From Spirochaetales bacterium (GTDB lineage: Bacteria > Spirochaetota > Spirochaetia > SZUA-6 > DRHE01), in the NCBI GenBank assembly GCA_030615505.1, contig JAUWZD010000005.1, positions 28,222 to 92,221 on the forward strand: a stretch of DNA of 64,000 bases. The letters are read 5' to 3'. Below, in pieces: positions 1 through 64,000 of the stretch. Under the pieces are notes generated by a model. That model was not told the origin of the DNA. It was given only the letters and a program-made list of their open reading frames with translations, and made no database searches. Within the stretch, counting starts at the first letter, position 1, and the number at the start of each line of letters is the position of its first letter. The position numbers and the translations under genes were made by a program.

Positions 1-565
1 TCCATCTCTTCTGTTTCTCCATACCTCCTGCCAGCTGGGCGCCCAAAGTTCTCCCGTGAAAGGCATTCTGAAAGGATACGATATACTTCTTTTCGGCTCC
101 GTGCTTTTCTAAGGCATAGGTTTTTGCCAGCTTAATACTGTTCTCTATGGATTCACTCCCAGTACTTAAGAGGAACACATGATAATTTGATGGATCCGGT
201 GAAATGGCCTGGAGAGCCCTGGTAAGCTCCGCTCTTTTTTCATGGACAAACACATATGTGGAAAGCAGAGGCTTCTTTAGTATTTCCATTAGGACTTTCC
301 TGATTTCTTCTCTCCCATGCCCTGTATTGGTAATCAGCACCCCGGAGGACCAGTCGATCCACGTGTTCCCCCAGCGGTCCCAGATCTGAAAACCCTCTGC
401 CCGGTCCCATACGATGGGGGGCTGTCCCATCATGGACTGTGGCTCAGATTTCATTAAGGATTGAAATATCTCTAAAGATTCCGGCACCGGAAGCTTTGTC
501 TTTATCCGGCGATATTTAGTATTAACTTCCGGCACATCAAGCGGTTTTAGATTATACCTGGCCAT
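1..565 (-). CDS. Class-III (PLP) aminotransferase, partial (C-terminus outside window)
   Basis: Minus-strand reading from ATG at 565: MARYNLKPLDVPEVNTKYRRIKTKLPVPESLEIFQ...WDRAEGFQIWDRWGNTWIDWSSGVLITNTGHG...STGSESIENSIKLAKTYA...FHGRTLGAQ; class-III aminotransferase motifs. Not in the supplied ORF track because it runs off the edge. Confidence 0.85.
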   Translation of the reverse strand, partial: MARYNLKPLDVPEVNTKYRRIKTKLPVPESLEIFQSLMKSEPQSMMGQPPIVWDRAEGFQIWDRWGNTWIDWSSGVLITNTGHGREEIRKVLMEILKKPLLSTYVFVHEKRAELTRALQAISPDPSNYHVFLLSTGSESIENSIKLAKTYALEKHGAEKKYIVSFQNAFHGRTLGAQLAGGMEKQKRW

Positions 566-569
566 ACTT

Positions 570-1835
570 CTATCTCCTTTCGACATGGGGCTTATCACCG
601 TAGAGAATCTTAACGAGCGACCCATCGCTTAATATGGAGAGCCGAGCCGATTCCACAACCAGCTCATTGATATAGCTGTTTGCCGGTGTGGCAATAATGC
701 CCTTTTCATCTGTCTCTTTAATAATCTTCTGTCTCGCCTCAAGAGATTTCTTGCCGTCCATAACGGCAACCTCATTCTCTATTCTATGGATGGTGTTGAT
801 GGTAGCTGCTATAGAATCGTAGCCATAACCAACAGGTTTATAGCCTTGCCCTTCCCAGGGAACTAATCTGTAGAAATCGGGATTCACAAAATTGAAATGG
901 GAACCTGCAGCACCGATTCCCTCTAAATAACTGTGGGTTACACCGCGGAACTGATCATTGTGCTTAATCATACCGCTTTTACCATCACCCTCACAGAACA
1001 TGGTTAAGCACTGTTCATTACTCCCCGCACCTTCATCAGGGTATCCAAGTCCATTGGTTACGGTAAGCAGGGCGCCGTTTTCATAGCAAACCCGGCCGTT
1101 AGTCCACATATAGCCTTTATTACCATTGGGAAACAGTCCCTCAACACCGGAAACAGAAAGTTCAACCGGCTTCAATCCGGTAATAAAATACACGAGATCC
1201 ACGTAGTGGCAGCCCACATAGACAAATGGGTCGGTCTTATCGCTTGTGAACCAGTTCTGGAAGTTAGAGGATCGATAAAAATAGGGTTCGATCATCTTTG
1301 CCTCACCTATCATGAACTCACCGAAATCCCCACGAGCATAGCGCCTCTTTGCCAGCAGGGATCTTCGATCAAATCGCTTATGGTATTCCACCCCGACAAA
1401 TAGTCCTTTCCTGTAGGCTGTATCCTTAATCTCTTCAGCATGTTCATAGCTCAAGACAAGGGGCTTAACACAGAGTACATGCTGATCATTATGAAGGGCC
1501 TCCTTCAATACCGGGTAGTGGAGCTGGTCGGGCATTGCCACAACAACGGCCTGGCGGGTCTTCATTTCAGAAATTACTGTTTTGAAAAGCTCGGGGAAGT
1601 TTTTATCCGGAGCCGCCTCCAAGTCCGGATAGGGAGTAAAATCCTGGTTTGGGAATGCCTCTTTAAACTCCTCATTTTCATTTAGACTCTTAAGAGGCGT
1701 ATTGTTTAAAGAACATATACTGATCTTCCCGACCACACCGATACGCTGCAAATGGTAGATTGAAGGAAGGATAAGATCATTGGTGATCATACCCCCTCCT
1801 ACGATAGTAATATCAATACTTTTACCCATACGCAT
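570..1835 (-). CDS. Gfo/Idh/MocA family NAD(P)-dependent oxidoreductase
   Basis: 421-aa ORF; N-terminal Rossmann IVGGGMITNDL, VVVAMPDQLHYPVLKEAL, CVKPLVLSYEHAEEI, VGVEYHKRFDRR. Confidence 0.88.
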   Translation of the reverse strand: MRMGKSIDITIVGGGMITNDLILPSIYHLQRIGVVGKISICSLNNTPLKSLNENEEFKEAFPNQDFTPYPDLEAAPDKNFPELFKTVISEMKTRQAVVVAMPDQLHYPVLKEALHNDQHVLCVKPLVLSYEHAEEIKDTAYRKGLFVGVEYHKRFDRRSLLAKRRYARGDFGEFMIGEAKMIEPYFYRSSNFQNWFTSDKTDPFVYVGCHYVDLVYFITGLKPVELSVSGVEGLFPNGNKGYMWTNGRVCYENGALLTVTNGLGYPDEGAGSNEQCLTMFCEGDGKSGMIKHNDQFRGVTHSYLEGIGAAGSHFNFVNPDFYRLVPWEGQGYKPVGYGYDSIAATINTIHRIENEVAVMDGKKSLEARQKIIKETDEKGIIATPANSYINELVVESARLSILSDGSLVKILYGDKPHVERR

Positions 1836-1962
1836 CCTCCCTGTTTTACAATAAGTTCACCTTGACTGGTATTTACTATTACGCTATATTTAAAAACATC
1901 TTATGATATTAAATAAAAATCGTTCTGTCAATATACTGTTAATTTCGCAGAGCTGAGCAGAG

Positions 1963-3183
1963 ATGCTTTCAAACCTGGAAGATATTCACGAAGGAAACCG
2001 CTACCGGATAAAAGACTGGGAAAAGGCTGCTATTTTCCAGTGCATATGCTCTCGGGAAGAAATTACACGAAAAAAAATAGCAAAAAAACTAAATATACGT
2101 GCCACAGCAGTTTCCAATGTTGTTCAGGAGCTTATTGACGATAACCTGGTCTTAGAGGGCAGGGCCAGAAACCCGGGTAAAAAGGGAAGACCCGAGATAC
2201 GCCTGTATCCGCATTTTAACAGGTTTCAAGCCATTGCACTTCACGTTGTCTCCCGGGAACTGAAGGGTTTTTTGATTAATATGGGAGAGGAAATACTGGC
2301 GGAGTTGACCATGCCTTTAGCGGGAAGCTCCGGAAACAGCGTCCTCCTTCAAAGCATGCAAAAACTTATAAGCTCCCTAACTTCAGAAAAACCAGCATCA
2401 TCCGAGTTGCTTGGTATCGGGCTTTCCCTCCCCGGTACTGTGAGTCCTAAAACAAAAAAATGGATATCCGCCGCCAGATGGCCTAATATCAGGCATCTCT
2501 CTCTTTCAAGCATAGAAAAAAGCACGGGTTTCAAGATCTCTCTTCACAGATTCCTCGATGCGGAACTGGAACATATGCTTCTAAAAAATCCCCGCTACCG
2601 GGAGGGGGGCACACTTCTACTGCACTGGGGATACGGAATAGGTTCAGCATACGCACATCAGGGAACCGTGCTGAAATCCACCCTGGGCAGATTCGGTGAA
2701 ATCGGTCATTCCCCGGTGAATACTCAAGATCCCAAACAATGCCTGTGCGGTTCCAAAGGCTGCCTGGAAACGGAGGCCGCGCTCTGGGCCCTCCTTCCTG
2801 AAATTAAAAAAAACTTTCCACTGGCTCCGGAAGACGAATTTGAGTTTACTGATTTTATTAAACACAGAAATATTAAAAAACTCCCGGTGATTAAAAGAGC
2901 CTTAGACTATGTTGCCATAGAACTTACGAAGCTCCATAAAATATTTTATCCGGACAGGATAATCATTTCCGGACCGTTCACCAGAGATGAAACAATATTC
3001 AGACTGCTCGCCCAGGGATTCATGTCCAATATTGCTTCATATGCTAAAGACTCCGTATCACTTGAGGCTTTAAGCGCAGGATTCCCCGGTGGTGTGTTCG
3101 GCAGCACCTATGTCTTCTTTCACAAAGCCTTAAAGGATTATCTTACTGCCCGTTGGAGCGGTAAGACTTCCACTGCCATGTAA
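1963..3183 (+). CDS. ROK family transcriptional regulator/sugar kinase-like
   Basis: 406-aa ORF; N-terminal winged HTH (REEITRKKIAKKLNIRATAVSNVVQELI), ROK zinc motif CLCGSKGCLETEA. Confidence 0.88.
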   Translation: MLSNLEDIHEGNRYRIKDWEKAAIFQCICSREEITRKKIAKKLNIRATAVSNVVQELIDDNLVLEGRARNPGKKGRPEIRLYPHFNRFQAIALHVVSRELKGFLINMGEEILAELTMPLAGSSGNSVLLQSMQKLISSLTSEKPASSELLGIGLSLPGTVSPKTKKWISAARWPNIRHLSLSSIEKSTGFKISLHRFLDAELEHMLLKNPRYREGGTLLLHWGYGIGSAYAHQGTVLKSTLGRFGEIGHSPVNTQDPKQCLCGSKGCLETEAALWALLPEIKKNFPLAPEDEFEFTDFIKHRNIKKLPVIKRALDYVAIELTKLHKIFYPDRIIISGPFTRDETIFRLLAQGFMSNIASYAKDSVSLEALSAGFPGGVFGSTYVFFHKALKDYLTARWSGKTSTAM

Positions 3184-3324
3184 AGGGGCATTTACAAATT
3201 GAAAGTTGCTGCCTATTCCGGCGGAAAACTACCACTTTTCAGGCCTTTCCCGGAATCTCTAAAACCTCTAATCTCATCCAATTTCATCTGAAAATAAAGT
3301 AGTATCTATCCTAACAGAGATGGA

Positions 3325-3625
3325 CGATCGATAAATTGCCAGGGTACTGAACATTTCCCGCCCTGTAGTGGTGAAGTATTGGCAAGGCTTTCAAAATAGT
3401 TAGCTTGCGCTTGAGCAAATCAAGGAGATGGCTGACAGCGAGCTTCTGCGTATGATTGAGAAGCCAAAGATTGAAAAAAGTAGCAATTACAGACAGTTGA
3501 TTCAATACTTCCCCTATTTCGTAATCGAACTGAAGCGCAAAAGGGTGAACCTCCAGTTGCTGTGGCAGGAGTACAAACAGATACCGTTGTTGGTTCAAGA
3601 TTGTTTGAAAAATATCCGGATAATT
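3325..3625 (+). pseudogene. IS21-family IstA transposase remnant
   Basis: RQIARVLNISRPVVVKYWQGFQ (HTH) / stop / MADSELLRMIEKPKIEKSSNYRQLIQYFPYFVIELKRKRVNLQLLWQEYKQ; truncated and interrupted. Confidence 0.55.
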
Positions 3626-3729
3626 CTCCATATCCGAGTTGTTTCATTTTTGGGTATAATAAATAGAAATAACAGTCTATGAACCTGATCTTAAGAAATG
3701 GGAAAGTGATTTTAAAAGGATAAAAGAAT

Positions 3730-3985
3730 GATTTGTCCGATTTGTAAAAATTCAAAAATGGCTAAAGGATTTGCTGCTCTTGTTTTTGATAATGGGATAG
3801 GTAATTCTGTCTTTTTAAGGGATCCCACCTCGTACCCGTCCAATTGGATATGCGACCATTATCGCCACAGACGGGACACCACCATCGAAGTTCTGTTCCA
3901 TCTGGATGCAATTCCGAGTGAATAACACCAGAACAGGGTATCCTGCCAGGGCGTCTTCGACATTGAAGACCGGTAGATTCCCGAA
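3730..3985 (-). pseudogene. Small zinc-ribbon-type hypothetical protein remnant
   Basis: Minus strand reads ...HSELHPDGTELRWWCPVCGDNGRISNWTGTRWDP...; no intact N-terminus. Confidence 0.35.
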
Positions 3986-4450
3986 AAAGAGAGACCCGAT
4001 CTACCTTCGTTTCGATAATTTATCCGAAATACTCAGCGAGTCTTATTGCCTCTCCAGGTAATTCATGGGCTTCCTCGTCTTTATAATCGAAATGTGACAT
4101 ATCTGTAATCCATGTATCTCCCATTATTTAAGCCTGTTCAATTATGATAAAGCAATGAAAAATTACAGTGCCTTTTTTACCAACCAACACCCCTTATGGG
4201 GACTCGCCTCCTGTTTTCGCAAAGCCTCACCCACTATGGCACTTCTGGCCGTTAGCAGCTAAATGATTACCCACTCTACTAACGAGTTAATTGCCAACTT
4301 TTTATCAAATCATAATCATTTCTTCACAGTTTCGCAATAAATACTGCTTTTTCTCTAGTTTCATAACTTCTTCACCTCAACCAAATTCAATCTTTGGTAC
4401 AAAAAAAGATTGACCCTTTGTATAATATCCTAATCAAGTGAATTAGGCTT

Positions 4451-4735
4451 ATGGAATTGAATAAGAAGCACATAGAAACTGCATTGGGGGTTTTGTCTAA
4501 AGGAAAAGCAAGGCATCTCTGGATCCATGGTATATTATTCCACGGTGTAGGAATTTCTGTATTGATTTCTCTTGTTATAGTTATTGCTGAAGTAATAAAA
4601 AAAGATTTCAACATAGTGAGAATACTCATAAGAGTTTCCATAATTTTGATTGTCTTTTGCACGTCGGGATATTTTTATGGTTACTGGAGTTGGAACCTTT
4701 TTGAAAAGCTAAAGAAAGAAATAGATAAAGAATAA
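4451..4735 (+). CDS. Small two-TM membrane protein
   Basis: 94-aa ORF with two hydrophobic segments, 2 nt upstream of the SEC-C gene. Confidence 0.55.
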   Translation: MELNKKHIETALGVLSKGKARHLWIHGILFHGVGISVLISLVIVIAEVIKKDFNIVRILIRVSIILIVFCTSGYFYGYWSWNLFEKLKKEIDKE

Positions 4736-4737
4736 AT

Positions 4738-5352
4738 ATGGCATATATACCCTTTTACCAATTTTTCCCAGAGATCGCTGAAAGAGAAACGCGATGTCTT
4801 ATTGTTCTTAATCATCCTGAACTGCCTGCTGATAGTTATGGTTTGATAGAGTTGTATTGTGACGAACCGGGTTGCGATTGCAGGCGAGTATTTTTTAATG
4901 TTCTATCAAGGAAGACCGGGAAAACATTAGCTGTAATCGCTTATGGGTGGGAAAACAAGAGGTATTATGAAAAATGGATGGGGGATAACGATCCGGAATC
5001 CATTGGCGATCTAAAGGGGCCGATTTTAAATCGGTTAAGTCCCCAGTCCAAGTTAGCGCCCGCTTTGCTGAAGCAGGTTAGAGATGTTCTCAATGACCGA
5101 GATTATGTAAAACGACTAAAGAGTCATTATCAGCTTTTCAAAGAAGCCATTGAGAAGAAAACAAGAGAAAAACAGACAAGTAGAAGGGCTATCGATGTTG
5201 TTTTTAGTAGAAAAACGAAGGAATCAGGTGGTGTGTCTAAGAATTCTCAGGCAATTGATAATAATCCGCAAACACCCCATAAAATTGGTCGGAATGATTC
5301 CTGGCCCTGTGGGTCAGGAAAGAAATACAAATATTGCTGTCTTGGCAAATAG
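4738..5352 (+). CDS. SEC-C metal-binding motif protein
   Basis: 204-aa ORF; C-terminal GRNDSWPCGSGKKYKYCCLGK (SEC-C zinc motif). Confidence 0.8.
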   Translation: MAYIPFYQFFPEIAERETRCLIVLNHPELPADSYGLIELYCDEPGCDCRRVFFNVLSRKTGKTLAVIAYGWENKRYYEKWMGDNDPESIGDLKGPILNRLSPQSKLAPALLKQVRDVLNDRDYVKRLKSHYQLFKEAIEKKTREKQTSRRAIDVVFSRKTKESGGVSKNSQAIDNNPQTPHKIGRNDSWPCGSGKKYKYCCLGK

Positions 5353-5548
5353 TCGATTTTCGCCAATGTGCTAACGGAACATTAGCAGACATTACGCCTA
5401 TTGCGACTCAGCGGAGAACACGGGGAAGCTAATTCCTTAGCGTATGTTTACCTACACTATGGCCCATCATCATATCACTTGATTTTAACATCTGTTTTCA
5501 TTACATTAAATAAAAATAATCTAAATTAAGATTGTAAGGAGAATTTGC

Positions 5549-5779
5549 ATGGGTAAGATCGCAAAGGTAACTTCCAAGGGACAGGTTACCATCCCAAAAG
5601 AAATACGGGACCATCTCAATTCCCAAGTAATAGAGTTTGAGATTGAAGATGATAAGGTTGTTGTACGACCTGTAAAGAGGGTAGCAGGAAATTTAAAAAG
5701 ATATGCAAACCCTGATTTCATTCCTCGGGAAAAAACTGCCTGGGAAAAAGCAGTGAAAGACAAGTATGAAAATCGTTGA
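5549..5779 (+). CDS. AbrB/MazE/SpoVT-fold antitoxin (VapB-like)
   Basis: MGKIAKVTSKGQVTIPKEIRDHLN swapped-hairpin AbrB motif; overlaps the PIN gene by 14 nt. Confidence 0.85.
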   Translation: MGKIAKVTSKGQVTIPKEIRDHLNSQVIEFEIEDDKVVVRPVKRVAGNLKRYANPDFIPREKTAWEKAVKDKYENR

Positions 5780-6137
5780 TGCTAATGTCGTTCTTCGCTA
5801 TCTCCTCGCCGATGTTCAACATCTTTTTATGAAATCTAAAGAACTATTAGAGCATGAAACAATATATCTTCCCTTTGAAGTGCTCGCTGAAATTGTTTAC
5901 GTGCTTGAAAAGGTTTATACAGTAACCAGAGAAGAGATATCTGGATCACTTATCAACTTATTAAAATATCAAAATATGTCAACATATGACTCAGAGATAG
6001 CTATATATGCCATGAAAGCTTTTTCCGATACGAAGCTAGATTTCATTGATACGCTCCTATCTGCCTATAAAAAGGTGCGGAATTTTGAAATTGTCAGTTA
6101 TGATAAGAAACTGATCAAATATATTGAGATGAATTGA
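5766..6137 (+). CDS. PIN-domain ribonuclease toxin (VapC-like)
   Basis: MKIVDANVVLRYLLAD... with later acidic residues (LDFIDTLLSA); paired with AbrB-type antitoxin. Confidence 0.83.
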   Translation: MKIVDANVVLRYLLADVQHLFMKSKELLEHETIYLPFEVLAEIVYVLEKVYTVTREEISGSLINLLKYQNMSTYDSEIAIYAMKAFSDTKLDFIDTLLSAYKKVRNFEIVSYDKKLIKYIEMN

Positions 6138-6483
6138 GATTTCGTTAGCCTATCTCATGGTAGTATTAGAATACCCAAACCCACACTCCTTGGGCCACCT
6201 CGGACCAGCGCTTGCACTATTTCACCGTGTGGGGGATAATTATCTCTGGGTTTTCACCAAACCACACAACATTCATCGACTTTCATCGAAATATGCACTA
6301 CAATAGGATTACAATGATCTGATGAAACTATTCACTCCCCAAGGGTTTATTATAAATTCTCCCATTCGTCTGCTGAAAGTTCTCTATTAATGATACTCAC
6401 AACTTCTTTAAGTATAAATCGTAATTGAGGAATTGAATATTCAGCATTAGTTTGTCTTGGGTTAAAATATTTAAAAATTAGAG

Positions 6484-7183
6484 TGATTCTACTGGCGGAT
6501 GGAATAATTCACCCACAAGAGCAACGATAACAGTGCTTGATAATACCGGTAGTCTTGTGAAAATGCAGGATAACATATCGTTACTTTTTACCGGCTGGAA
6601 TACAGCTGCTAATGGGAGTGGAACGGATTATGCGGCAGCTTCTACTTTTAGCATGGGTAGTGCTAATGTAACTTTGTACGCACAGTGGTCAGCGCTTCGT
6701 GCAACAGGACCTGCTGGTGGATTGATATTCTATGACGCAGGTAGTGTTCAGAGTTGGGGCCGATATCTTGAGGCTGCGCCTAGCGATCAGAGTACAGGCC
6801 AGGTATGGATAGAGGGTGGTTCAACGCAAACTACACTAAACGGAAATACTTTCACTGCCATTGGCACAGGGCAGGCAAATTCAGATTATATCATTGCTCA
6901 AACAGGCCATACTGGAAGTGCAGCAAAGGTCTGCCTTGACTATGTTGACGGTATATATGATGACTGGTTTCTCCCGTCTTACGATGAGCTTAAACAGATG
7001 TATTGGATATTAAAACATGAAGGAGTTGGCGGATTTGCCAATAAAGCCTATTGGTCGTCGTCTGAGGACGATGAAAGGCGCGCATTTGGCGTGGACTTCG
7101 CCAATGGCAACTCGGGCAGCATCGACAAGAGCGAGGGGACAGGTTACATTCCATTCCAGGTTCGGGCTGTTCGGGCTTTTTAA
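6484..7183 (+). pseudogene. 5'-truncated InlB B-repeat + DUF1566 (Lcl_C) protein
   Basis: Frame reads ..WNNSPTRATITVLDNTGSLVK...FTGWNTAANGSGTDYAAASTFSMGSANVTLYAQWSA (InlB_B repeat), then ATGPAGGLIFYDAG...DDWFLPSYDELKQMY...AYWSSSEDD...VRAVRAF (DUF1566); no signal peptide or upstream domains. Confidence 0.7.
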
Positions 7184-7249
7184 CTATTTATCAATTTAAC
7201 TATTTAGGGGGTTAAGGGGGATTTAGCCCGTGTGGGGTCGGGTAATCGG

Positions 7250-7265
7250 GGGGCGTTGCCGCCCC
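7250..7265. other. GGGGCG-TTGC-CGCCCC hairpin 65-80 nt downstream of the DUF1566 stop
   Basis: 6-bp perfect G/C stem with 4-nt loop, read directly. Confidence 0.6.
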
Positions 7266-7309
7266 AGCGGACAATCGGTTTTGAATGTCTTTTAGCGTGA
7301 TCCGGTTAA

Positions 7310-7455
7310 TATGCCTTTAACAAATCGCATGAACCTATCCGGCAGGGTAGCCGGAGAAATAGAGAGAAGACGTTCGTTACGGGAGAAATACAATATCGGG
7401 CTGTTTCTCTTGAAGCTTCCCACCTCCTCAACCCCTCCGTTCCGTGTCGCCGTCT
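7310..7455 (-). repeat. Dispersed repeat R2, copy 2 (inverted)
   Basis: Reverse complement reads gggaaagagaagacggcgacacggaacggagg...atattgtatttctcccgtaacga...gccggataggtt, matching R2 at 9395-9640. Confidence 0.8.
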
Positions 7456-7829
7456 TCTCTTTCCCTGAACCATACACAAATGACCGGTTTCTAGATAATG
7501 TGCTTGCCATGGAAAACCTCCTGGTAAATGACAGCCAAGACCACTCCAACATTAGTTACAAGTTCGTAGATCGGGGTTGCTTTCTATTGAAACAAGCGAT
7601 TCAGCTAGAAAACGCCAATGTATTTGCCCGTTCACTTCGTAAGATCTACTCCACTCGTTCCGAAATTGTACACTCTAAAAAACGGCCCAGAGACTGGGAT
7701 ACCGATAAATCAAAGAAGCTCCTTCAAGATTCTGATCACTACCTGAGGGAACTATTGCGATACGTACTTGAACATCCGGAATTTGCTGATTCCATAAAAG
7801 TGGACAAAGCTAAGAGGGATTTATACTAA
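7311..7829 (+). CDS. HEPN/Apea-like domain protein; N-terminal part repeat-derived
   Basis: C-terminal ..FVDRGCFLLKQAIQLENANVFARSLRKIYSTRSEIVHSKKRPRD.. resembles HEPN (RxxxxH-type, RSEIVH); first ~50 codons lie in an inverted copy of repeat R2. Confidence 0.5.
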   Translation: MPLTNRMNLSGRVAGEIERRRSLREKYNIGLFLLKLPTSSTPPFRVAVFSFPEPYTNDRFLDNVLAMENLLVNDSQDHSNISYKFVDRGCFLLKQAIQLENANVFARSLRKIYSTRSEIVHSKKRPRDWDTDKSKKLLQDSDHYLRELLRYVLEHPEFADSIKVDKAKRDLY

Positions 7830-8068
7830 ACTTAGTGATTTGATGAACCATAACACCGGATTTCGCACAGCTACCCGACTCCTTTGGCGATACGGTCTTC
7901 AAGTAATAGCTGATCGTTGGTGATTATTTTCACCAACCCACACCCCTTGTGAATACTCCACTATCGCTTCGGAATGAGGCACCTTATTGCCACTGACCTT
8001 TAGCCATGACTGCTTGTCCGGAGTATATTCAATGGTTATGATAAACAAGAAGATAACTATAGGAGATC

Positions 8069-8365
8069 ATGAAACCGGGTAAACGTGACACGAAAGTGAG
8101 CATCTTGATTAAGGGTATGGAACTAAAGGAACTTCAGAAGCATATATGGTTGATGGCGGAGAGTTATGGCCTTGATCGTCGTATCGAGAAATACAGAGGA
8201 AAGAGGACAATCGGGTTATATCGATGGGATATGGAGTGTCTGCTGGATGTTCTTAGTATAGTCTTGGATGATCCTAAAGAATATCCCTCTAAAGGAAGCA
8301 TGGAATACAAGGTTACACATGGTCTATATCAGAGATTAAAACGAATATACGACTCCACGTATTAA
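8069..8365 (+). CDS. Hypothetical protein
   Basis: 98-aa ORF with an RBS-like GGAG upstream; no family recognised. Confidence 0.5.
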   Translation: MKPGKRDTKVSILIKGMELKELQKHIWLMAESYGLDRRIEKYRGKRTIGLYRWDMECLLDVLSIVLDDPKEYPSKGSMEYKVTHGLYQRLKRIYDSTY

Positions 8366-8510
8366 AGATGAAGTATGAAAGATGATGGATACGTTCTCCT
8401 GTAGTTTTGGAGCTCTGTGGTATGATGGATTTCCCAGTCACGAATGACGACACCTGGTCGATCACGAAGTCCAGAAGGAACCATAAGGGAGAGGCGCTCG
8501 AACGTCCGAA

Positions 8511-8855
8511 GTGAATAAGGAGGGCCAAAATGTGAAATACGAAGGTACGTGGCACATTTCTGAGATGGAAATGTGGGATGAGGATTACTTCAACATGGAG
8601 GTTCAAGCGTACGTCAGGATCGATTCCGAGGGGCTCGGCGAATTCCAATTTGGTTTGGTTTCCGGAGAAATAGACGGAGAGATTGTAGAAGACGGTACCG
8701 ACGAGAGATTCGAGTTCACTTGGGAAGGCAATGATGAATGTGATCCAGCTTTGGGCAGTGGCTGGTTCAGATTGAAAGACAAGAATAGTATTGAGGGAAG
8801 AATAAAGACCCACATGGGAGACAGCTCGGCATTCTCAGCGAGACGTGCGAAATAA
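8511..8855 (+). CDS. Hypothetical protein
   Basis: 114-aa ORF YEGTWHISEMEMWDEDYFNMEVQAYVRI...FQFGLVSGEIDG; resembles a widespread small uncharacterised family. Confidence 0.6.
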   Translation: MNKEGQNVKYEGTWHISEMEMWDEDYFNMEVQAYVRIDSEGLGEFQFGLVSGEIDGEIVEDGTDERFEFTWEGNDECDPALGSGWFRLKDKNSIEGRIKTHMGDSSAFSARRAK

Positions 8856-8961
8856 TCGTGACCCGGCTTGATTCGAGAAATGTCAGCGACAATTACGTGA
8901 TCAACTATGAAGCTGTTAAAAATCGCTTTTCCGCCAATGTCCGCAACATTCGGCAACTTTC

Positions 8962-9265
8962 GCCGGAAGCGCACAAAAATTGGATCAAGATGGTCTGCTT
9001 TTCAATTTATTGAAAGGATAGAATTATTCACACTAAAACCATTGAGAACACGCCAATATTTCTTCAATTATAATCCGGTGTATTCAAGGATCATGCCGGA
9101 AAAACCATTGAAACCGGTTTGTCCGCCTTGCTTCGAGCCTGCCGTCCTGGCAGGCTTGTCTTGGTTTGTAGAGCGATGGAAAAATAGCTTCCAAAAAACA
9201 GGGACGTTTTTTGGAGCGTCGGGGAGCCGCAATATCAGGAAGCAAATAATGTTATATGCTCAGCT
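8962..9265 (+). repeat. Dispersed structured repeat R1, copy 1
   Basis: Shares 'catgccg(g/a)aaaaaccatt', 'gtccgccttgcttcg', 'agcgtcgggGAGCCGCAATATCAGGAAGCAAATAA' with 9685-9955 and (reverse complement) 28445-28835. Confidence 0.85.
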
Positions 9266-9394
9266 AATCCACCATCAGAAAAAACGGATCGGATCACTCA
9301 ATCTCTTACCTGTATATCATCCGCAGTGATTCTCTTCCTTTGATTCCCCCGGCCCTCTCCTTACCGGTTAACTAAAGCTGGAAGCTATGAGGTA

Positions 9395-9640
9395 TTTTCT
9401 AGTCTATCCGAAATACCAAACGGCAGCCGTATGGAAAGGCGGTTGACGGAAGAAAGAGGGGGGGGAATTAGGAAAGAAAGATAAGACGGCGATACGGAAC
9501 GAGGGATTGAGGATGCGGAAAGTTTCAAGAAAAACGGACCGATATTGTATTTCTCCCGTAACGATTATCTTATCTTGGTTTCCGGCTCCCTTGCCGGATA
9601 GTTTTATCTGATTTATTAAAGGCGCATTCTTATCTACAAT
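9395..9640 (+). repeat. Dispersed repeat R2, copy 1
   Basis: 'ggcagccg-atggaaaggcggttgacggaagaaagagggggggg' shared with 35590-35735; 'gccggatag-tt..gatttattaaaggc' matches reverse complement of 7310-7455. Confidence 0.8.
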
Positions 9641-9684
9641 TCTCACGTTTTTAAGCCAACCCAACTCTTTAGGAGCATTGCAAT

Positions 9685-9955
9685 ATTTCTTCGGATAGAA
9701 CCAGGCATAGTAACCGGATCAATCTAAAAAAGATCATTTAAAACAGATAGTCCGCCTTGCTTCGTGCCCGCCGTCGTGGCGGGCTTGGCTTTCTTTTTTA
9801 AGGGGTTGGAAAAATAGCTTCCAAAAAAACACGGATGTTTTTTTGGAGCGTCGGGGAGCCGCAATATCAGGAAGCAAATAACATTTTCCCTAACGCCTCC
9901 CCCGCCATCTTGATAAAGACAGAAAGAAAATGGGTTGTTTTCCATTGCTCCGGCT
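9685..9955 (+). repeat. Dispersed structured repeat R1, copy 2
   Basis: Same order of two hairpins and core as R1 copy 1. Confidence 0.8.
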
Positions 9956-9997
9956 TCCTCGAAACTGATATTCTAAAGGCGGAATTAAAGATCCAAA

Positions 9998-11030
9998 ATG
10001 TTTGGATTAATCCTATGGCTCATAAAAATAATTTTGTTACCCCTCTCATCAACCAAAAAGGAGCTTATGGCAAGGGTACTGTTAGTGGAAAAAGAAAATA
10101 CCATTCTTAAACGTTCTTTAGAATTAAAACGGAAGAGGCTCAGATTCAATTTTGGGGATAGATTGTTTTATTCGGTCTTTAGCAGAATAGCATATAGAGC
10201 AAGATATCACTTCACTCTGGTAAAACCTGAAACAGTGCTGAAATGGATCAGGAGGTTTATCAAGGGGTACTGGAGTTTTGCCCAGAGGAACAATAGGAGA
10301 GGGAGGCCTGAGACGCCTTATGAAATAAAGCAGTTGGTATTGAAGATGAAGAATGAGAATATCTGTTGGGGGAATGGGAAGATACAGGGGGAGTTAGAGA
10401 AGTTAGGGATCAAGCTGGATAAAAGGACAATTGCTGGGATCATAGAAGATTTCAGGAGGAAAGGCAGAATTAGAAAGGGATTAACATGGTCGAAGTTTAT
10501 ACAGAGTCATTTATCAAGCCTTTATGGAATGGATTTTTTTACACTTGATACGATATTGGAAAACTCTTTTACATCTTCTTCATCATACACTTACAGACCC
10601 GCCAAATTGTCCGGTATGCTGTTACCACCAAACCGACAAGACAGTTTGTAAGGCAGCAATTAATAGAGTTTACATGGGATTTTAACGGCAAACGGATCTA
10701 TTTGGTGCATGACGGCTCCGGTGAGTTCCATTATCTCAATTATGATGATTTCGGTATAGAGGGGATCAAAATATCAGCGAATGCTCCCAACATGAATGCG
10801 TTCTTAAGCATGGTTTATCGGCTCTGCAAGAAGGGAAGCCTTTGACTGGTTTATTATCTTCAATGAAACTTAAGAATCAGGAGTATCCTGGCCGAATATA
10901 TCGGATACTATAATGAGAAACGTCCACATCAGGGAATTGCTCAAAAAGTACCAAAAGGATATACCCCGCAAAAACGAGGAAATATTATCACTTACCCAAT
11001 ACTGTCTGGGCTGCACCACCATTACTAAAG
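9998..11030 (+). pseudogene. Integrase-core (DDE) transposase, frameshifted remnant
   Basis: LVKPETVLKWIRRFIKGYW...RRGRPETPYEIKQLVLKMKNENICWGNGKIQGEL... then other frame RIYLVHDGSGEFHYL...ISANAPNMNAFL...YYNEKRPHQGIAQK; resembles the intact copy at 29430-30503. Confidence 0.75.
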
Positions 11031-11221
11031 ATTGTTTTCGCTTAAGCTCTCCATATTCGATCCTCCCCTATTTTTTCATTTCAATAGCCAAACCGAGCTA
11101 TAATCGCTCGGTTCAGTGATAGCTTAAGAATCCCTTTAGAAAATATGATGTGACCCCCGCACCTGCAAAATCGTGGATTAGCCTTACCCTTAAGGAAAGG
11201 CGTAGACACGCCACATACAAG

Positions 11222-12020
11222 AGTACAGTACGTTGGACTGGATGTCCACAAGAAATCGATCTAGGTATCGGTATTAAATGGTAAGAATGCTGCTCCTGAG
11301 ATAGAAAAAGCACTACCGAATCAGGAGACAAGGATCAAAGTTTTTTTGAAAAGCTAAAAATGCGAGGGTCAGTGATAGCCTGCTATGAAGCAGGGTGCAT
11401 TGGTTTCGAGTTGCAGAGGATACTCGAGAGCATAGAGGTTCCCTGTATAATAGCAGCACCTGGGTTATTACCCCGACGGCCGGGAGAGCGTGTAAAAACA
11501 GACAGGCGCGATGAGCGGAAGTTGGCTCGGAATCTTCGGAATGGCGAAGTTACGCCGATCCATATACCTACGAGGGAGGATGAGGCTGTCAGGGATTATT
11601 TGAGGATGCAAGGAGATTTCAAGGTGGAGAGAAAGAAGACCAAGCAAAGACTGCTGCATAATCTTATCTACGACAGCACTGTCGATGGTTGTAGAGGTCG
11701 GAGACTTCAGGCGGTTTACGAAGGCTGAGGAGTTTATGTCGTTTCTGGGGTTGGTACCTTCGGAGAATTCAAGTGGGGATAAACGAAGACAGAGAGGGAT
11801 AACAAAAGCAGGCAACTCCCACCTGCGCAGACTCCTTGTGGAGGCTGGCTGGCATTACCGATTCAACAGGGGAGTTGGCAAGCGCCTGATGGCGAGGAGA
11901 AAAGGACAGCTTGTTTGTGTTATGTCGTATGCGAACAAGGCAGGCAAACGGCTAAGCAAGAAGTTCAACAGGCTCACATATTCAGGAATAAGAAATCTCA
12001 GGTTGCTGTGACGGCTGTGG
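11222..12020 (+). pseudogene. IS110-family transposase, degenerate with internal deletion
   Basis: YVGLDVHKKSI* ... VIACYEAGCIGFELQRIL..KTDRRDERKLARNLR (DEDD domain) then in another frame VVEVGDFRRFTKAEEFMSFLGLVPSENSSGDKRRQRGITKAGNSHLRRLLVEAGWHYR (Transposase_20); middle missing. Confidence 0.8.
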
Positions 12021-12844
12021 CGAGAGAATTAGCAGGGTTTATCTGAGGCCTGATGGTTGGTCAAACAGCATAGGCGTTTGAGTTATGTTGGTTGAGCAAA
12101 TGGAAGAACTATTCAGGAATTAAGGAGAAAAAAAAAGTCCACTTCGAGTAGAGAGATGGGTAGAGAAATATCAGCGATACAGGAGAATCCTCGACTAAAT
12201 CTTAAGGCAGCTATGTGGCGACTTGCTGACTGGCTGATCCTTGCTATCCAGACAGAGGCAGCTCCGACGATCCAATTGGCCTGCAGGGCTTCCCTTACCA
12301 AAAGGGAAGTAATCCGCGAATATCAGACTGGTCTATCGCCGTGAATGGGTTTCTCTATCCTTCCCTCTCTTCCCGAGGTTTCAAGGAGGAAAGATTTTAA
12401 ATATCTATTTTTACAGTTGACAAAGGTAACATCATATCAGATTTATGACAATTCCATTATCGGATGTAATTTTTCACCCACACGGGGTAAAATTGGCAAA
12501 TTCGATGTATTGGGGCTGAAAACCGGCCTCAGGGGATCATTTTTGTGTGTACTTTATCAATGTACTGATACAAGGAAATGATTACAAAATTGGTGTATTC
12601 CTTTTAGATGGAATCGGTCTTCGACCCCTTAAGTAACCTTTTTCCTGTTAAAGAATTAGCTAATACATAGCCCAACATGCACCTCAATCGTTGTTGGGAA
12701 ATGACACTTCTATGTGGCACAAGTTGGCCTTGAAATCGGCCTGGAAATGTCTGTCAATACTTTGCTTTTCGCCATAAGATTCGATTTCTAAGGAGAATCA
12801 GGTCGGATTTACCAGATTCCCTCTGTTTTCCTTGATTTTTTGTC

Positions 12845-13120
12845 TATCTTGAATTATAACTTTTCCTACCATTTGTTGGAAAATTGCTCGGATTTTCGTC
12901 ACTTCCCGAACGCTCCGGTTAAAGCTCTCGACGGGGTTCGTCGTATAGATCAGCTTTCTGATCTCAGGCGAATACTTGAAGAACGTCGAGAGCTCAGCCC
13001 AATTCGATTTTCAGAATTTTGAAATGTGCGGATACTTCTCGTCCCAAGTCTTCGAAAACCGTTTCAGTCGACGTTTTTTGAGCGGCGTTTTCCGGCAAAA
13101 AAGCTTCATATTGATCCTTG
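12845..13120 (-). pseudogene. IS256/Mutator-family transposase remnant
   Basis: Minus strand: WDEKYPHISKFWKSNWAELSTFFKYSPEIRKLIYTTNPVESFNRSVREVTKIRAIFQ. Confidence 0.75.
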
Positions 13121-13266
13121 AAATCACTCAATAGAAAAGCGTAAATGCCCATGATTGCTGGGCCTGCACCGCAACACTATAATATGCCACGAGTATCAAT
13201 TGCACCCGTCTGATCGATAGTTAGACTTCGGTGGATCCATGATGTTTGCTACCATCCTACCATTTG

Positions 13267-13818
13267 TTACTTTTCTTCGGGTTCGGGATAAGGCGGCTCG
13301 AACACCAGGCGCGCGAGCACATCGTACCACGTATAGTGTACTGAATAGACATCTCTCGAATCTACCAGTTTGACATAACGGGCCTGACCGGCCGGGGTAG
13401 GGTCACCGACTTCGATGCTGATGGTGTGCTCGTTTTCCAGGGTCAGGTTTATCTTCATTTGAGGATCTTTAAGGCCGTACATCTCAAGCTGCTCATCGGT
13501 TGCGTTCTCGGCAATGAGCCTTTCCGCTCCCGGGCCGCTCAGCAGAAGCGGTATGCCGCCTCCCCAGCGCTGCATGTCGACCTTCGGTCCGTCTGGCTTG
13601 TCGAAGTACCAATATTTGTCTTCGTGTTTAACCCAGGCCTCGCTTTTTCCTTCAGAGGGTAGGTTTATGGCTATAGTCTTGAGCTCCGTCATCTCGACCG
13701 ACCATACGAACGGCCGGGGTTCCGGCCGTGGCTCGGGCTCGGGTCGGCTGGAGATAAAAAAATACACCCCGAGAGCAACCAGAATTCCCGCCATGACGAG
13801 GATGGTGCGGACTCTCAT
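13267..13818 (-). CDS. DUF4340-type protein of gliding-like ABC cluster
   Basis: 183-aa ORF, N-terminal TM, ETLKTIAINLPSEGKSEAWVKHEDKYWYF..; abuts GldG-like gene. Confidence 0.7.
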   Translation of the reverse strand: MRVRTILVMAGILVALGVYFFISSRPEPEPRPEPRPFVWSVEMTELKTIAINLPSEGKSEAWVKHEDKYWYFDKPDGPKVDMQRWGGGIPLLLSGPGAERLIAENATDEQLEMYGLKDPQMKINLTLENEHTISIEVGDPTPAGQARYVKLVDSRDVYSVHYTWYDVLARLVFEPPYPEPEEK

Positions 13819-13819
13819 G

Positions 13820-15343
13820 CTATTTTCTGCGCCACCAGACGTAGCCTCCTGCCGCCAACAGGAGCAGCGGAAGCAGCCCCATGCTCGATATGTGGAGGAA
13901 TTTCACTTCCTCCGGGTTTAGCAAAAGCCTGCGGGTTGCGAGCACCTTGCGATCGACGGAGATTATCTCCTCGCCCGCTGTGAGCCAGCTCACGGCGGAG
14001 AGAAAGAGGTCGCCGTTGTTGCCGTTATGAAAATTCCGGTTCGATGCAAAGTCGGAATCGCCGATTACTATCAGGCGAGTGCCTTTAGAGGCCTCGGCTT
14101 GATCGGTGGGAGCGGTAGAGACGAGAGCACCGATGGCTAAAGGGCCTTGCCTGTCCACCTGCTCGTCTTGTTCAGGCTCTTCACCGATAGCAAAATCCTG
14201 CTCGAGCCAGGCTTCCCGGCTCGTCCAGACCAGCGCATCCAGTTTGACGTTGCCCGGTACCTCCTCCCGGGGAATCACGGCCGTAGCACCAGGGAAATAG
14301 GTCTCTGCCAGACCAAAGCTGTTTCTGGTCCTGGGGACCAAGGGACTGTCTCTGTTGGGGGCCACGTAGGATGTGGGGTCGATGAGGATTCCGTCCTGGA
14401 TATCCAGCCCCCACTCAGAGATAAGCTGCCTCAGCCCCTGGTAAGGATTCGGATTCAGGAGAATGAACACTCGCCCGTCGTTCTCCAGATAGGCCTTGAT
14501 AATCTCGAGCTCACCGCTCACCAGCGGCTGCTGCGGCCCTGCTATGACAAGAACAGCGGCGTCCGCGGGCACAGCGGGGGTGGCAACAAGGTCGAGCTCG
14601 CCTACCTGGAAGAGGTTGTCCCGAAGACCGCTCCTGGCGCTGTTATAGTCCTGATGAATGCTGCTTTCCCCGTGTCCCGTGAGGAAGTACACCTTTTTTT
14701 GCCGGGTTCCGGTGACTTCGAGGATGGCGCTGGTAAAGGCATGCTCCGCTTCGCCGGCTATCTGGGGCCCGAATACCTGCCGTTGCCCTTCCGTGCTCCT
14801 AAAGACTACCGCTCCGTACGTAGAGCCGAATCGATCTATGCCATACTGTCTGGCCTCGTCAGGGCGCAGTTCGGGATCTATCTCTCTCACTGTCAGTTGG
14901 TCGGTATAGTTCTGGTATTCCGCCAACAGGTTTTCGGCATAGCTTCTGACCGTTAATGGAATAGCGGGAGTGAAAAAGCGCACTATTTCCACTGGCTTAT
15001 GCAGCCTGGCCAGAACACCCTTTGTCTGGGAGGTAAGGGTGAACTGTGCAAGGCCGGTGAAGTCGAAGCGGTGATAATTGCCGACGCTGATAGCGTTGGC
15101 GAGCAGAATGATACCGATAAAGAGTGAAACCATCACGGTTGTGCTGAGGCCGAGCTTCCCCCGCCGGCTGACGAGGGCGCCTCTGACTCGCTTGAAATCG
15201 ATAATAATGGCAACGGCTATCAGTGCTGCCCCCAGGGCCAGAATACCCCAGGCAAAGTAGCGGATGCCGGGCAGGATGAACATGAGCAGCAATGCTGTGA
15301 ATAGGGATGCCAGCCCGAGTAGAGCTATGATCGCCGTCTGCAT
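13820..15343 (-). CDS. GldG-like ABC-type auxiliary protein
   Basis: 507-aa ORF; N-terminal TMs, ..VEIVRFFTPAIP..AENLLAEYQNYTDQLTVREIDPELRPDEARQYGI.., VYFLTGHGE, VLVIAGPQQPL, C-terminal TM. Confidence 0.85.
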   Translation of the reverse strand: MQTAIIALLGLASLFTALLLMFILPGIRYFAWGILALGAALIAVAIIIDFKRVRGALVSRRGKLGLSTTVMVSLFIGIILLANAISVGNYHRFDFTGLAQFTLTSQTKGVLARLHKPVEIVRFFTPAIPLTVRSYAENLLAEYQNYTDQLTVREIDPELRPDEARQYGIDRFGSTYGAVVFRSTEGQRQVFGPQIAGEAEHAFTSAILEVTGTRQKKVYFLTGHGESSIHQDYNSARSGLRDNLFQVGELDLVATPAVPADAAVLVIAGPQQPLVSGELEIIKAYLENDGRVFILLNPNPYQGLRQLISEWGLDIQDGILIDPTSYVAPNRDSPLVPRTRNSFGLAETYFPGATAVIPREEVPGNVKLDALVWTSREAWLEQDFAIGEEPEQDEQVDRQGPLAIGALVSTAPTDQAEASKGTRLIVIGDSDFASNRNFHNGNNGDLFLSAVSWLTAGEEIISVDRKVLATRRLLLNPEEVKFLHISSMGLLPLLLLAAGGYVWWRRK

Positions 15344-16060
15344 TCAACGCCACCTGTCTGTCTCAGTCGATCTTATTGCCAAATAGAGGAATATGGCAGT
15401 AACGCTGAGGTAATAGACTACCGCTTTGGTGTCGACTACTCCCCTTACAAAATCAGGAAAATGCCGGGAGAGCGATAGATAGGACAGCAACTCACCCAGG
15501 GCCCCGGGAGCGAAGTTGCCTGCTATGCCCAGGAACCACAGGGTGAAGAGGATCCCCCCGGCGACGACCGCCGACACGATCTGATTCGAGGTCAGGGATG
15601 AAGCGAATATCCCTATCGCCAGGGCAGCGCTACCTAAAAGGAAGAGCCCGAGGTAGCTTGTGATAATGGGGCCCAGGTCAGGGTCGCCGAACACCATCAG
15701 GAGAATTGGATAGTAAAAGGTAAGCAGCAGCATCCCTGTCAGCATAGCCAGGCTGCCGATGAATTTCCCCAGTATGATCTCGGTGTCTCTCACCGGGACG
15801 GTGAGCAACAACTCCCATGTACCCAGCTTTTTCTCTTCAGCGATCAACCGCATTGTGAGCACTGCCGCAAACAGCAGTATCAGGATCTGGCCGGCTTCCA
15901 GGAACCCCCTGATGCTCGTGTCCGCGTAGTTTGTACCGGCAAGATACGTGGCAAAAAAGGTACCGCTCAGCGCCAGAAAAATAGCGGTAACGATGTAAGC
16001 CATGGGCGAGGTCAGGTACGACTTGAGCTCCTTGCGGGAGATGATGCATATGTTCTTCAA
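15344..16060 (-). CDS. ABC-2 type permease
   Basis: 238-aa, six hydrophobic segments; RKELKSYLTSPMAYIV.. GldF-like; overlaps the ATPase gene by 4 nt. Confidence 0.85.
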   Translation of the reverse strand: MKNICIISRKELKSYLTSPMAYIVTAIFLALSGTFFATYLAGTNYADTSIRGFLEAGQILILLFAAVLTMRLIAEEKKLGTWELLLTVPVRDTEIILGKFIGSLAMLTGMLLLTFYYPILLMVFGDPDLGPIITSYLGLFLLGSAALAIGIFASSLTSNQIVSAVVAGGILFTLWFLGIAGNFAPGALGELLSYLSLSRHFPDFVRGVVDTKAVVYYLSVTAIFLYLAIRSTETDRWR

Positions 16061-16983
16061 CCTTTCACCTCCGCGGTGGTGAGACTGAGGAAGATGTCCT
16101 CGAGGCTCATCTCGACGGACTCCATGGCCAGAAGCGTCCAGCCGTTCCGGACCAGGTCTTCCGTTATCTCCCCGCGTGGCTCCTGGTCAGAAGGATACTC
16201 CACGATATGGTAGGGCTTCTCGTAGCTTACCGCGCGAATGCCGTGCAGCTGCCTGAGCCGGTCAGTCACCTTTTCAACAGGGCCCTGCACTTTCAGGCGG
16301 ATGCGATTACCACCCTTCAGGAGGGTGGAGAGGTTCTCGATACGATCCTGCGCCGCTATCCTGCCCTCATGGATAATGATTACCCGATCGCAGATCATGC
16401 TTACCTCGGACAAGATGTGGGTGGAGAGTAGAATGGTGCGCCGCTTGCCCATTTCCTTTATGAGGCCTCTCGTCTGGGCTACCTGGATGGGGTCGATGCC
16501 GATTGTCGGCTCATCCAGAATCAATACCTCGGGGTCATGAATGATCGCCTGTGCCAGTCCGACCCGCTGCCTGAAACCCTTTGACAGCTTGCCGATGATC
16601 ACATCGATGTAGTCCTCGAGGTGGCATGTCTCGACCACCTCATCGATCCGGATTTTCGTTCTCTTCTTGTGCAATCCCCTGAGCCTGGCCACGAAATAAA
16701 GATACGCACGAGTGGTCATATCGGTGTATAGAGGTACTATCTCCGGCATGTAGCCGATGAGCCGGCGCCCGTCCAGGGAATTGTTCATCATATTGTAGTC
16801 GCCCACCCATACATCGCCGCGGGTAGGCATGAGATAACCTGTGATGATACGCATGGTGGTCGTTTTCCCGGCGGCGTTGGGGCCCAGGAACCCTACGATT
16901 TCGCCTTTCTCTACATTGAAGCTGATGTCATCGACCGCCAGGTGCTTGCCGTAGTATTTGGTCAGATTCTGAATCCGTATCAC
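16057..16983 (-). CDS. ABC transporter ATP-binding protein (GldA-like)
   Basis: GPNAAGKTTTMRI Walker A, LSKGFRQRVGLAQAI signature, LILDEP Walker B. Confidence 0.92.
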   Translation of the reverse strand: MIRIQNLTKYYGKHLAVDDISFNVEKGEIVGFLGPNAAGKTTTMRIITGYLMPTRGDVWVGDYNMMNNSLDGRRLIGYMPEIVPLYTDMTTRAYLYFVARLRGLHKKRTKIRIDEVVETCHLEDYIDVIIGKLSKGFRQRVGLAQAIIHDPEVLILDEPTIGIDPIQVAQTRGLIKEMGKRRTILLSTHILSEVSMICDRVIIIHEGRIAAQDRIENLSTLLKGGNRIRLKVQGPVEKVTDRLRQLHGIRAVSYEKPYHIVEYPSDQEPRGEITEDLVRNGWTLLAMESVEMSLEDIFLSLTTAEVKG

Positions 16984-16999
16984 TTTTCCCTACCCGGTC

Positions 17000-17953
17000 T
17001 CACCTTTTCATTCTTTGAAGCTGCCACTTTGCCCAGGCATCGGTTTCGGTATCATAGCCGTTGTTGAAGCCGTGAAACTCCACTTTGTGATACTGCTGTT
17101 CCTTCTTCAGCCATTCATCCAGGGCTCTGGCCTTGACCCTCTGCAGAGAAGCTTCATCTATCTCCCGGGCAGCGACCCTTTCAGATACCATGACGATGGC
17201 AAAAGTCTGTTCGTTGAGATAGAGGGGCTCGCTGACCTCACCAACACCGAGCTCATCAAAGGCAGCTCGGGTAAGGCTAGGGTTGAGAGCGCCGCGAGGG
17301 AACCACCCCATGTCGCCACCGTTCTGCTTTAACTCCTCCTCCGAGGACACTTCCCGAGCCAGCGACCCGAAATCCTCTCCAGCGGCCAGTCTCTCTTTCA
17401 CCTTTTTAGCATCATCGAGTCGCTTCACCGGAATCATATGAAGGTGGACCTGTTCGGCTACGGTAGGGACCCTTTCTGCAAGATACTCTCTCAGCCGCAG
17501 GGTCAACAGGTTTGTACTCGCCAGGTCTCTGAATTCGGGACCCGAGAGTCGGCTTTCGTTTAGCTGTTGACGATACCACTCTTTGAAATCACTCTCTGTT
17601 ATAGTATCGCTTTTACCTCGGGCTAAACCCTTGAGAAACTGGTCGATATCCTGCTCGTGAATAGCGATGTTGTATGGAGGTTTGGGGGCTGCCTGCTTGA
17701 TTATAGCTTCACTCGTGAGTGTCTGCAGCATAGCAAGAGGCTCTCTACCGGATAAATAGACCCTCTTGAGGAAGTAATGCATTGTGATCGATGTGTCACC
17801 CACTACCAGCACGGTTGTTCGAAAAGGCGCCGTCCGGTCCTGGTAAATGGCAACGCCGATTATAGCTCCGATGACAGCGACAACCGCGGCGGCGAGGATT
17901 ACGGTCCGAATTCTCGCCTTCGACTCGGCATTTTGACGTTTTTTTGGCTTCAC
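17000..17953 (-). CDS. Membrane-anchored parvulin-type peptidylprolyl isomerase (PpiC/SurA-like)
   Basis: N-terminal TM; VHLHMIPVKRLDDAKKVKERLAAGEDFGSLAREVS..NGGDMGWFPRGAL. Confidence 0.85.
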   Translation of the reverse strand: MKPKKRQNAESKARIRTVILAAAVVAVIGAIIGVAIYQDRTAPFRTTVLVVGDTSITMHYFLKRVYLSGREPLAMLQTLTSEAIIKQAAPKPPYNIAIHEQDIDQFLKGLARGKSDTITESDFKEWYRQQLNESRLSGPEFRDLASTNLLTLRLREYLAERVPTVAEQVHLHMIPVKRLDDAKKVKERLAAGEDFGSLAREVSSEEELKQNGGDMGWFPRGALNPSLTRAAFDELGVGEVSEPLYLNEQTFAIVMVSERVAAREIDEASLQRVKARALDEWLKKEQQYHKVEFHGFNNGYDTETDAWAKWQLQRMKR

Positions 17954-17956
17954 TTA

Positions 17957-18946
17957 CTAAACTCGATGACAGGCTGCCCAGTGCTCCCCCCCGAGGTTTC
18001 TCAGCTCCGGTATCTGCTCCTTGCAAATATCGATTGCCTGATAACATCTGGGGTGGAAGTGACAGCCACTGGGAGGGTTGATCGGGCTGGGCACATCGCC
18101 GACCAGTATAATCCGCTTCCGGGTGCGATCGACGACCGGGTCAGGTATCGGCACCGCCGAAAGCAGCGATATAGTGTAGGGGTGCAGCGGATTGGAGTAG
18201 AGCGCATCACTTGTCGTAATCTCCACAATCTTTCCCAGGTACATCACTGCCACACGGTCACTGATATTGCGGACTACAGACAGGTCATGGGCGATGAACA
18301 GATAGGTCAGGTGTAGCTCTTCCCTCAGTTTCATCAGAAGGGTGATTATCTGGGCCTGTATGGAAACATCCAGTGCGGAAACCGCCTCATCACAGACGAT
18401 GAAGGCCGGCCTCACCGCCAGAGCCCGGGCTATCCCTATACGCTGTCTTTGGCCGCCGCTGAACTCATGCGGATAGCGCTCTGCCATATAGGGCTCCAGC
18501 TCCACCATCCTCATCACCTCGTATACCTGCTCCCTGTACTTTTTGCCCTTGTCGAGGTGTTGAACAAGCAACGGTTCACCTATGATATCCTCTGCGGTCA
18601 TGCGTGGGTCGAGCGAGGCAAAGGGGTCCTGGAATATCAGCTGCATGTGGCGCCGCATTTTCCTCAAGCTTTTGCCCTTTATCTGAACCAGGTCCGTGCC
18701 TTCGAAAAAAACTTTGCCCGAGGTAACCTCGTGCAGTTGGAGAATACAGTGTCCGGTAGTGGTCTTGCCGCAGCCGCTCTCGCCCACCAACCCCAGGGTC
18801 TCGCCTTTTTTGATGTGAAAACTGATATCATCTACCGCTTTGACGTCGGCGACTTTTTTGCGGAAAACACCAGCGGTAACCGGAAAATACATAACCAGTT
18901 TTTCGACGTCGATCAGATGATTATTCTGCATCGCTTCCAATCCCAA
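17957..18946 (-). CDS. Oligopeptide/dipeptide ABC transporter ATPase (OppF/DppF-like)
   Basis: Walker A GESGCGKTT, FSGGQRQRIGIARAL, C-terminal GCHFHPRC Opp/Dpp motif. Confidence 0.9.
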   Translation of the reverse strand: MGLEAMQNNHLIDVEKLVMYFPVTAGVFRKKVADVKAVDDISFHIKKGETLGLVGESGCGKTTTGHCILQLHEVTSGKVFFEGTDLVQIKGKSLRKMRRHMQLIFQDPFASLDPRMTAEDIIGEPLLVQHLDKGKKYREQVYEVMRMVELEPYMAERYPHEFSGGQRQRIGIARALAVRPAFIVCDEAVSALDVSIQAQIITLLMKLREELHLTYLFIAHDLSVVRNISDRVAVMYLGKIVEITTSDALYSNPLHPYTISLLSAVPIPDPVVDRTRKRIILVGDVPSPINPPSGCHFHPRCYQAIDICKEQIPELRNLGGEHWAACHRV

Positions 18947-18956
18947 CCTTGATTTG

Positions 18957-19955
18957 CTATCTCCTCAGTTTGCCGGCCTCATAGAAGCAGGCGCGGTAAT
19001 GGTCCTGGCCTACTTTCTCCAGCACCGGTCTTTCTTCCTTGCACTCAGGCATCGCATAGTCGCAGCGAGGTGAAAAGCAACAGCCTGTGGGTAGATGAGC
19101 CATATTGGGCGGTAATCCCTGAATGACTCGGGGAGCTACTTTTCTGGGACTATCTAACCGCGGCACCGATGCCAGAAGACCCAGGGTATAGGGATGTTTT
19201 GACTCGGCATATATGATTTCTGTTGGTCCCGTTTCGACCAGATTCCCTGCGTACATCACATTCACCCGATCGACATAGCGCGCGACCACTCCCAGGTTGT
19301 GGGTTATGATAATCACCGCAGTGCCGCGCTCTGCCCTCAAATTGGCGATAATCTCCAGCAGTTGGGCCTGTACCGTGACATCCAACGATGTCGTGGGCTC
19401 GTCTGCTATCAGCAACTCGGGATCGCAGCTCAGCGCCATGGCAATCATGATACGCTGCTGCATCCCCCCGCTGAACTGGTGGGGGTGGTCTTTGATCCTC
19501 CGTTCGGGGTCCGGTATGCCTACCAACTGCAGCAGTTTGATGCTTTCCGATCGTGCCGACTCTTTGTCCATCCCCCGGTGAAGCTCTAACGACTCAGATA
19601 TCTGGCGACCGACTGTAAGCACCGGATTCAGGGAGGTCGTCGGCTCCTGAAAGACCATGGCTATCCGATTGCCCCTGATCTCACGCATCCGCTCCTCACT
19701 GACCTGCAGGAGATCCTCTCCCTTGAACACGATCTCTCCGCCCTCGATAACGCCAGGGGGATAGGGTATAAGACGCAGCACAGACATGGCGCTCACGCTT
19801 TTGCCGCAGGCACTTTCGCCCACAAGACCTACACACTCGCCTTTCTTGACATGATAGGACAGCCCGTCAACCGCCTTGACCACTCCCTCATCGGTATAGT
19901 AGTAGGTTCTGAGCTCTTTGACTTCGAGTACTCGCTCTTCTTTAATTGTAAGCAT
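18957..19955 (-). CDS. Oligopeptide/dipeptide ABC transporter ATPase (OppD/DppD-like)
   Basis: GESACGKSVSAMSVLRL, FSGGMQQRIMIAMAL, GCCFSPRC. Confidence 0.9.
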   Translation of the reverse strand: MLTIKEERVLEVKELRTYYYTDEGVVKAVDGLSYHVKKGECVGLVGESACGKSVSAMSVLRLIPYPPGVIEGGEIVFKGEDLLQVSEERMREIRGNRIAMVFQEPTTSLNPVLTVGRQISESLELHRGMDKESARSESIKLLQLVGIPDPERRIKDHPHQFSGGMQQRIMIAMALSCDPELLIADEPTTSLDVTVQAQLLEIIANLRAERGTAVIIITHNLGVVARYVDRVNVMYAGNLVETGPTEIIYAESKHPYTLGLLASVPRLDSPRKVAPRVIQGLPPNMAHLPTGCCFSPRCDYAMPECKEERPVLEKVGQDHYRACFYEAGKLRR

Positions 19956-20255
19956 CTTTGTAATATCGATCCGAAACTGATAGGCTACATTGTTTATAGC
20001 CTGGATTTCAGGTATCTGTCAAGAGATGATCACAGTCGGCAGTGCTGACGCATCAGAGCTTGCCGTAACCTCCAGGAGGCCCTGGCGGGGGGCTGCCGGG
20101 GCAGAGCATGATCGATAGAGACCGCGAGAGGTTTGTCTGTAGTGACATGGCCATGAAGTAGGGTGTTTTTAGGCACAATTGGACCATTGGCAGAGGACTC
20201 AGGGCAGAGTGATTCCACGGTGTTCTATTGTTAGCGGCTATCGATTCGGTAGTTG

Positions 20256-20603
20256 TTAAACGAAGCGCAGGTAGGTTGGTTGGGAGAGCCGGCGCCGCAC
20301 CTGCTCAGCATCTAACCAGGGTCCACTCAAGGTCTGGCGGGTGAAACGAATGAAGCCTCGTGCGCCCAAGGTAGCGACTATCTTGGAGAGTTGCACGGCA
20401 TTGAGAACCAGCACGTTCAGCAGATGCCCGATACGCATAAGATAGTGGTAGCCTTTCATGGCGTTCCAGCTATAGGAGAAACAGTGTTCGTACTGGTAGT
20501 AAAAGGTAGCGAGGACAGAATGAGTCCTCGGCGTAAACGAGGAGAGAGAACGTCTATTCAAAGTAACTGGATCAAAGCCCGGAGGCGACAGTCCGATCTT
20601 CAT
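20256..20603 (-). pseudogene. DDE transposase C-terminal remnant
   Basis: YSWNAMKGYHYLMRIGHLLNVLVL...GARGFIRFTRQTLSGPWLD; typical tail of an IS transposase, no N-terminus. Confidence 0.6.
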
Positions 20604-20930
20604 CAGGTTTCTTCAAAATTCCACGCACTTCTTCGGGTGCAGTAATCACATCGAGAATACACACAGCAGCGGCAGACCGATTTGAGTGACATCGTGGACA
20701 GATCAGCGGATCGAGCGAGTTCGTTCAGTCCGGCATTGCCGGGCGGTGCTGCGCCCGGAGCTTAGTGTACTTTCGTAGATAAGGCAGGCATATGAACTGA
20801 TCGGCAAAGCCTCGGAAATATTTCTTGAACAGAAGCTGGACCGAATTGATCCCGCGCGGTTGGTAAACCGCCTGCTTGGCTGGCGTGGGCGAGTTGAAGG
20901 AAAAGTTGATCTGCCACAATAGTAAAAGGA

Positions 20931-20960
20931 GGGGTGGGGGGTGAATCCCCCACCCCTTTT
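20931..20960. terminator. Putative bidirectional intrinsic terminator downstream of the SBP gene
   Basis: GGGGTGGGGG-gtgaat-CCCCCACCCC followed by TTTT; AAAAGGA on the other side. Confidence 0.65.
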
Positions 20961-21025
20961 GCTTCTCATGCCGCTAATCCCTATCGGGAATTGCCGAAGC
21001 TCTTTCGGTGGTGGCTGCTTGCTAC

Positions 21026-22741
21026 CTAATACCCCATTTTTGCCTTCAGGTCCTGGTCAAGCCAGGCTCGGGCTAGAACTGGAGCGATCGCCTTGTCTAA
21101 AACGCAAGCCTCACCATAGTAATTCTTCACCCATGGCCACCAATAGCTCGCCTCGGGTGTGGGTGAGAGACCTATAGTGGTAACCTGAGAAATTATATGC
21201 AAGGTCATCTCCTTAAGTATGCGGTTTCGCTCATCGGCATCTGGCTCTGATTTTACCAAGGCCATCTGCTCATCAAACCACTCGTTCGAGTAGCCAGCCC
21301 AGTTCCTGGCATCCCCCGTCACCGACCACTCCAGAGTATGCTTTGGATCGGCCGATCCGTGGCGAGCCCCGAGGACGTGCCGGTATGTTCTATCGTATAG
21401 ATGCTTGTCATGGGTAACGGCATCGAATGATTTTATCGTTACGTCAACGCCAATCTTTTCCCACTGGAATTTAAGCAGAGATGCTTGATCTAGAGCAAAG
21501 GCCTCGCTCTCAGCATAATAATCTATCTCAAGGCCATCGGGGTAAACATCAGCAATCATCTGCTTTGCCAGCGTGGGGTTATAGTCAAATAGCTCTCTGG
21601 ATGAGGCAGGAAGGTCTTTTACTGGGGTGAAAACGCCGCCAGTCCCCGGAAGCGTTGGGTAAAAGAGTATTGGTACTGGCCCTATGCCAAGGAGGTCACC
21701 GAAGGCTTTGATGTCTGTGCCTATCATCACAGCTCGCCGAATGTCTATATTGTCGAAAGGTGGCTCATCAACCTTTAAGAATATCAAAAATCCAGAATTC
21801 CCGGGACTTTTGAGTGTTTCCAGCTCAGGGGCTGTTGTGTCTAAGGTCTCCCAGTGCCTGGCATCGACAGACCAATCGTAGTCAATCTTTCCCGTCCGCA
21901 GGGCGGCTACCAGGGTAGACGCATCGGGAATGATGGGCTGTACCCACTCGTCAAAAAACGGTATTTGATATTCCGTGCCGTTGATGACTGTCGTGTCCCA
22001 GTAATTAGGGTTCCTTTCGAAGGTCATATGAGAACCAACGACATACTCTTTGAACATAAATGGTCCGGTGCCAACCTGATTTTCCCACTTATCAGCACCG
22101 GCGACTACCATCTCAGGTGGACTAATTAAGGCGCGGTCTTCATAGCCAAGCTTATACATCAAAGTAATATCAAAGCCCCCCGGGGTTTCAATAACAAGAG
22201 TGTATTTATCCGTGGCGTATATCTCCCCTGTTAAGTCCCTGAGGAATTTCCCCTTTGAATCGGCTCCTTTGAAGTAGATTATGTCATCGACCATATCCTG
22301 GGCAGTAAGTTCCCTGTTTTCCATCCAATCCACGTTGTCCGCCGCCCAGTAAATTCCCGGCCGTACGTGCCAGGTTATCTTTTCGGGAGTAACCTCCCAA
22401 CTTTCGAGCAAGTGTCCTTTTTGGAACTTATCGGGGATATACCCAGCCATCGAAAATTGAGATTCACCGGTGCCTCTTGGCCCATACTTCTCAAAGTCGG
22501 CAATCAGTGGCATCTCTTGAACGGGGCTGAGCCAGCGAGTTGAGATATAAAGTTCATCCTGTATGTCCGGGCTTGGTGGGTCGGCTTTAGTAATTGACCA
22601 ATAGGTATAGGTAAACGTGCCGCCATATTGTGGCTCTCCAGGGGCCGTGGTAGGAGTTTCTTCCTCCTTCTTGCCGCCGGCAAAGACAAGGGTCGCTATC
22701 AGTACGAACGCCAGTACTAGAATAAAACATTTCTTTTTCAT
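21026..22741 (-). CDS. Family-5 extracellular solute-binding protein (OppA/DppA-like)
   Basis: Signal peptide MKKKCFILVLAFVLIATLVFAGGKKEEE; ..WEVTPEKITWHVRPGIYWA.., NPNYWD, IDIRRAVMIGTD. Confidence 0.88.
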   Translation of the reverse strand: MKKKCFILVLAFVLIATLVFAGGKKEEETPTTAPGEPQYGGTFTYTYWSITKADPPSPDIQDELYISTRWLSPVQEMPLIADFEKYGPRGTGESQFSMAGYIPDKFQKGHLLESWEVTPEKITWHVRPGIYWAADNVDWMENRELTAQDMVDDIIYFKGADSKGKFLRDLTGEIYATDKYTLVIETPGGFDITLMYKLGYEDRALISPPEMVVAGADKWENQVGTGPFMFKEYVVGSHMTFERNPNYWDTTVINGTEYQIPFFDEWVQPIIPDASTLVAALRTGKIDYDWSVDARHWETLDTTAPELETLKSPGNSGFLIFLKVDEPPFDNIDIRRAVMIGTDIKAFGDLLGIGPVPILFYPTLPGTGGVFTPVKDLPASSRELFDYNPTLAKQMIADVYPDGLEIDYYAESEAFALDQASLLKFQWEKIGVDVTIKSFDAVTHDKHLYDRTYRHVLGARHGSADPKHTLEWSVTGDARNWAGYSNEWFDEQMALVKSEPDADERNRILKEMTLHIISQVTTIGLSPTPEASYWWPWVKNYYGEACVLDKAIAPVLARAWLDQDLKAKMGY

Positions 22742-23759
22742 AATAATACTCCCTATGTTTAGTTTAATTTAAAGGTTTTTTAATTGGTAGTGTACGGAGC
22801 CACCTTTGGATATCAACCGGACACCAATGATTCTTTTCTTTACCTCTTCCCTCCTCCAAATCATACAACTTTGGGACAATGCCCAATATTGCCAACTCTA
22901 ATCTATTATTCTAATATATCAGATATCAAAAGTCAAGGAGAAAGGAGAATTTTTCGCGAAAATTGACGAACATTCCCTTAGAAATCGCATTTCGTATAAA
23001 TAAAAGCCAGGGATAGGACCAATACTGTTCACTTAAGGACACTGATGTCATATCCCGGTTCTCTGTGGGGCGGGGCACTCGCCCCCGGTATGGCGAATCG
23101 GCCATTTGCTCATCTTGCGTTTGACGCCTCTCTGGCTGCATCTGCCCCGGCTCGAGACGACCCGCTCCTCCAGTATCTCGTCAAGAACGACCTCATTCAG
23201 CATTTCCATCTTCGTAGGGGGAAAAAGTGGCGAATGTCGCCGCTTTCCGCCGTATGACGCGTACGGCATGGACAAATGATAGTCGGTCCGCAGAGATTCC
23301 CAATTGGGGCGGAGCCCAGGCCAGAGCGAGGCACCGGTAGGGGAGAGGGGGGCTCGATGGGGAATCTCTGGGAAAATGTCAATAGACTGGACAATATTTC
23401 TGATTTATGTTTTGCATTACAGTAATTAACTTGCTAAATGTCCAATTCTATGTTATTTCTCTCAGCACGAATGTCTAATTTTCGCCCAAAATACCCTATT
23501 TTGCTTCCATACAAGCACTTGCTGCCACTATCCAGCTGCGCTATGTGGAGGTCTGAAGGGATTCCATAGCGTTTGATGTAAATATCTGGGGACAGAGACG
23601 ACCGTACACTACAAACGAGTACACGAGATTGACAAAAAGCAGTACTTAGGCTAGGTTAACAAAAAAAAGTAAGGTTATACGGATGATAGGGCGGTAGTAG
23701 TGGCTAAGAGGATGGCCGAGACTCTGTTCTGAACTTGGCGAACAGCGAGGGGAAGTAGT

Positions 23760-24737
23760 ATGCGTGCTTATATAATCAGAAGATTTCTGACAATCATACC
23801 CACCTTGATCCTGGTGAGTCTCCTAATTTTTTTCCTGATAAACCTCATTCCAGGCGATATAATAGACGCGATGCAGGCGGAAACTCCCGACGTAGCACTC
23901 GACAGGGCTATGCTTGAGCGCAAGCTTGGGCTGGATAAACCACTAATTGTCCAGTATGCACGCTGGGTGGGAATTGCTCGCCAGGCGGATGGCAGTTTAA
24001 GCGGCCTTCTTCAAGGCGACTTTGGGATTTCTTGGTGGCGAAAGATTCCCGTACTCAAACTCGTGGCCCTGAGTTGGCCCGTAACCCTTCAGCTCGGCCT
24101 CATGGGGCTAATAATAAGCCAACTAATAGCCTTTCCGGTAGGTATATATTCAGCGTTACGGCAGGATAAATGGGGTGACTATATCGGTCGTAGCTTTGCC
24201 ATATTGTGTATCTCCATCCCTGGCTTCTGGTTAGGGACGATAGTAATAGTCCTCCCCTCAATATGGTGGGATTACATGCCGCCCATAATGCTCATTCGGT
24301 TTACTGAGGACCCAATAGGTAATCTGAAAATGTTCATAATACCGGCTATCATTGTGGGCATGGCTATGGCGGGAATGCTCATGAGACTGACCCGCACCAT
24401 GATGCTGGAGGTGCTGAGGCAGGATTATATCAGGACGGCCTGGGCAAAGGGGCTCAGGGAGAGGGTAGTCACCCTAAGGCATGCCTTGAAGAATGCGCTA
24501 ATCCCGGTAATCACTATAATAGGACTTCAGGCGCCCATTCTGATGGGGGGCACGGTTATTATAGAGCAGATATTTAGCCTGCCCGGGATGGGCCGCCTAA
24601 TATTAAGTGCTACCCTTCACAGAGACGAGACGCTAATTGGAGGAATAATGTTCATTTTCGCAGCCGTCCTGATGCTAATCAATCTAGTGGTTGACCTAAC
24701 TTACGCCTATTTAGACCCCAGGGTTCATTTTAAATAG
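23760..24737 (+). CDS. Oligopeptide ABC transporter permease (OppB/DppB-like)
   Basis: MRAYIIRRFLTIIPTLILVSLLIFFLINLIPGD; YIRTAWAKGLRERVVTLRHALKNALIPVIT EAA-like loop. Confidence 0.92.
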   Translation: MRAYIIRRFLTIIPTLILVSLLIFFLINLIPGDIIDAMQAETPDVALDRAMLERKLGLDKPLIVQYARWVGIARQADGSLSGLLQGDFGISWWRKIPVLKLVALSWPVTLQLGLMGLIISQLIAFPVGIYSALRQDKWGDYIGRSFAILCISIPGFWLGTIVIVLPSIWWDYMPPIMLIRFTEDPIGNLKMFIIPAIIVGMAMAGMLMRLTRTMMLEVLRQDYIRTAWAKGLRERVVTLRHALKNALIPVITIIGLQAPILMGGTVIIEQIFSLPGMGRLILSATLHRDETLIGGIMFIFAAVLMLINLVVDLTYAYLDPRVHFK

Positions 24738-24764
24738 AGGAAAAATTAAGAAAGGGGTAATGAT

Positions 24765-25703
24765 GTGACTGATAGCTCATCAGAGAGAGTAGCCGAGACA
24801 AAGAGACACTCCTGGCTGGTCGGTTTCTTGATAAGGCTGGTAAAAGAGAAGCCGCTGGGTACGGTAGGTGGGATTATTACCCTGCTCCTGCTGCTGACTG
24901 GCATTTTTGCTGACTTCATAGCCCCCTATGGCGTGAATGAAATTCATATGGGGGATTACCTGGCTCCACCATCAGCCCGGTTCTGGTTGGGCGCAGATAA
25001 CCTGGGGCGAGACATACTCTCTCGTGTCATCTTCGGGGCTCGTATCTCGGTGATTGCAGGTTTGGCTGGTTCTATTTGGGCTACGACTGTCTCTTTAATT
25101 ATAGGTGTTCTGTCCGGGTACATCGGCGGTAAACTTGACCTGATAGTGCAGAGGTTCGTTGATGCCTGGATGAGCCTTCCCTCAATAATCCTCATGATGG
25201 TCATAATAGCCATCATCGGGCCGGGTTTATGGCAGCTAATCATTGTTATGGGGCTAACCTTCGGTGTCACCGGTTCCCGGCTGATAAGGAGCGCTGTTAT
25301 CAGCGTTAAAGAGAATGTATATGTGCAGGCGGTGGAGGCTATTGGCTGTTCCACCCCCAGAATACTAGTCCGACATATCCTGCCCAATATTATGGCGCCC
25401 ACAATTGTCCTGTTTACCACACGGGTGCCGAACGTGATTCTGATTGAGGCCAGCCTGAGCTTTCTCGGCTTTGGTATCCCTCCCCCGGCTGCGAGCTGGG
25501 GAGGGATGCTTAGTGGCATGGGGCGCTACTATATGTTGCAGGCACCGTGGATGGTTATATGGCCTGGCCTGGCTCTGGCTATCGTGGTCTATGGTATAAA
25601 TATGTTTGGCGATGCAGCGAGAGATATACTGGACCCGAGGTTGAGAGGTGGCGTCGGGCGCTATGGGGCAAGAGTGAAAAAAGAAGCCACCATAAAAAAA
25701 TGA
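24765..25703 (+). CDS. Oligopeptide ABC transporter permease (OppC/DppC-like), GTG start
   Basis: DYLAPPSARFWLGADNLGRDILSRVIFGARISV; VQAVEAIGCSTPRILVRHILPNI; GAASWGGMLSG-like. Confidence 0.92.
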   Translation: MTDSSSERVAETKRHSWLVGFLIRLVKEKPLGTVGGIITLLLLLTGIFADFIAPYGVNEIHMGDYLAPPSARFWLGADNLGRDILSRVIFGARISVIAGLAGSIWATTVSLIIGVLSGYIGGKLDLIVQRFVDAWMSLPSIILMMVIIAIIGPGLWQLIIVMGLTFGVTGSRLIRSAVISVKENVYVQAVEAIGCSTPRILVRHILPNIMAPTIVLFTTRVPNVILIEASLSFLGFGIPPPAASWGGMLSGMGRYYMLQAPWMVIWPGLALAIVVYGINMFGDAARDILDPRLRGGVGRYGARVKKEATIKK

Positions 25704-25764
25704 GCCCAGTACCCCAGAGGGGCTGATTTCGCCCAGATAGATGGGTGACATCTCGGGTAGTTTT

Positions 25765-25945
25765 TTAGTCATTGCGAGCCCCGTAGGAGTAAACCAACGG
25801 GGCGTGGCAATCCCATCTTAGAGATTGCTTCGCTCGCCTAGGCGAGCGGGGTAAAAATCCTCTCTCATATAACTGACTGTCACCCTGACCTTGAGCGAAG
25901 CGAAAGGGAAGGGTCTAGATTCTTCGCTTCGCTCAGAATGACAAC
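25765..25945. repeat. Palindromic dispersed-repeat (MITE-like) cluster
   Basis: CGCTCGCCTAGGCGAGCG perfect palindrome (25831-25848); GAGCGAAGCGAA(25893-25904)...TTCGCTTCGCTC(25923-25934) inverted repeat flanked by TGTCA/TGACA. Confidence 0.7.
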
Positions 25946-26655
25946 GGAATAAAGGCATTAAAGGGGGCGAATATGGGGTCTCCACTCGTCTAGGCGACCT
26001 CGCAATGAAAAAGGGAAGGTGAACTTCCTTTACATAATAATGCTTATGAATTAGATGCACGACAGCCGGCTAGAAAAAGAGATGTTAGTCTACACACAAT
26101 GGTACCCGATGGAACAAAAGCCAACGATACTTTCCTAAGTCTCGTCCAAACTTGCAAAAAACTAGGGATAAACTGCTATGATTATTTTCTGGACCGAATA
26201 AAACGATTATTTGAAATCCCGCCACTAGCACAAATAATTTTGTAGAAAAGTATAATCATCAATTACAACATACACGACCCATGATATTTTGAGAGGATAC
26301 GTTTTGCGTGCCGTCGACACACCGACATGGAGATGTGGTTGTCTTCGTGCCACATGGGGCGCCTTGAGTGACGGCGGTAATCGGGCCCGCGATTGGCGAT
26401 GATTCACTCGGTATTTCGGTGCCGATTCCCTATAGATTGACCCTTCTGAGGTGCCCTGGCGTATAGTAATTAGACATACGACTGGTGGAGGCGGATTGTA
26501 GTACCCAGCCAGCCTCAATGCCATCTCTATCCACACCTGCACGGCAAACCTGTTGACAAACAGGGAAGTCACGCGTACACTACTTCATAAGGTGATATAT
26601 CAGAAGTCGGTTACCGACAGAAAGATGCATCCGGTGGCCGGAGGAGTGTGGACAC

Positions 26656-27396
26656 ATGAGTTTATCCGGTAAGACAGCACTTGTGACCGGCGGCGCCCGC
26701 GGGATAGGCGCCGCCACGGCGGCGGCACTAGCCAGGGAGGGAGCCGGTGTTGTCATTGTCGACATTGAACAGGCGGACGGCGTAGTAGACGGGATCCTCG
26801 CAAACGGCGGCAAGGCATGGTGGTATCAGGTCGACGTCTCGGACCACCGCGCGGTAGAGGACATGGTCCGAACGGCGGAGGGGACTGCCGGCCCTATCGG
26901 GATCCTGGTCAATAACGCGGGAATCATCAGCCGCGGTACTGTACTCGATATCTCGTTCGAGGAGTGGAACCGGATTCTTGCGGTCAACGTAACCGGCAGC
27001 TTCAACTGCTGCAAGGCGGTGATTCCGTCCATGGTCGAACGACACGACGGGCGCATCGTGAACATCACCTCCGTCGCGGGGAAAATCGGAGACATCACTG
27101 CAGCTCCGGCCTACGGTACCTCCAAAGGGGCCGTGAACGCCTTGACCAAGTCGTTGGCCCGCCAGCTTGCCGACTACGGTATTCGGGTGAACGCGGTCGC
27201 CCCGCACGCCATCGAAACCGACATGAGTGCCCAATGGAGCGAGGAAAAGCGGCGGGCCATCATCGCGGAGATACCCCTGCACCGTCTTGGCTTGCCCGCG
27301 GACGTGGCGCAAGCGGTGGTCTATCTCGTATCCGACGCCGCCGGTTTCATTACCGGCGAGATACTCGACGTGAACGGAGGTTATCTGATGGACTGA
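26656..27396 (+). CDS. SDR family oxidoreductase
   Basis: TALVTGGARGIGAATA, NNAGI, YGTSKGAVNALTKSLA, VNAVAPHAIETDM. Confidence 0.92.
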   Translation: MSLSGKTALVTGGARGIGAATAAALAREGAGVVIVDIEQADGVVDGILANGGKAWWYQVDVSDHRAVEDMVRTAEGTAGPIGILVNNAGIISRGTVLDISFEEWNRILAVNVTGSFNCCKAVIPSMVERHDGRIVNITSVAGKIGDITAAPAYGTSKGAVNALTKSLARQLADYGIRVNAVAPHAIETDMSAQWSEEKRRAIIAEIPLHRLGLPADVAQAVVYLVSDAAGFITGEILDVNGGYLMD

Positions 27397-27493
27397 CGGC
27401 TCAGAGACTCCCGGCGGGCGGGGACGGACAGGGAATGGATGGCGAGGAAGGGGGGCGGATTGACATCTGCATGGTGAGGTTTATATTGGTACT

Positions 27494-28219
27494 ATGAAAA
27501 CAACGAACAAGGAATGGACCTTGACCCTGCGGCGCGACGGCGGACCGGAGAGTCTCAGCCTCGGCGACCAGGTCTATGAGTATCTCTCGGAACAGATCAT
27601 TCGAGGCACCATCCAGTACGGTGACCGCCTGAACATAAAGACCATGGCGGCGGAGCTCAACGTGAGCCCCATGCCCATCCGGGACGCTCTCAAGCGTCTC
27701 GAGATGGAGAAAATAGTCATCATAAAACCAAGAAGCACTTGTTACGTGCGCGTGCCGACCAAGAGAATAACGCTGGAAGCCGTGGAGGCCCGGCGCATGC
27801 TCGAGGTATTCGCCGTACAGGAGGTCTATTCCCGCATCACGGCGGAGGAGCTCTCGAACCTGAATAGTATTCTCGACGAGATGGGCCGCCTTGTGCGCCG
27901 CACCGTGAGCATGCGCACCCGGGCGGTCATCGACGAATACATCGAGCTGGACCGTCGGTTTCACACGGAGATCTGCGCACTTGCGCGGAATGAGTACATC
28001 AATCGTTTCTACCGCGAGACAAGCATACACCTGAACATGAGCTTCCGCTACGGTGTCGGGGTATGTCACGGAATAGAGGCTACCTATCGTGATCACCAGG
28101 AGATCTGTCGGCACCTGTCCGAAAACTCGGAGAAGGCGGTCCACGTTATCGAAGCACACCTGCTTCAAAGCAAACAGAATATCCTGAACGAGCCGACCTT
28201 TCAGATGATCGAGGATTAG
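27494..28219 (+). CDS. GntR family (FadR/FCD subfamily) transcriptional regulator
   Basis: QVYEYLSEQIIRGTIQYGDRLNIKTMAAELNVSPMPIRDALKRLEME; FCD-like C-terminus. Confidence 0.9.
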   Translation: MKTTNKEWTLTLRRDGGPESLSLGDQVYEYLSEQIIRGTIQYGDRLNIKTMAAELNVSPMPIRDALKRLEMEKIVIIKPRSTCYVRVPTKRITLEAVEARRMLEVFAVQEVYSRITAEELSNLNSILDEMGRLVRRTVSMRTRAVIDEYIELDRRFHTEICALARNEYINRFYRETSIHLNMSFRYGVGVCHGIEATYRDHQEICRHLSENSEKAVHVIEAHLLQSKQNILNEPTFQMIED

Positions 28220-28444
28220 ACCTTCGGCGATGTGTGGACGGACATCGGACGACCCTCCGGCTCCGGCGAGACAGCGCTATTGGAACAACTTGAGGATATT
28301 TCCGACCAGATATGCAGAATGAACCTCAGAAAGATAAGGATTTCAAGCTATTAATCCTGGCAAGTCTGAATATTTCCATAAATCATACGAGATTCTTAAG
28401 CTATCACGGCGTTGAACGAATATAATTAGCCTTAGCTCTTGGAA

Positions 28445-28835
28445 AAAAAGAAAGGGGATTGGAGAAAAACAACCAATTTCCCTTGCTGTCTTTTTCAAGA
28501 TGGGGGGGAATTAGCTGAGAATATAACATTATTTGCTTCCTGGTATTGCGGCTTCCCGACGCTCCAAAAAACATCCCTGTTTTTTGGTAGCTATTTTGCA
28601 GCACCTTAAAACAGAAATAATAGCCCGCCAGGACGGCAGGCTCGAAGCAAGGCGGACAATCCGTTTTGAATGGTTTTTTCGGCATGATCTTTGAATACGC
28701 CGGATTATATCTTAAGACTTATTGGAGCGTTCTCAATGGTGGTAGTGTGAATAATTCCACCCTTTCAATAACGCAAACAGCAGACCATCTTAATCAAATT
28801 ATTGTGGGTTTCCGGCGCAAAGTCGCATAATGTTG
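28445..28835 (-). repeat. Dispersed structured repeat R1, copy 3 (inverted)
   Basis: Reverse complement matches R1 copy 1 (8962-9265) across 'aagatggtctgc...ttgaaagg.tggaattattcacact...ccattgagaac..' through 'caggaagcaaataatgttat', and copy 2 further on. Confidence 0.85.
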
Positions 28836-28852
28836 TGTTCGCCGATATCCAA

Positions 28853-29278
28853 TTTCGCCGGAAGCGCAGCTTCTGAGGACACTAACTCATGGCAAAAAAG
28901 AAGAAGATTCCTGAGAAATACCAAAGATGGATCGATGCCCGGAAGAGATACCATCTTTCTCACGCTCATATCCAGATGGCCAGGGAATTAGGTATGAATC
29001 CCAGGAAGTTTGGCAGTCTCGCCAACACCAACCAAGAGCCCTGGAAATTGCCACTGGCCGATTTTATTGAGGAGCTCTATTTCAAACATTTCAAGAAAAA
29101 TCAGCCCGATAATGTGCGATCAATTGAGCAGATGGTGAGCGACTATAACAAGAAAAAAGAAGTGCGCAGAGACCAGAGACTAAAGGAAAAAGAATCACAT
29201 CAATCCGGTAAAGACGTAATTCAGCAATAGAAACGTATCTGATCAATCAATTTCTAACGAATATCTTCTCTTGATCCC
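28853..29278 (+). repeat. Repeat R3 (113-aa ORF unit), copy 1
   Basis: Near-identical to 34903-35328 from 'ttctgaggacactaactcatgg' to 'tttctaacgaatat.ttctcttg'. Confidence 0.85.
28889..29230 (+). CDS. Small basic hypothetical protein (113 aa), duplicated at 34939
   Basis: MAKKKKIPEKYQRWIDARKRYHLSHAHIQMARELGMNPRKFGSLANTNQEPWKLPLADFIEELYFKHF... Confidence 0.75.
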   Translation: MAKKKKIPEKYQRWIDARKRYHLSHAHIQMARELGMNPRKFGSLANTNQEPWKLPLADFIEELYFKHFKKNQPDNVRSIEQMVSDYNKKKEVRRDQRLKEKESHQSGKDVIQQ

Positions 29279-29429
29279 ATAGGGTCAAAAAACTCGTCCA
29301 AAGTCCAAACGGCGGTCGCATAAGGACGTCGACGCGGATTCGATCACGTTACGTTGTTGACTCTGTTTTGTCCATTCGTTACTCTCCGGTCTGCTTTCAT
29401 CTCATCTTAACCGAACATGGAGATATCTC

Positions 29430-30503
29430 ATGCCTTGGAAGAAACTACTCGCCAATATCACTGGCTCCATCGACGAAGAGCTTCGGCTCCGTAAGGAGTA
29501 TCTTGTCATCGAAAACCGTATCCTGCGGTCGAAAATAAAAGGTAAGCTTCGACTCAAAGATGAAGAACGGCGGCAACTTGCCACAATCGGTAAACAACTC
29601 GGACGAAAGGCGCTCGAGGCCATTGCGACAATCGTCAAACCTGATACCATTCTCCGTTGGCATACCAAACTGGTGGCGCGTAAATTCGATGGCTCCGGAT
29701 ACCGACGATCTCCGGGACGACCACCGTTATCCCCGGAAATTGAGGCACAGATACTGAGATTCGCTCGTGAGAACAGGAACTGGGGATATGACCGGATTTC
29801 CGGCGCTCTGAAGAACCTTGGGCACCGGGTAAGTGATGCAACGATCGCGAATGTGTTGAAAAGACGCGGCTTACCCCCGGCTGCCAAGCGGAAGAAGGAG
29901 ACGACCTGGAGGGAGTTCATCAATAGTCATATGGATGTGTTGGTAGCCACCGATTTCTTCACCACGGATGTATGGTCCCGTTTCGGTTTGGTCACCTACT
30001 ACGTCCTTTTCTTCATTCATCTTGGTACACGCAAAGCGCACATCGCGGGAATTACGTCGAATCCTCATCAGCAGTGGATTGCGCAGATCGTACAAAATAT
30101 CACCGATATCGATGAAGGTATGTTACTGCAGAGTAATTGTAGGTATCTAATTCACGACCGGGACAGCAAGTTCTGCGAGCATTTCGATAGTCTCTTGCGA
30201 TCGGCGAACATAGAACCGGTGAAGCTGCCGGCGCGTTCGCCGAATTTGAACGCATACGCCGAGCGCTTCATCCTATCAATCAAATCTGAATGCCTGGACA
30301 GAATGATTCTGTTCGGTGAGAGGTCGCTTCACTATGTACTCAAGGAGTATACCGCTCATTACCACATGGAACGTAATCATCAAGGCATCGGAAACAACCT
30401 TGTTTTTCCTCAACCCGACCAGGAGAAAAGCAGTAAACGACTAATCGAGTGCCGAGAACGGTTGGGCGGGCTGCTAAAGTTCTATCACCTCCGGGCTGCG
30501 TAG
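29430..30503 (+). mobile_element. Integrase-core transposase, apparently intact ORF
   Basis: 357 aa; RRSPGRPPLSPEIEAQILRFARENRNWGYDRISGALKNLGHRVSDATIANVLKRRGL; ..VATDFFTTDVW...YLIHDRDSKFCEHF...RSPNLNAYAERFILSIKSEC (DDE). Confidence 0.88.
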
Positions 30504-30736
30504 ACGTCAGTACTCTTAAAAGCCCCCGCCTCAAGTCTTACGTCGAGTACCAGTGCGCTCAGTCTACAATGCTGCGCAATACCCATCAGCCTCTTCGGAT
30601 TGATAAAAGTCCAATTCATGTCGCTCCGCCATCAAGTAACAGTGCGGATGAATATTTTGACCCCAGGAGATTACAGAAGCCCTGTTGGATGCCAGGATGA
30701 GGCGGCTGTTGTTTGAAAAGTAGCTAAATTGAGCAA

Positions 30737-31519
30737 TTACCTGCGTTCAATCGTAAACTCGCCATACCGTGCAGCAATCTTAAAACCGATTTTTTGGTAA
30801 CAAGATATGGCAGCGTCGTTGTCAGCCTGTACGTTGAGACCGATTCGCATTCCACGAGCCAAAAGCGACTGGCACAGCGCTGCGCTTACACGTGTTCCAT
30901 ATCCCTTGTTTCTGAGTTCGGTCCGGGTTGTAATATTTCCGAGAGCAGCTACCTTGTATCGAGGTGAGAATACGTGGATGCCAGCGGCACTGAGCAACCG
31001 CCCGCCATCTTTTATGCCGAAGTACTGGTTTGTCTCGAGCATCCGCGGATCAAACCAGTTATCTGGATAGTTCTCTTTATAGAGCGACTGGAGAGCGGGT
31101 AGATCGCTCAAATCCAACCGGACCACCTCCGAGGTATCCACAGCTGCAGCAGATCCGCCATCAAGGAGTGCCATTTTATAGTGCTCTTTACCTGACTCAG
31201 TACTGTGCGTAATGTTGAAAACTTCCTCCAATCCGGGGCTTAAGTGCGCATAGAACCGGCACGGGAGGAGGTGCTGTACGGAGCCCAGGAGTTGTGCCAT
31301 CACATCGTATTCTTTGGAAAGACCCAGCAGTGTTGGAAGATGTGGTCCCGCATAAACGAGAACTACAGCTTTGAGTTCATCACCGGATCGGACTCCATAC
31401 CACGTGGTGTAGGACCAGAAGAAGTCGTCCAGATCACCAAGGCCGTAGATGTGAAGATAGGGATCTTTTTCTAAGAGTTTTGTGATCTCCTGTTTATTGT
31501 GAAGACAGATGTATGACAT
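30737..31519 (-). CDS. GNAT family N-acetyltransferase
   Basis: C-terminal ALGNITTRTELRNKGYGTRVSAALCQSLLARGMRIGLNVQADNDAAISCYQKIGFK. Confidence 0.88.
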   Translation of the reverse strand: MSYICLHNKQEITKLLEKDPYLHIYGLGDLDDFFWSYTTWYGVRSGDELKAVVLVYAGPHLPTLLGLSKEYDVMAQLLGSVQHLLPCRFYAHLSPGLEEVFNITHSTESGKEHYKMALLDGGSAAAVDTSEVVRLDLSDLPALQSLYKENYPDNWFDPRMLETNQYFGIKDGGRLLSAAGIHVFSPRYKVAALGNITTRTELRNKGYGTRVSAALCQSLLARGMRIGLNVQADNDAAISCYQKIGFKIAARYGEFTIERR

Positions 31520-31554
31520 GGCTACTCCAACATGATCATGCGCTGGTGGTGGTC

Positions 31555-32298
31555 TTACAATCGGCCGGCTTCTATTATCCGCTGCAGGAACTGCCGGGTT
31601 CGCGGATTTTCCGGCCTGGAGAAAAGTGTCTCCGGCGACGCCTCTTCAAGAATGCGTCCTCCGTCGAGAAAACACACCCGGTCGGCGACGTCCCGGGCAA
31701 AGCCCATTTCGTGAGTTACAATAAGCATCGTCATACCCTGCTCCCGGAGGTTCTTGATCACATCGAGCACACCGCCGATCAGTTCTGGATCAAGAGCGGC
31801 CGTTACTTCGTCAAGCATGAGGACATCGGGACGGTTGGCCATAGCCCGGATAATCGCGACACGCTGTTGCTGTCCTCCCGAAAGCTGCTCAGGATACGAA
31901 TCGGCGAAACCGTCCAGACCGAAGAGTTCAAGGAGCTCATGTGCATAGGCCTCGCTTTCGGTACGCGAAATCTGGTGAACCCTTCGAGGCGCAAGGGTAA
32001 TGTTATCGAGAACCGTCATATGCGGAAAAAGATTGTAGGACTGAAAGACTATTCCGATCCGCTTGTACAATTCTCTGGCGGCAAACCGCTCATCATGGAT
32101 TGATACTCCGTCGAGTTTAACCACTCCTTCATCAAAAGGAACCAGATCGTTGATGCATCGTAGGAGTGTTGATTTTCCGGACCCGGAGGCTCCAATCAGA
32201 CATACAACTTCGTGAACTCCCACTGTCAAGTTTACATTGTCGAGGACGAGGCTTTTCCCGTAGTATTTGGTCAGATGTTCAATTTCGATCCGATGCAT
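31555..32298 (-). CDS. Polar amino-acid ABC transporter ATP-binding protein (GlnQ-like)
   Basis: GASGSGKSTLLRCIN, LSGGQQQRVAIIRAMA, LMLDEVTAALDPEL. Confidence 0.92.
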   Translation of the reverse strand: MHRIEIEHLTKYYGKSLVLDNVNLTVGVHEVVCLIGASGSGKSTLLRCINDLVPFDEGVVKLDGVSIHDERFAARELYKRIGIVFQSYNLFPHMTVLDNITLAPRRVHQISRTESEAYAHELLELFGLDGFADSYPEQLSGGQQQRVAIIRAMANRPDVLMLDEVTAALDPELIGGVLDVIKNLREQGMTMLIVTHEMGFARDVADRVCFLDGGRILEEASPETLFSRPENPRTRQFLQRIIEAGRL

Positions 32299-33147
32299 CT
32301 ATACTGTTCTCTGCAGCCGGCGTTCGCGGTCTTTTTTGGTAAAATAGTCCGTGAGACGCGACATGGGAATAGTCGCAACAAGGAAAAGCACCGCGGCTGC
32401 GATTAAAGACGAGTAGTTGAACGTTCGGGCGGTGTAGATCTGTGCCTCCCGTACCGCGTCTCGGACTCCTAATACGCTTAATAGTGCAACATCCTTCTGA
32501 AGTGCCACCGCAAGATTTAAAAGCGACGGCAGAACGTTACGGACCGCCTGCGGCAGTATGGCGAACCGGAGTGTCTGCCCTTGTGAGAGTCCAAGGGCTT
32601 TTGCAGCAGCGCGCTGACCGTCATGAACAGCATCCATGCCGGACCGATAAACCTCTGCGGCATATGCCGAGTAGCTCGAGATCATTGCAATGGCGCCCCA
32701 GAACAGACTGCTGCGCGGTAACCCCGGGATCTGAAGGGCCGGTATGCCGAAGCCGAAGAGCAATACCAGCAGAAGAGAGGGAAGACCGCGGAGAAGATCG
32801 ATATAAACGATGGCAAATACTCTTAATGATGTAAACCATGGCCCGCTCAGAGAACGGAACACAGCCAGTGCCAGTGCCCAGAGGGCAATCACCACAAGCG
32901 AGACTATCCAGACCGACATATTGATACTAAAACCGCGCAGGACATCCGGGAACACCTCGATGATTGCCGGTAGACTGAAGAATTGCGCCTTGATTCGCGG
33001 CCATTGCTCAGCCCGAATAACAATAGTACGGACGATAAAGATCGCCCCTAACACTGTTGTGACGCTGATGATAGGGGGGAGAAATCGATCTCTTGGTCGA
33101 AGACAGCGTCCCGACCGCCTGGGCGGCCCGGGACGCCAAAATGTCAC
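32299..33147 (-). CDS. Polar amino-acid ABC transporter permease
   Basis: IDLLRGLPSLLLVLLFGFG...AEVYRSGMDAVHDGQRAAAKALGLSQGQTLRFAILPQAVRNVLPSLLN. Confidence 0.9.
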   Translation of the reverse strand: MTFWRPGPPRRSGRCLRPRDRFLPPIISVTTVLGAIFIVRTIVIRAEQWPRIKAQFFSLPAIIEVFPDVLRGFSINMSVWIVSLVVIALWALALAVFRSLSGPWFTSLRVFAIVYIDLLRGLPSLLLVLLFGFGIPALQIPGLPRSSLFWGAIAMISSYSAYAAEVYRSGMDAVHDGQRAAAKALGLSQGQTLRFAILPQAVRNVLPSLLNLAVALQKDVALLSVLGVRDAVREAQIYTARTFNYSSLIAAAVLFLVATIPMSRLTDYFTKKDRERRLQRTV

Positions 33148-33998
33148 TCCGTTATCTCCGGAATTGAATCGTCACCTATCAGGTATTTTGAAGTGAGATC
33201 CGCAATTACTCCGTCGGCGATGATCGCCTCCAGACCTTTGTTAATCCAATCGACGATGGGATTGCCCTTCTTAAAAACCAGCCCATGACCCTGGTCATTT
33301 GGATCGTGAGGCAGGATAGCAGCAATTGTAGCATCAGGAACCTGAACTGCGGTGGTAAATAGCGCTGTGGGGAGTGATATCACTGTAGCGTCAATCTGTC
33401 CGCCCAGTAGTCCCTGGAAAGTTCCCACCTGGTCGTTGAATACCGCAACGTCATCTACACCGATGATATTTTCAATGTAATCGAGATCTGTCGTACCGAT
33501 GGTTGCACCCCAGCGTGCGTCCTGGAGATCCGCAAATGTACGGGCATTCGAGATATTGCTGTCAGGCAGCGCCACTACAGCCTTTTCCGGTTTGTAATAG
33601 ACGATTGAAAAGTCTACGAACTCACGTCGGGCTTCAGTCACCGAGTACTGCTGAATATTGAAGTCGTAGGGCTTGTCGCCGGGAGCGATTCCCTGATCAA
33701 ACGTCTGACGTACCCATATGACGTCCTCACGGTCGAATCCAAGCTCCTCTGCAAGAGCGTATATCATACCGTTTTCGAAACCCTCTCCGCCCGCTGGATT
33801 GTCGTCCATCATCCATGGCGGGTAAACCGGCTCACCTGTTGCAACTGTAAGCTTTCCGGGCTGGTAGAGACGCGGATCCTCCGGCGTTCCCTCCAGCGCC
33901 GCATCACTGCCGCTTTCCGGCTCCTCAAGCTCACCGCCAGCAAAGAGAGGCAGTGCAAGCAGTAAAGTCAATAAAACCAATAGAATTCGTCGAATCAT
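33144..33998 (-). CDS. Polar amino-acid ABC transporter substrate-binding protein (SBP_bac_3)
   Basis: Start corrected to ATG at 33998 (MIRRILLVLLTLLLALPLFAGGELEE, preceded by AGGAGGAGAT); ..GEPVYPPWMMDDNPAGGEGFENGMIYALAEELGF.. Confidence 0.88.
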   Translation of the reverse strand: MIRRILLVLLTLLLALPLFAGGELEEPESGSDAALEGTPEDPRLYQPGKLTVATGEPVYPPWMMDDNPAGGEGFENGMIYALAEELGFDREDVIWVRQTFDQGIAPGDKPYDFNIQQYSVTEARREFVDFSIVYYKPEKAVVALPDSNISNARTFADLQDARWGATIGTTDLDYIENIIGVDDVAVFNDQVGTFQGLLGGQIDATVISLPTALFTTAVQVPDATIAAILPHDPNDQGHGLVFKKGNPIVDWINKGLEAIIADGVIADLTSKYLIGDDSIPEITE

Positions 33999-34141
33999 AA
34001 TCTCCTCCTTTGCGGCCCTGAAGACCGCTGTAGACCAATAATGTGGAATCGTTATCATCCATCTACGTACAGCACAATGAAGTGATGGCCGAGACCACAG
34101 ATTGGTGGTAAAAGGTATCATATGATATGCTGCTGGTGCTG

Positions 34142-34396
34142 TCAATCAGAGGTTTCCTGCGGAAGAAGCATTTCAATCTCCTTGCCTTTGACTTTTCCGA
34201 GGTTGGTGGTGAGGATGTCGCTCCATTCTTCCTTGATCCGCAAGGTGGCTTTATGCCTTTGGGAGGAGGGCTCGATCTCCTCACTTCCCAGTCCGCCGTC
34301 ATAACGCAGAAAGAATACCGGTAGCTTGATCTCCTGGGCTGGACAGAGAAAGGGTAGGAGCAGCAGGACGACAGAAAAAGCGATGCACTGTCTCAT
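34142..34396 (-). CDS. Small secreted hypothetical protein
   Basis: 84 aa with signal peptide MRQCIAFSVVLLLLPFLCPAQE. Confidence 0.5.
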   Translation of the reverse strand: MRQCIAFSVVLLLLPFLCPAQEIKLPVFFLRYDGGLGSEEIEPSSQRHKATLRIKEEWSDILTTNLGKVKGKEIEMLLPQETSD

Positions 34397-34400
34397 GCGC

Positions 34401-34679
34401 TTATCCTTTCTGCTTTACCATTTTGCCGACAGCATAGGCACCGAAATGATAGATGCCGTTTGCTTCCAGGAACACGCTGACGGTGAGGATGATGAACTTA
34501 CCCCAATCATAGGGCTTCACCGATAGGGTCTTCCAAAGGGCGAAGAGGATCGAGACAGCAGCAGAAATGATCAGGACCACATACCCTTCAGCCTTGAACC
34601 ATTTTTTAAGCGCTTGAGTGATCGCCAATACGATCGCAGCCAGGCCGATGATTTCGGCCACCAATTCCGGTGTGAGCAT
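34401..34679 (-). CDS. Small membrane protein, phage-holin-like
   Basis: 92 aa with 2-3 hydrophobic segments: MLTPELVAEIIGLAAIVLAITQALKKWFKAEGYVVLIISAAVSILFALWKTL. Confidence 0.5.
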   Translation of the reverse strand: MLTPELVAEIIGLAAIVLAITQALKKWFKAEGYVVLIISAAVSILFALWKTLSVKPYDWGKFIILTVSVFLEANGIYHFGAYAVGKMVKQKG

Positions 34680-34814
34680 ACTTTACCTCCTGGTTTCTGT
34701 TTAAACTGTTGGCTTTATTATAGGGTGATGGGCAGAGCATGCAATCAAATTGTGGCCAGTGGATCGGTATGGTAAGATTTCAAGAAGGCGGGTCTGGGGC
34801 GAGATTGCTCAACC

Positions 34815-34920
34815 GGTAGAAGTGCACAATGGCGAATTTTTTAAGGGTCAAAAATGTGCACTTCGGCGAAATTGGATATCGGCGAACACAACATTCGGCG
34901 ACTTTTGCCAGAAATGCCGT
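34815..34920 (+). repeat. Repeat R4, copy 1
   Basis: gaagtgcacaatggcgaattttt..ggg.tca.aaat.tgcacttcggc(g/a)aaattg.atatcggcgaac shared with 35987-36095. Confidence 0.8.
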
Positions 34921-35328
34921 TTCTGAGGACACTAACTCATGGTAAAAAAAGAAAAAGATACCTGAGAAATATCAAAGATGGATCGATGCCCGGAAGAGAT
35001 ACCATCTTTCTCGCGCTCATATTCAAATGGCCAGGGAATTAGGTATGAATCCCAAGAAGTTTGGCAGCCTTGCCAACACCAAACAGGAGCCCTGGAAATT
35101 GCCATTGCCCGATTTTATTGAGGAGCTCTATTTCAAACAATTAAAAAAAAAACAGCCCGATAATGTGCGATCAATTGAGCAGATGGTCAGCGACTATAAC
35201 AAGAAAAAAGAAGAGCGCAGAGACCGGAGACTAAAGGAAAAATAATCACAACAATCGGGTGAAGACGTAATCCAACTGTAGAAACACATCTGAACAATCG
35301 ATTTCTAACGAATATTTTCTCTTGGCCC
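34903..35328 (+). repeat. Repeat R3, copy 2
   Basis: Matches 28853-29278. Confidence 0.85.
34939..35245 (+). pseudogene. Frameshifted paralogue of the 113-aa protein
   Basis: ATGGTAAAAAAAGAAAAAGATACCTGA: one extra A in the A-tract versus ATGGCAAAAAAGAAGAAG at 28889; remainder in frame from 35027. Confidence 0.8.
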
Positions 35329-35341
35329 CCCCCCTCTGAGC

Positions 35342-35432
35342 GCCCCAAAGACCTGGCGTCCCTGCCAGGTCTTTGGGGCTTATTGTAGCGATTGGCCTTC
35401 CTCGGGCTACAGGACGTAGCCCGAGGAAGGCC
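35342..35432. other. Two tandem perfect hairpins (16-bp and 17-bp stems)
   Basis: GCCCCAAAGACCTGGC-gtccct-GCCAGGTCTTTGGGGC (35342-35379) and GGCCTTCCTCGGGCTAC-aggac-GTAGCCCGAGGAAGGCC (35394-35432). Confidence 0.9.
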
Positions 35433-35589
35433 ACAAGAATAGTTTTTACTGTAGCAGAAAAAGGTGACAGTATTCCTGTCTCGTCACGTATTGTCGTTAT
35501 TTATTCGGATCCCAGTTTACATTCACTCCGAACTCATTGTTGAAGCGGAGAGGGATTGTGTTCTACTCCCCCAGGGGGAGAACGTAAGC

Positions 35590-35735
35590 TTGAGGCGGTT
35601 AGAGTTTTCAAGTTTAGCCGAAATACGAGGCGGCAGCCGGATGGAAAGGCGGTTGACGGAAGAAAGAGGGGGGGGTGAAGAGGGAAAGAGAAGACAGCGA
35701 CACGGAACGGAGGAGTTGAGGAGGTGGAAAAACTC
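35590..35735 (+). repeat. Dispersed repeat R2, copy 3 (partial)
   Basis: ggcggcagccggatggaaaggcggttgacggaagaaagaggggggggtgaagagggaaagagaagacagcgacacggaacgg. Confidence 0.8.
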
Positions 35736-35986
35736 TAGAAAAACCTTAAACAAGGTGAGCGGTTTGACAATGTGGTCGGCGCTCCTGATAGCAGGATCTC
35801 TGTTCTTTACGAACAAGTTCTGACGCCCCGGGGCAATATATTAGACCCTTCCCGGTACTTGAACTAGGTCATAACCGCTCACCCAACTTTATATTTTACT
35901 ACAGTGAGAGCAGGGATACCAGTCTAGTTTTTATGAATTTGTAGCTGGTTTATCTGTATGGTAAAATCCGTAAAGGGCGCACTATG

Positions 35987-36095
35987 CGAATTTTGTTATT
36001 TGCTGGAAGTGCACAATGGCGAATTTTTCAGGGCTCAGAAATTCGCACTTCGGCAAAATTGCATATCGGCGAACGGCCCATTCGCAGACATCCGG
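35987..36095 (+). repeat. Repeat R4, copy 2
   Basis: See R4 copy 1. Confidence 0.8.
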
Positions 36096-36586
36096 TACTA
36101 TTTGCACCTTATTTCATAGACCTCGCTTTCATCTCTCGGTAACTATTGTTGTATCTCTTCACCAGCTCCTTAAAAGTTCTAAGGGGACGGCTCACCGCTT
36201 TAAGGAGCTCTTCGGACATCCTGCCTCCCTCGATTAGCTCCTGACCTGCTTTCCTCGTTGCCTCCAGGATTTCCTTTCCCAGTAGGGATAGTTACATACC
36301 GATCATGTATTCTACCATCTTGCAAGCAAGCGCCAACTGAAGTTTGCTTAATCGGTCGATATGAAGTATAATAATCAATAATCATTTCTGCAAATGGGTG
36401 GTGAATTAGATAAGATGTCTGCCAAATCACTTATTTTTAAAGTTATTAACAGGAGAGTATACAATGATTTTTCTTTATGCATTGGGTGATTCGAAAGAAA
36501 AATTCCGCACACGCAGTTGAGTTTCACAATTATTCAACCCTTCCTTAGGCAATAAAAATAGGGGGCAGCGCCTAATTTTTGAAAAT

Positions 36587-37105
36587 ATGAACAGAATATT
36601 TATTTTCACCATAATATTTGTCTTCCTGACTATTTTTATTGAATCTGTAAATTTAATTCTTCAACTAAAGGGGAGAAGATTGACTAAATGGTTCGGCAAC
36701 CATGCCTTTAACATGCATATGATCTCTACAGTAATTTTTTGGGTGATTACATTCAGTCTGATAGTTATCTTACAATTTACAGAACATCCCCTATTCCACA
36801 ATAGCGCTATTTTAAGGTATATAGGAGGATTTTTGTTAATTTCTGGCATAGTTTTGGGTTCCTGGGCATTTAGGTTGTTGGGATTAAAAAGAGTATTGTG
36901 TCTCAACTTCTTTGAGGAAAATGTGCCAGTGGTAAGAGAATCTTTATACAAATATATTAAAAATCCAGCTGATTATGGCCTTTGGACAGCTCTTATTGGC
37001 TTTGCAATTTTTACAGGATCTATTTATAATTTAACTATCGCTGTTGAATTTATAATTATTATGATACCCCACATAATTCTGGAGAATAAACCTTTAAAGA
37101 GATAA
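36587..37105 (+). CDS. Isoprenylcysteine methyltransferase (ICMT/PEMT)-like membrane protein
   Basis: 172 aa, 5 TM; RESLYKYIKNPADYGLWTALIGFAI resembles the RHPxYxG ICMT/PEMT motif. Confidence 0.55.
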   Translation: MNRIFIFTIIFVFLTIFIESVNLILQLKGRRLTKWFGNHAFNMHMISTVIFWVITFSLIVILQFTEHPLFHNSAILRYIGGFLLISGIVLGSWAFRLLGLKRVLCLNFFEENVPVVRESLYKYIKNPADYGLWTALIGFAIFTGSIYNLTIAVEFIIIMIPHIILENKPLKR

Positions 37106-37222
37106 GTATTTTAGAGAATAGAGAGATATTATTTTTAAAGTAGAATGGAAGCTGGTTTCTGAGCAGGATTCTTTGATTAGTGGTTTTGTAGTAAGAGAGA
37201 AGTAAAAGGAGGTAAATTTAAA

Positions 37223-37483
37223 ATGATTGAAGTTGAAAGAAAAACCGATAAGGAATTTTTGGTAGTTGTAAAGGAAGGTGATACAAAGACAGAGCACACT
37301 GTTAGCTTGGATGATGATTATTATAAGAGTTTGAGTCAAGGAAAAATCTCCAAGGAAGAATTAATAAAGAAATCTTTTGAATTTTTACTTAAAAGAGAGC
37401 CAAAAGAATCTATCCTCTCTAAATTTAACTTGAAGCTTATCAATAAATATTTCTCAGAATTTGAGAGGGAGATAAGGAGATGA
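37223..37483 (+). CDS. Small hypothetical protein
   Basis: 86-aa ORF with AAAGGAGG upstream. Confidence 0.65.
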   Translation: MIEVERKTDKEFLVVVKEGDTKTEHTVSLDDDYYKSLSQGKISKEELIKKSFEFLLKREPKESILSKFNLKLINKYFSEFEREIRR

Positions 37484-37487
37484 TAAC

Positions 37488-38000
37488 ATGAAAAGAGAGA
37501 TTTATTATTTATTAATAACTGGCTTAATTTTTTTAGGGATTTATACTCAGGAATGCAGTGCAGAAGCTGATATGATAAAAAGAGTTATAAAAATAGAGGC
37601 AGAGGGAGGTCTTCTTCATTACCAAGAGGAATCTTTTTGGGATGAAGAGAGTTTTTATGAGATAATAAGCTCGAAAGAAAAATTTGAGGCTAAAGAGATT
37701 GATTCTTTTAAAAGAGATGTGGAAAGGCTTGATAGAAACATTGTTAATCCCAGCATCAAATTTGATGAATCAAAAAGAACAACTCTTCTTTTATGTGATG
37801 TAAAAGGGACAAGACAAGGTCATTGGTATGATTTTGATTGGTTTTTAAGACCCCTTGGTTTAGATTTTCTTGATAGTCACTTTGAAAGAAAAGATATGGA
37901 GCTTTATTGGGAAGGCAAGATTAGAGGGATAAATTCAATAATAAGCATTAAATTTCCATTTCCCATTTCTAATTGCCATGAGCACGTATGGAGGAGGTAG
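37488..38000 (+). CDS. Secreted hypothetical protein, C-terminus possibly truncated
   Basis: Signal peptide MKREIYYLLITGLIFLGIYTQECSA; composition changes abruptly near 37960. Confidence 0.5.
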   Translation: MKREIYYLLITGLIFLGIYTQECSAEADMIKRVIKIEAEGGLLHYQEESFWDEESFYEIISSKEKFEAKEIDSFKRDVERLDRNIVNPSIKFDESKRTTLLLCDVKGTRQGHWYDFDWFLRPLGLDFLDSHFERKDMELYWEGKIRGINSIISIKFPFPISNCHEHVWRR

Positions 38001-38221
38001 AGCGTTGGATGGATATTGAGATTTTAGGAGCTTGCAGAGAAGGTGGCAATCATTCCGGTACTGCTGGCTCGCGGACCCTGCGGCTCCACGCTCCGCTAAA
38101 GCCCGAACCGTTATCCGACCCAACCTGCGTTGCTAACCCCTCAAGAATAACCACAGTCTTCTTTTATTTAACCCTCACACATTGTGGGGAATCGTCAGTA
38201 GATACTAACCTTCAAGGTTTT

Positions 38222-38470
38222 TCATAGAGCATTAGCTACTTTATTTAAAGTTGATAGCCGTATATCTTCAGCATGGTTTTCAAGTCTGGAAATGGCACTT
38301 TTCGTTGTACTAATAGCGGTAGCTAATTCTGCTTGAGTTAATCCGCAGGATTCTCTAGCTTCTCTAAGCATAACCCCTATTTTGAAACGCTCACACCCTT
38401 CATCGTAACCTTCAGCAAATTCGGGATCTGATTTTTTTCTTTTATCGATGTATCTATCTAAATCATCCAT
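38222..38470 (-). CDS. XRE/HigA-type helix-turn-helix antitoxin
   Basis: [52 protein letters not shown]; start taken at MDDLDRYI. Confidence 0.78.
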
Positions 38471-38778
38471 TTTGTTTCCTCCTGAAATAATCATTTTTAT
38501 AGGTTTCAGCGATTTTAATCTCTTTTTTAGGTGTTTTCTGTGATTTCTTCACAATACCATGGGTTAATAATATCATCGTACCCATATCAAAAAAAACAAA
38601 AAAGCCTATAGATATTCGAGCCAAACTGTATTCTGTATTCCCAAATGTCATCGCTTCCATGCAGCTTCTTAAAATAGATAGTTGGCATTTTTTCTGTTTC
38701 TCTAATCAAGTTTAAAACCCAGGTAATTTTCTGAACTACTTTCCCTGGTAAAGAGTCTAGAAACTCTTCAAAGGGCAT
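38463..38778 (-). pseudogene. RelE/HigB (Gp49-like) toxin, frameshifted
   Basis: MPFEEFLDSLPGKVVQKITWVLNLIRETEKMPTIYFKKLHGSDDIWEYRIQFGSNIYRLF / [39 protein letters not shown] split in two frames at a T-tract. Confidence 0.8.
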
Positions 38779-38894
38779 TTTCCTTCCCCTGTTTTATAGA
38801 ATTTGATGGTCCATCCCACACCAATAAGTTCACATATTTGTGAACAAAAACCAAGCATATTTTCTGGTAATGTCCGTTTGAATAGTTTTGTCTC

Positions 38895-39212
38895 ATGTTC
38901 TACCTATTGGAATCTTTGAAGTTACCTTCAATAGTAAACTTGAGTGTTTTGATCGCTACCCTCCGAATCTTGCCTTATAGTGATGCGGTTGAACAACTAT
39001 ATGAGAATTATATCCGAGATGGAGCTATTCCTGAAGGATATCCTGAAGATGCGTATCATATCGCTATAGCAGTAACAAACAATCTTGATATTGTCTTAAG
39101 TTGGAATTTCAGGCACATTGTAAGAAGAAAAACAAAGGATATTGTCAACATAGTTAATAGCACGCACAACTTCAAGCATATTGAGATTATAACACCAGCA
39201 GAGCTGTTGTAA
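38895..39212 (+). pseudogene. PIN-domain toxin, N-terminally truncated
   Basis: EGYPEDAYHIAIAVTNNLDIVLSWNFRHIVRRKTKDIVNIVN..: C-terminal half of a PIN protein, catalytic N-terminal Asp missing. Confidence 0.65.
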
Positions 39213-39224
39213 GGATAAAGAAAT

Positions 39225-39398
39225 ATGGGAAAAACCAAAGTGAGAATGGGTGAAAAGACTAAAAAAGAAATAGAGCGAGAGTTTCCTGGTGATCCTGCAT
39301 TACAACAAATTCATATTGCCAGGAAACTAATTTCTAGAGAAGCCAAAGAAAAAGGGCTAAGCCTTCAAGAATATATAAAAAATTATTCACTAAAGTAA
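39225..39398 (+). CDS. 57-aa small protein downstream of PIN gene (partner-like)
   Basis: MGKTKVRMGEKTKKEIEREFPGDPALQQIHIARKLISREAKEKGLSLQEYIKNYSLK*; not in supplied ORF track (<60 aa). Confidence 0.6.
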   Translation: MGKTKVRMGEKTKKEIEREFPGDPALQQIHIARKLISREAKEKGLSLQEYIKNYSLK

Positions 39399-39489
39399 TA
39401 AGTGCACGAATTTGGTTATTGTATAGCATCAGAGAAATGGTGAGGAACCTATATTTAAAACATGTATTACACCAGCCTCCATTCAACTA

Positions 39490-39835
39490 CTGCTCGGTGT
39501 TGAATCGGGTAGCTGATTCAGATATCATATATCCAATCGCCTTATATCCCTTTCGTCTTTTCTCATGCATACGCATAAGTATTGACACATTTGAGTCAAT
39601 ATAGCCGTAGATTATCACCTGCCTTTTGTTGTCGTAGAGACGATGTAACCTGCCTGCATATTGTTGTAATGTGCCTCTCCAAGATATCGGTGTCTAAAGG
39701 AAGAGCGTTCAAGCCGGGGATCATCAAAGCCTTCGCCAATATATCGGCCAGTGGCTACTATCAGTCGTTCTTCCGAATCGGGTATGGATTCCAGCGTTAT
39801 ACATCTATGTGCAGGCACATCTATCTCTTGAACTC
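39490..39835 (-). pseudogene. DEAD/DEAH helicase (SSL2/DUF3427-like) C-terminal remnant
   Basis: ERLIVATGRYIGEGFDDPRL.. then frame change TLQQYAGRLHRLYDNKRQVIIYGYIDSNVSILMRMHEKRRKGYKAIGY. Confidence 0.7.
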
Positions 39836-40201
39836 AGTCCGGATCCACCGCCTAAATATGCTCAGCGCGTAACGAATATCTTCCCCCACGGTCGGGACCT
39901 TCCGGAAAGAGAATCTCAGGCTCTTCAAGGCATCTGATCTCATCGCTCTGCTCATTCAGCCCTCTGGTCCCCGTTAGGGGGCACATACCGCCCAAGGGAT
40001 TTACAACAATATATCTGACGTGCAAGGATGCGCTAATGTCGGCGGAGACATGCTTCTTAGTCCGGCGAGGCGCAGCCGGGGCAAATGTATCGAGAAGTCT
40101 CCGCCGGGCCTCGATCCATCATCCTTGAATTAACCGCATTATCTTCTCTTTAGCCCCGAGGCGTCCGAACGTTTCCGATCAAGGGGAATGGTGAGCCGCA
40201 C

Positions 40202-41341
40202 TCAGTCGCTCCCGCCTGATACGGCCCCAGTACCGAACGGCGGATCGATCCCGAGATAGCGTTCGGGGATTTCCCAGATGACGACACCGGGTCGGGGATC
40301 GTCGAGAGCGGGGCTTTCGAGATACTCCTTCATGGGAACGAACGGGCCCTGACCCTCCCTTGCGACGTTCAGGACGTCGGCCTCGAGAGCGGCCTTCAGG
40401 GCGCCGTCGAAGTTCCACGCTTCACAGGCGCTGTAGCTCGTGCCGACAAGGGCCACCGGAATCTGAAGCTCGTCGAAGAGACCCAGCGTGCTCTCCCCAG
40501 CACTGATGGTCACGACTTCCTCGATAGTGTCCGGCTGAAGCCCCAGGGCCGCCTGCAGTGGTCCCAGGGGGATGAAGTTCAGGAGATCCCCCCTCCATTC
40601 CCGTTGCCCCCGGTGCTCGATCGTGTAGCTTGCGCGCAGCGAGCCTGAGGCATTCAGCTTGGGTCTCACGAGCCCTGCAAGAGCCTCGGCTGCAATCTGC
40701 GCCCCGTACGCCGTCCAGTGTGTATCGGTCTTCAGGAACACCTCTAACCTTCCCTTGGCTTCCAGCAGAGGCGTCATAAGATCCGGTGCACCAATGCCCA
40801 GGGAAAGGATTCCCTGGCGGGCGAACTCGTAACGCCCGTGCACGAACGACGGCAGCTCGTACCGCCCCAGGTGTTCCGGGTAGATGCCGGCCTTGGTGGG
40901 CACCAGGGCCACGACCAGCATGATCCCGCGGGCGCCCAGTATGTCGCGGACGTCCCGGATGTATTCCAGCGCCGCTGCCATTGCACGGCCCGTCCGGTCC
41001 ATTTCCTGGAACTCCTCGGTTGTATAGAGCCACCCGTCCTCGCCGATCAGGACGCCCTCCTCCCCCTCGGCGAAGAGTACGTACCGGATGGCAGTCCAGA
41101 TGGCGAGCGCCGGCTCACGCAGGACGAGTCCGTCCTCGTAGCTTTTCTGATAGCGTGCCGCCCAATAGCCGTTCATGATGTCCGTACGCCTGAACCCGAA
41201 GGGCGGAAAGGTCGTCGGGTACAGCATCGTGAGCACGACGCCGAGGACCAGCACCAGTAGCAGAAACACGCCGGGAAGCCAGTGGAGGATGCCTGGTCGA
41301 TTGGCAGCCGTTTGCATGGAAGCTTTCGTTTCCCTTCGCAT
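40202..41341 (-). CDS. AlgJ/AlgX-like SGNH-type O-acetyltransferase accessory protein
   Basis: Start set at MRRETKASMQ (41341, overlapping MBOAT region end); ..GEDGWLYTTEEF..VALVPTKAGIYPEHL..FLKTDTHWTAYGAQIAAEAL (GxDTHW-type motif). Confidence 0.82.
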   Translation of the reverse strand: MRRETKASMQTAANRPGILHWLPGVFLLLVLVLGVVLTMLYPTTFPPFGFRRTDIMNGYWAARYQKSYEDGLVLREPALAIWTAIRYVLFAEGEEGVLIGEDGWLYTTEEFQEMDRTGRAMAAALEYIRDVRDILGARGIMLVVALVPTKAGIYPEHLGRYELPSFVHGRYEFARQGILSLGIGAPDLMTPLLEAKGRLEVFLKTDTHWTAYGAQIAAEALAGLVRPKLNASGSLRASYTIEHRGQREWRGDLLNFIPLGPLQAALGLQPDTIEEVVTISAGESTLGLFDELQIPVALVGTSYSACEAWNFDGALKAALEADVLNVAREGQGPFVPMKEYLESPALDDPRPGVVIWEIPERYLGIDPPFGTGAVSGGSD

Positions 41342-41343
41342 CG

Positions 41344-42765
41344 TCAGAATCGGGCGTAGAGAAACGCTTGAGAGCTGTCCGCCAGGATCTTGAGGATGCT
41401 CATCAGGAACAGGGGCAATACGACGAGCCGTGCATTGGCGGTGACACGCTGCCACACCGGGGAACGATCCTTCTCCCGACGGCTCACCCACGGCTCTATA
41501 TATATCGCCACGAACGCAAATCCGAGAACTACCGCGGCAAGCGTATCGAACTGCCACAGAAGCCCGGTGCTGAGACCAAAGCCGTGTAGCCCGAACATGC
41601 CGGCGTACATACGGAAGGCGTCCTGGAGACTCGAGGCGCGAAACACCACCCAGCCGATAATCACCAGGAGCATGGTGCCGGCAATGGCGACGGGTCGCGG
41701 CACTGCCTGCTTCCGGCGCGCGACGCCGCGGTACCGTTCGAAGGCCAGCAGGATGCCGTGCCATGCTCCCCAGACCGCGAAGGTCCAGGCAGGGCCGTGC
41801 CACAAGCCGCCTAGGACCATGACGATCATCAGGTTGACGTAGGTCCGGCGCGTCCCCCGCCGGTTTCCTCCGAGGGGTATGTACAGGTAATCCCGAAGCC
41901 ACGACGAGAGGCTGATGTGCCAGCGTTTCCAGAAATCCGTGATGCTCGTGGCAAGATAGGGCTTGCGGAAGTTCTCCATGAAGCGGAAGCCCATCATGAG
42001 CCCGAGTCCGATGGCCATGTCCGTGTAGCCGGAGAAGTCGAAGTAGATCTGCACGGTATATGCTCCCGCGCCGAGCCATGCATCGACGAACGTCGGTCGG
42101 TCCAGTGCGAAGACGGAGTTGGCGAGGGGCGCAACCGTGTCGGCGATGAGCACCTTCTTGCAGAACCCCAGCATGAACCGCAGGGCACCTGCGGAGAAAT
42201 ACCCGAAGGTGTGGGCCCGTTGTCGGAACTGGGACGCGAGGTTCCGGTACCGGTCGATGGGACCCGCTATGAGCTGCGGAAACAGCGCGATGTACGCAGC
42301 CAGCTCCAGGTAGCTCTCAGCCACGGGTGCATCCCGGCGGTACACGTCGATCAGGTAACTGGTCGCCTTGAACATGTAGAAGGAGATGCCGACGGGAAGG
42401 ATCACGTTCAACGCCGGAATCGTGTCGGCGCCGAGGGTGCTGAGGAGTGCATTGAGGCTCTCGAGGCCGAAGTTAGTGTACTTGAAATACGCGAGGATTC
42501 CTAGGTTGAACGACACCCCCGCCGCGAGGGCTGCCCGAACCCGCTTCTTCTGCGCCTCCAGATCCGCCGCGATCCATCGGCCCAGCAGCCAGGTCACAGA
42601 GGTCGTGGCCACGAGGAGCGCGAGATGGTCGACTCTCCACCACGCATAGAAAGCCCAGCTGGCGACGAGGATCCAGACCGAACGGAAGCGGAAGGGGAGG
42701 GCATGGTAGAAGAGCAGACAGGCGGGAAGATAGAGGAAGACGAAAAGGCCGGTGCTGAATGACAT
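41344..42765 (-). CDS. MBOAT family O-acyltransferase (AlgI-like)
   Basis: MSFSTGLFVFLYLPACLLFYHALP..; PQLIAGPIDRYRNL; FWKRWHISLSSWLRDYLYIPLGGNRRG; LGGLWHGPAWTF. Confidence 0.93.
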   Translation of the reverse strand: MSFSTGLFVFLYLPACLLFYHALPFRFRSVWILVASWAFYAWWRVDHLALLVATTSVTWLLGRWIAADLEAQKKRVRAALAAGVSFNLGILAYFKYTNFGLESLNALLSTLGADTIPALNVILPVGISFYMFKATSYLIDVYRRDAPVAESYLELAAYIALFPQLIAGPIDRYRNLASQFRQRAHTFGYFSAGALRFMLGFCKKVLIADTVAPLANSVFALDRPTFVDAWLGAGAYTVQIYFDFSGYTDMAIGLGLMMGFRFMENFRKPYLATSITDFWKRWHISLSSWLRDYLYIPLGGNRRGTRRTYVNLMIVMVLGGLWHGPAWTFAVWGAWHGILLAFERYRGVARRKQAVPRPVAIAGTMLLVIIGWVVFRASSLQDAFRMYAGMFGLHGFGLSTGLLWQFDTLAAVVLGFAFVAIYIEPWVSRREKDRSPVWQRVTANARLVVLPLFLMSILKILADSSQAFLYARF

Positions 42766-42774
42766 GGGGCGATG

Positions 42775-43410
42775 CTACTTCACCAGGACCCGGACCCTGA
42801 CGGCGAACACGGTCGCGGAAGCTTCCCCGTCCAGCACGAACACGCTGAACGACGATCCCCGTTCTAACCTGAGATTTCCCACCTCGCCCACCTGCGCGCC
42901 GTCGCTGAACACGGCTAAGTCTACCGCGATGGCGTTCACCACTACCTGCCCGGACTGATGCGGAGGAATGCCAGAGATTACGCTCGTCTTGCCGTCGGCT
43001 GTCTTCAGATCGACGCGGCGCAATGAGGAGACATTGTACAGAAAGAGCTGCGCTCGCGCCGGATCAGTGTGCGTGACGTCTTCAAGGACATGGATGCCCT
43101 TCGGTGCGCATACGATCGTGTAGTAGCATCCGATCCTGGGGATGATCTCCTGTTCGTGTCCCGCCGCCCGAATCTGGTATATACCGGGGACCACGGGACG
43201 ATACGGCGACACTTCCGCGAAGCCAAGCTTATCGTAGCGCGTCGCTCCCAGGTCCACCTGCACCGGGTTCTTGACGGCAATCGCATTGACCACACGGACG
43301 AACGCCACATCTCCGGGAACCTGGGGTCCGTACACCGATCTCGATTCGGCGTGCACGAACACCGCCGCGGACATCACGAGGATCACCGTATGCACAGGGA
43401 GTAACCGCAT
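42775..43410 (-). CDS. AlgF-like periplasmic protein
   Basis: Signal peptide MRLLPVHTVILVMSAAVFVHAES; two Ig-like/DUF4397-type halves (VAFVRVVNAI.., AQLFLYNVSS..); position next to AlgI/AlgJ. Confidence 0.6.
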   Translation of the reverse strand: MRLLPVHTVILVMSAAVFVHAESRSVYGPQVPGDVAFVRVVNAIAVKNPVQVDLGATRYDKLGFAEVSPYRPVVPGIYQIRAAGHEQEIIPRIGCYYTIVCAPKGIHVLEDVTHTDPARAQLFLYNVSSLRRVDLKTADGKTSVISGIPPHQSGQVVVNAIAVDLAVFSDGAQVGEVGNLRLERGSSFSVFVLDGEASATVFAVRVRVLVK

Positions 43411-43533
43411 AACTTCTCCTTCTAGATCTATCATAGTGCATCACGGTTCAGAAGTCGAGATCCTGGCAGCGCGGTGTACTGCCATTGACTTTCGTCTCGG
43501 CAATAGAGTTTAATACCGATAGGATCATACCCT

Positions 43534-44778
43534 ATGACGATCGCCGCCCCATTCCGCATTTCCCGTCGTCCATCTCCCCTGATGCTGCTGGTATTTCTTG
43601 TGACCGCAGCATGGGTGCTGCACTCTGAGCCGGGAAAGATAATCGACGTGAAACGCGTTGAGACCCTGGCTCCCGCGGACATCGATCGCATCGTATCGGA
43701 GCTTTTCAAGGACGTCACGGCGCCCAGGGCAAGGTACACGGTTGACAGCTACCTCCTGCGATTCGAAAGCACCTGGCCGGACGGGTCGACGACCCCCATC
43801 ACCACGCAGGTGTTCATCCCCCGCTATACGGAACGAGGAAAGCGGCCGATGTATGTTTTCGCTCCCGGGACGACTGGTCTCATCGATGCCTGTCGCCCTT
43901 CGCGTGAGCATATCGCGTGCATCCACTGGGGGCTCTATCGTTCCCATGTATTGGCCCATGTCGGCCAGGGAGCGATCGGCGTGCTGCCCGACTACATGGG
44001 CTTCGGTGATCCGGCGCACCTCCATCCGTACTGCATCGCCGTGGCGGAAGGGAGGATGATGCTCGATGCGATCCGAGCTACCAGAAATTTTTTCGAACAG
44101 TCCGGCGGCGCCATGGTTTCGAGCACCGCGGTGTTCGTCGCAGGATTCTCTAACGGCGGTCACGCCGCATTCGGGGCAGCCGACCTTCGATACACGTACG
44201 CGCCGGACGTCCGGATAGCCGGTATCATCGGGTATGGCCCCTCGGCCGACATGCAGGCCCTCTTCCGGGAGTTCCCGGTTGTCGCGCCCATGGTAGTCTA
44301 CACCTACTCGTCGATCTACGGTCGCGATCGTTTCGAACCCGGCCGGATTCTCCTGCCCCGTTGGGCCGAGAGCCTGGGGAAAGACGTCACCCGCCAGTGC
44401 GTTGGGGGGATGCAGAAGTATTACCCCTGGTCTCCGAGAGAGCTTTTCCGCCCGGATTTCGCCGACGCCCTCCTGGGAAACAGACTGGCGGAAGCGTACC
44501 CGGAGATCCACCGGATACTTCGGGAAAACAGCACCGGCCTTTCGGGACACCGGATTCCCGCTCTCATACTCCAGGGAACCGACGACATCGTGGTATCGGT
44601 GAAGTCGCAGGAGGCCTTCGTACGGGAGCTCCGCCGGACTAAGTGCGACGTTCAGTACATCCTCTACAAGGGGAGCCGCCACGACACACGCCAGATCGGC
44701 TTCGGTGATGCCCGGCGTTGGATGGAACGGCTGACACTCGGCGGGAAACCTGAGCCGGAATACGGGGGCCTTCGATGA
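43534..44778 (+). CDS. Secreted alpha/beta hydrolase (lipase-like), paralogue 1
   Basis: VFVAGFSNGGHAAFGAADLRYTYAPDV nucleophile elbow GFSNGG; ..ALILQGTDDIVV (Asp), SRHDTRQ (His). Confidence 0.8.
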   Translation: MTIAAPFRISRRPSPLMLLVFLVTAAWVLHSEPGKIIDVKRVETLAPADIDRIVSELFKDVTAPRARYTVDSYLLRFESTWPDGSTTPITTQVFIPRYTERGKRPMYVFAPGTTGLIDACRPSREHIACIHWGLYRSHVLAHVGQGAIGVLPDYMGFGDPAHLHPYCIAVAEGRMMLDAIRATRNFFEQSGGAMVSSTAVFVAGFSNGGHAAFGAADLRYTYAPDVRIAGIIGYGPSADMQALFREFPVVAPMVVYTYSSIYGRDRFEPGRILLPRWAESLGKDVTRQCVGGMQKYYPWSPRELFRPDFADALLGNRLAEAYPEIHRILRENSTGLSGHRIPALILQGTDDIVVSVKSQEAFVRELRRTKCDVQYILYKGSRHDTRQIGFGDARRWMERLTLGGKPEPEYGGLR

Positions 44779-46043
44779 CCCGTAGGAAGCAGCGTCGGTT
44801 TTGGACCCCGCACAATCCCTTGCCGGCAGCCCTGGCGTTCCTGTGCCTCCTTGCAAGCGCTCCGCCTATCTGCCTCGCGCAGGCCCGTCCCGGGAACATC
44901 CTGTCGGTTCAGGCCCTCGAAGTCATCCAACCGGCAGAGATCGAGCGACTCATAAAGCCGCTGTTCGCCGAAGCCGGGTTTCCCGTTCCGCCCATGAAAT
45001 ACGCGGTAGACGCCTATCGCCTGCGCTACCTGAGTACCGACTACGACGGATCACCCGCGGAGATCACCGCACAGTTCTTCGTGCCGCGCTTCGATACACC
45101 GGCCGCGCGTCCCGTCTACGTGTTCGGCTCCGGAACAACCGGCATCGGCGACTCCTGCGCGCCCTCCCTGGAGCCGCCGGAGGTGCGACGTTGGGGCTGG
45201 TACAGGCAGAACATGCTCGCCTACGCCGGGCTCGGTTACATCGTCATCTTCCCCGATTACCTCGGCTTCAACGATTCCGATCGGCCGCAACGCTACTTCA
45301 GCAAGCTAGCGGAAGGGCATGTAATGCTCGACGCCGTTCGCGCGGTGTTCCGCTTTTTCGAGTCCCCCGGCCATGCCGTGAGGCCTTCTCCGGCGGTATT
45401 CCTTGCAGGCTATTCCCAGGGGGGACATGCCGCCTTCGCGGGAGCCGACTTCCGGCCCGCATACGCCCCGGAAGTTCCGCTCGCCGGCGTGATCGGCTAC
45501 GGATCCACCAACGACATCGAGACGCTCTTCAAGGAAGGACCGGTGTACGCACCGGCCATCCTTTACACGTACTCCCTCATGTACGGTCGCGACGAGATCG
45601 ATCCCTCCGCTTACCTCCAGCACCGGTGGGTCCAGACGCTCGAAGCTGACGTGAACCGCATGTGCGTCGAAGAGTTCCAGGTCTACTACCCGTCTGACGG
45701 GACAAAACTGTACCGTCCAGAGTTCTACCGTGCCCTGCACGAGAACCGGCTCGGCGAATCCTACCCGGCCCTTGCCGCCCGTCTGGCCGAAAATCGGAGC
45801 GGCCTGAGCGGTCACGGAGTCCATGCGCTCATCGTGCAGGGTACGGCGGATATCGTCATCACGACCTCCTCCCAGGACCGCTTCGTTGACGCCCTCCGTC
45901 GCGCCAAAATCCCGGTGCGGTACGTGGTGCTCGACGGCGTCCGCCACAAGCACACGCGGGCCGCAGGTTTCTCGGTTTCGGTGGAGTGGATGGAGCTCAT
46001 CGCACGTAGATTGGTGCCGCCATCGGACGGACAGGGCCGCTGA
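44775..46043 (+). CDS. Secreted alpha/beta hydrolase (lipase-like), paralogue 2
   Basis: VFLAGYSQGGHAAFAGADFRPAYAPEV; ALIVQGTADIVI; VRHKHTRA; overlaps paralogue 1 by 4 nt. Confidence 0.8.
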   Translation: MTRRKQRRFWTPHNPLPAALAFLCLLASAPPICLAQARPGNILSVQALEVIQPAEIERLIKPLFAEAGFPVPPMKYAVDAYRLRYLSTDYDGSPAEITAQFFVPRFDTPAARPVYVFGSGTTGIGDSCAPSLEPPEVRRWGWYRQNMLAYAGLGYIVIFPDYLGFNDSDRPQRYFSKLAEGHVMLDAVRAVFRFFESPGHAVRPSPAVFLAGYSQGGHAAFAGADFRPAYAPEVPLAGVIGYGSTNDIETLFKEGPVYAPAILYTYSLMYGRDEIDPSAYLQHRWVQTLEADVNRMCVEEFQVYYPSDGTKLYRPEFYRALHENRLGESYPALAARLAENRSGLSGHGVHALIVQGTADIVITTSSQDRFVDALRRAKIPVRYVVLDGVRHKHTRAAGFSVSVEWMELIARRLVPPSDGQGR

Positions 46044-46139
46044 CAACTCCCCTCTCTTTCCGCGCGCTAGGACGCCGGCAGCGAGTGCGTGAGGGATGCG
46101 ATAAGCACGAGTGACACCTTCCAACTCGACCCGCCTCCA

Positions 46140-46440
46140 CGCTGAAGCAGCAGTTTGGTAGATCTGCTCCAACATCTTCTCCGACCGCCTCCTCATCCTT
46201 GCGCAACTCAGGCCTGCCATAACAGAAGATGCGCTTATCTGCGTCCTAGACCACAAATGCCAGAATCCCCTTCTGACGGCGACTTCGTTTGGTGACGTAG
46301 TGCTTCTCCACAAGGGCGTCTTCGCCGTAGAAGGGGATGGTGTGAAAATCAAGGTTGAAGGAGACCCCCACCCGAGACCTATCTCTGTCACGGAGTCGAA
46401 CCAGGCTCGCATGAGCTTGGGGTAGCAAGCAGGATCGATT
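46140..46440 (-). pseudogene. IS transposase remnant
   Basis: Minus strand HASLVRLRDRDRSRVGVSFNLDFHTIPFYGEDALVEKHYVTKRSRRQKGILAFVV*DADKRIFCYGRPELRKDEE. Confidence 0.7.
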
Positions 46441-46577
46441 CTACAGCATGCACTTTTATACCGAAGGCTACAAGCAGACCTATTCATCCGTACTTAAGAT
46501 TTAAAAAGAGTGGTGGTACTGATGCCTTGGCTCGTTGACCGCCTCTGCCTGCGTGATACCAGGAAATGTTACATCCC

Positions 46578-46650
46578 AACAGCCCTGTTCTGCCATAGAG
46601 GGCAGAACAGGGCTGTTTACCCTTGGGCTGGGACGTCCTGTCCAGCCCAA
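46578..46650. terminator. Two tandem strong hairpins (terminator-like, poor U-tract)
   Basis: AACAGCCCTGTTCTGCC-atagag-GGCAGAACAGGGCTGTT (17-bp perfect) and TTGGGCTGGGAC-gtcct-GTCCAGCCCAA (one-base bulge). Confidence 0.7.
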
Positions 46651-46763
46651 GTGAGCGGCGTCTGGCTTTTAGCGAAAAAGACGCTGAGCGGATCTAATTT
46701 TTCATCCCCATGTGATAAAATTTGCAATAAAAAAAGTTGCTGTTATATTTAACTAAGGCAGCC

Positions 46764-49700
46764 ATGATAAAACCTACGTGCAAACAGCAGGATATTACCC
46801 CTAACGGCCGGGTCCGTGTACTATTCTTCTATCTTGCGTTTATTTCTTTTGTCATGATGTTTGGCATGAGCCGATTTGTGCTGGTATCTAAGGTTGTTGC
46901 TGCGGAACTGGTCATACAAACCGTATTCATCGACCTTATGATGGCAGTTTTTATTGCAGTGCTCATAAACTTGCTCCTTTCTATACATATAGCGGCATCG
47001 GCTGCGATCCTTATTCTTTTAAGCCTTTTCCATATCGCTAATATGGAGATGGCCGCTGCCCTTAATACTGTTATCAATATTGCCGATCTGCGGTATGTGT
47101 CAGACCCTCATTTTATTAAAGGCAGTCTATCGAGTTTGACCTTCCCCTGGTATTCATTCTTCATGTTACTCAGCGCAATATTGTACCTCGTTGCATCGGC
47201 CAGAGTTAAAAAGAACAAACTTATTAAGATTGAGATTAAGTATTTATTACTTTTTGCTTTTCTTTCAATTTTCGGGATATATATTCTAACGCCGGGAGAC
47301 GCAGAGTGGCATTCTTCCAACTTAATGTGGCTGTCATTAACCAGATCAATTCCAAGCCTGAGTTCTCCCGCTGAATACAGCCCGGCGACAAGAACCAATG
47401 CCGAGATACTCGACCGAATGCAGCCGGGCCCGAATACCGAAGGTGAATCATACTTTCATAGGCCTAAGGATGCTAAAAGAAATGTTCTCTTTGTAGTGCT
47501 TGAGGGAATCCCCGGTGTTTATGTCAGACAGGTGCAGGAATGGACAGGGGTGAAGTATCAGATTGAAATGCCGAATCTAAGTCGCATAACTGAGAGGTCG
47601 CTTGTTATTCCAAATTTCATTGCTCACAATAGACAGACAATTCGCGGGCTGTACTCCATGTTTTCCGGAGATTATTGCAAATTGTCTTTAGAGACACCAA
47701 AGATATATGAGTACATCCGGCTTCCACCGGAGTCGCGAAGTCCATGCCTGCCGGAGATTCTGGCGGATGCAGGATACACGACAGCATACATACAAGCCGC
47801 CGATCTGGCCTATATGTCAAAAGATCAATTCATGCCGGCGGCGGGTTTTGAACAGGTGTTCGGAAAAGAATATTTCCGCTATCAGCATGTACCTTTCGGC
47901 TGGGGACCGGATGATAAAGCGTTCTTTGAACAAGCCTCTGAATTCATTGAGAATCTTAATCAAAAATCAAATCCCTGGTTTCTTACCCTGCTGACTGTCG
48001 GTACCCACCATCCCTGTGCCATTCCGGAGGAACTGGCAAAAAGATTTTCGAGTCGTAAAGAAGCTGCAGTGGCATATCTCGATCAGGCGCTGGGTGATTT
48101 TTTCAAACGGTTGGAGGACATGGGAGCCCTGGAGAATACCCTGGTCCTCTTTGTAAGCGATGAATCACACGGAGTGACGGGCCAGCCGTATGGTAGAAAC
48201 TGGGCACTTGCCGTTGCATATACTCCCGAATCTTCCGGAACGGTGAATCCCGCTGTTTTTGGCCTCATTGATATTCCCTATTCCATCCTTGATTATCTTG
48301 ACTTAACCGGACTGGCCCATTCATTCTCGAAAAGAAGCATATTCAGAGAGCAAAACACCGAACGCTCAATTCTGTTTGATTCATATTTCTCCGATAAGAA
48401 AGGAGTTGTGAAAAGGTGTATAGATAGCAACCGTGTTGAAGTTATCCAATCGGCAAACGGTGAGCTTTTCTCGAATTCGTATGAAAGAAATATTGTCGAC
48501 GGTAAGAGAGGCAGAGAATTATCTGAAAAGCTCCGACAATATCGGAAAGCTGCAAACAATTCCCTGTATGACAGTGAAACAAAGGATCGTCGGTACATCC
48601 TTCTGGAAAATGATGAATACATTATTGGTAAAAGGGAGAGCAGACTGTTGTCAAGCGGGCAATACCTCGACATTCCCGGAGGGACTACTGTAACAGTGGA
48701 GCTGAAAGCATCCGTTGAGTTAAATATGGATGACAATATACAAGTGAATAGCGAATCCATCCGGCTGATTCTTCAAATGATAAAGTGGTATAAAAAAATG
48801 CCGATTCCGGAAATCAGCATTCCAATCTTGAAACACGGGGATTCACTCCAGCTCTCTTTCAGTTTTTATACGAAAGAATCTCTTTCCCGTGTTTGGGCGT
48901 ATTTGCAAGCAATATCTGTTAGCCCTTTATATTCAGCTACATTAAAAATTGGACGATTCTCTATTGAAATGAAAGAAGGCAAATTAATAGATGATTTTCA
49001 GATAAACCGCTTTTTAATCAAAGAGAGGAGGGTGAGTACACGTGATCTAAGAACGGCATACTTTTATGCCGGAGAGGGTACAGGAGTCTCTCACCATCAG
49101 AGGTTTTCCGGATCATCTGTATATCCGGAAGGGGAAGTTTGGGCAAATGATCATCTTACGGAACATCCTGAAATATTGCAACTGTGGTGTAATCAAAACG
49201 CATCTGTAATCACATTCTCGCCGGGCAAATTAGATGAACGGTATGATCGCTACATGATCCTGCTTCATCTACGGATTTTTAAGAATGGATATCACGATTC
49301 GCAGGAAATCCAGGTATCACTCAACGGACGCCATATTGATTATATATGGTTTGATCATAGTCCTATCGATAAAGAAATAATAGTGTTCTTTCACCGCGAA
49401 GTATTACGAGAATACGATGTTAACACTATCTCATTTAAAGTAAACAAGCCTGTCACTGGCTCCTGTGATGGGAAATCCGCAGATTTTGAACTCTTGAATT
49501 TTCACTTTCAACCCTTACTGCCTCCTGTAGCACATGCAGGAGGAGCTTATAATGGCCTTACCTATACCAACTCGCTTGAAGCACTCGAGGAAAATACCGG
49601 TGCTTTTAGTTTCTTTGAGATTGATTTTGAATGGACAGAAGACAAACGATTAGTTGGCCTTCATGACTGGGGAGATATTTTTGAAAGAATTTTCGGCTTT

Positions 49701-50306
49701 GAAGCTGAAAGGCCTTTATATTACAATACGTTTTTTGGGCTGGAAACGGTTCTTGATATTACCCCTCTTGACCTGACTTCAATCAAGGCTTTCTTATCCA
49801 ATAATCCTGCGGCAAAGATAATAACTGACGTAAAATCTAATAACATTAATGCACTTAAAAAAATAGCCTGGTTCTTTCCTGATTATGCCGAACGATTCAT
49901 ACCGCAGGTTTATCATCCGGATGAGTTTGCAAAAGCGATTGAGATTGGATATAAGAACATAATCTGGACGCTTTATCGTTACCAGCACATATTTAATCCC
50001 GGCAAAATCCTATCCCATATTCGCTATTGGGAGGATGAATACGATCTTAGACCCTTTGCAGTCACCATGCCAGTGCCTGCTGTAGAGAAAGGTATTGCAA
50101 AAGCTGTATCAGAGGCAGGAATTCCTGTTTACGTTCATACGATCAACTCATGCGATGATTATGTTCGTCTTCTACTACAGGGAATATCTTCCTTTTATAC
50201 TGATTTTCCTGATGTTGCAAATTGCTGCACCGTTAAATATCCTTACAATTTACCTTACCAGTTTAAAGAGAACAATTTTACTGAAAAGGTTATTTCTCTC
50301 TTTTAA
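46764..50306 (+). CDS. Membrane sulfatase/LTA-synthase-superfamily enzyme fused to C-terminal glycerophosphodiester phosphodiesterase-like domain
   Basis: N-terminal TMs; RNVLFVVLEGIPGVYVRQ, HNRQTIRGLYSMFSGDYC, TVGTHHPC, FVSDESHGVTG; C-terminal HAGGAYNGLTYTNSLEALEEN..FFEIDFEWTEDKRLVGLHDW..IITDVKS (GDPD). ORF also allows start at 46737. Confidence 0.8.
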   Translation: MIKPTCKQQDITPNGRVRVLFFYLAFISFVMMFGMSRFVLVSKVVAAELVIQTVFIDLMMAVFIAVLINLLLSIHIAASAAILILLSLFHIANMEMAAALNTVINIADLRYVSDPHFIKGSLSSLTFPWYSFFMLLSAILYLVASARVKKNKLIKIEIKYLLLFAFLSIFGIYILTPGDAEWHSSNLMWLSLTRSIPSLSSPAEYSPATRTNAEILDRMQPGPNTEGESYFHRPKDAKRNVLFVVLEGIPGVYVRQVQEWTGVKYQIEMPNLSRITERSLVIPNFIAHNRQTIRGLYSMFSGDYCKLSLETPKIYEYIRLPPESRSPCLPEILADAGYTTAYIQAADLAYMSKDQFMPAAGFEQVFGKEYFRYQHVPFGWGPDDKAFFEQASEFIENLNQKSNPWFLTLLTVGTHHPCAIPEELAKRFSSRKEAAVAYLDQALGDFFKRLEDMGALENTLVLFVSDESHGVTGQPYGRNWALAVAYTPESSGTVNPAVFGLIDIPYSILDYLDLTGLAHSFSKRSIFREQNTERSILFDSYFSDKKGVVKRCIDSNRVEVIQSANGELFSNSYERNIVDGKRGRELSEKLRQYRKAANNSLYDSETKDRRYILLENDEYIIGKRESRLLSSGQYLDIPGGTTVTVELKASVELNMDDNIQVNSESIRLILQMIKWYKKMPIPEISIPILKHGDSLQLSFSFYTKESLSRVWAYLQAISVSPLYSATLKIGRFSIEMKEGKLIDDFQINRFLIKERRVSTRDLRTAYFYAGEGTGVSHHQRFSGSSVYPEGEVWANDHLTEHPEILQLWCNQNASVITFSPGKLDERYDRYMILLHLRIFKNGYHDSQEIQVSLNGRHIDYIWFDHSPIDKEIIVFFHREVLREYDVNTISFKVNKPVTGSCDGKSADFELLNFHFQPLLPPVAHAGGAYNGLTYTNSLEALEENTGAFSFFEIDFEWTEDKRLVGLHDWGDIFERIFGFEAERPLYYNTFFGLETVLDITPLDLTSIKAFLSNNPAAKIITDVKSNNINALKKIAWFFPDYAERFIPQVYHPDEFAKAIEIGYKNIIWTLYRYQHIFNPGKILSHIRYWEDEYDLRPFAVTMPVPAVEKGIAKAVSEAGIPVYVHTINSCDDYVRLLLQGISSFYTDFPDVANCCTVKYPYNLPYQFKENNFTEKVISLF

Positions 50307-50517
50307 GAGAATATCCGTACTTCGAAAGGACATCCCTTATCTCCTGAATACATTTCTTGCCTAATTTCCGGATTCTCAACAGATCTTCTTCGGTTTTTGT
50401 AATAAGTTGACCTATGGTTTTTATCCCTTCGTCATATAAACAGTTAGCTGCCCGTATCGGAATAATAAAGTTTGTCAGGTGTGGATCTAAGATTGAAGAA
50501 TCTGATTCAGATAAATA
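50290..50517 (-). CDS. Stand-alone RNA polymerase alpha C-terminal-domain-like (HhH) ORF, no canonical start codon
   Basis: Minus frame: LSESDSSILDPHLTNFIIPIRAANCLYDEGIKTIGQLITKTEEDLLRIRKLGKKCIQEIRDVLSKYGYSLKREK*; not in the supplied track. Confidence 0.7.
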   Translation of the reverse strand, partial: YLSESDSSILDPHLTNFIIPIRAANCLYDEGIKTIGQLITKTEEDLLRIRKLGKKCIQEIRDVLSKYGYSLKREK

Positions 50518-53500
50518 CTAATTATATTGTTTAAGTCACCCTCTCCATCATAAAAGATGCTCACCACCGGTACACCTGTCTGATGTTGAATTTTCTGTAA
50601 CAGTGCGCTCGTTATGGTTCCCGGCATACACCCAAAGGGAGCGCAGTTTATAACCAAAGAGGCGCCGTTACGAATAAATTCAACTGCCCTGCCTATTGTA
50701 AGGATGGATTCACCCTCGAAATTGAGCGGCAAGAATCTTTTGCCTGACTTTAATATATCCTCAATATCAGGTTCATGCCGGTCATGCATCCATCGGTCTG
50801 CGAGCCGGTACATTCTGCGTTCTACTCCCACCATATATCTGTTTTTAAGACTGCTCAAACTACGATAAACCAAGCCGCCAAGATTCTGCCTGGCGCGCCA
50901 TTTCTGAAGATATGCCGTGTATAAGAACCACTCGGAAGCTGGGGCGAGCCATGCCTCTCCCCCATATCTCTCAATAGATTCGATTACATCCTGGTTGGCA
51001 AAAGCATTGCACCGTACATATATCTCCCCAACAATACCTACAAGGGGTTTGGGATCTTCCGACTGCTCAATGGACCCGAGTCTCTTGAGTGATTGCTCAA
51101 ACACCCGTTCGAAGTGCTTACCCGATTCAATAGCGTCTGCAAGATGTGTAACCTCATCTTTAAAGATTTTAAGAACGAGCGATTGATCGAAAGCATAGGG
51201 ACGTTTTTTGCATCGGAGTTTCATAAGGATATCGGAAGCAATAACATACTTCCATGCCCTTCTTCTGAGCTTCTCCGGTAATCCCTGATACGAGTTGAGC
51301 GTAGTTGGAGAAAGGATAGGAATATCGGTATATCCTAATTCGTTCAGGATCATCCGATCTTTTAATGCATACTGACCAAATCTGCATGGGCCGCTGGCCG
51401 TTGACATAAAGTAGGCATGTTCTCCTGGTTTAGCATCAATTTCCCTAAGCTTTTTTACTAAAGTCCCGATCGTTGCAACTATTGGAAGGCACTCGCTGCC
51501 TTGAGTTAGACGGCGGCCAATTTCAAAGGATTCATCGTTCTCAAGAGGAAGAACCTCTGACCTGTATCCAAAAGATCGAAAGGCAGCAGCAAATAAGGGA
51601 GCCGCGACCGGATGGAGAGAGGGTATCCAGATGGTTCGACGTTTAAACTCCTTATCTGTCGCTTGGGGAAGGAGGATTTCAGGATAGGAGCGGACAGGCG
51701 AAGCGCTCTTAATAACCTCAAGAAAAGCCTCTATCCGGGTAATATATCCCGCATCCGCATCATGTTCGTCTAATTCCAGCACCAACATCGGTTCGTCACC
51801 TGCAAGGTGACGGGAATAGGATTCAATAAAGCTATCCGGACCGCAATTGAAATTGGTGAAATATACCGGGAATATCCTATCATTTTCACGAATCTTTCTA
51901 ATGGCCTGAAGGATCTTTTGCGCATAATTCCAGTAGATATTACGAAATACCTCGCCCAGCTCAGCCGGATCGTTCGGAATAAAATCAAGGGGAAAAACAG
52001 TATAACCCATCTCAGCGATCTTTCTTACCAGGCCCAAATTAACACCAGAGTCAAAGATATTATACGGCCTTCCGAGAATAAGTATGGCGGGTTTGTCCTC
52101 TGCTTTTATCGCTTCTAAGGCTTTTTCTCCCTCTCTAAGGCAGGCCTCCTGAAACTCAAGGTATGCATCGCACCCTGCCTGCCATGCTTTTCCAAAGGAA
52201 TCTTTATCCCTCCTCAGAGCCGAACCGAGCTTATTATATAGCTCTTGAACTTGATGCGAAGTCGTCCACCTGAAATCTATAACAGGAGTAAGAAGTTTAG
52301 TGTCTTCATCCGGCGTCAGCCGGGCGTCCTCGTCCGGCGAAAGCCGGGTTGTATTGACCCCATTGAGCTCGAAGGATGTACGTACAACCGAGGGAAAGGA
52401 TTGAACATAAGGGCAGAAATAAGAATTTGTTGTATAGCTATTAGGATCAGCACTTATCATATGAGGAATAAAGATCTTATACGCATCCTCACGCTCTGCA
52501 AGCCATCGAGCATGCCCCAGTGCGGCTTGAATGGGGAAACAGAACTCTCCGCCCGTAATTTCTGTACCAAGCTTTCTTATCTCTTCATCTGTTTGTGGTG
52601 AGAATAAAACATTAAATCCGAGTTCGCCGAAGAATCTTCGCCACAATGGCATATATGTGTACATAGTAAGAGACCTCGGCATTGCAATTTTAAGTGCACC
52701 AGCCGGAAGTTCTACTTTACCGATACCCGTTAAAAGCTCATTATATCGCTTGAATAAACTAAAGTGCGGATTCTTACGCGCTTTCTTCTCCCCGGGTTCT
52801 CTACCGCAGAGATAACCCCAGGATGTTTCCTTATTGTTTCCCTTTAACTGAGCATAGGTAATATCACAGTTATTCGCACATATTCTACAACGCTCGGTTC
52901 TCAAGCTCACCTCTCTATGGGAGAGACCGAGACCGCAGAAGTGTGTTTGATATCCCTCAATTTCTCTTGATCTCTTTGCAAGAAGAGCCGCTCCCCAGGC
53001 GCCTATAACATGAGCGTAGGGTGAAACAACCATTTCAGCATTGAGCAGGTTTTCAAATGCTGCTACGAGGCCGGAATTCCGTGCAGTTGCACCTGCAAAA
53101 AAGATTTTCTTTTGTGAATAGGGGCGGTGGCCTACAACTTTATTCAAATAATTTTGAACAATAGAATACATTACAGCAGCAAGAACCTCCTCTTTTGTAT
53201 ATCCATCTCTAAGAAGACGGTTCACATCCTGCTCCATGAATACAGTGCAGCGATCGGATGTATGGGGAGGAGTTAAATCCATAACAGCATCACCGACATC
53301 CTGCACGGAATATCCTAACTTACGTGCTTGTTCTTCCACAAAAGATCCGGTACCGGCAGCACACACATAATTCATCGCTGCATCTATGATTCTGCCATTA
53401 TGTATGCGCATATACTTTGAATCCTGCCCACCAATTTCAAATATGGTATCAATTTCAGGATCTACATGCATCGCGCCTTCTACATGGCATGTAATCTCAT

Positions 53501-54707
53501 TGATAATTCGATCAGCTCCTATGATCATACCAACCATCTTTCGACCGGAGCCTGTGGTTGCACAGCCGTACACATCAAATTTAAAGCATTTTCGCCGATT
53601 TATATTTAAGAGGGCACTGAAAAGTTTCTGTGTGGCTCCTATAGGATCACCCTCTGTTTTCCTGTATACATCACAAATTATTTCTCCGTTCTGATCGATA
53701 ACGGCGAGTTTTGTACTTGTGGATCCAATATCTACGCCGAGGTAGCATTGAACAATCTGAGTTCGGGGAATCTGAGTAACTCGTATTTCATTTTGATACT
53801 TATCTATATAGCAATCTTCTACATCCCAGCATGGATAATGTGATAGCTTAAGCTTAAGAGGCGGTCGTGTTGCTAAAGCCCGTTTATTTGCCTTAAGGTT
53901 TTCAGGTTCACTCATCTCAAACTGCTTTGCAGGAACTTCCTCTTTCGCAAGCAAAGCTGCTCCATGGGCTCCAGCAAGATGTCCATCCTCAAACTGAATA
54001 ATTTGATCGCCATAGACTCTATTCAGTCTGCGCATAATCTCAGAGTTCTTTGTAACTCCGCCTACAACTACAGTTAAACCTTCAAGTGGCCGACCCTTTA
54101 GCAGAGTATTGAGCACTGTTCGCACCATACCATGGCATAACCCGATCCAGCATTCTGCTTTTGATCTTCCGGCTTGCTGGTGATGAATAAGATCAGATTT
54201 TGCAAAGACCGCGCAGCGTGCAGCGATCGAAGGTGGATTTTCTATCTGTGGAAATGTATCAAGATCATGATATGAGATATCAAGTCTCACTGCCTGTTCA
54301 TCAAGAAATGAACCGGTTCCCGCTGCACAGAGAGAATTTCGGGTAATTCCCTCAAGCTCGCCTGAAGCATTCATCCGGATCAGGGTGAGTTTATCTCCTC
54401 CAATATCGATAATATTCCTTACCTCAGGCATCTTTTGCTTTACAGAGCTCATAAGGGAGCTCTCATTTTCGATTGTACTGATATGAAGTGATTCGGAAAC
54501 AGTACAGGCTAAAGCTCCGGTGAGCCCCACTGCCATTACATTTCCATTCAAGTATTTGGGAATTTCTTCATGAAGACATCGGATAGGATAGCCTTGATGT
54601 ACTCTATATGTTGTTGGACCCACTATTCCATCTGAATCTATTTGAACCATTTTAAGGTAAAGGCTGCCTACATCAATCCCAAGTCGGGTAGCAGCAGCAC
54701 TGTTCAT
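50487..54707 (-). CDS. Acyl-CoA dehydratase activase (BcrAD/BadFG x2 + DUF2229), giant CoA-activase
   Basis: 1406 aa; two ASKHA repeats (RLGIDVGSLYLKMVQID.., CYLGVDIGSTSTKLAVID..CAAGTGSFVEEQ), RCRICANNCDITYAQ, C-terminal DUF2229-type region. Confidence 0.92.
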   Translation of the reverse strand: MNSAAATRLGIDVGSLYLKMVQIDSDGIVGPTTYRVHQGYPIRCLHEEIPKYLNGNVMAVGLTGALACTVSESLHISTIENESSLMSSVKQKMPEVRNIIDIGGDKLTLIRMNASGELEGITRNSLCAAGTGSFLDEQAVRLDISYHDLDTFPQIENPPSIAARCAVFAKSDLIHHQQAGRSKAECWIGLCHGMVRTVLNTLLKGRPLEGLTVVVGGVTKNSEIMRRLNRVYGDQIIQFEDGHLAGAHGAALLAKEEVPAKQFEMSEPENLKANKRALATRPPLKLKLSHYPCWDVEDCYIDKYQNEIRVTQIPRTQIVQCYLGVDIGSTSTKLAVIDQNGEIICDVYRKTEGDPIGATQKLFSALLNINRRKCFKFDVYGCATTGSGRKMVGMIIGADRIINEITCHVEGAMHVDPEIDTIFEIGGQDSKYMRIHNGRIIDAAMNYVCAAGTGSFVEEQARKLGYSVQDVGDAVMDLTPPHTSDRCTVFMEQDVNRLLRDGYTKEEVLAAVMYSIVQNYLNKVVGHRPYSQKKIFFAGATARNSGLVAAFENLLNAEMVVSPYAHVIGAWGAALLAKRSREIEGYQTHFCGLGLSHREVSLRTERCRICANNCDITYAQLKGNNKETSWGYLCGREPGEKKARKNPHFSLFKRYNELLTGIGKVELPAGALKIAMPRSLTMYTYMPLWRRFFGELGFNVLFSPQTDEEIRKLGTEITGGEFCFPIQAALGHARWLAEREDAYKIFIPHMISADPNSYTTNSYFCPYVQSFPSVVRTSFELNGVNTTRLSPDEDARLTPDEDTKLLTPVIDFRWTTSHQVQELYNKLGSALRRDKDSFGKAWQAGCDAYLEFQEACLREGEKALEAIKAEDKPAILILGRPYNIFDSGVNLGLVRKIAEMGYTVFPLDFIPNDPAELGEVFRNIYWNYAQKILQAIRKIRENDRIFPVYFTNFNCGPDSFIESYSRHLAGDEPMLVLELDEHDADAGYITRIEAFLEVIKSASPVRSYPEILLPQATDKEFKRRTIWIPSLHPVAAPLFAAAFRSFGYRSEVLPLENDESFEIGRRLTQGSECLPIVATIGTLVKKLREIDAKPGEHAYFMSTASGPCRFGQYALKDRMILNELGYTDIPILSPTTLNSYQGLPEKLRRRAWKYVIASDILMKLRCKKRPYAFDQSLVLKIFKDEVTHLADAIESGKHFERVFEQSLKRLGSIEQSEDPKPLVGIVGEIYVRCNAFANQDVIESIERYGGEAWLAPASEWFLYTAYLQKWRARQNLGGLVYRSLSSLKNRYMVGVERRMYRLADRWMHDRHEPDIEDILKSGKRFLPLNFEGESILTIGRAVEFIRNGASLVINCAPFGCMPGTITSALLQKIQHQTGVPVVSIFYDGEGDLNNIISIYLNQILQS

Positions 54708-54966
54708 CTTGAATACTCCGATTTAGTTATGGTAACCCTTGAAAACTACCTGCCTTTTTAGTCTTGGTCAATATCTCTTTATACGAAGGAAATTACCTCC
54801 CTGCAGTAATACCGTTCATTTGTTGAACTCACGGCTTGACAATTTGAGAATGTAATAACATTGACAATATTCATTGAACAATTCTATTATTGATAAATTA
54901 CTTAATGTATATACGTAGAAAATAAGTGTATGCTGCTAAAACAGGCGAATAAATAAGGAGAGAATT

Positions 54967-55239
54967 ATGTCAGCGGAAAGAAAGAAAATAGACGCAAAAC
55001 AGGCAGCTCAGAACGCCTCTAAATATTTCACTGATTTAACCGGTTATACAGAAGGCGTTACAATTGAAGAAGTTGAAATTAGTGAAGATGGAGATCATTG
55101 GCTGATAACATTAGGCTATTTAATTCATGATTCTACACCCATGAATGTTTTATCCGGTCAAGAAACAATTAAATATAAAGTACTCCAGGTTGATGTCAAT
55201 ACTGGTGAAGTTGTATCAATGAAAATAAGAACAATTTAA
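54967..55239 (+). CDS. Small PepSY-like hypothetical protein
   Basis: 90 aa; ..YKVLQVDVNTGEVVSMKIRTI. Confidence 0.6.
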   Translation: MSAERKKIDAKQAAQNASKYFTDLTGYTEGVTIEEVEISEDGDHWLITLGYLIHDSTPMNVLSGQETIKYKVLQVDVNTGEVVSMKIRTI

Positions 55240-55970
55240 CGTGGTGAAAAAAAGTATTTCGTTCGCCTAAGCATCGATAGAAGAGCACATAACACAAAAA
55301 ATTCTCCAAGAGCAAAGAGGTACCAGTTATACTCAGTTGGCTCATATCGTAAAATTATCTGCTGAAAGTGTTCATTGTTCGCCAATGTCAGGAAACTTGA
55401 TAGAAATCCCCCTTGAATAATGATTTGAGAATAATCCCAGATAAAGGTAAAAAAAATTATAAACACGCCCAAAAGAATCAATCCCCACTCATATAATTTT
55501 AGCTTCACTATATAGCCCTTCTCTTGTAAAAAAACTACGCATCCGGCAAGAAGTATCATAGTTAGAGAACAGATAACGGGAGCAAGCACAGGAGCTATCC
55601 ATACCACAGGAATGAGAAACAAAATATCCCATGTTAAGAAAGATTGCGGCCAGTTTAAGAGCAGCTTTAAACCTGCATAATAAAAAAGATCCCATATGGC
55701 GAAGGTGTAGAGGAAGTAGGAAAATTTTTGAAGAAAATTACGGCCTGTGATGAACGCTACAGCAGCGAGCATTATTATTGTGGTAATTTCTCTTAAGCAT
55801 TCGACCGAAAGCATCTTTAGAGGAATCGGACTTAAAGGAAAACAAAATCCATGAGGATAATATATCTGCCTTAGGTAAACAACCACAATTGCTTCAAGAA
55901 ATCCCATTGCTATGCCAAAAATACTGAGTATAACAAAGCATCTATAGATTTTTATATCTGTTCCTTTCAT
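55236..55970 (-). CDS. Multi-TM membrane protein of unknown function
   Basis: 244 aa, about seven hydrophobic segments. Confidence 0.7.
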   Translation of the reverse strand: MKGTDIKIYRCFVILSIFGIAMGFLEAIVVVYLRQIYYPHGFCFPLSPIPLKMLSVECLREITTIIMLAAVAFITGRNFLQKFSYFLYTFAIWDLFYYAGLKLLLNWPQSFLTWDILFLIPVVWIAPVLAPVICSLTMILLAGCVVFLQEKGYIVKLKLYEWGLILLGVFIIFFTFIWDYSQIIIQGGFLSSFLTLANNEHFQQIILRYEPTEYNWYLFALGEFFVLCALLSMLRRTKYFFSPR

Positions 55971-56086
55971 TAAATAATTTGTTTACCAACCTGTATTTTC
56001 ATTGAACTCCTGCTATCAATGGTTCTATAATCTTAAATCAACGGAAGGTCAAGGTTTCTTCTATTTACGAAACGGGTGGCATATAT

Positions 56087-57832
56087 ATGAAGAAAAAAAA
56101 CAGGCGCCGGGCTGAAAAGCCTCAAAACAACTTTCACAAAACATCATTATTATTCAATAAAGATGAGTTAAGAAATATAGAGCCGGTTATAAAAAAATCT
56201 TTAGCGGTCAGCTCGGGCAAGGGCGGGGTTGGGAAAACAATTACAGCAACAAACTTGTCCATATACTATGCAAAAAAAGGGTTTCGTGTAGGTCTGTTGG
56301 ATTTAGATCCCCTTTCAGATATTACAACAATTTTAGATATATATGAGGCTGAATTGCACATGAAGGGCCTGGGTTTGGATAAAGACCAAACTAATTTTAC
56401 AGACTATGTTATAAATATTTTTGATAATCTTGATTTAATATTTCCGGCATCAAAATTGAATAAGAATGACTGTATAAAACTATTTCAGAAAATCTACAGA
56501 GATTTCGCAACTGAGCTGGACAGGAGTTATGACATCTTAATCTTCGATATGCCCGCAGGAAGCAGTTATGAGAACAATTTAACCTTTTTGCCTTTCATGA
56601 ATGCTCTTATTCTTGTGACTAACCCCGAGCCTACAGCCCATGTTTCAGCAGGCGGATATATCAAGAAGGTGTTAAGCCTGTATCCAAATATGACAATTAA
56701 CATATGGCATAACAGATATTCTGGAAACTCGAAATCCGGATTCAATCCCAAAGATGTCGCGGGGAATTACAATAAAAATGTTGATGATGAAATAAAACTG
56801 TCCACTGAGAATATCGCTCAAATTAGAGACTTTGCCTTTATACCTGAAGATCCTTCACTCAACCTTCTGCGGGGCAGTCCCAGGATTATTCTGAATATTC
56901 AGCGCTGCATATTGGATACATCGGAATTTATTCAAGAAGAAATTCTGGATGAAATATCCTCAAAATTGGATATCTCAGATAATGTGTTTGACCTGGTAAA
57001 ATTCTTTATCCGCAGTAAAAAACATATTGACAGTATTGACGATTATCTTGATGACTTAGGAGAATATTTGAATACACTGCTAACCACTAATACCGTTATA
57101 GCTGGTAAGGGTATTATAAAACCCGATCAAAATCTTGCCGGTATTGATGTGTTTACGCCGGCGGAAAGACTGGCTTTTTACAGCTTCCTGCAAACTGTTA
57201 AAGAAGATAAGCTGAGAGAATCCGTTGTTAAGCTCATCCAAATGCTTGAAGAAAAAATAGAGAAGTTAGAAGATTCTGAGCGCATTTTTTCTGTTCAAAG
57301 CAATATAGTGCCGGATAAAATAATTGATCGTGAGATTGCCTGTTTACTTATAGAATTAAACCGTGCATCCATTTCAAAAAAAGCTTATAGAAATTACGGT
57401 GGGCTTCTTCTATTTTATTTCTCCCTGTATAAGCTTCTTCAATCCAAGACCATTGTTACATTGATCAGTAATTTAATACCCCAAAAAAGGAATTCCAAAG
57501 GCCTTATGATCCGCGACAGGTATCAGCAGATAAAAAATCTTGTAGCAAGAGATAAAGAATACAGGCAGAAATATTTCTCGCTCATCAAGACTTTATATCC
57601 TGTAGCCACTAAGCAGGTAGCTACCATCATAAGAACCTTTGAACTCTCAAACCTCGTTTTCAAAAATAAGAAAAATGAAATTATCCGCAAAGCTTATCTC
57701 AAACTCCTGAATAATTTTATCCACGATACAATTTACAGCGGCTTGAGTGTCATTGTAGGATTTGAATACCGCGCAGCCGCCATTGCCTTTCAAGAAGGCG
57801 CTGAAAGAATACTTAAATCCATGTCCGTTTAA
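56087..57832 (+). CDS. MinD/ParA/FlhG-like P-loop ATPase with long helical C-terminal extension
   Basis: LAVSSGKGGVGKTITATNLSIYYAKKGFRVGLLDLDPLSD (deviant Walker A), YDILIFDMPAG. Confidence 0.85.
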   Translation: MKKKNRRRAEKPQNNFHKTSLLFNKDELRNIEPVIKKSLAVSSGKGGVGKTITATNLSIYYAKKGFRVGLLDLDPLSDITTILDIYEAELHMKGLGLDKDQTNFTDYVINIFDNLDLIFPASKLNKNDCIKLFQKIYRDFATELDRSYDILIFDMPAGSSYENNLTFLPFMNALILVTNPEPTAHVSAGGYIKKVLSLYPNMTINIWHNRYSGNSKSGFNPKDVAGNYNKNVDDEIKLSTENIAQIRDFAFIPEDPSLNLLRGSPRIILNIQRCILDTSEFIQEEILDEISSKLDISDNVFDLVKFFIRSKKHIDSIDDYLDDLGEYLNTLLTTNTVIAGKGIIKPDQNLAGIDVFTPAERLAFYSFLQTVKEDKLRESVVKLIQMLEEKIEKLEDSERIFSVQSNIVPDKIIDREIACLLIELNRASISKKAYRNYGGLLLFYFSLYKLLQSKTIVTLISNLIPQKRNSKGLMIRDRYQQIKNLVARDKEYRQKYFSLIKTLYPVATKQVATIIRTFELSNLVFKNKKNEIIRKAYLKLLNNFIHDTIYSGLSVIVGFEYRAAAIAFQEGAERILKSMSV

Positions 57833-60174
57833 TAATGAGTGACTAATCCTTCACCAGGGGGGAGTCTACCCTTTTTCAATAAACGAGACATCTCTTGAGC
57901 TGAAACAGCTCTGCTAAAATAGAATCCCTGAAAAGTCTGACATTTCAATGATGAGAGATAGTTCAACTGATCTTCTGTCTCAACACCCTCAGCCACAACC
58001 TCCATATCTAAGCTGTGAGCCAGGGTTATAATTGTGCTGATGATCTTTGTATTACTCTCTTCGGGCAAATTAATAACAAATGCTCTATCTATCTTCATAA
58101 TATCCACAGGCAAATTAATCAGGTAACTCAAGCATGAATATCCCGTTCCAAAATCATCAATCGCAATACGCAAATCCATATTCTTCTTCTTTATTTCATC
58201 CATCTTTGCTATTGCGGCTTCAGGGAAGTTCATTATGCTGCTTTCTGTCACTTCTATTTTGATATTTGCAGGATTAACACCTGTTTTCTTTATAATTTCA
58301 CTTATCTTATTAACAAGATTTTCCTGCTCAAACTGCTTAGCCGAGAGATTAATTGACATATAAATATCATCATAACCATTAGCATTCCAATACTTAAGAT
58401 GCCTGCATGCAGTCTCGAATACCCAGTCCCCAATAGGAATGATTAAACCGGTTTCCTCTGCAACTGGTATAAACTTATCCGGTGAAATAAACCCATGTTT
58501 CTTATCATACCATCGCAGTAATGCCTCCATTCCCTTTATTATACCTTCACTATCCACTAAAGGCTGGTAATATAAATCTAATTTATTATTATTTAAAGCA
58601 TTTCTTAAACCATCTTCAAGCATTAATCTTTCAGTTGCTTTATTGTTCATTTCTTTAGTGAAAAATACGTATCGGTTGCCAAGCTCTTTGGCTTTATACA
58701 TGGCCACATCTGCATTACTGATTAAAGTATTTAATCTATCCCCATCCTGTGGAATTATGGCGATACCCACACTAACACCCAAATTAATATTAGAAATGGA
58801 CTCATATCCATCGACATTATAGGGATTTCTTACAGAATTAATGATCCTTTGTGCCACAACCGCTGCATCCGTTGCTTGTTTTAAATGCGACAGCACTATC
58901 ACAAACTCATCCCCGCCAAAACGAAAAAGATCCTCAAAGGCTGCCCTGGCGTCATTAACCTCATCGCTGAATCTATAAACATAATCACTTTTTCGCAGGC
59001 AATCACCGAGTCTCCGCGCGCATTCAATTAAAATTTTATCACCGATATCATGGCCAAGTGTATCGTTAACTTTTTTGAACCCGTCTAAATCTAAAAACAG
59101 CAGCGCTCCAAGTCTATCCTTGTCGCGCTTAATGTTGTTTAAAACATCATTAAGAGCAACGTTAAATAAGTCACGATTTCCTAATTCAGTAAGTTTATCA
59201 TGAAAGGCAAGATATCTCAGCTTACGTTCGGTCTTTTTTCGCTGTGTTATATCCCTTACTATACAGGTTAAAATTCTGTTACTGCGCACACTCTTAGAAT
59301 TGCCAAATGATATTTCCAAAGGAATTATTTCGGAGCTTTTACTCTGTCCCAATATTTCAATAGTATTTTTAAGTCTCGATTCTTTTCTATGCTCATCATC
59401 GATCAGAAAATACTTCCTGAATACATCTTCATATCTTTCATATACAGGACGAGGAAATAAAATTGCAAAGCTCTTATGTTTTAATTCTCTATTTGTGTAA
59501 CCGAAGATGGACTTTACAGCAGAATTTGCGAATACTATATCGAAATTTTCATCGATCTGCAGAATAGTATCCGTAGTAGTCTCAGAAAGTGCCCAGTAGC
59601 TGTCTTTGCTTGCCTGTAATTCTTCGGCCATGCCCTGATGCTGTGTAAGGTCCCTGATGATAGTAACAATAATGGTTTTATCCTTTTTATTGTAGGATGT
59701 GAACAGTACTTCTAAACTCAATTCATGACCTTCCCTATGAAGACCGCTTACGAATACGAGGTAATCAGAAATGATACTGCTATTATTGGAATAATTTTTA
59801 AGATAGACGGCAAATTTCTCTTTAAATGCATCACGCTCTCTCTTTGAAATCAATATAAAGATATTTTTGTTCAGAATTTCTTTAGACTGATAACCAAAGA
59901 TATTAGTAAAAGAGGGATTGACAAATAGAATATTACCTGTGCTATCCATCTGAATAACAGCATCTGTAGTGTTCTCAATGATCAGTTTATAGCTCTTCTC
60001 TCTGTCTCTCAGGTTCTTTATTGTATAAATGCTTTGATAAAGTTTTTTTCTAATAGCCTCATCAAATAGAGATTTATCACTATCATCATGAAGCATTGTT
60101 TTGACGGAAAGATTGTCTAAACTCAATCCATGGTCGGATACTGAATCAGCTTTCCTCTCTCCCTTACTGCTCAT
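57829..60174 (-). CDS. PAS-PAS-GGDEF-EAL protein
   Basis: Two PAS domains, FRFGGDEFVIVL, EALLRW, VTESSIMN, IDDFGTGYSCLSYL. Confidence 0.93.
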   Translation of the reverse strand: MSSKGERKADSVSDHGLSLDNLSVKTMLHDDSDKSLFDEAIRKKLYQSIYTIKNLRDREKSYKLIIENTTDAVIQMDSTGNILFVNPSFTNIFGYQSKEILNKNIFILISKRERDAFKEKFAVYLKNYSNNSSIISDYLVFVSGLHREGHELSLEVLFTSYNKKDKTIIVTIIRDLTQHQGMAEELQASKDSYWALSETTTDTILQIDENFDIVFANSAVKSIFGYTNRELKHKSFAILFPRPVYERYEDVFRKYFLIDDEHRKESRLKNTIEILGQSKSSEIIPLEISFGNSKSVRSNRILTCIVRDITQRKKTERKLRYLAFHDKLTELGNRDLFNVALNDVLNNIKRDKDRLGALLFLDLDGFKKVNDTLGHDIGDKILIECARRLGDCLRKSDYVYRFSDEVNDARAAFEDLFRFGGDEFVIVLSHLKQATDAAVVAQRIINSVRNPYNVDGYESISNINLGVSVGIAIIPQDGDRLNTLISNADVAMYKAKELGNRYVFFTKEMNNKATERLMLEDGLRNALNNNKLDLYYQPLVDSEGIIKGMEALLRWYDKKHGFISPDKFIPVAEETGLIIPIGDWVFETACRHLKYWNANGYDDIYMSINLSAKQFEQENLVNKISEIIKKTGVNPANIKIEVTESSIMNFPEAAIAKMDEIKKKNMDLRIAIDDFGTGYSCLSYLINLPVDIMKIDRAFVINLPEESNTKIISTIITLAHSLDMEVVAEGVETEDQLNYLSSLKCQTFQGFYFSRAVSAQEMSRLLKKGRLPPGEGLVTHY

Positions 60175-60330
60175 ATTTTATGACAAAGTATAATCATTCT
60201 AATAGTAAAAATACAGCCCCTGAGAATAAAAAACAATTAATTGCAGATATATATCAGATCAAATCCATAGGAGCTATATTTACGTATTAACCATATTATG
60301 CTAAAATAACATAAGTTTAAGGAGTATGCT

Positions 60331-60654
60331 ATGAAAAGCACAGATATAGCCAGACGGGACAGGGAAATAAGACGCACAAAAAAAAAGGAAGAATACATTT
60401 TAAAGCACCGCGAGAAAAAAAAGGAACTCTCTGTTGGTGATTATATAAAAAAGCTCTTCTCCTTGTTTTACTTTGATGAAAATAAAATATATAACACCAA
60501 AGACAGTATTGAAATCCTTAAATTATTCGAAGATATGAAAAACGATCTCCCTGAAAAAGAATGGGATAATGTGCTGAGAAAAGCCATTCGAAAGACTCAA
60601 ATCAAAAACAGAGACAAAGCTTTTAATGAGCTTAAATTACTGTTAAACGACTAG
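60331..60654 (+). CDS. Small charged hypothetical protein
   Basis: 107-aa ORF with AAGGAG upstream. Confidence 0.6.
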   Translation: MKSTDIARRDREIRRTKKKEEYILKHREKKKELSVGDYIKKLFSLFYFDENKIYNTKDSIEILKLFEDMKNDLPEKEWDNVLRKAIRKTQIKNRDKAFNELKLLLND

Positions 60655-60658
60655 AGGT

Positions 60659-63600
60659 CTACTTCGATCTTTTTAGAATCCTCCCGATATCGCATCCGAT
60701 TGTATACAGGCAGGGCACAAGCACTAAGGTTAATGGTGTAGCAAATAAAAGTCCGTATCCTAAAGCCATGGCCATGGGCTGCATATAGAGATCCGTTCCC
60801 CCTATTCCGTAAGCCAGAGGCATCATGCCTACAGCAGTAGTTAATGTAGTCAATAAAATGGCACGCAGGCGGTGGGAGGTCCCTTCGGCCACAAGTTTCA
60901 CTATACTCATCTCAGGCATCTGCTTCCTCAAGTTGTTGAGATGGTTCACCAGGACAAGCGAGTCGTTAACAACCACGCCGGTCAGACCGATGACTCCCAT
61001 CATGCCCAGGAAACTGAGATTCTCCCCGTGCAGGGCGAATGCAATAATCACACCGGAGATGCCAAAGGGTACGGAAAGCATGACTAAAAGGGGCTGTGAA
61101 TAGGAATTAAACAGCAGGATGAGCAGGAAATAAATGCCTATCAAAGCGATTGCAAAGGTAGCGATAAGACTGGATAGTGTTTCCTGGCTCTCTTCAGCCT
61201 CCCCGCCAATACGTAGAGCCATTCCCGGCCGATCCTCACCAATATTCTTGAAATGGGCCAGCACAGCATTGGTGGCATCTAAAGGTGTAATAACATCCTG
61301 ATCAACGTCAGCCTCTATCGTGATGGTCCGGGTTCCGTCGAAGTGACGATAGGCACTGGGGCCAGGGCTGATTTCAAGGCGGGCCACTTCCCTCAGTTTA
61401 ATCAAGCGTCCCTGCTTGTTGGGGATGGACAGGTTTTCCAGATAGCTCACGTTCTTTCGGGCAGCTTCCTCAAGCTGAACCCTGAACTCCACATCCTCAT
61501 CTCCATCCCGGAGGCTGGTGACTACCTGGCCGTCAAAGGCTATCCGGACATTTTGAGCCACATCATCTACAGTAAGACCCAGCCGGGCCAGTCTATCGTA
61601 ATCTATTTTGATCTCTATCTGTTCTTTGCCCAGCTTATAATCGCTGTCGATATCCTTTACGCCTTCAATTGTCTCTAAATGCGCAACAACTTCTTCAGTA
61701 AGTCTCTTCCGCATTGTATTGTCATCGCCGGTTACCCGGAGCGAGATCGGTTTGCCCACCGGAGGTCCTCCTGCATCCACTATGAAGGTGATTTTTTCGA
61801 TTCCCTCAAGCTCCTCTATCCTGGGCCTTAATTCTTCTATGATATGATCCACAGTTCTGGTACGTTCCGAATAAGGCGTAAGTCCCACCAGCACATAGGC
61901 ATAGTTTTCTCCCGCTCCCCCCATCATGGTCTGACCAATCCGCGTAATAAAGGTATCAAGTTCTTCTCTGGGCAGTTCCTGCACGATATTTTCTATTTCC
62001 TTTACTTTCTCCGAGGTTGCCTGAAGCGATGTTCCTGTGGAAAGCTCAACCCCGATTGCAAAGCGATCGGCTCCTTTGGATGGGAACATGATAAAATCCA
62101 TATAGTTAGTCGCATACCAGAGGGTTCCTGCCAGAATAATGGCAAACATTACAACTAATAGATATCTGAACCTTAAAAAATGAAAGGCAAGCTTACTGTA
62201 CCATACTTTGAGTTTTTGGAACCAGTTGTGAACAGCACTCCTCTGTGCTCCTTTTTTAGACTTCTCCATGCCCCTCATTAAATGAGAAGGGAGGGCAAAA
62301 ACAGATTCAAAGAGGGAGATAAACAGGGCCAGACTGATAGTCAGGGGAATGACAAAAATAAATTTTCCCATCATCCCCTTCATAAAGAACATTGGGGCAA
62401 AGGCCAGGAAGGTTGTGAGAATCGTAGTCAGAACCGGAAGGAACACTTCTTTCACACCGTTAACCGCAGCCTGGAGAGGTGCATCCCCCATTTCTCTCCG
62501 GCGGTATATATTTTCTGAAATAATGATACCGTCATCCACGATAATGCCAATAAGCAGAACTAATGAGATAAGGGAAATACTGTCGAGAAAAGAATCGAAC
62601 AGGGGAAGCAGAAAAAAGACACCCAGAATTGAGACGGGAATACCCATGGCAACCCAGAAGGCGGTTCTCATATTGAGGAAAATAGTGAGCATCAACAGCA
62701 CGAGCAAGAGACCAAGGGCGCCATTGGTCAGAACAATCTGGAGGCTGTTCTCAACAATAAGTGACAGGTCATTGGAAATAAGGATCTGAACTGGACCGTA
62801 CCTGAATACCCTGTCTGGTAATTTCTCTTTTTTAAATAAACTCTTAATCCTGTCTATAACTCCGGCTCTTATATCTGGCCGGCTCTCAACATCAACCATT
62901 CCGGCAAACAATCCTCTTCCACTTTCCTCTTTGATCAATATCTTGATGGCATTCGCCGTTCGGATTATATCTGCTTTCTCACTCTTATACACAAGAAAAG
63001 AAATTGCCTTCTTTCCCTCCATATGGGATATAAGGCTTTCTCTTTCAAAATCCTCTTTCACAACTGCCAGATCCTTTACCTTGATAAGGGGTCCCTCAAA
63101 AGTAGAACGGACAATCACATCTCCTACTTCCGATGGTTCTCTGAATTGAGCTAAAGTAACCACATTCTTCTCACTGGTGTAGGATTCAAAGGTTCCCCCT
63201 GTCAATCGAATATTTCGAGCCTGTATAGCCTGAATGATCTCGCGAAGGGGAATCTGGTAGCGCTCCATAGCCTCAGGATTAACTTCGACTTTGATTTCCC
63301 TGGCTCGATAGCCGTACTTTTCAAGTCGTGAAACACCAGGAACATCCTTCAGCTTCATTTCGAAATTCTTAGCAATTTCTCTCAATTCCCTGTATGGCAG
63401 GTCGCCGGCAATGCCAACCTCAATGATTTCAATTAAAGAAGTATCTATCTCCAGGACTAAAGGGGATTCCGTGACCTCAGCCGGAAAATCAGTCACCCGG
63501 CCGACCGCATCCCGTATATCCGTTTTAACCTTCTCCATATCTTTTATATCCGGCTCGATTGTTACCATGATCGTGGATATATTTTCCAGGGAGCTGGAGC

Positions 63601-63847
63601 TCATCTGTTTAATACCGGTCACATCCTTAATCTCATCTTCAATCTTATTGGTCACATTCAATTCCACATCTTCAGGGGACGCTCCCGGGTATACGGTTTG
63701 AATATAGATCATACCGAAATCTACCGCAGGAAAGATGTCCCGTTTTAAGGTTCTCAAAGAATTAAGACCGAGAACTATAATCATAACTGTAAAAAGAGTT
63801 GCCAAAATATGCCGTTTGGCAAAGAATTCAAAAATTGATTTCATCAT
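60659..63847 (-). CDS. RND efflux transporter (AcrB/MMPL-type HAE family)
   Basis: 1062 aa; VYPGASPEDVELNVTNKIEDEIKDVTGI..; GIIVDDGIIISENIYRRRE; VLTTILTTFLAFAPMF. Confidence 0.95.
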   Translation of the reverse strand: MMKSIFEFFAKRHILATLFTVMIIVLGLNSLRTLKRDIFPAVDFGMIYIQTVYPGASPEDVELNVTNKIEDEIKDVTGIKQMSSSSLENISTIMVTIEPDIKDMEKVKTDIRDAVGRVTDFPAEVTESPLVLEIDTSLIEIIEVGIAGDLPYRELREIAKNFEMKLKDVPGVSRLEKYGYRAREIKVEVNPEAMERYQIPLREIIQAIQARNIRLTGGTFESYTSEKNVVTLAQFREPSEVGDVIVRSTFEGPLIKVKDLAVVKEDFERESLISHMEGKKAISFLVYKSEKADIIRTANAIKILIKEESGRGLFAGMVDVESRPDIRAGVIDRIKSLFKKEKLPDRVFRYGPVQILISNDLSLIVENSLQIVLTNGALGLLLVLLMLTIFLNMRTAFWVAMGIPVSILGVFFLLPLFDSFLDSISLISLVLLIGIIVDDGIIISENIYRRREMGDAPLQAAVNGVKEVFLPVLTTILTTFLAFAPMFFMKGMMGKFIFVIPLTISLALFISLFESVFALPSHLMRGMEKSKKGAQRSAVHNWFQKLKVWYSKLAFHFLRFRYLLVVMFAIILAGTLWYATNYMDFIMFPSKGADRFAIGVELSTGTSLQATSEKVKEIENIVQELPREELDTFITRIGQTMMGGAGENYAYVLVGLTPYSERTRTVDHIIEELRPRIEELEGIEKITFIVDAGGPPVGKPISLRVTGDDNTMRKRLTEEVVAHLETIEGVKDIDSDYKLGKEQIEIKIDYDRLARLGLTVDDVAQNVRIAFDGQVVTSLRDGDEDVEFRVQLEEAARKNVSYLENLSIPNKQGRLIKLREVARLEISPGPSAYRHFDGTRTITIEADVDQDVITPLDATNAVLAHFKNIGEDRPGMALRIGGEAEESQETLSSLIATFAIALIGIYFLLILLFNSYSQPLLVMLSVPFGISGVIIAFALHGENLSFLGMMGVIGLTGVVVNDSLVLVNHLNNLRKQMPEMSIVKLVAEGTSHRLRAILLTTLTTAVGMMPLAYGIGGTDLYMQPMAMALGYGLLFATPLTLVLVPCLYTIGCDIGRILKRSK

Positions 63848-64000
63848 ATATCTCCTTTAAAAAGCTCATCTAAAAGAGCACGATACTGAAGAACCATGCT
63901 CTGATAGAGCGCAGCGTTCTCTGCATAGCTCAGCTTCGCATTCTCCTCATTATCCCTGCTCTGTATTACGAAGGTTAATTCTCCCCGCCCCTGGTTGTAC
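63844..64000 (-). CDS. TolC-family outer membrane efflux protein, partial C-terminus
   Basis: Minus strand YNQGRGELTFVIQSRDNEENAKLSYAENAALYQSMVLQYRALLDELFKGDI*; ATGA overlap with RND start. Confidence 0.8.
   Translation of the reverse strand, partial: YNQGRGELTFVIQSRDNEENAKLSYAENAALYQSMVLQYRALLDELFKGDI

What the first reader, a model, noticed from the sequence alone, without database searches (positions are those of the whole stretch)
8962..9955. R1: dispersed intergenic repeat with two hairpins showing compensatory changes
Three copies (8962-9265, 9685-9955, inverted 28445-28835) keep the same layout: 'gtccgccttgcttcg' - hairpin A - spacer - hairpin B - 'agcgtcgggGAGCCGCAATAYCAGGAAGCAAATAA'. 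Hairpin A: GCCTGCC/GGCAGGC (9137-9155), GCCCGCC/GGCGGGC (9766-9784), GCCTGCC/GGCGGGC (28623-28641 rc, G-U wobble). Hairpin B: CCAAAAAAC/GTTTTTTGG (9191-9214), lengthened on both arms to CCAAAAAAAC/GTTTTTTTGG (9821-9846), CCAAAAAAC/GTTTTTTGG (28564-28587 rc). A third stem changes in concert (AATGG/CCATT at about 9930 vs ATTGG/CCAAT in copy 3). Paired covariation argues for selection on structure: ncRNA, attachment site or non-autonomous mobile element.
Basis: seen in the sequence. Interest (0 to 1): 0.66.

Follow-up and report, generated by a model that had tools for sequence, protein, structure and literature searches.

The report
Lineage-restricted hairpin repeat from transposon debris
The repeat is real and one of its hairpins has been kept by paired mutations, but it is a module of scrambled, mostly dead mobile DNA (a small-gene unit fused to a broken transposon) known from only a few marine bacteria, and its structure most likely acts as a transcription stop rather than as a new kind of RNA.

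Summary
Observation confirmed in the main. R1 occurs three times in the window and six times in the genome, with 15 or more further copies in three other MAGs. On 21 copies, hairpin A shows real covariation: four pairs change on both sides, and the chief pair has both states in each of two well-separated subfamilies. Hairpin B and a newly found closing stem (TTGCTTC/GAAGCAA) are conserved but give no covariation; hairpin B grows on one arm only in two copies. The 'third stem' is wrong: it is a scrap of transposase coding sequence that pairs in only two copies.

R1 is a ~240-bp module. Its left neighbours vary. Its right neighbour is either R2, which derives from the 3' end of a small 'MAKKKK' gene unit, or the inside (about nt 362) of a 1.4-kb IS3/IS481-like insertion sequence whose right terminal repeat often survives downstream. 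So R1 belongs to scrambled, IS-linked arrays, mostly decayed. It is absent from Rfam, plasmids, phages, viral contigs and 295 other genomes of the phylum, but present in a Planctomycetota-labelled vent MAG. Hairpin A on the + strand and hairpin B on the - strand both look like intrinsic terminators. Best reading: terminator-like 3' module of a mobile unit, a MITE-like relic. Interest is modest.

The parts
9055..9274 (+). R1 copy 1 (subfamily alpha), internal copy, followed by R2
9128..9245 (+). structured core of copy 1: closing stem TTGCTTC 9128-9134 / GAAGCAA 9239-9245; hairpin A 9137-9155; hairpin B 9191-9214
9681..9923 (+). R1 copy 2 (subfamily beta), terminal copy, followed by IS remnant; hairpin A 9766-9784, hairpin B 9821-9846, closing stem 9757-9763 / 9871-9877
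28485..28723 (-). R1 copy 3 (subfamily beta), solo copy followed by IS remnant; hairpin A 28623-28641, hairpin B 28564-28587
8928..9054 (+). left neighbour X of copy 1 (short palindromic CGCAACATTCGGCGACTTTCGCCGG site plus a stretch shared with copy 3); not part of copy 2
28724..28868 (-). same left neighbour X before copy 3
9275..9680 (+). R2, derived from the 3' region of the MAKKKK gene unit, lying between the two R1 copies
9969..11141 (+). remnant of an IS3/IS481-like IS (transposase pseudogene 9998-11090, broken by stops and frameshifts)
12452..12487 (+). surviving right terminal inverted repeat of that IS (IS nt 1398-1433 equivalent)
11150..12440 (+). IS110-type element relic lying inside the IS right part, separating it from its terminal repeat
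28281..28484 (-). IS remnant (3' part only) after copy 3
28889..29230 (+). MAKKKK small gene (113 aa) whose units carry R2 and R1 downstream in other copies; here divergent from copy 3
7217..7463 (-). truncated copy: R2 plus the left part of R1, broken at the hairpin A position and joined to another palindrome
34819..36095 (+). related array without R1: palindromic site, MAKKKK gene copy, R2 fragment, palindromic site

Best explanation
R1 is the 3'-terminal, terminator-like module (about 240 bp) of a small mobile unit. The unit consists of a short palindromic site, the MAKKKK gene, its 3' region R2, and R1. The unit was amplified in tandem and became fused, at R1's right edge, to the inside of an IS3/IS481-like insertion sequence. 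R1 copies were then spread and reshuffled as part of these IS-linked segments, and most copies are now relics with internal deletions, that is, MITE-like debris. Shown: repeat family, hairpin A covariation, module edges, IS fusion with surviving right terminal repeats, R2 equals the MAKKKK 3' region, and restriction to a few genomes. Inferred: that hairpin A was kept because it stops transcription. It is a G+C-rich stem followed by a T-rich tract on the + strand, while hairpin B is the equivalent on the - strand, so the module would insulate the unit on both sides. Also inferred: that spread occurred by IS transposition in trans plus homologous recombination.
For: Family and structure: 21-copy alignment; hairpin A has 4 supported pairs with double changes (C-G/U-A 10:10 plus one U-G intermediate; G-C/A-U 16:5; C-G/U-A 17:4). 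For the whole structure 0 of 500 shuffles reach the observed covariation score, and sliding the partners abolishes pairing. Both states of the chief pair occur in both subfamilies, which are separated by a 100/99 branch, so there were at least two independent double changes. Mobile context: 12 of 13 terminal R1 copies with downstream sequence available (all but C120) run within 50-160 bp into same-strand IS sequence, and none has IS sequence upstream (L067 by inspection). Intact IS copies (L068 1433 bp, L070 1475 bp) have 44-bp terminal inverted repeats; the right repeat survives downstream of seven R1 copies (scores 23-45, against a null maximum of 15.9). R2 aligns with the MAKKKK 3' region. 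MAKKKK-R2-R1 order in L019, L061, L062, L063, L065, and MAKKKK-R1 in L064. w3 is X-R1-IS where w1/w2, g2a/b and p21a/b are X-R1-R2-R1-IS. Terminator reading: hairpin A (+) and hairpin B (-) are both called terminator-like in all three window copies, with 5 and 4 sites in all against 1.7 and 1.2 expected (strands given relative to R1); hairpin A is followed by 4-7 T in 9 bases in all 21 copies.
Against: No full element with two good ends and a target-site duplication was found; only one candidate left terminal repeat (L061:1383, score 21). The T tract is weak in subfamily alpha (TTGTCYTGG), and hairpin B's tail on the - strand starts several bases after the stem. The closing stem, which a terminator does not need, is also conserved. 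No transcription data exist.
Confidence: 0.5

Rival explanations
1. R1 is a DNA recombination or transposition site: the folded single strand (closing stem plus two hairpins) is recognised by a recombinase or transposase, as folded attC or IS200/IS605 ends are.
For: Both strands fold into closing stem plus two hairpins in predictions and paired changes favour neither strand. Junctions recur at R1 edges and inside hairpin A (g2d, g5, L062:8123, window 7217-7463). An integron integrase is encoded in the genome and tyrosine recombinase pairs lie on R1-bearing contigs of G061.
Against: No R1 copy has the attC R''/R' boxes (that motif test also failed on the integron region used as control, so it is weak). 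Breaks within hairpin A fall at different bases, as expected of palindrome fragility. No recombinase is consistently next to R1.
Confidence: 0.2
2. R1 is a structured non-coding RNA (or an RNA leader) with its own function.
For: Four-helix consensus with covariation in hairpin A and in a 3-bp mini-stem; conserved single-stranded 3' stretch GAGCCGCAATATCAG.
Against: No Rfam relation. Folding energy only modestly below shuffles (z -1.7 and -2.6). One-sided changes are wobble-compatible about equally on both strands. The mini-stem depends on aligning two different spacers. No promoter-like site at a consistent place.
Confidence: 0.15
3. R1 is purely dead DNA: hairpin A's paired changes were made in an ancestral active element or by gene conversion, and nothing is selected now.
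For: Low copy number, mosaic decay, and a broken transposase next to copy 2 in the window.
Against: Hairpin A's inner six pairs (columns 29-34 with 40-45) are standard in every one of 21 copies although three of them vary, while nearby sequence and the transposase decay.
Confidence: 0.15

Closest known systems
MITEs and other non-autonomous IS derivatives (e.g. ERIC/IRU, RU-2; REPINs, PMC3116915; enterobacterial RU elements, PMC2759123)
   Same: Small, non-coding, dispersed, palindromic, linked to transposase remnants, unevenly spread among relatives.
   Different: R1 has no terminal inverted repeats of its own and no seen target duplication; it is a module inside larger mosaic units, with very few copies (6 per genome).
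IS3/IS481-like insertion sequence with 44-bp terminal repeats (intact copies at L068:6649-8081 and L070:4051-5525)
   Same: Its 3' part and right end follow nearly all terminal R1 copies.
   Different: R1 is absent from the intact IS copies; it is joined to IS nt ~362, not an IS end.
Intrinsic (rho-independent) transcription terminators
   Same: Hairpin A: G+C-rich stem, 5-base loop, T-rich tract; hairpin B the same on the other strand.
   Different: Imperfect T tracts; both hairpins are enclosed in a conserved closing stem, inside a repeat.
Integron gene cassettes and attC
   Same: Arrays of small genes separated by palindromic sites; an integron integrase in the genome; 3'-of-gene position.
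   Different: R1 lacks the attC R''/R' boxes and goes with one gene unit only; the shared site between diverse genes is another short palindrome (34819-34902 type).

Membership tests
MITE / non-autonomous IS derivative | terminal inverted repeats matching a full-length transposon | tested here: inconclusive
   Right repeat present downstream of 7 R1 copies; only one weak left-repeat candidate, L061:1383
MITE / non-autonomous IS derivative | target-site duplication | tested here: not met
   No duplication visible at the ends of the one candidate element, L061; intact IS L068 and L070 also show no clear one
MITE / non-autonomous IS derivative | multiple dispersed copies with no intact coding for mobility | tested here: met
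   6 copies in genome, transposase remnants broken
Any Rfam RNA family | covariance-model score at or above gathering | tested here: not met
   No hit in window; nothing meaningful at E<=5
Intrinsic terminator | G+C-rich hairpin followed directly by a U tract | tested here: met
   Hairpin A in all three window copies; tract 4-7 T of 9 in 21 copies; weak in subfamily alpha
Intrinsic terminator | stops transcription in cells | not testable with these tools
   needs RNA-seq or reporter assay
Integron attC site | R'' (RYYYAAC) and R' (GTTRRRY) boxes bounding an imperfect palindrome | tested here: not met
   0 of 21 copies on either strand; the strict motif also missed the integron region used as control, so this test is weak
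IS end | R1 lies at the end of intact IS copies | tested here: not met
   Intact IS copies L068 and L070 bear their own ends and no R1

The most novel reading that the evidence does not exclude
R1 is the recombination (or RNA guide) element of a so far undescribed cassette-like system, in which units with a small MAKKKK gene are gained, lost and tandemly repeated at a folded, covarying DNA hairpin, and which has crossed between Spirochaetota and Planctomycetota in vent habitats.
Probability: 0.08. Interest if true: 0.65.

Novelty: new member of a known kind. Interest (0 to 1): 0.3.

Why it matters
It explains a conspicuous repeat with true compensatory changes as part of IS-linked cassette debris, and it gives a worked caution: of the three 'covarying' stems seen by eye, one is genuine, one is merely conserved, and one is transposase coding sequence. 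If the cross-phylum copies are real, the arrays are a marker of gene exchange between vent Spirochaetota and Planctomycetota.

Tried and rejected
Coding sequence: the frame 'CPPCFEPAVLAGLSWF..' is open in only 7 of 21 copies and shifts within subfamily beta; rejected. Third stem AATGG/CCATT: rejected. Rfam at permissive E: nothing credible. Phage, plasmid or viral carriage of R1: no hit (one search used a mistyped pattern and was replaced). IS110 bridge RNA: the IS110 relic was seen only beside window copy 2, so it cannot explain the family. Group II intron target: one truncated copy (L062:8123) is joined to a reverse-transcriptase fragment, but inside the hairpin stem and in one copy only. 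Empty-site comparison: relatives keep the left flanking genes (ROK, GFO/IDH) but their contigs end near by, so it was inconclusive.

Full report
Observation. The three copies exist as described in their central part. The 3' motif and the 5' motif are each found at exactly three places, and direct comparison gives 84% identity over 316 bp between copies 1 and 3 and weaker, gapped similarity to copy 2. The window is contig C12:28222-92221 of a 4.44-Mb, 171-contig MAG. Its relatives HyVt-362 and CSMAG_1186 are labelled Spirochaetales.

Distribution. The genome holds six copies. Two of six same-family genomes hold copies: G002 three plus one truncated, G005 one truncated. A hairpin A pattern scan of 84,980 species genomes found only those two and one Planctomycetota-labelled MAG, MohnsGC08_bin181, which holds 14 matches. 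A covariance model found R1 in none of 295 other genomes of the phylum. Plasmid, phage and viral collections gave nothing. The RpoB of the MohnsGC08 genome is 42-45% identical to those of the Spirochaetota, which among themselves are 66-96%, so the bin is not a spirochaete. One of its R1-bearing contigs carries a gene missing from six of the seven genomes of the family and only 32% identical in the other, but its integrase contig is 85-88% identical to spirochaete contigs. Transfer and mis-binning therefore both remain possible.

Structure. On 21 copies the consensus fold has a closing stem TGCTTC/GAAGCA, hairpin A and hairpin B. Hairpin A has double changes at four supported pairs; the C-G and U-A states of the chief pair are 10:10 with one U-G intermediate, which is window copy 3. 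Subfamilies alpha and beta are separated by strong support, and both contain both states, so the double change happened at least twice; the rest of the tree is poorly resolved. Hairpin B is nearly invariant, and two copies lengthen one arm only. The closing stem varies by a few one-sided changes only. Within these helices, leaving out the outermost pairs of the closing stem and of hairpin A, four one-sided departures are G-U on the + strand and three on the - strand, so the constraint is not tied to one strand. A protein-coding explanation fails. The stretch named as a third stem aligns with the transposase gene from about IS nt 362 and by inspection pairs only in window copies 2 and 3.

Anatomy of the surroundings. 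Comparison of all copies places the module edges at about -66 and +172 from GTCCGCC. To the right lies either R2 or IS sequence from nt ~362. R2 aligns with the 3' region of the MAKKKK gene. The order site-MAKKKK-R2-R1 recurs in L061, L062 and L065, and MAKKKK-R2-R1 or MAKKKK-R1 in L019, L063 and L064. In the window, G002 and two MohnsGC08 contigs the order is R1-R2-R1-IS; window copy 3 is the solo form R1-IS. The IS is an IS3/IS481-like DDE element: L068 and L070 hold uninterrupted copies of 1433 and 1475 bp with 44-bp terminal inverted repeats. Its right repeat survives downstream of seven R1 copies. In the window the IS right part is further split by an IS110-type relic. Several R1 copies are broken inside hairpin A at different bases, as expected for a palindrome that provokes deletions; this is an inference.

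Function. Hairpin A on the + strand and hairpin B on the - strand score as terminator-like in each window copy, above shuffled expectation, and hairpin A keeps 4-7 T in the next nine bases in every copy. A terminator or insulator at the end of a small mobile gene unit is the simplest function that predicts compensatory change in a G+C stem and persistence through reshuffling. It is an inference: the T tracts are imperfect and no expression data exist. The rival that the folded DNA is a recombination site cannot be excluded, and the lack of strand preference in the one-sided changes (few in number) suits that rival as well.

Verdict. A real, structurally constrained but low-copy repeat, of the known kind 'non-autonomous, IS-linked interspersed repeat', not seen before in this form as far as the searched collections show. 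It is moderately interesting for its two-phylum distribution and cassette-like arrays, and not a new class of element on present evidence.

Noticed in passing
window 34819-34902, 36006-36089, 28822-28868(-), 8928-8975; L059:4866, L061:217 and 1481, L062:7218, L065:4870: A short palindromic site (core CGCAACATTCGGCGACTTTCGCCGG) recurs between different small genes (MAKKKK, DUF72, ACT-domain, others), like a cassette junction; it is not a canonical attC and one copy is inverted at its centre.
   Followed up: partly
G000:C77:355-1290 (L079) and C77:26683-27622; G061:C23:929-1870: Integron integrases (TIGR02249 above cut-off) in a Spirochaetota family apparently outside Treponema; the held paper PMC3607928 (2013) states that Treponema was the only spirochaete clade then known with integrons.
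   Followed up: partly
L059:184-2041, L062:490-2345, L065, L017:12802-13710: A conserved element with two tandem Xer-like tyrosine recombinases, an HTH gene and two unknown small genes lies directly upstream of R2-R1 in several loci; in L062 a 738-aa gene with no Pfam match is added.
   Followed up: partly
window 28889-29230 and 34945-35245; 8532-8855: Small proteins MAKKKKIPEKYQRWIDARKRYHLSHAHIQMARELGMNP.. and ..YEGTWHISEMEMWDEDYFNME.. have no Pfam or NCBIfam match; the first has unannotated or hypothetical relatives on three plasmids.
   Followed up: partly
L067:3017-4185: An IS1595-like element (two adjacent ORFs, family judged by eye) sits inside R1 with an 8-bp duplication TAATGTTA.
   Followed up: no
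window 5549-6137: MazE/AbrB-type antitoxin and PIN-domain toxin pair in the same small-gene array.
   Followed up: no
G005:C136:562-1433 (L023): R1 hairpin A joined directly to the middle of the IS transposase at a shared GGGCCTGAG-like stretch, suggesting a deletion through short homology.
   Followed up: partly
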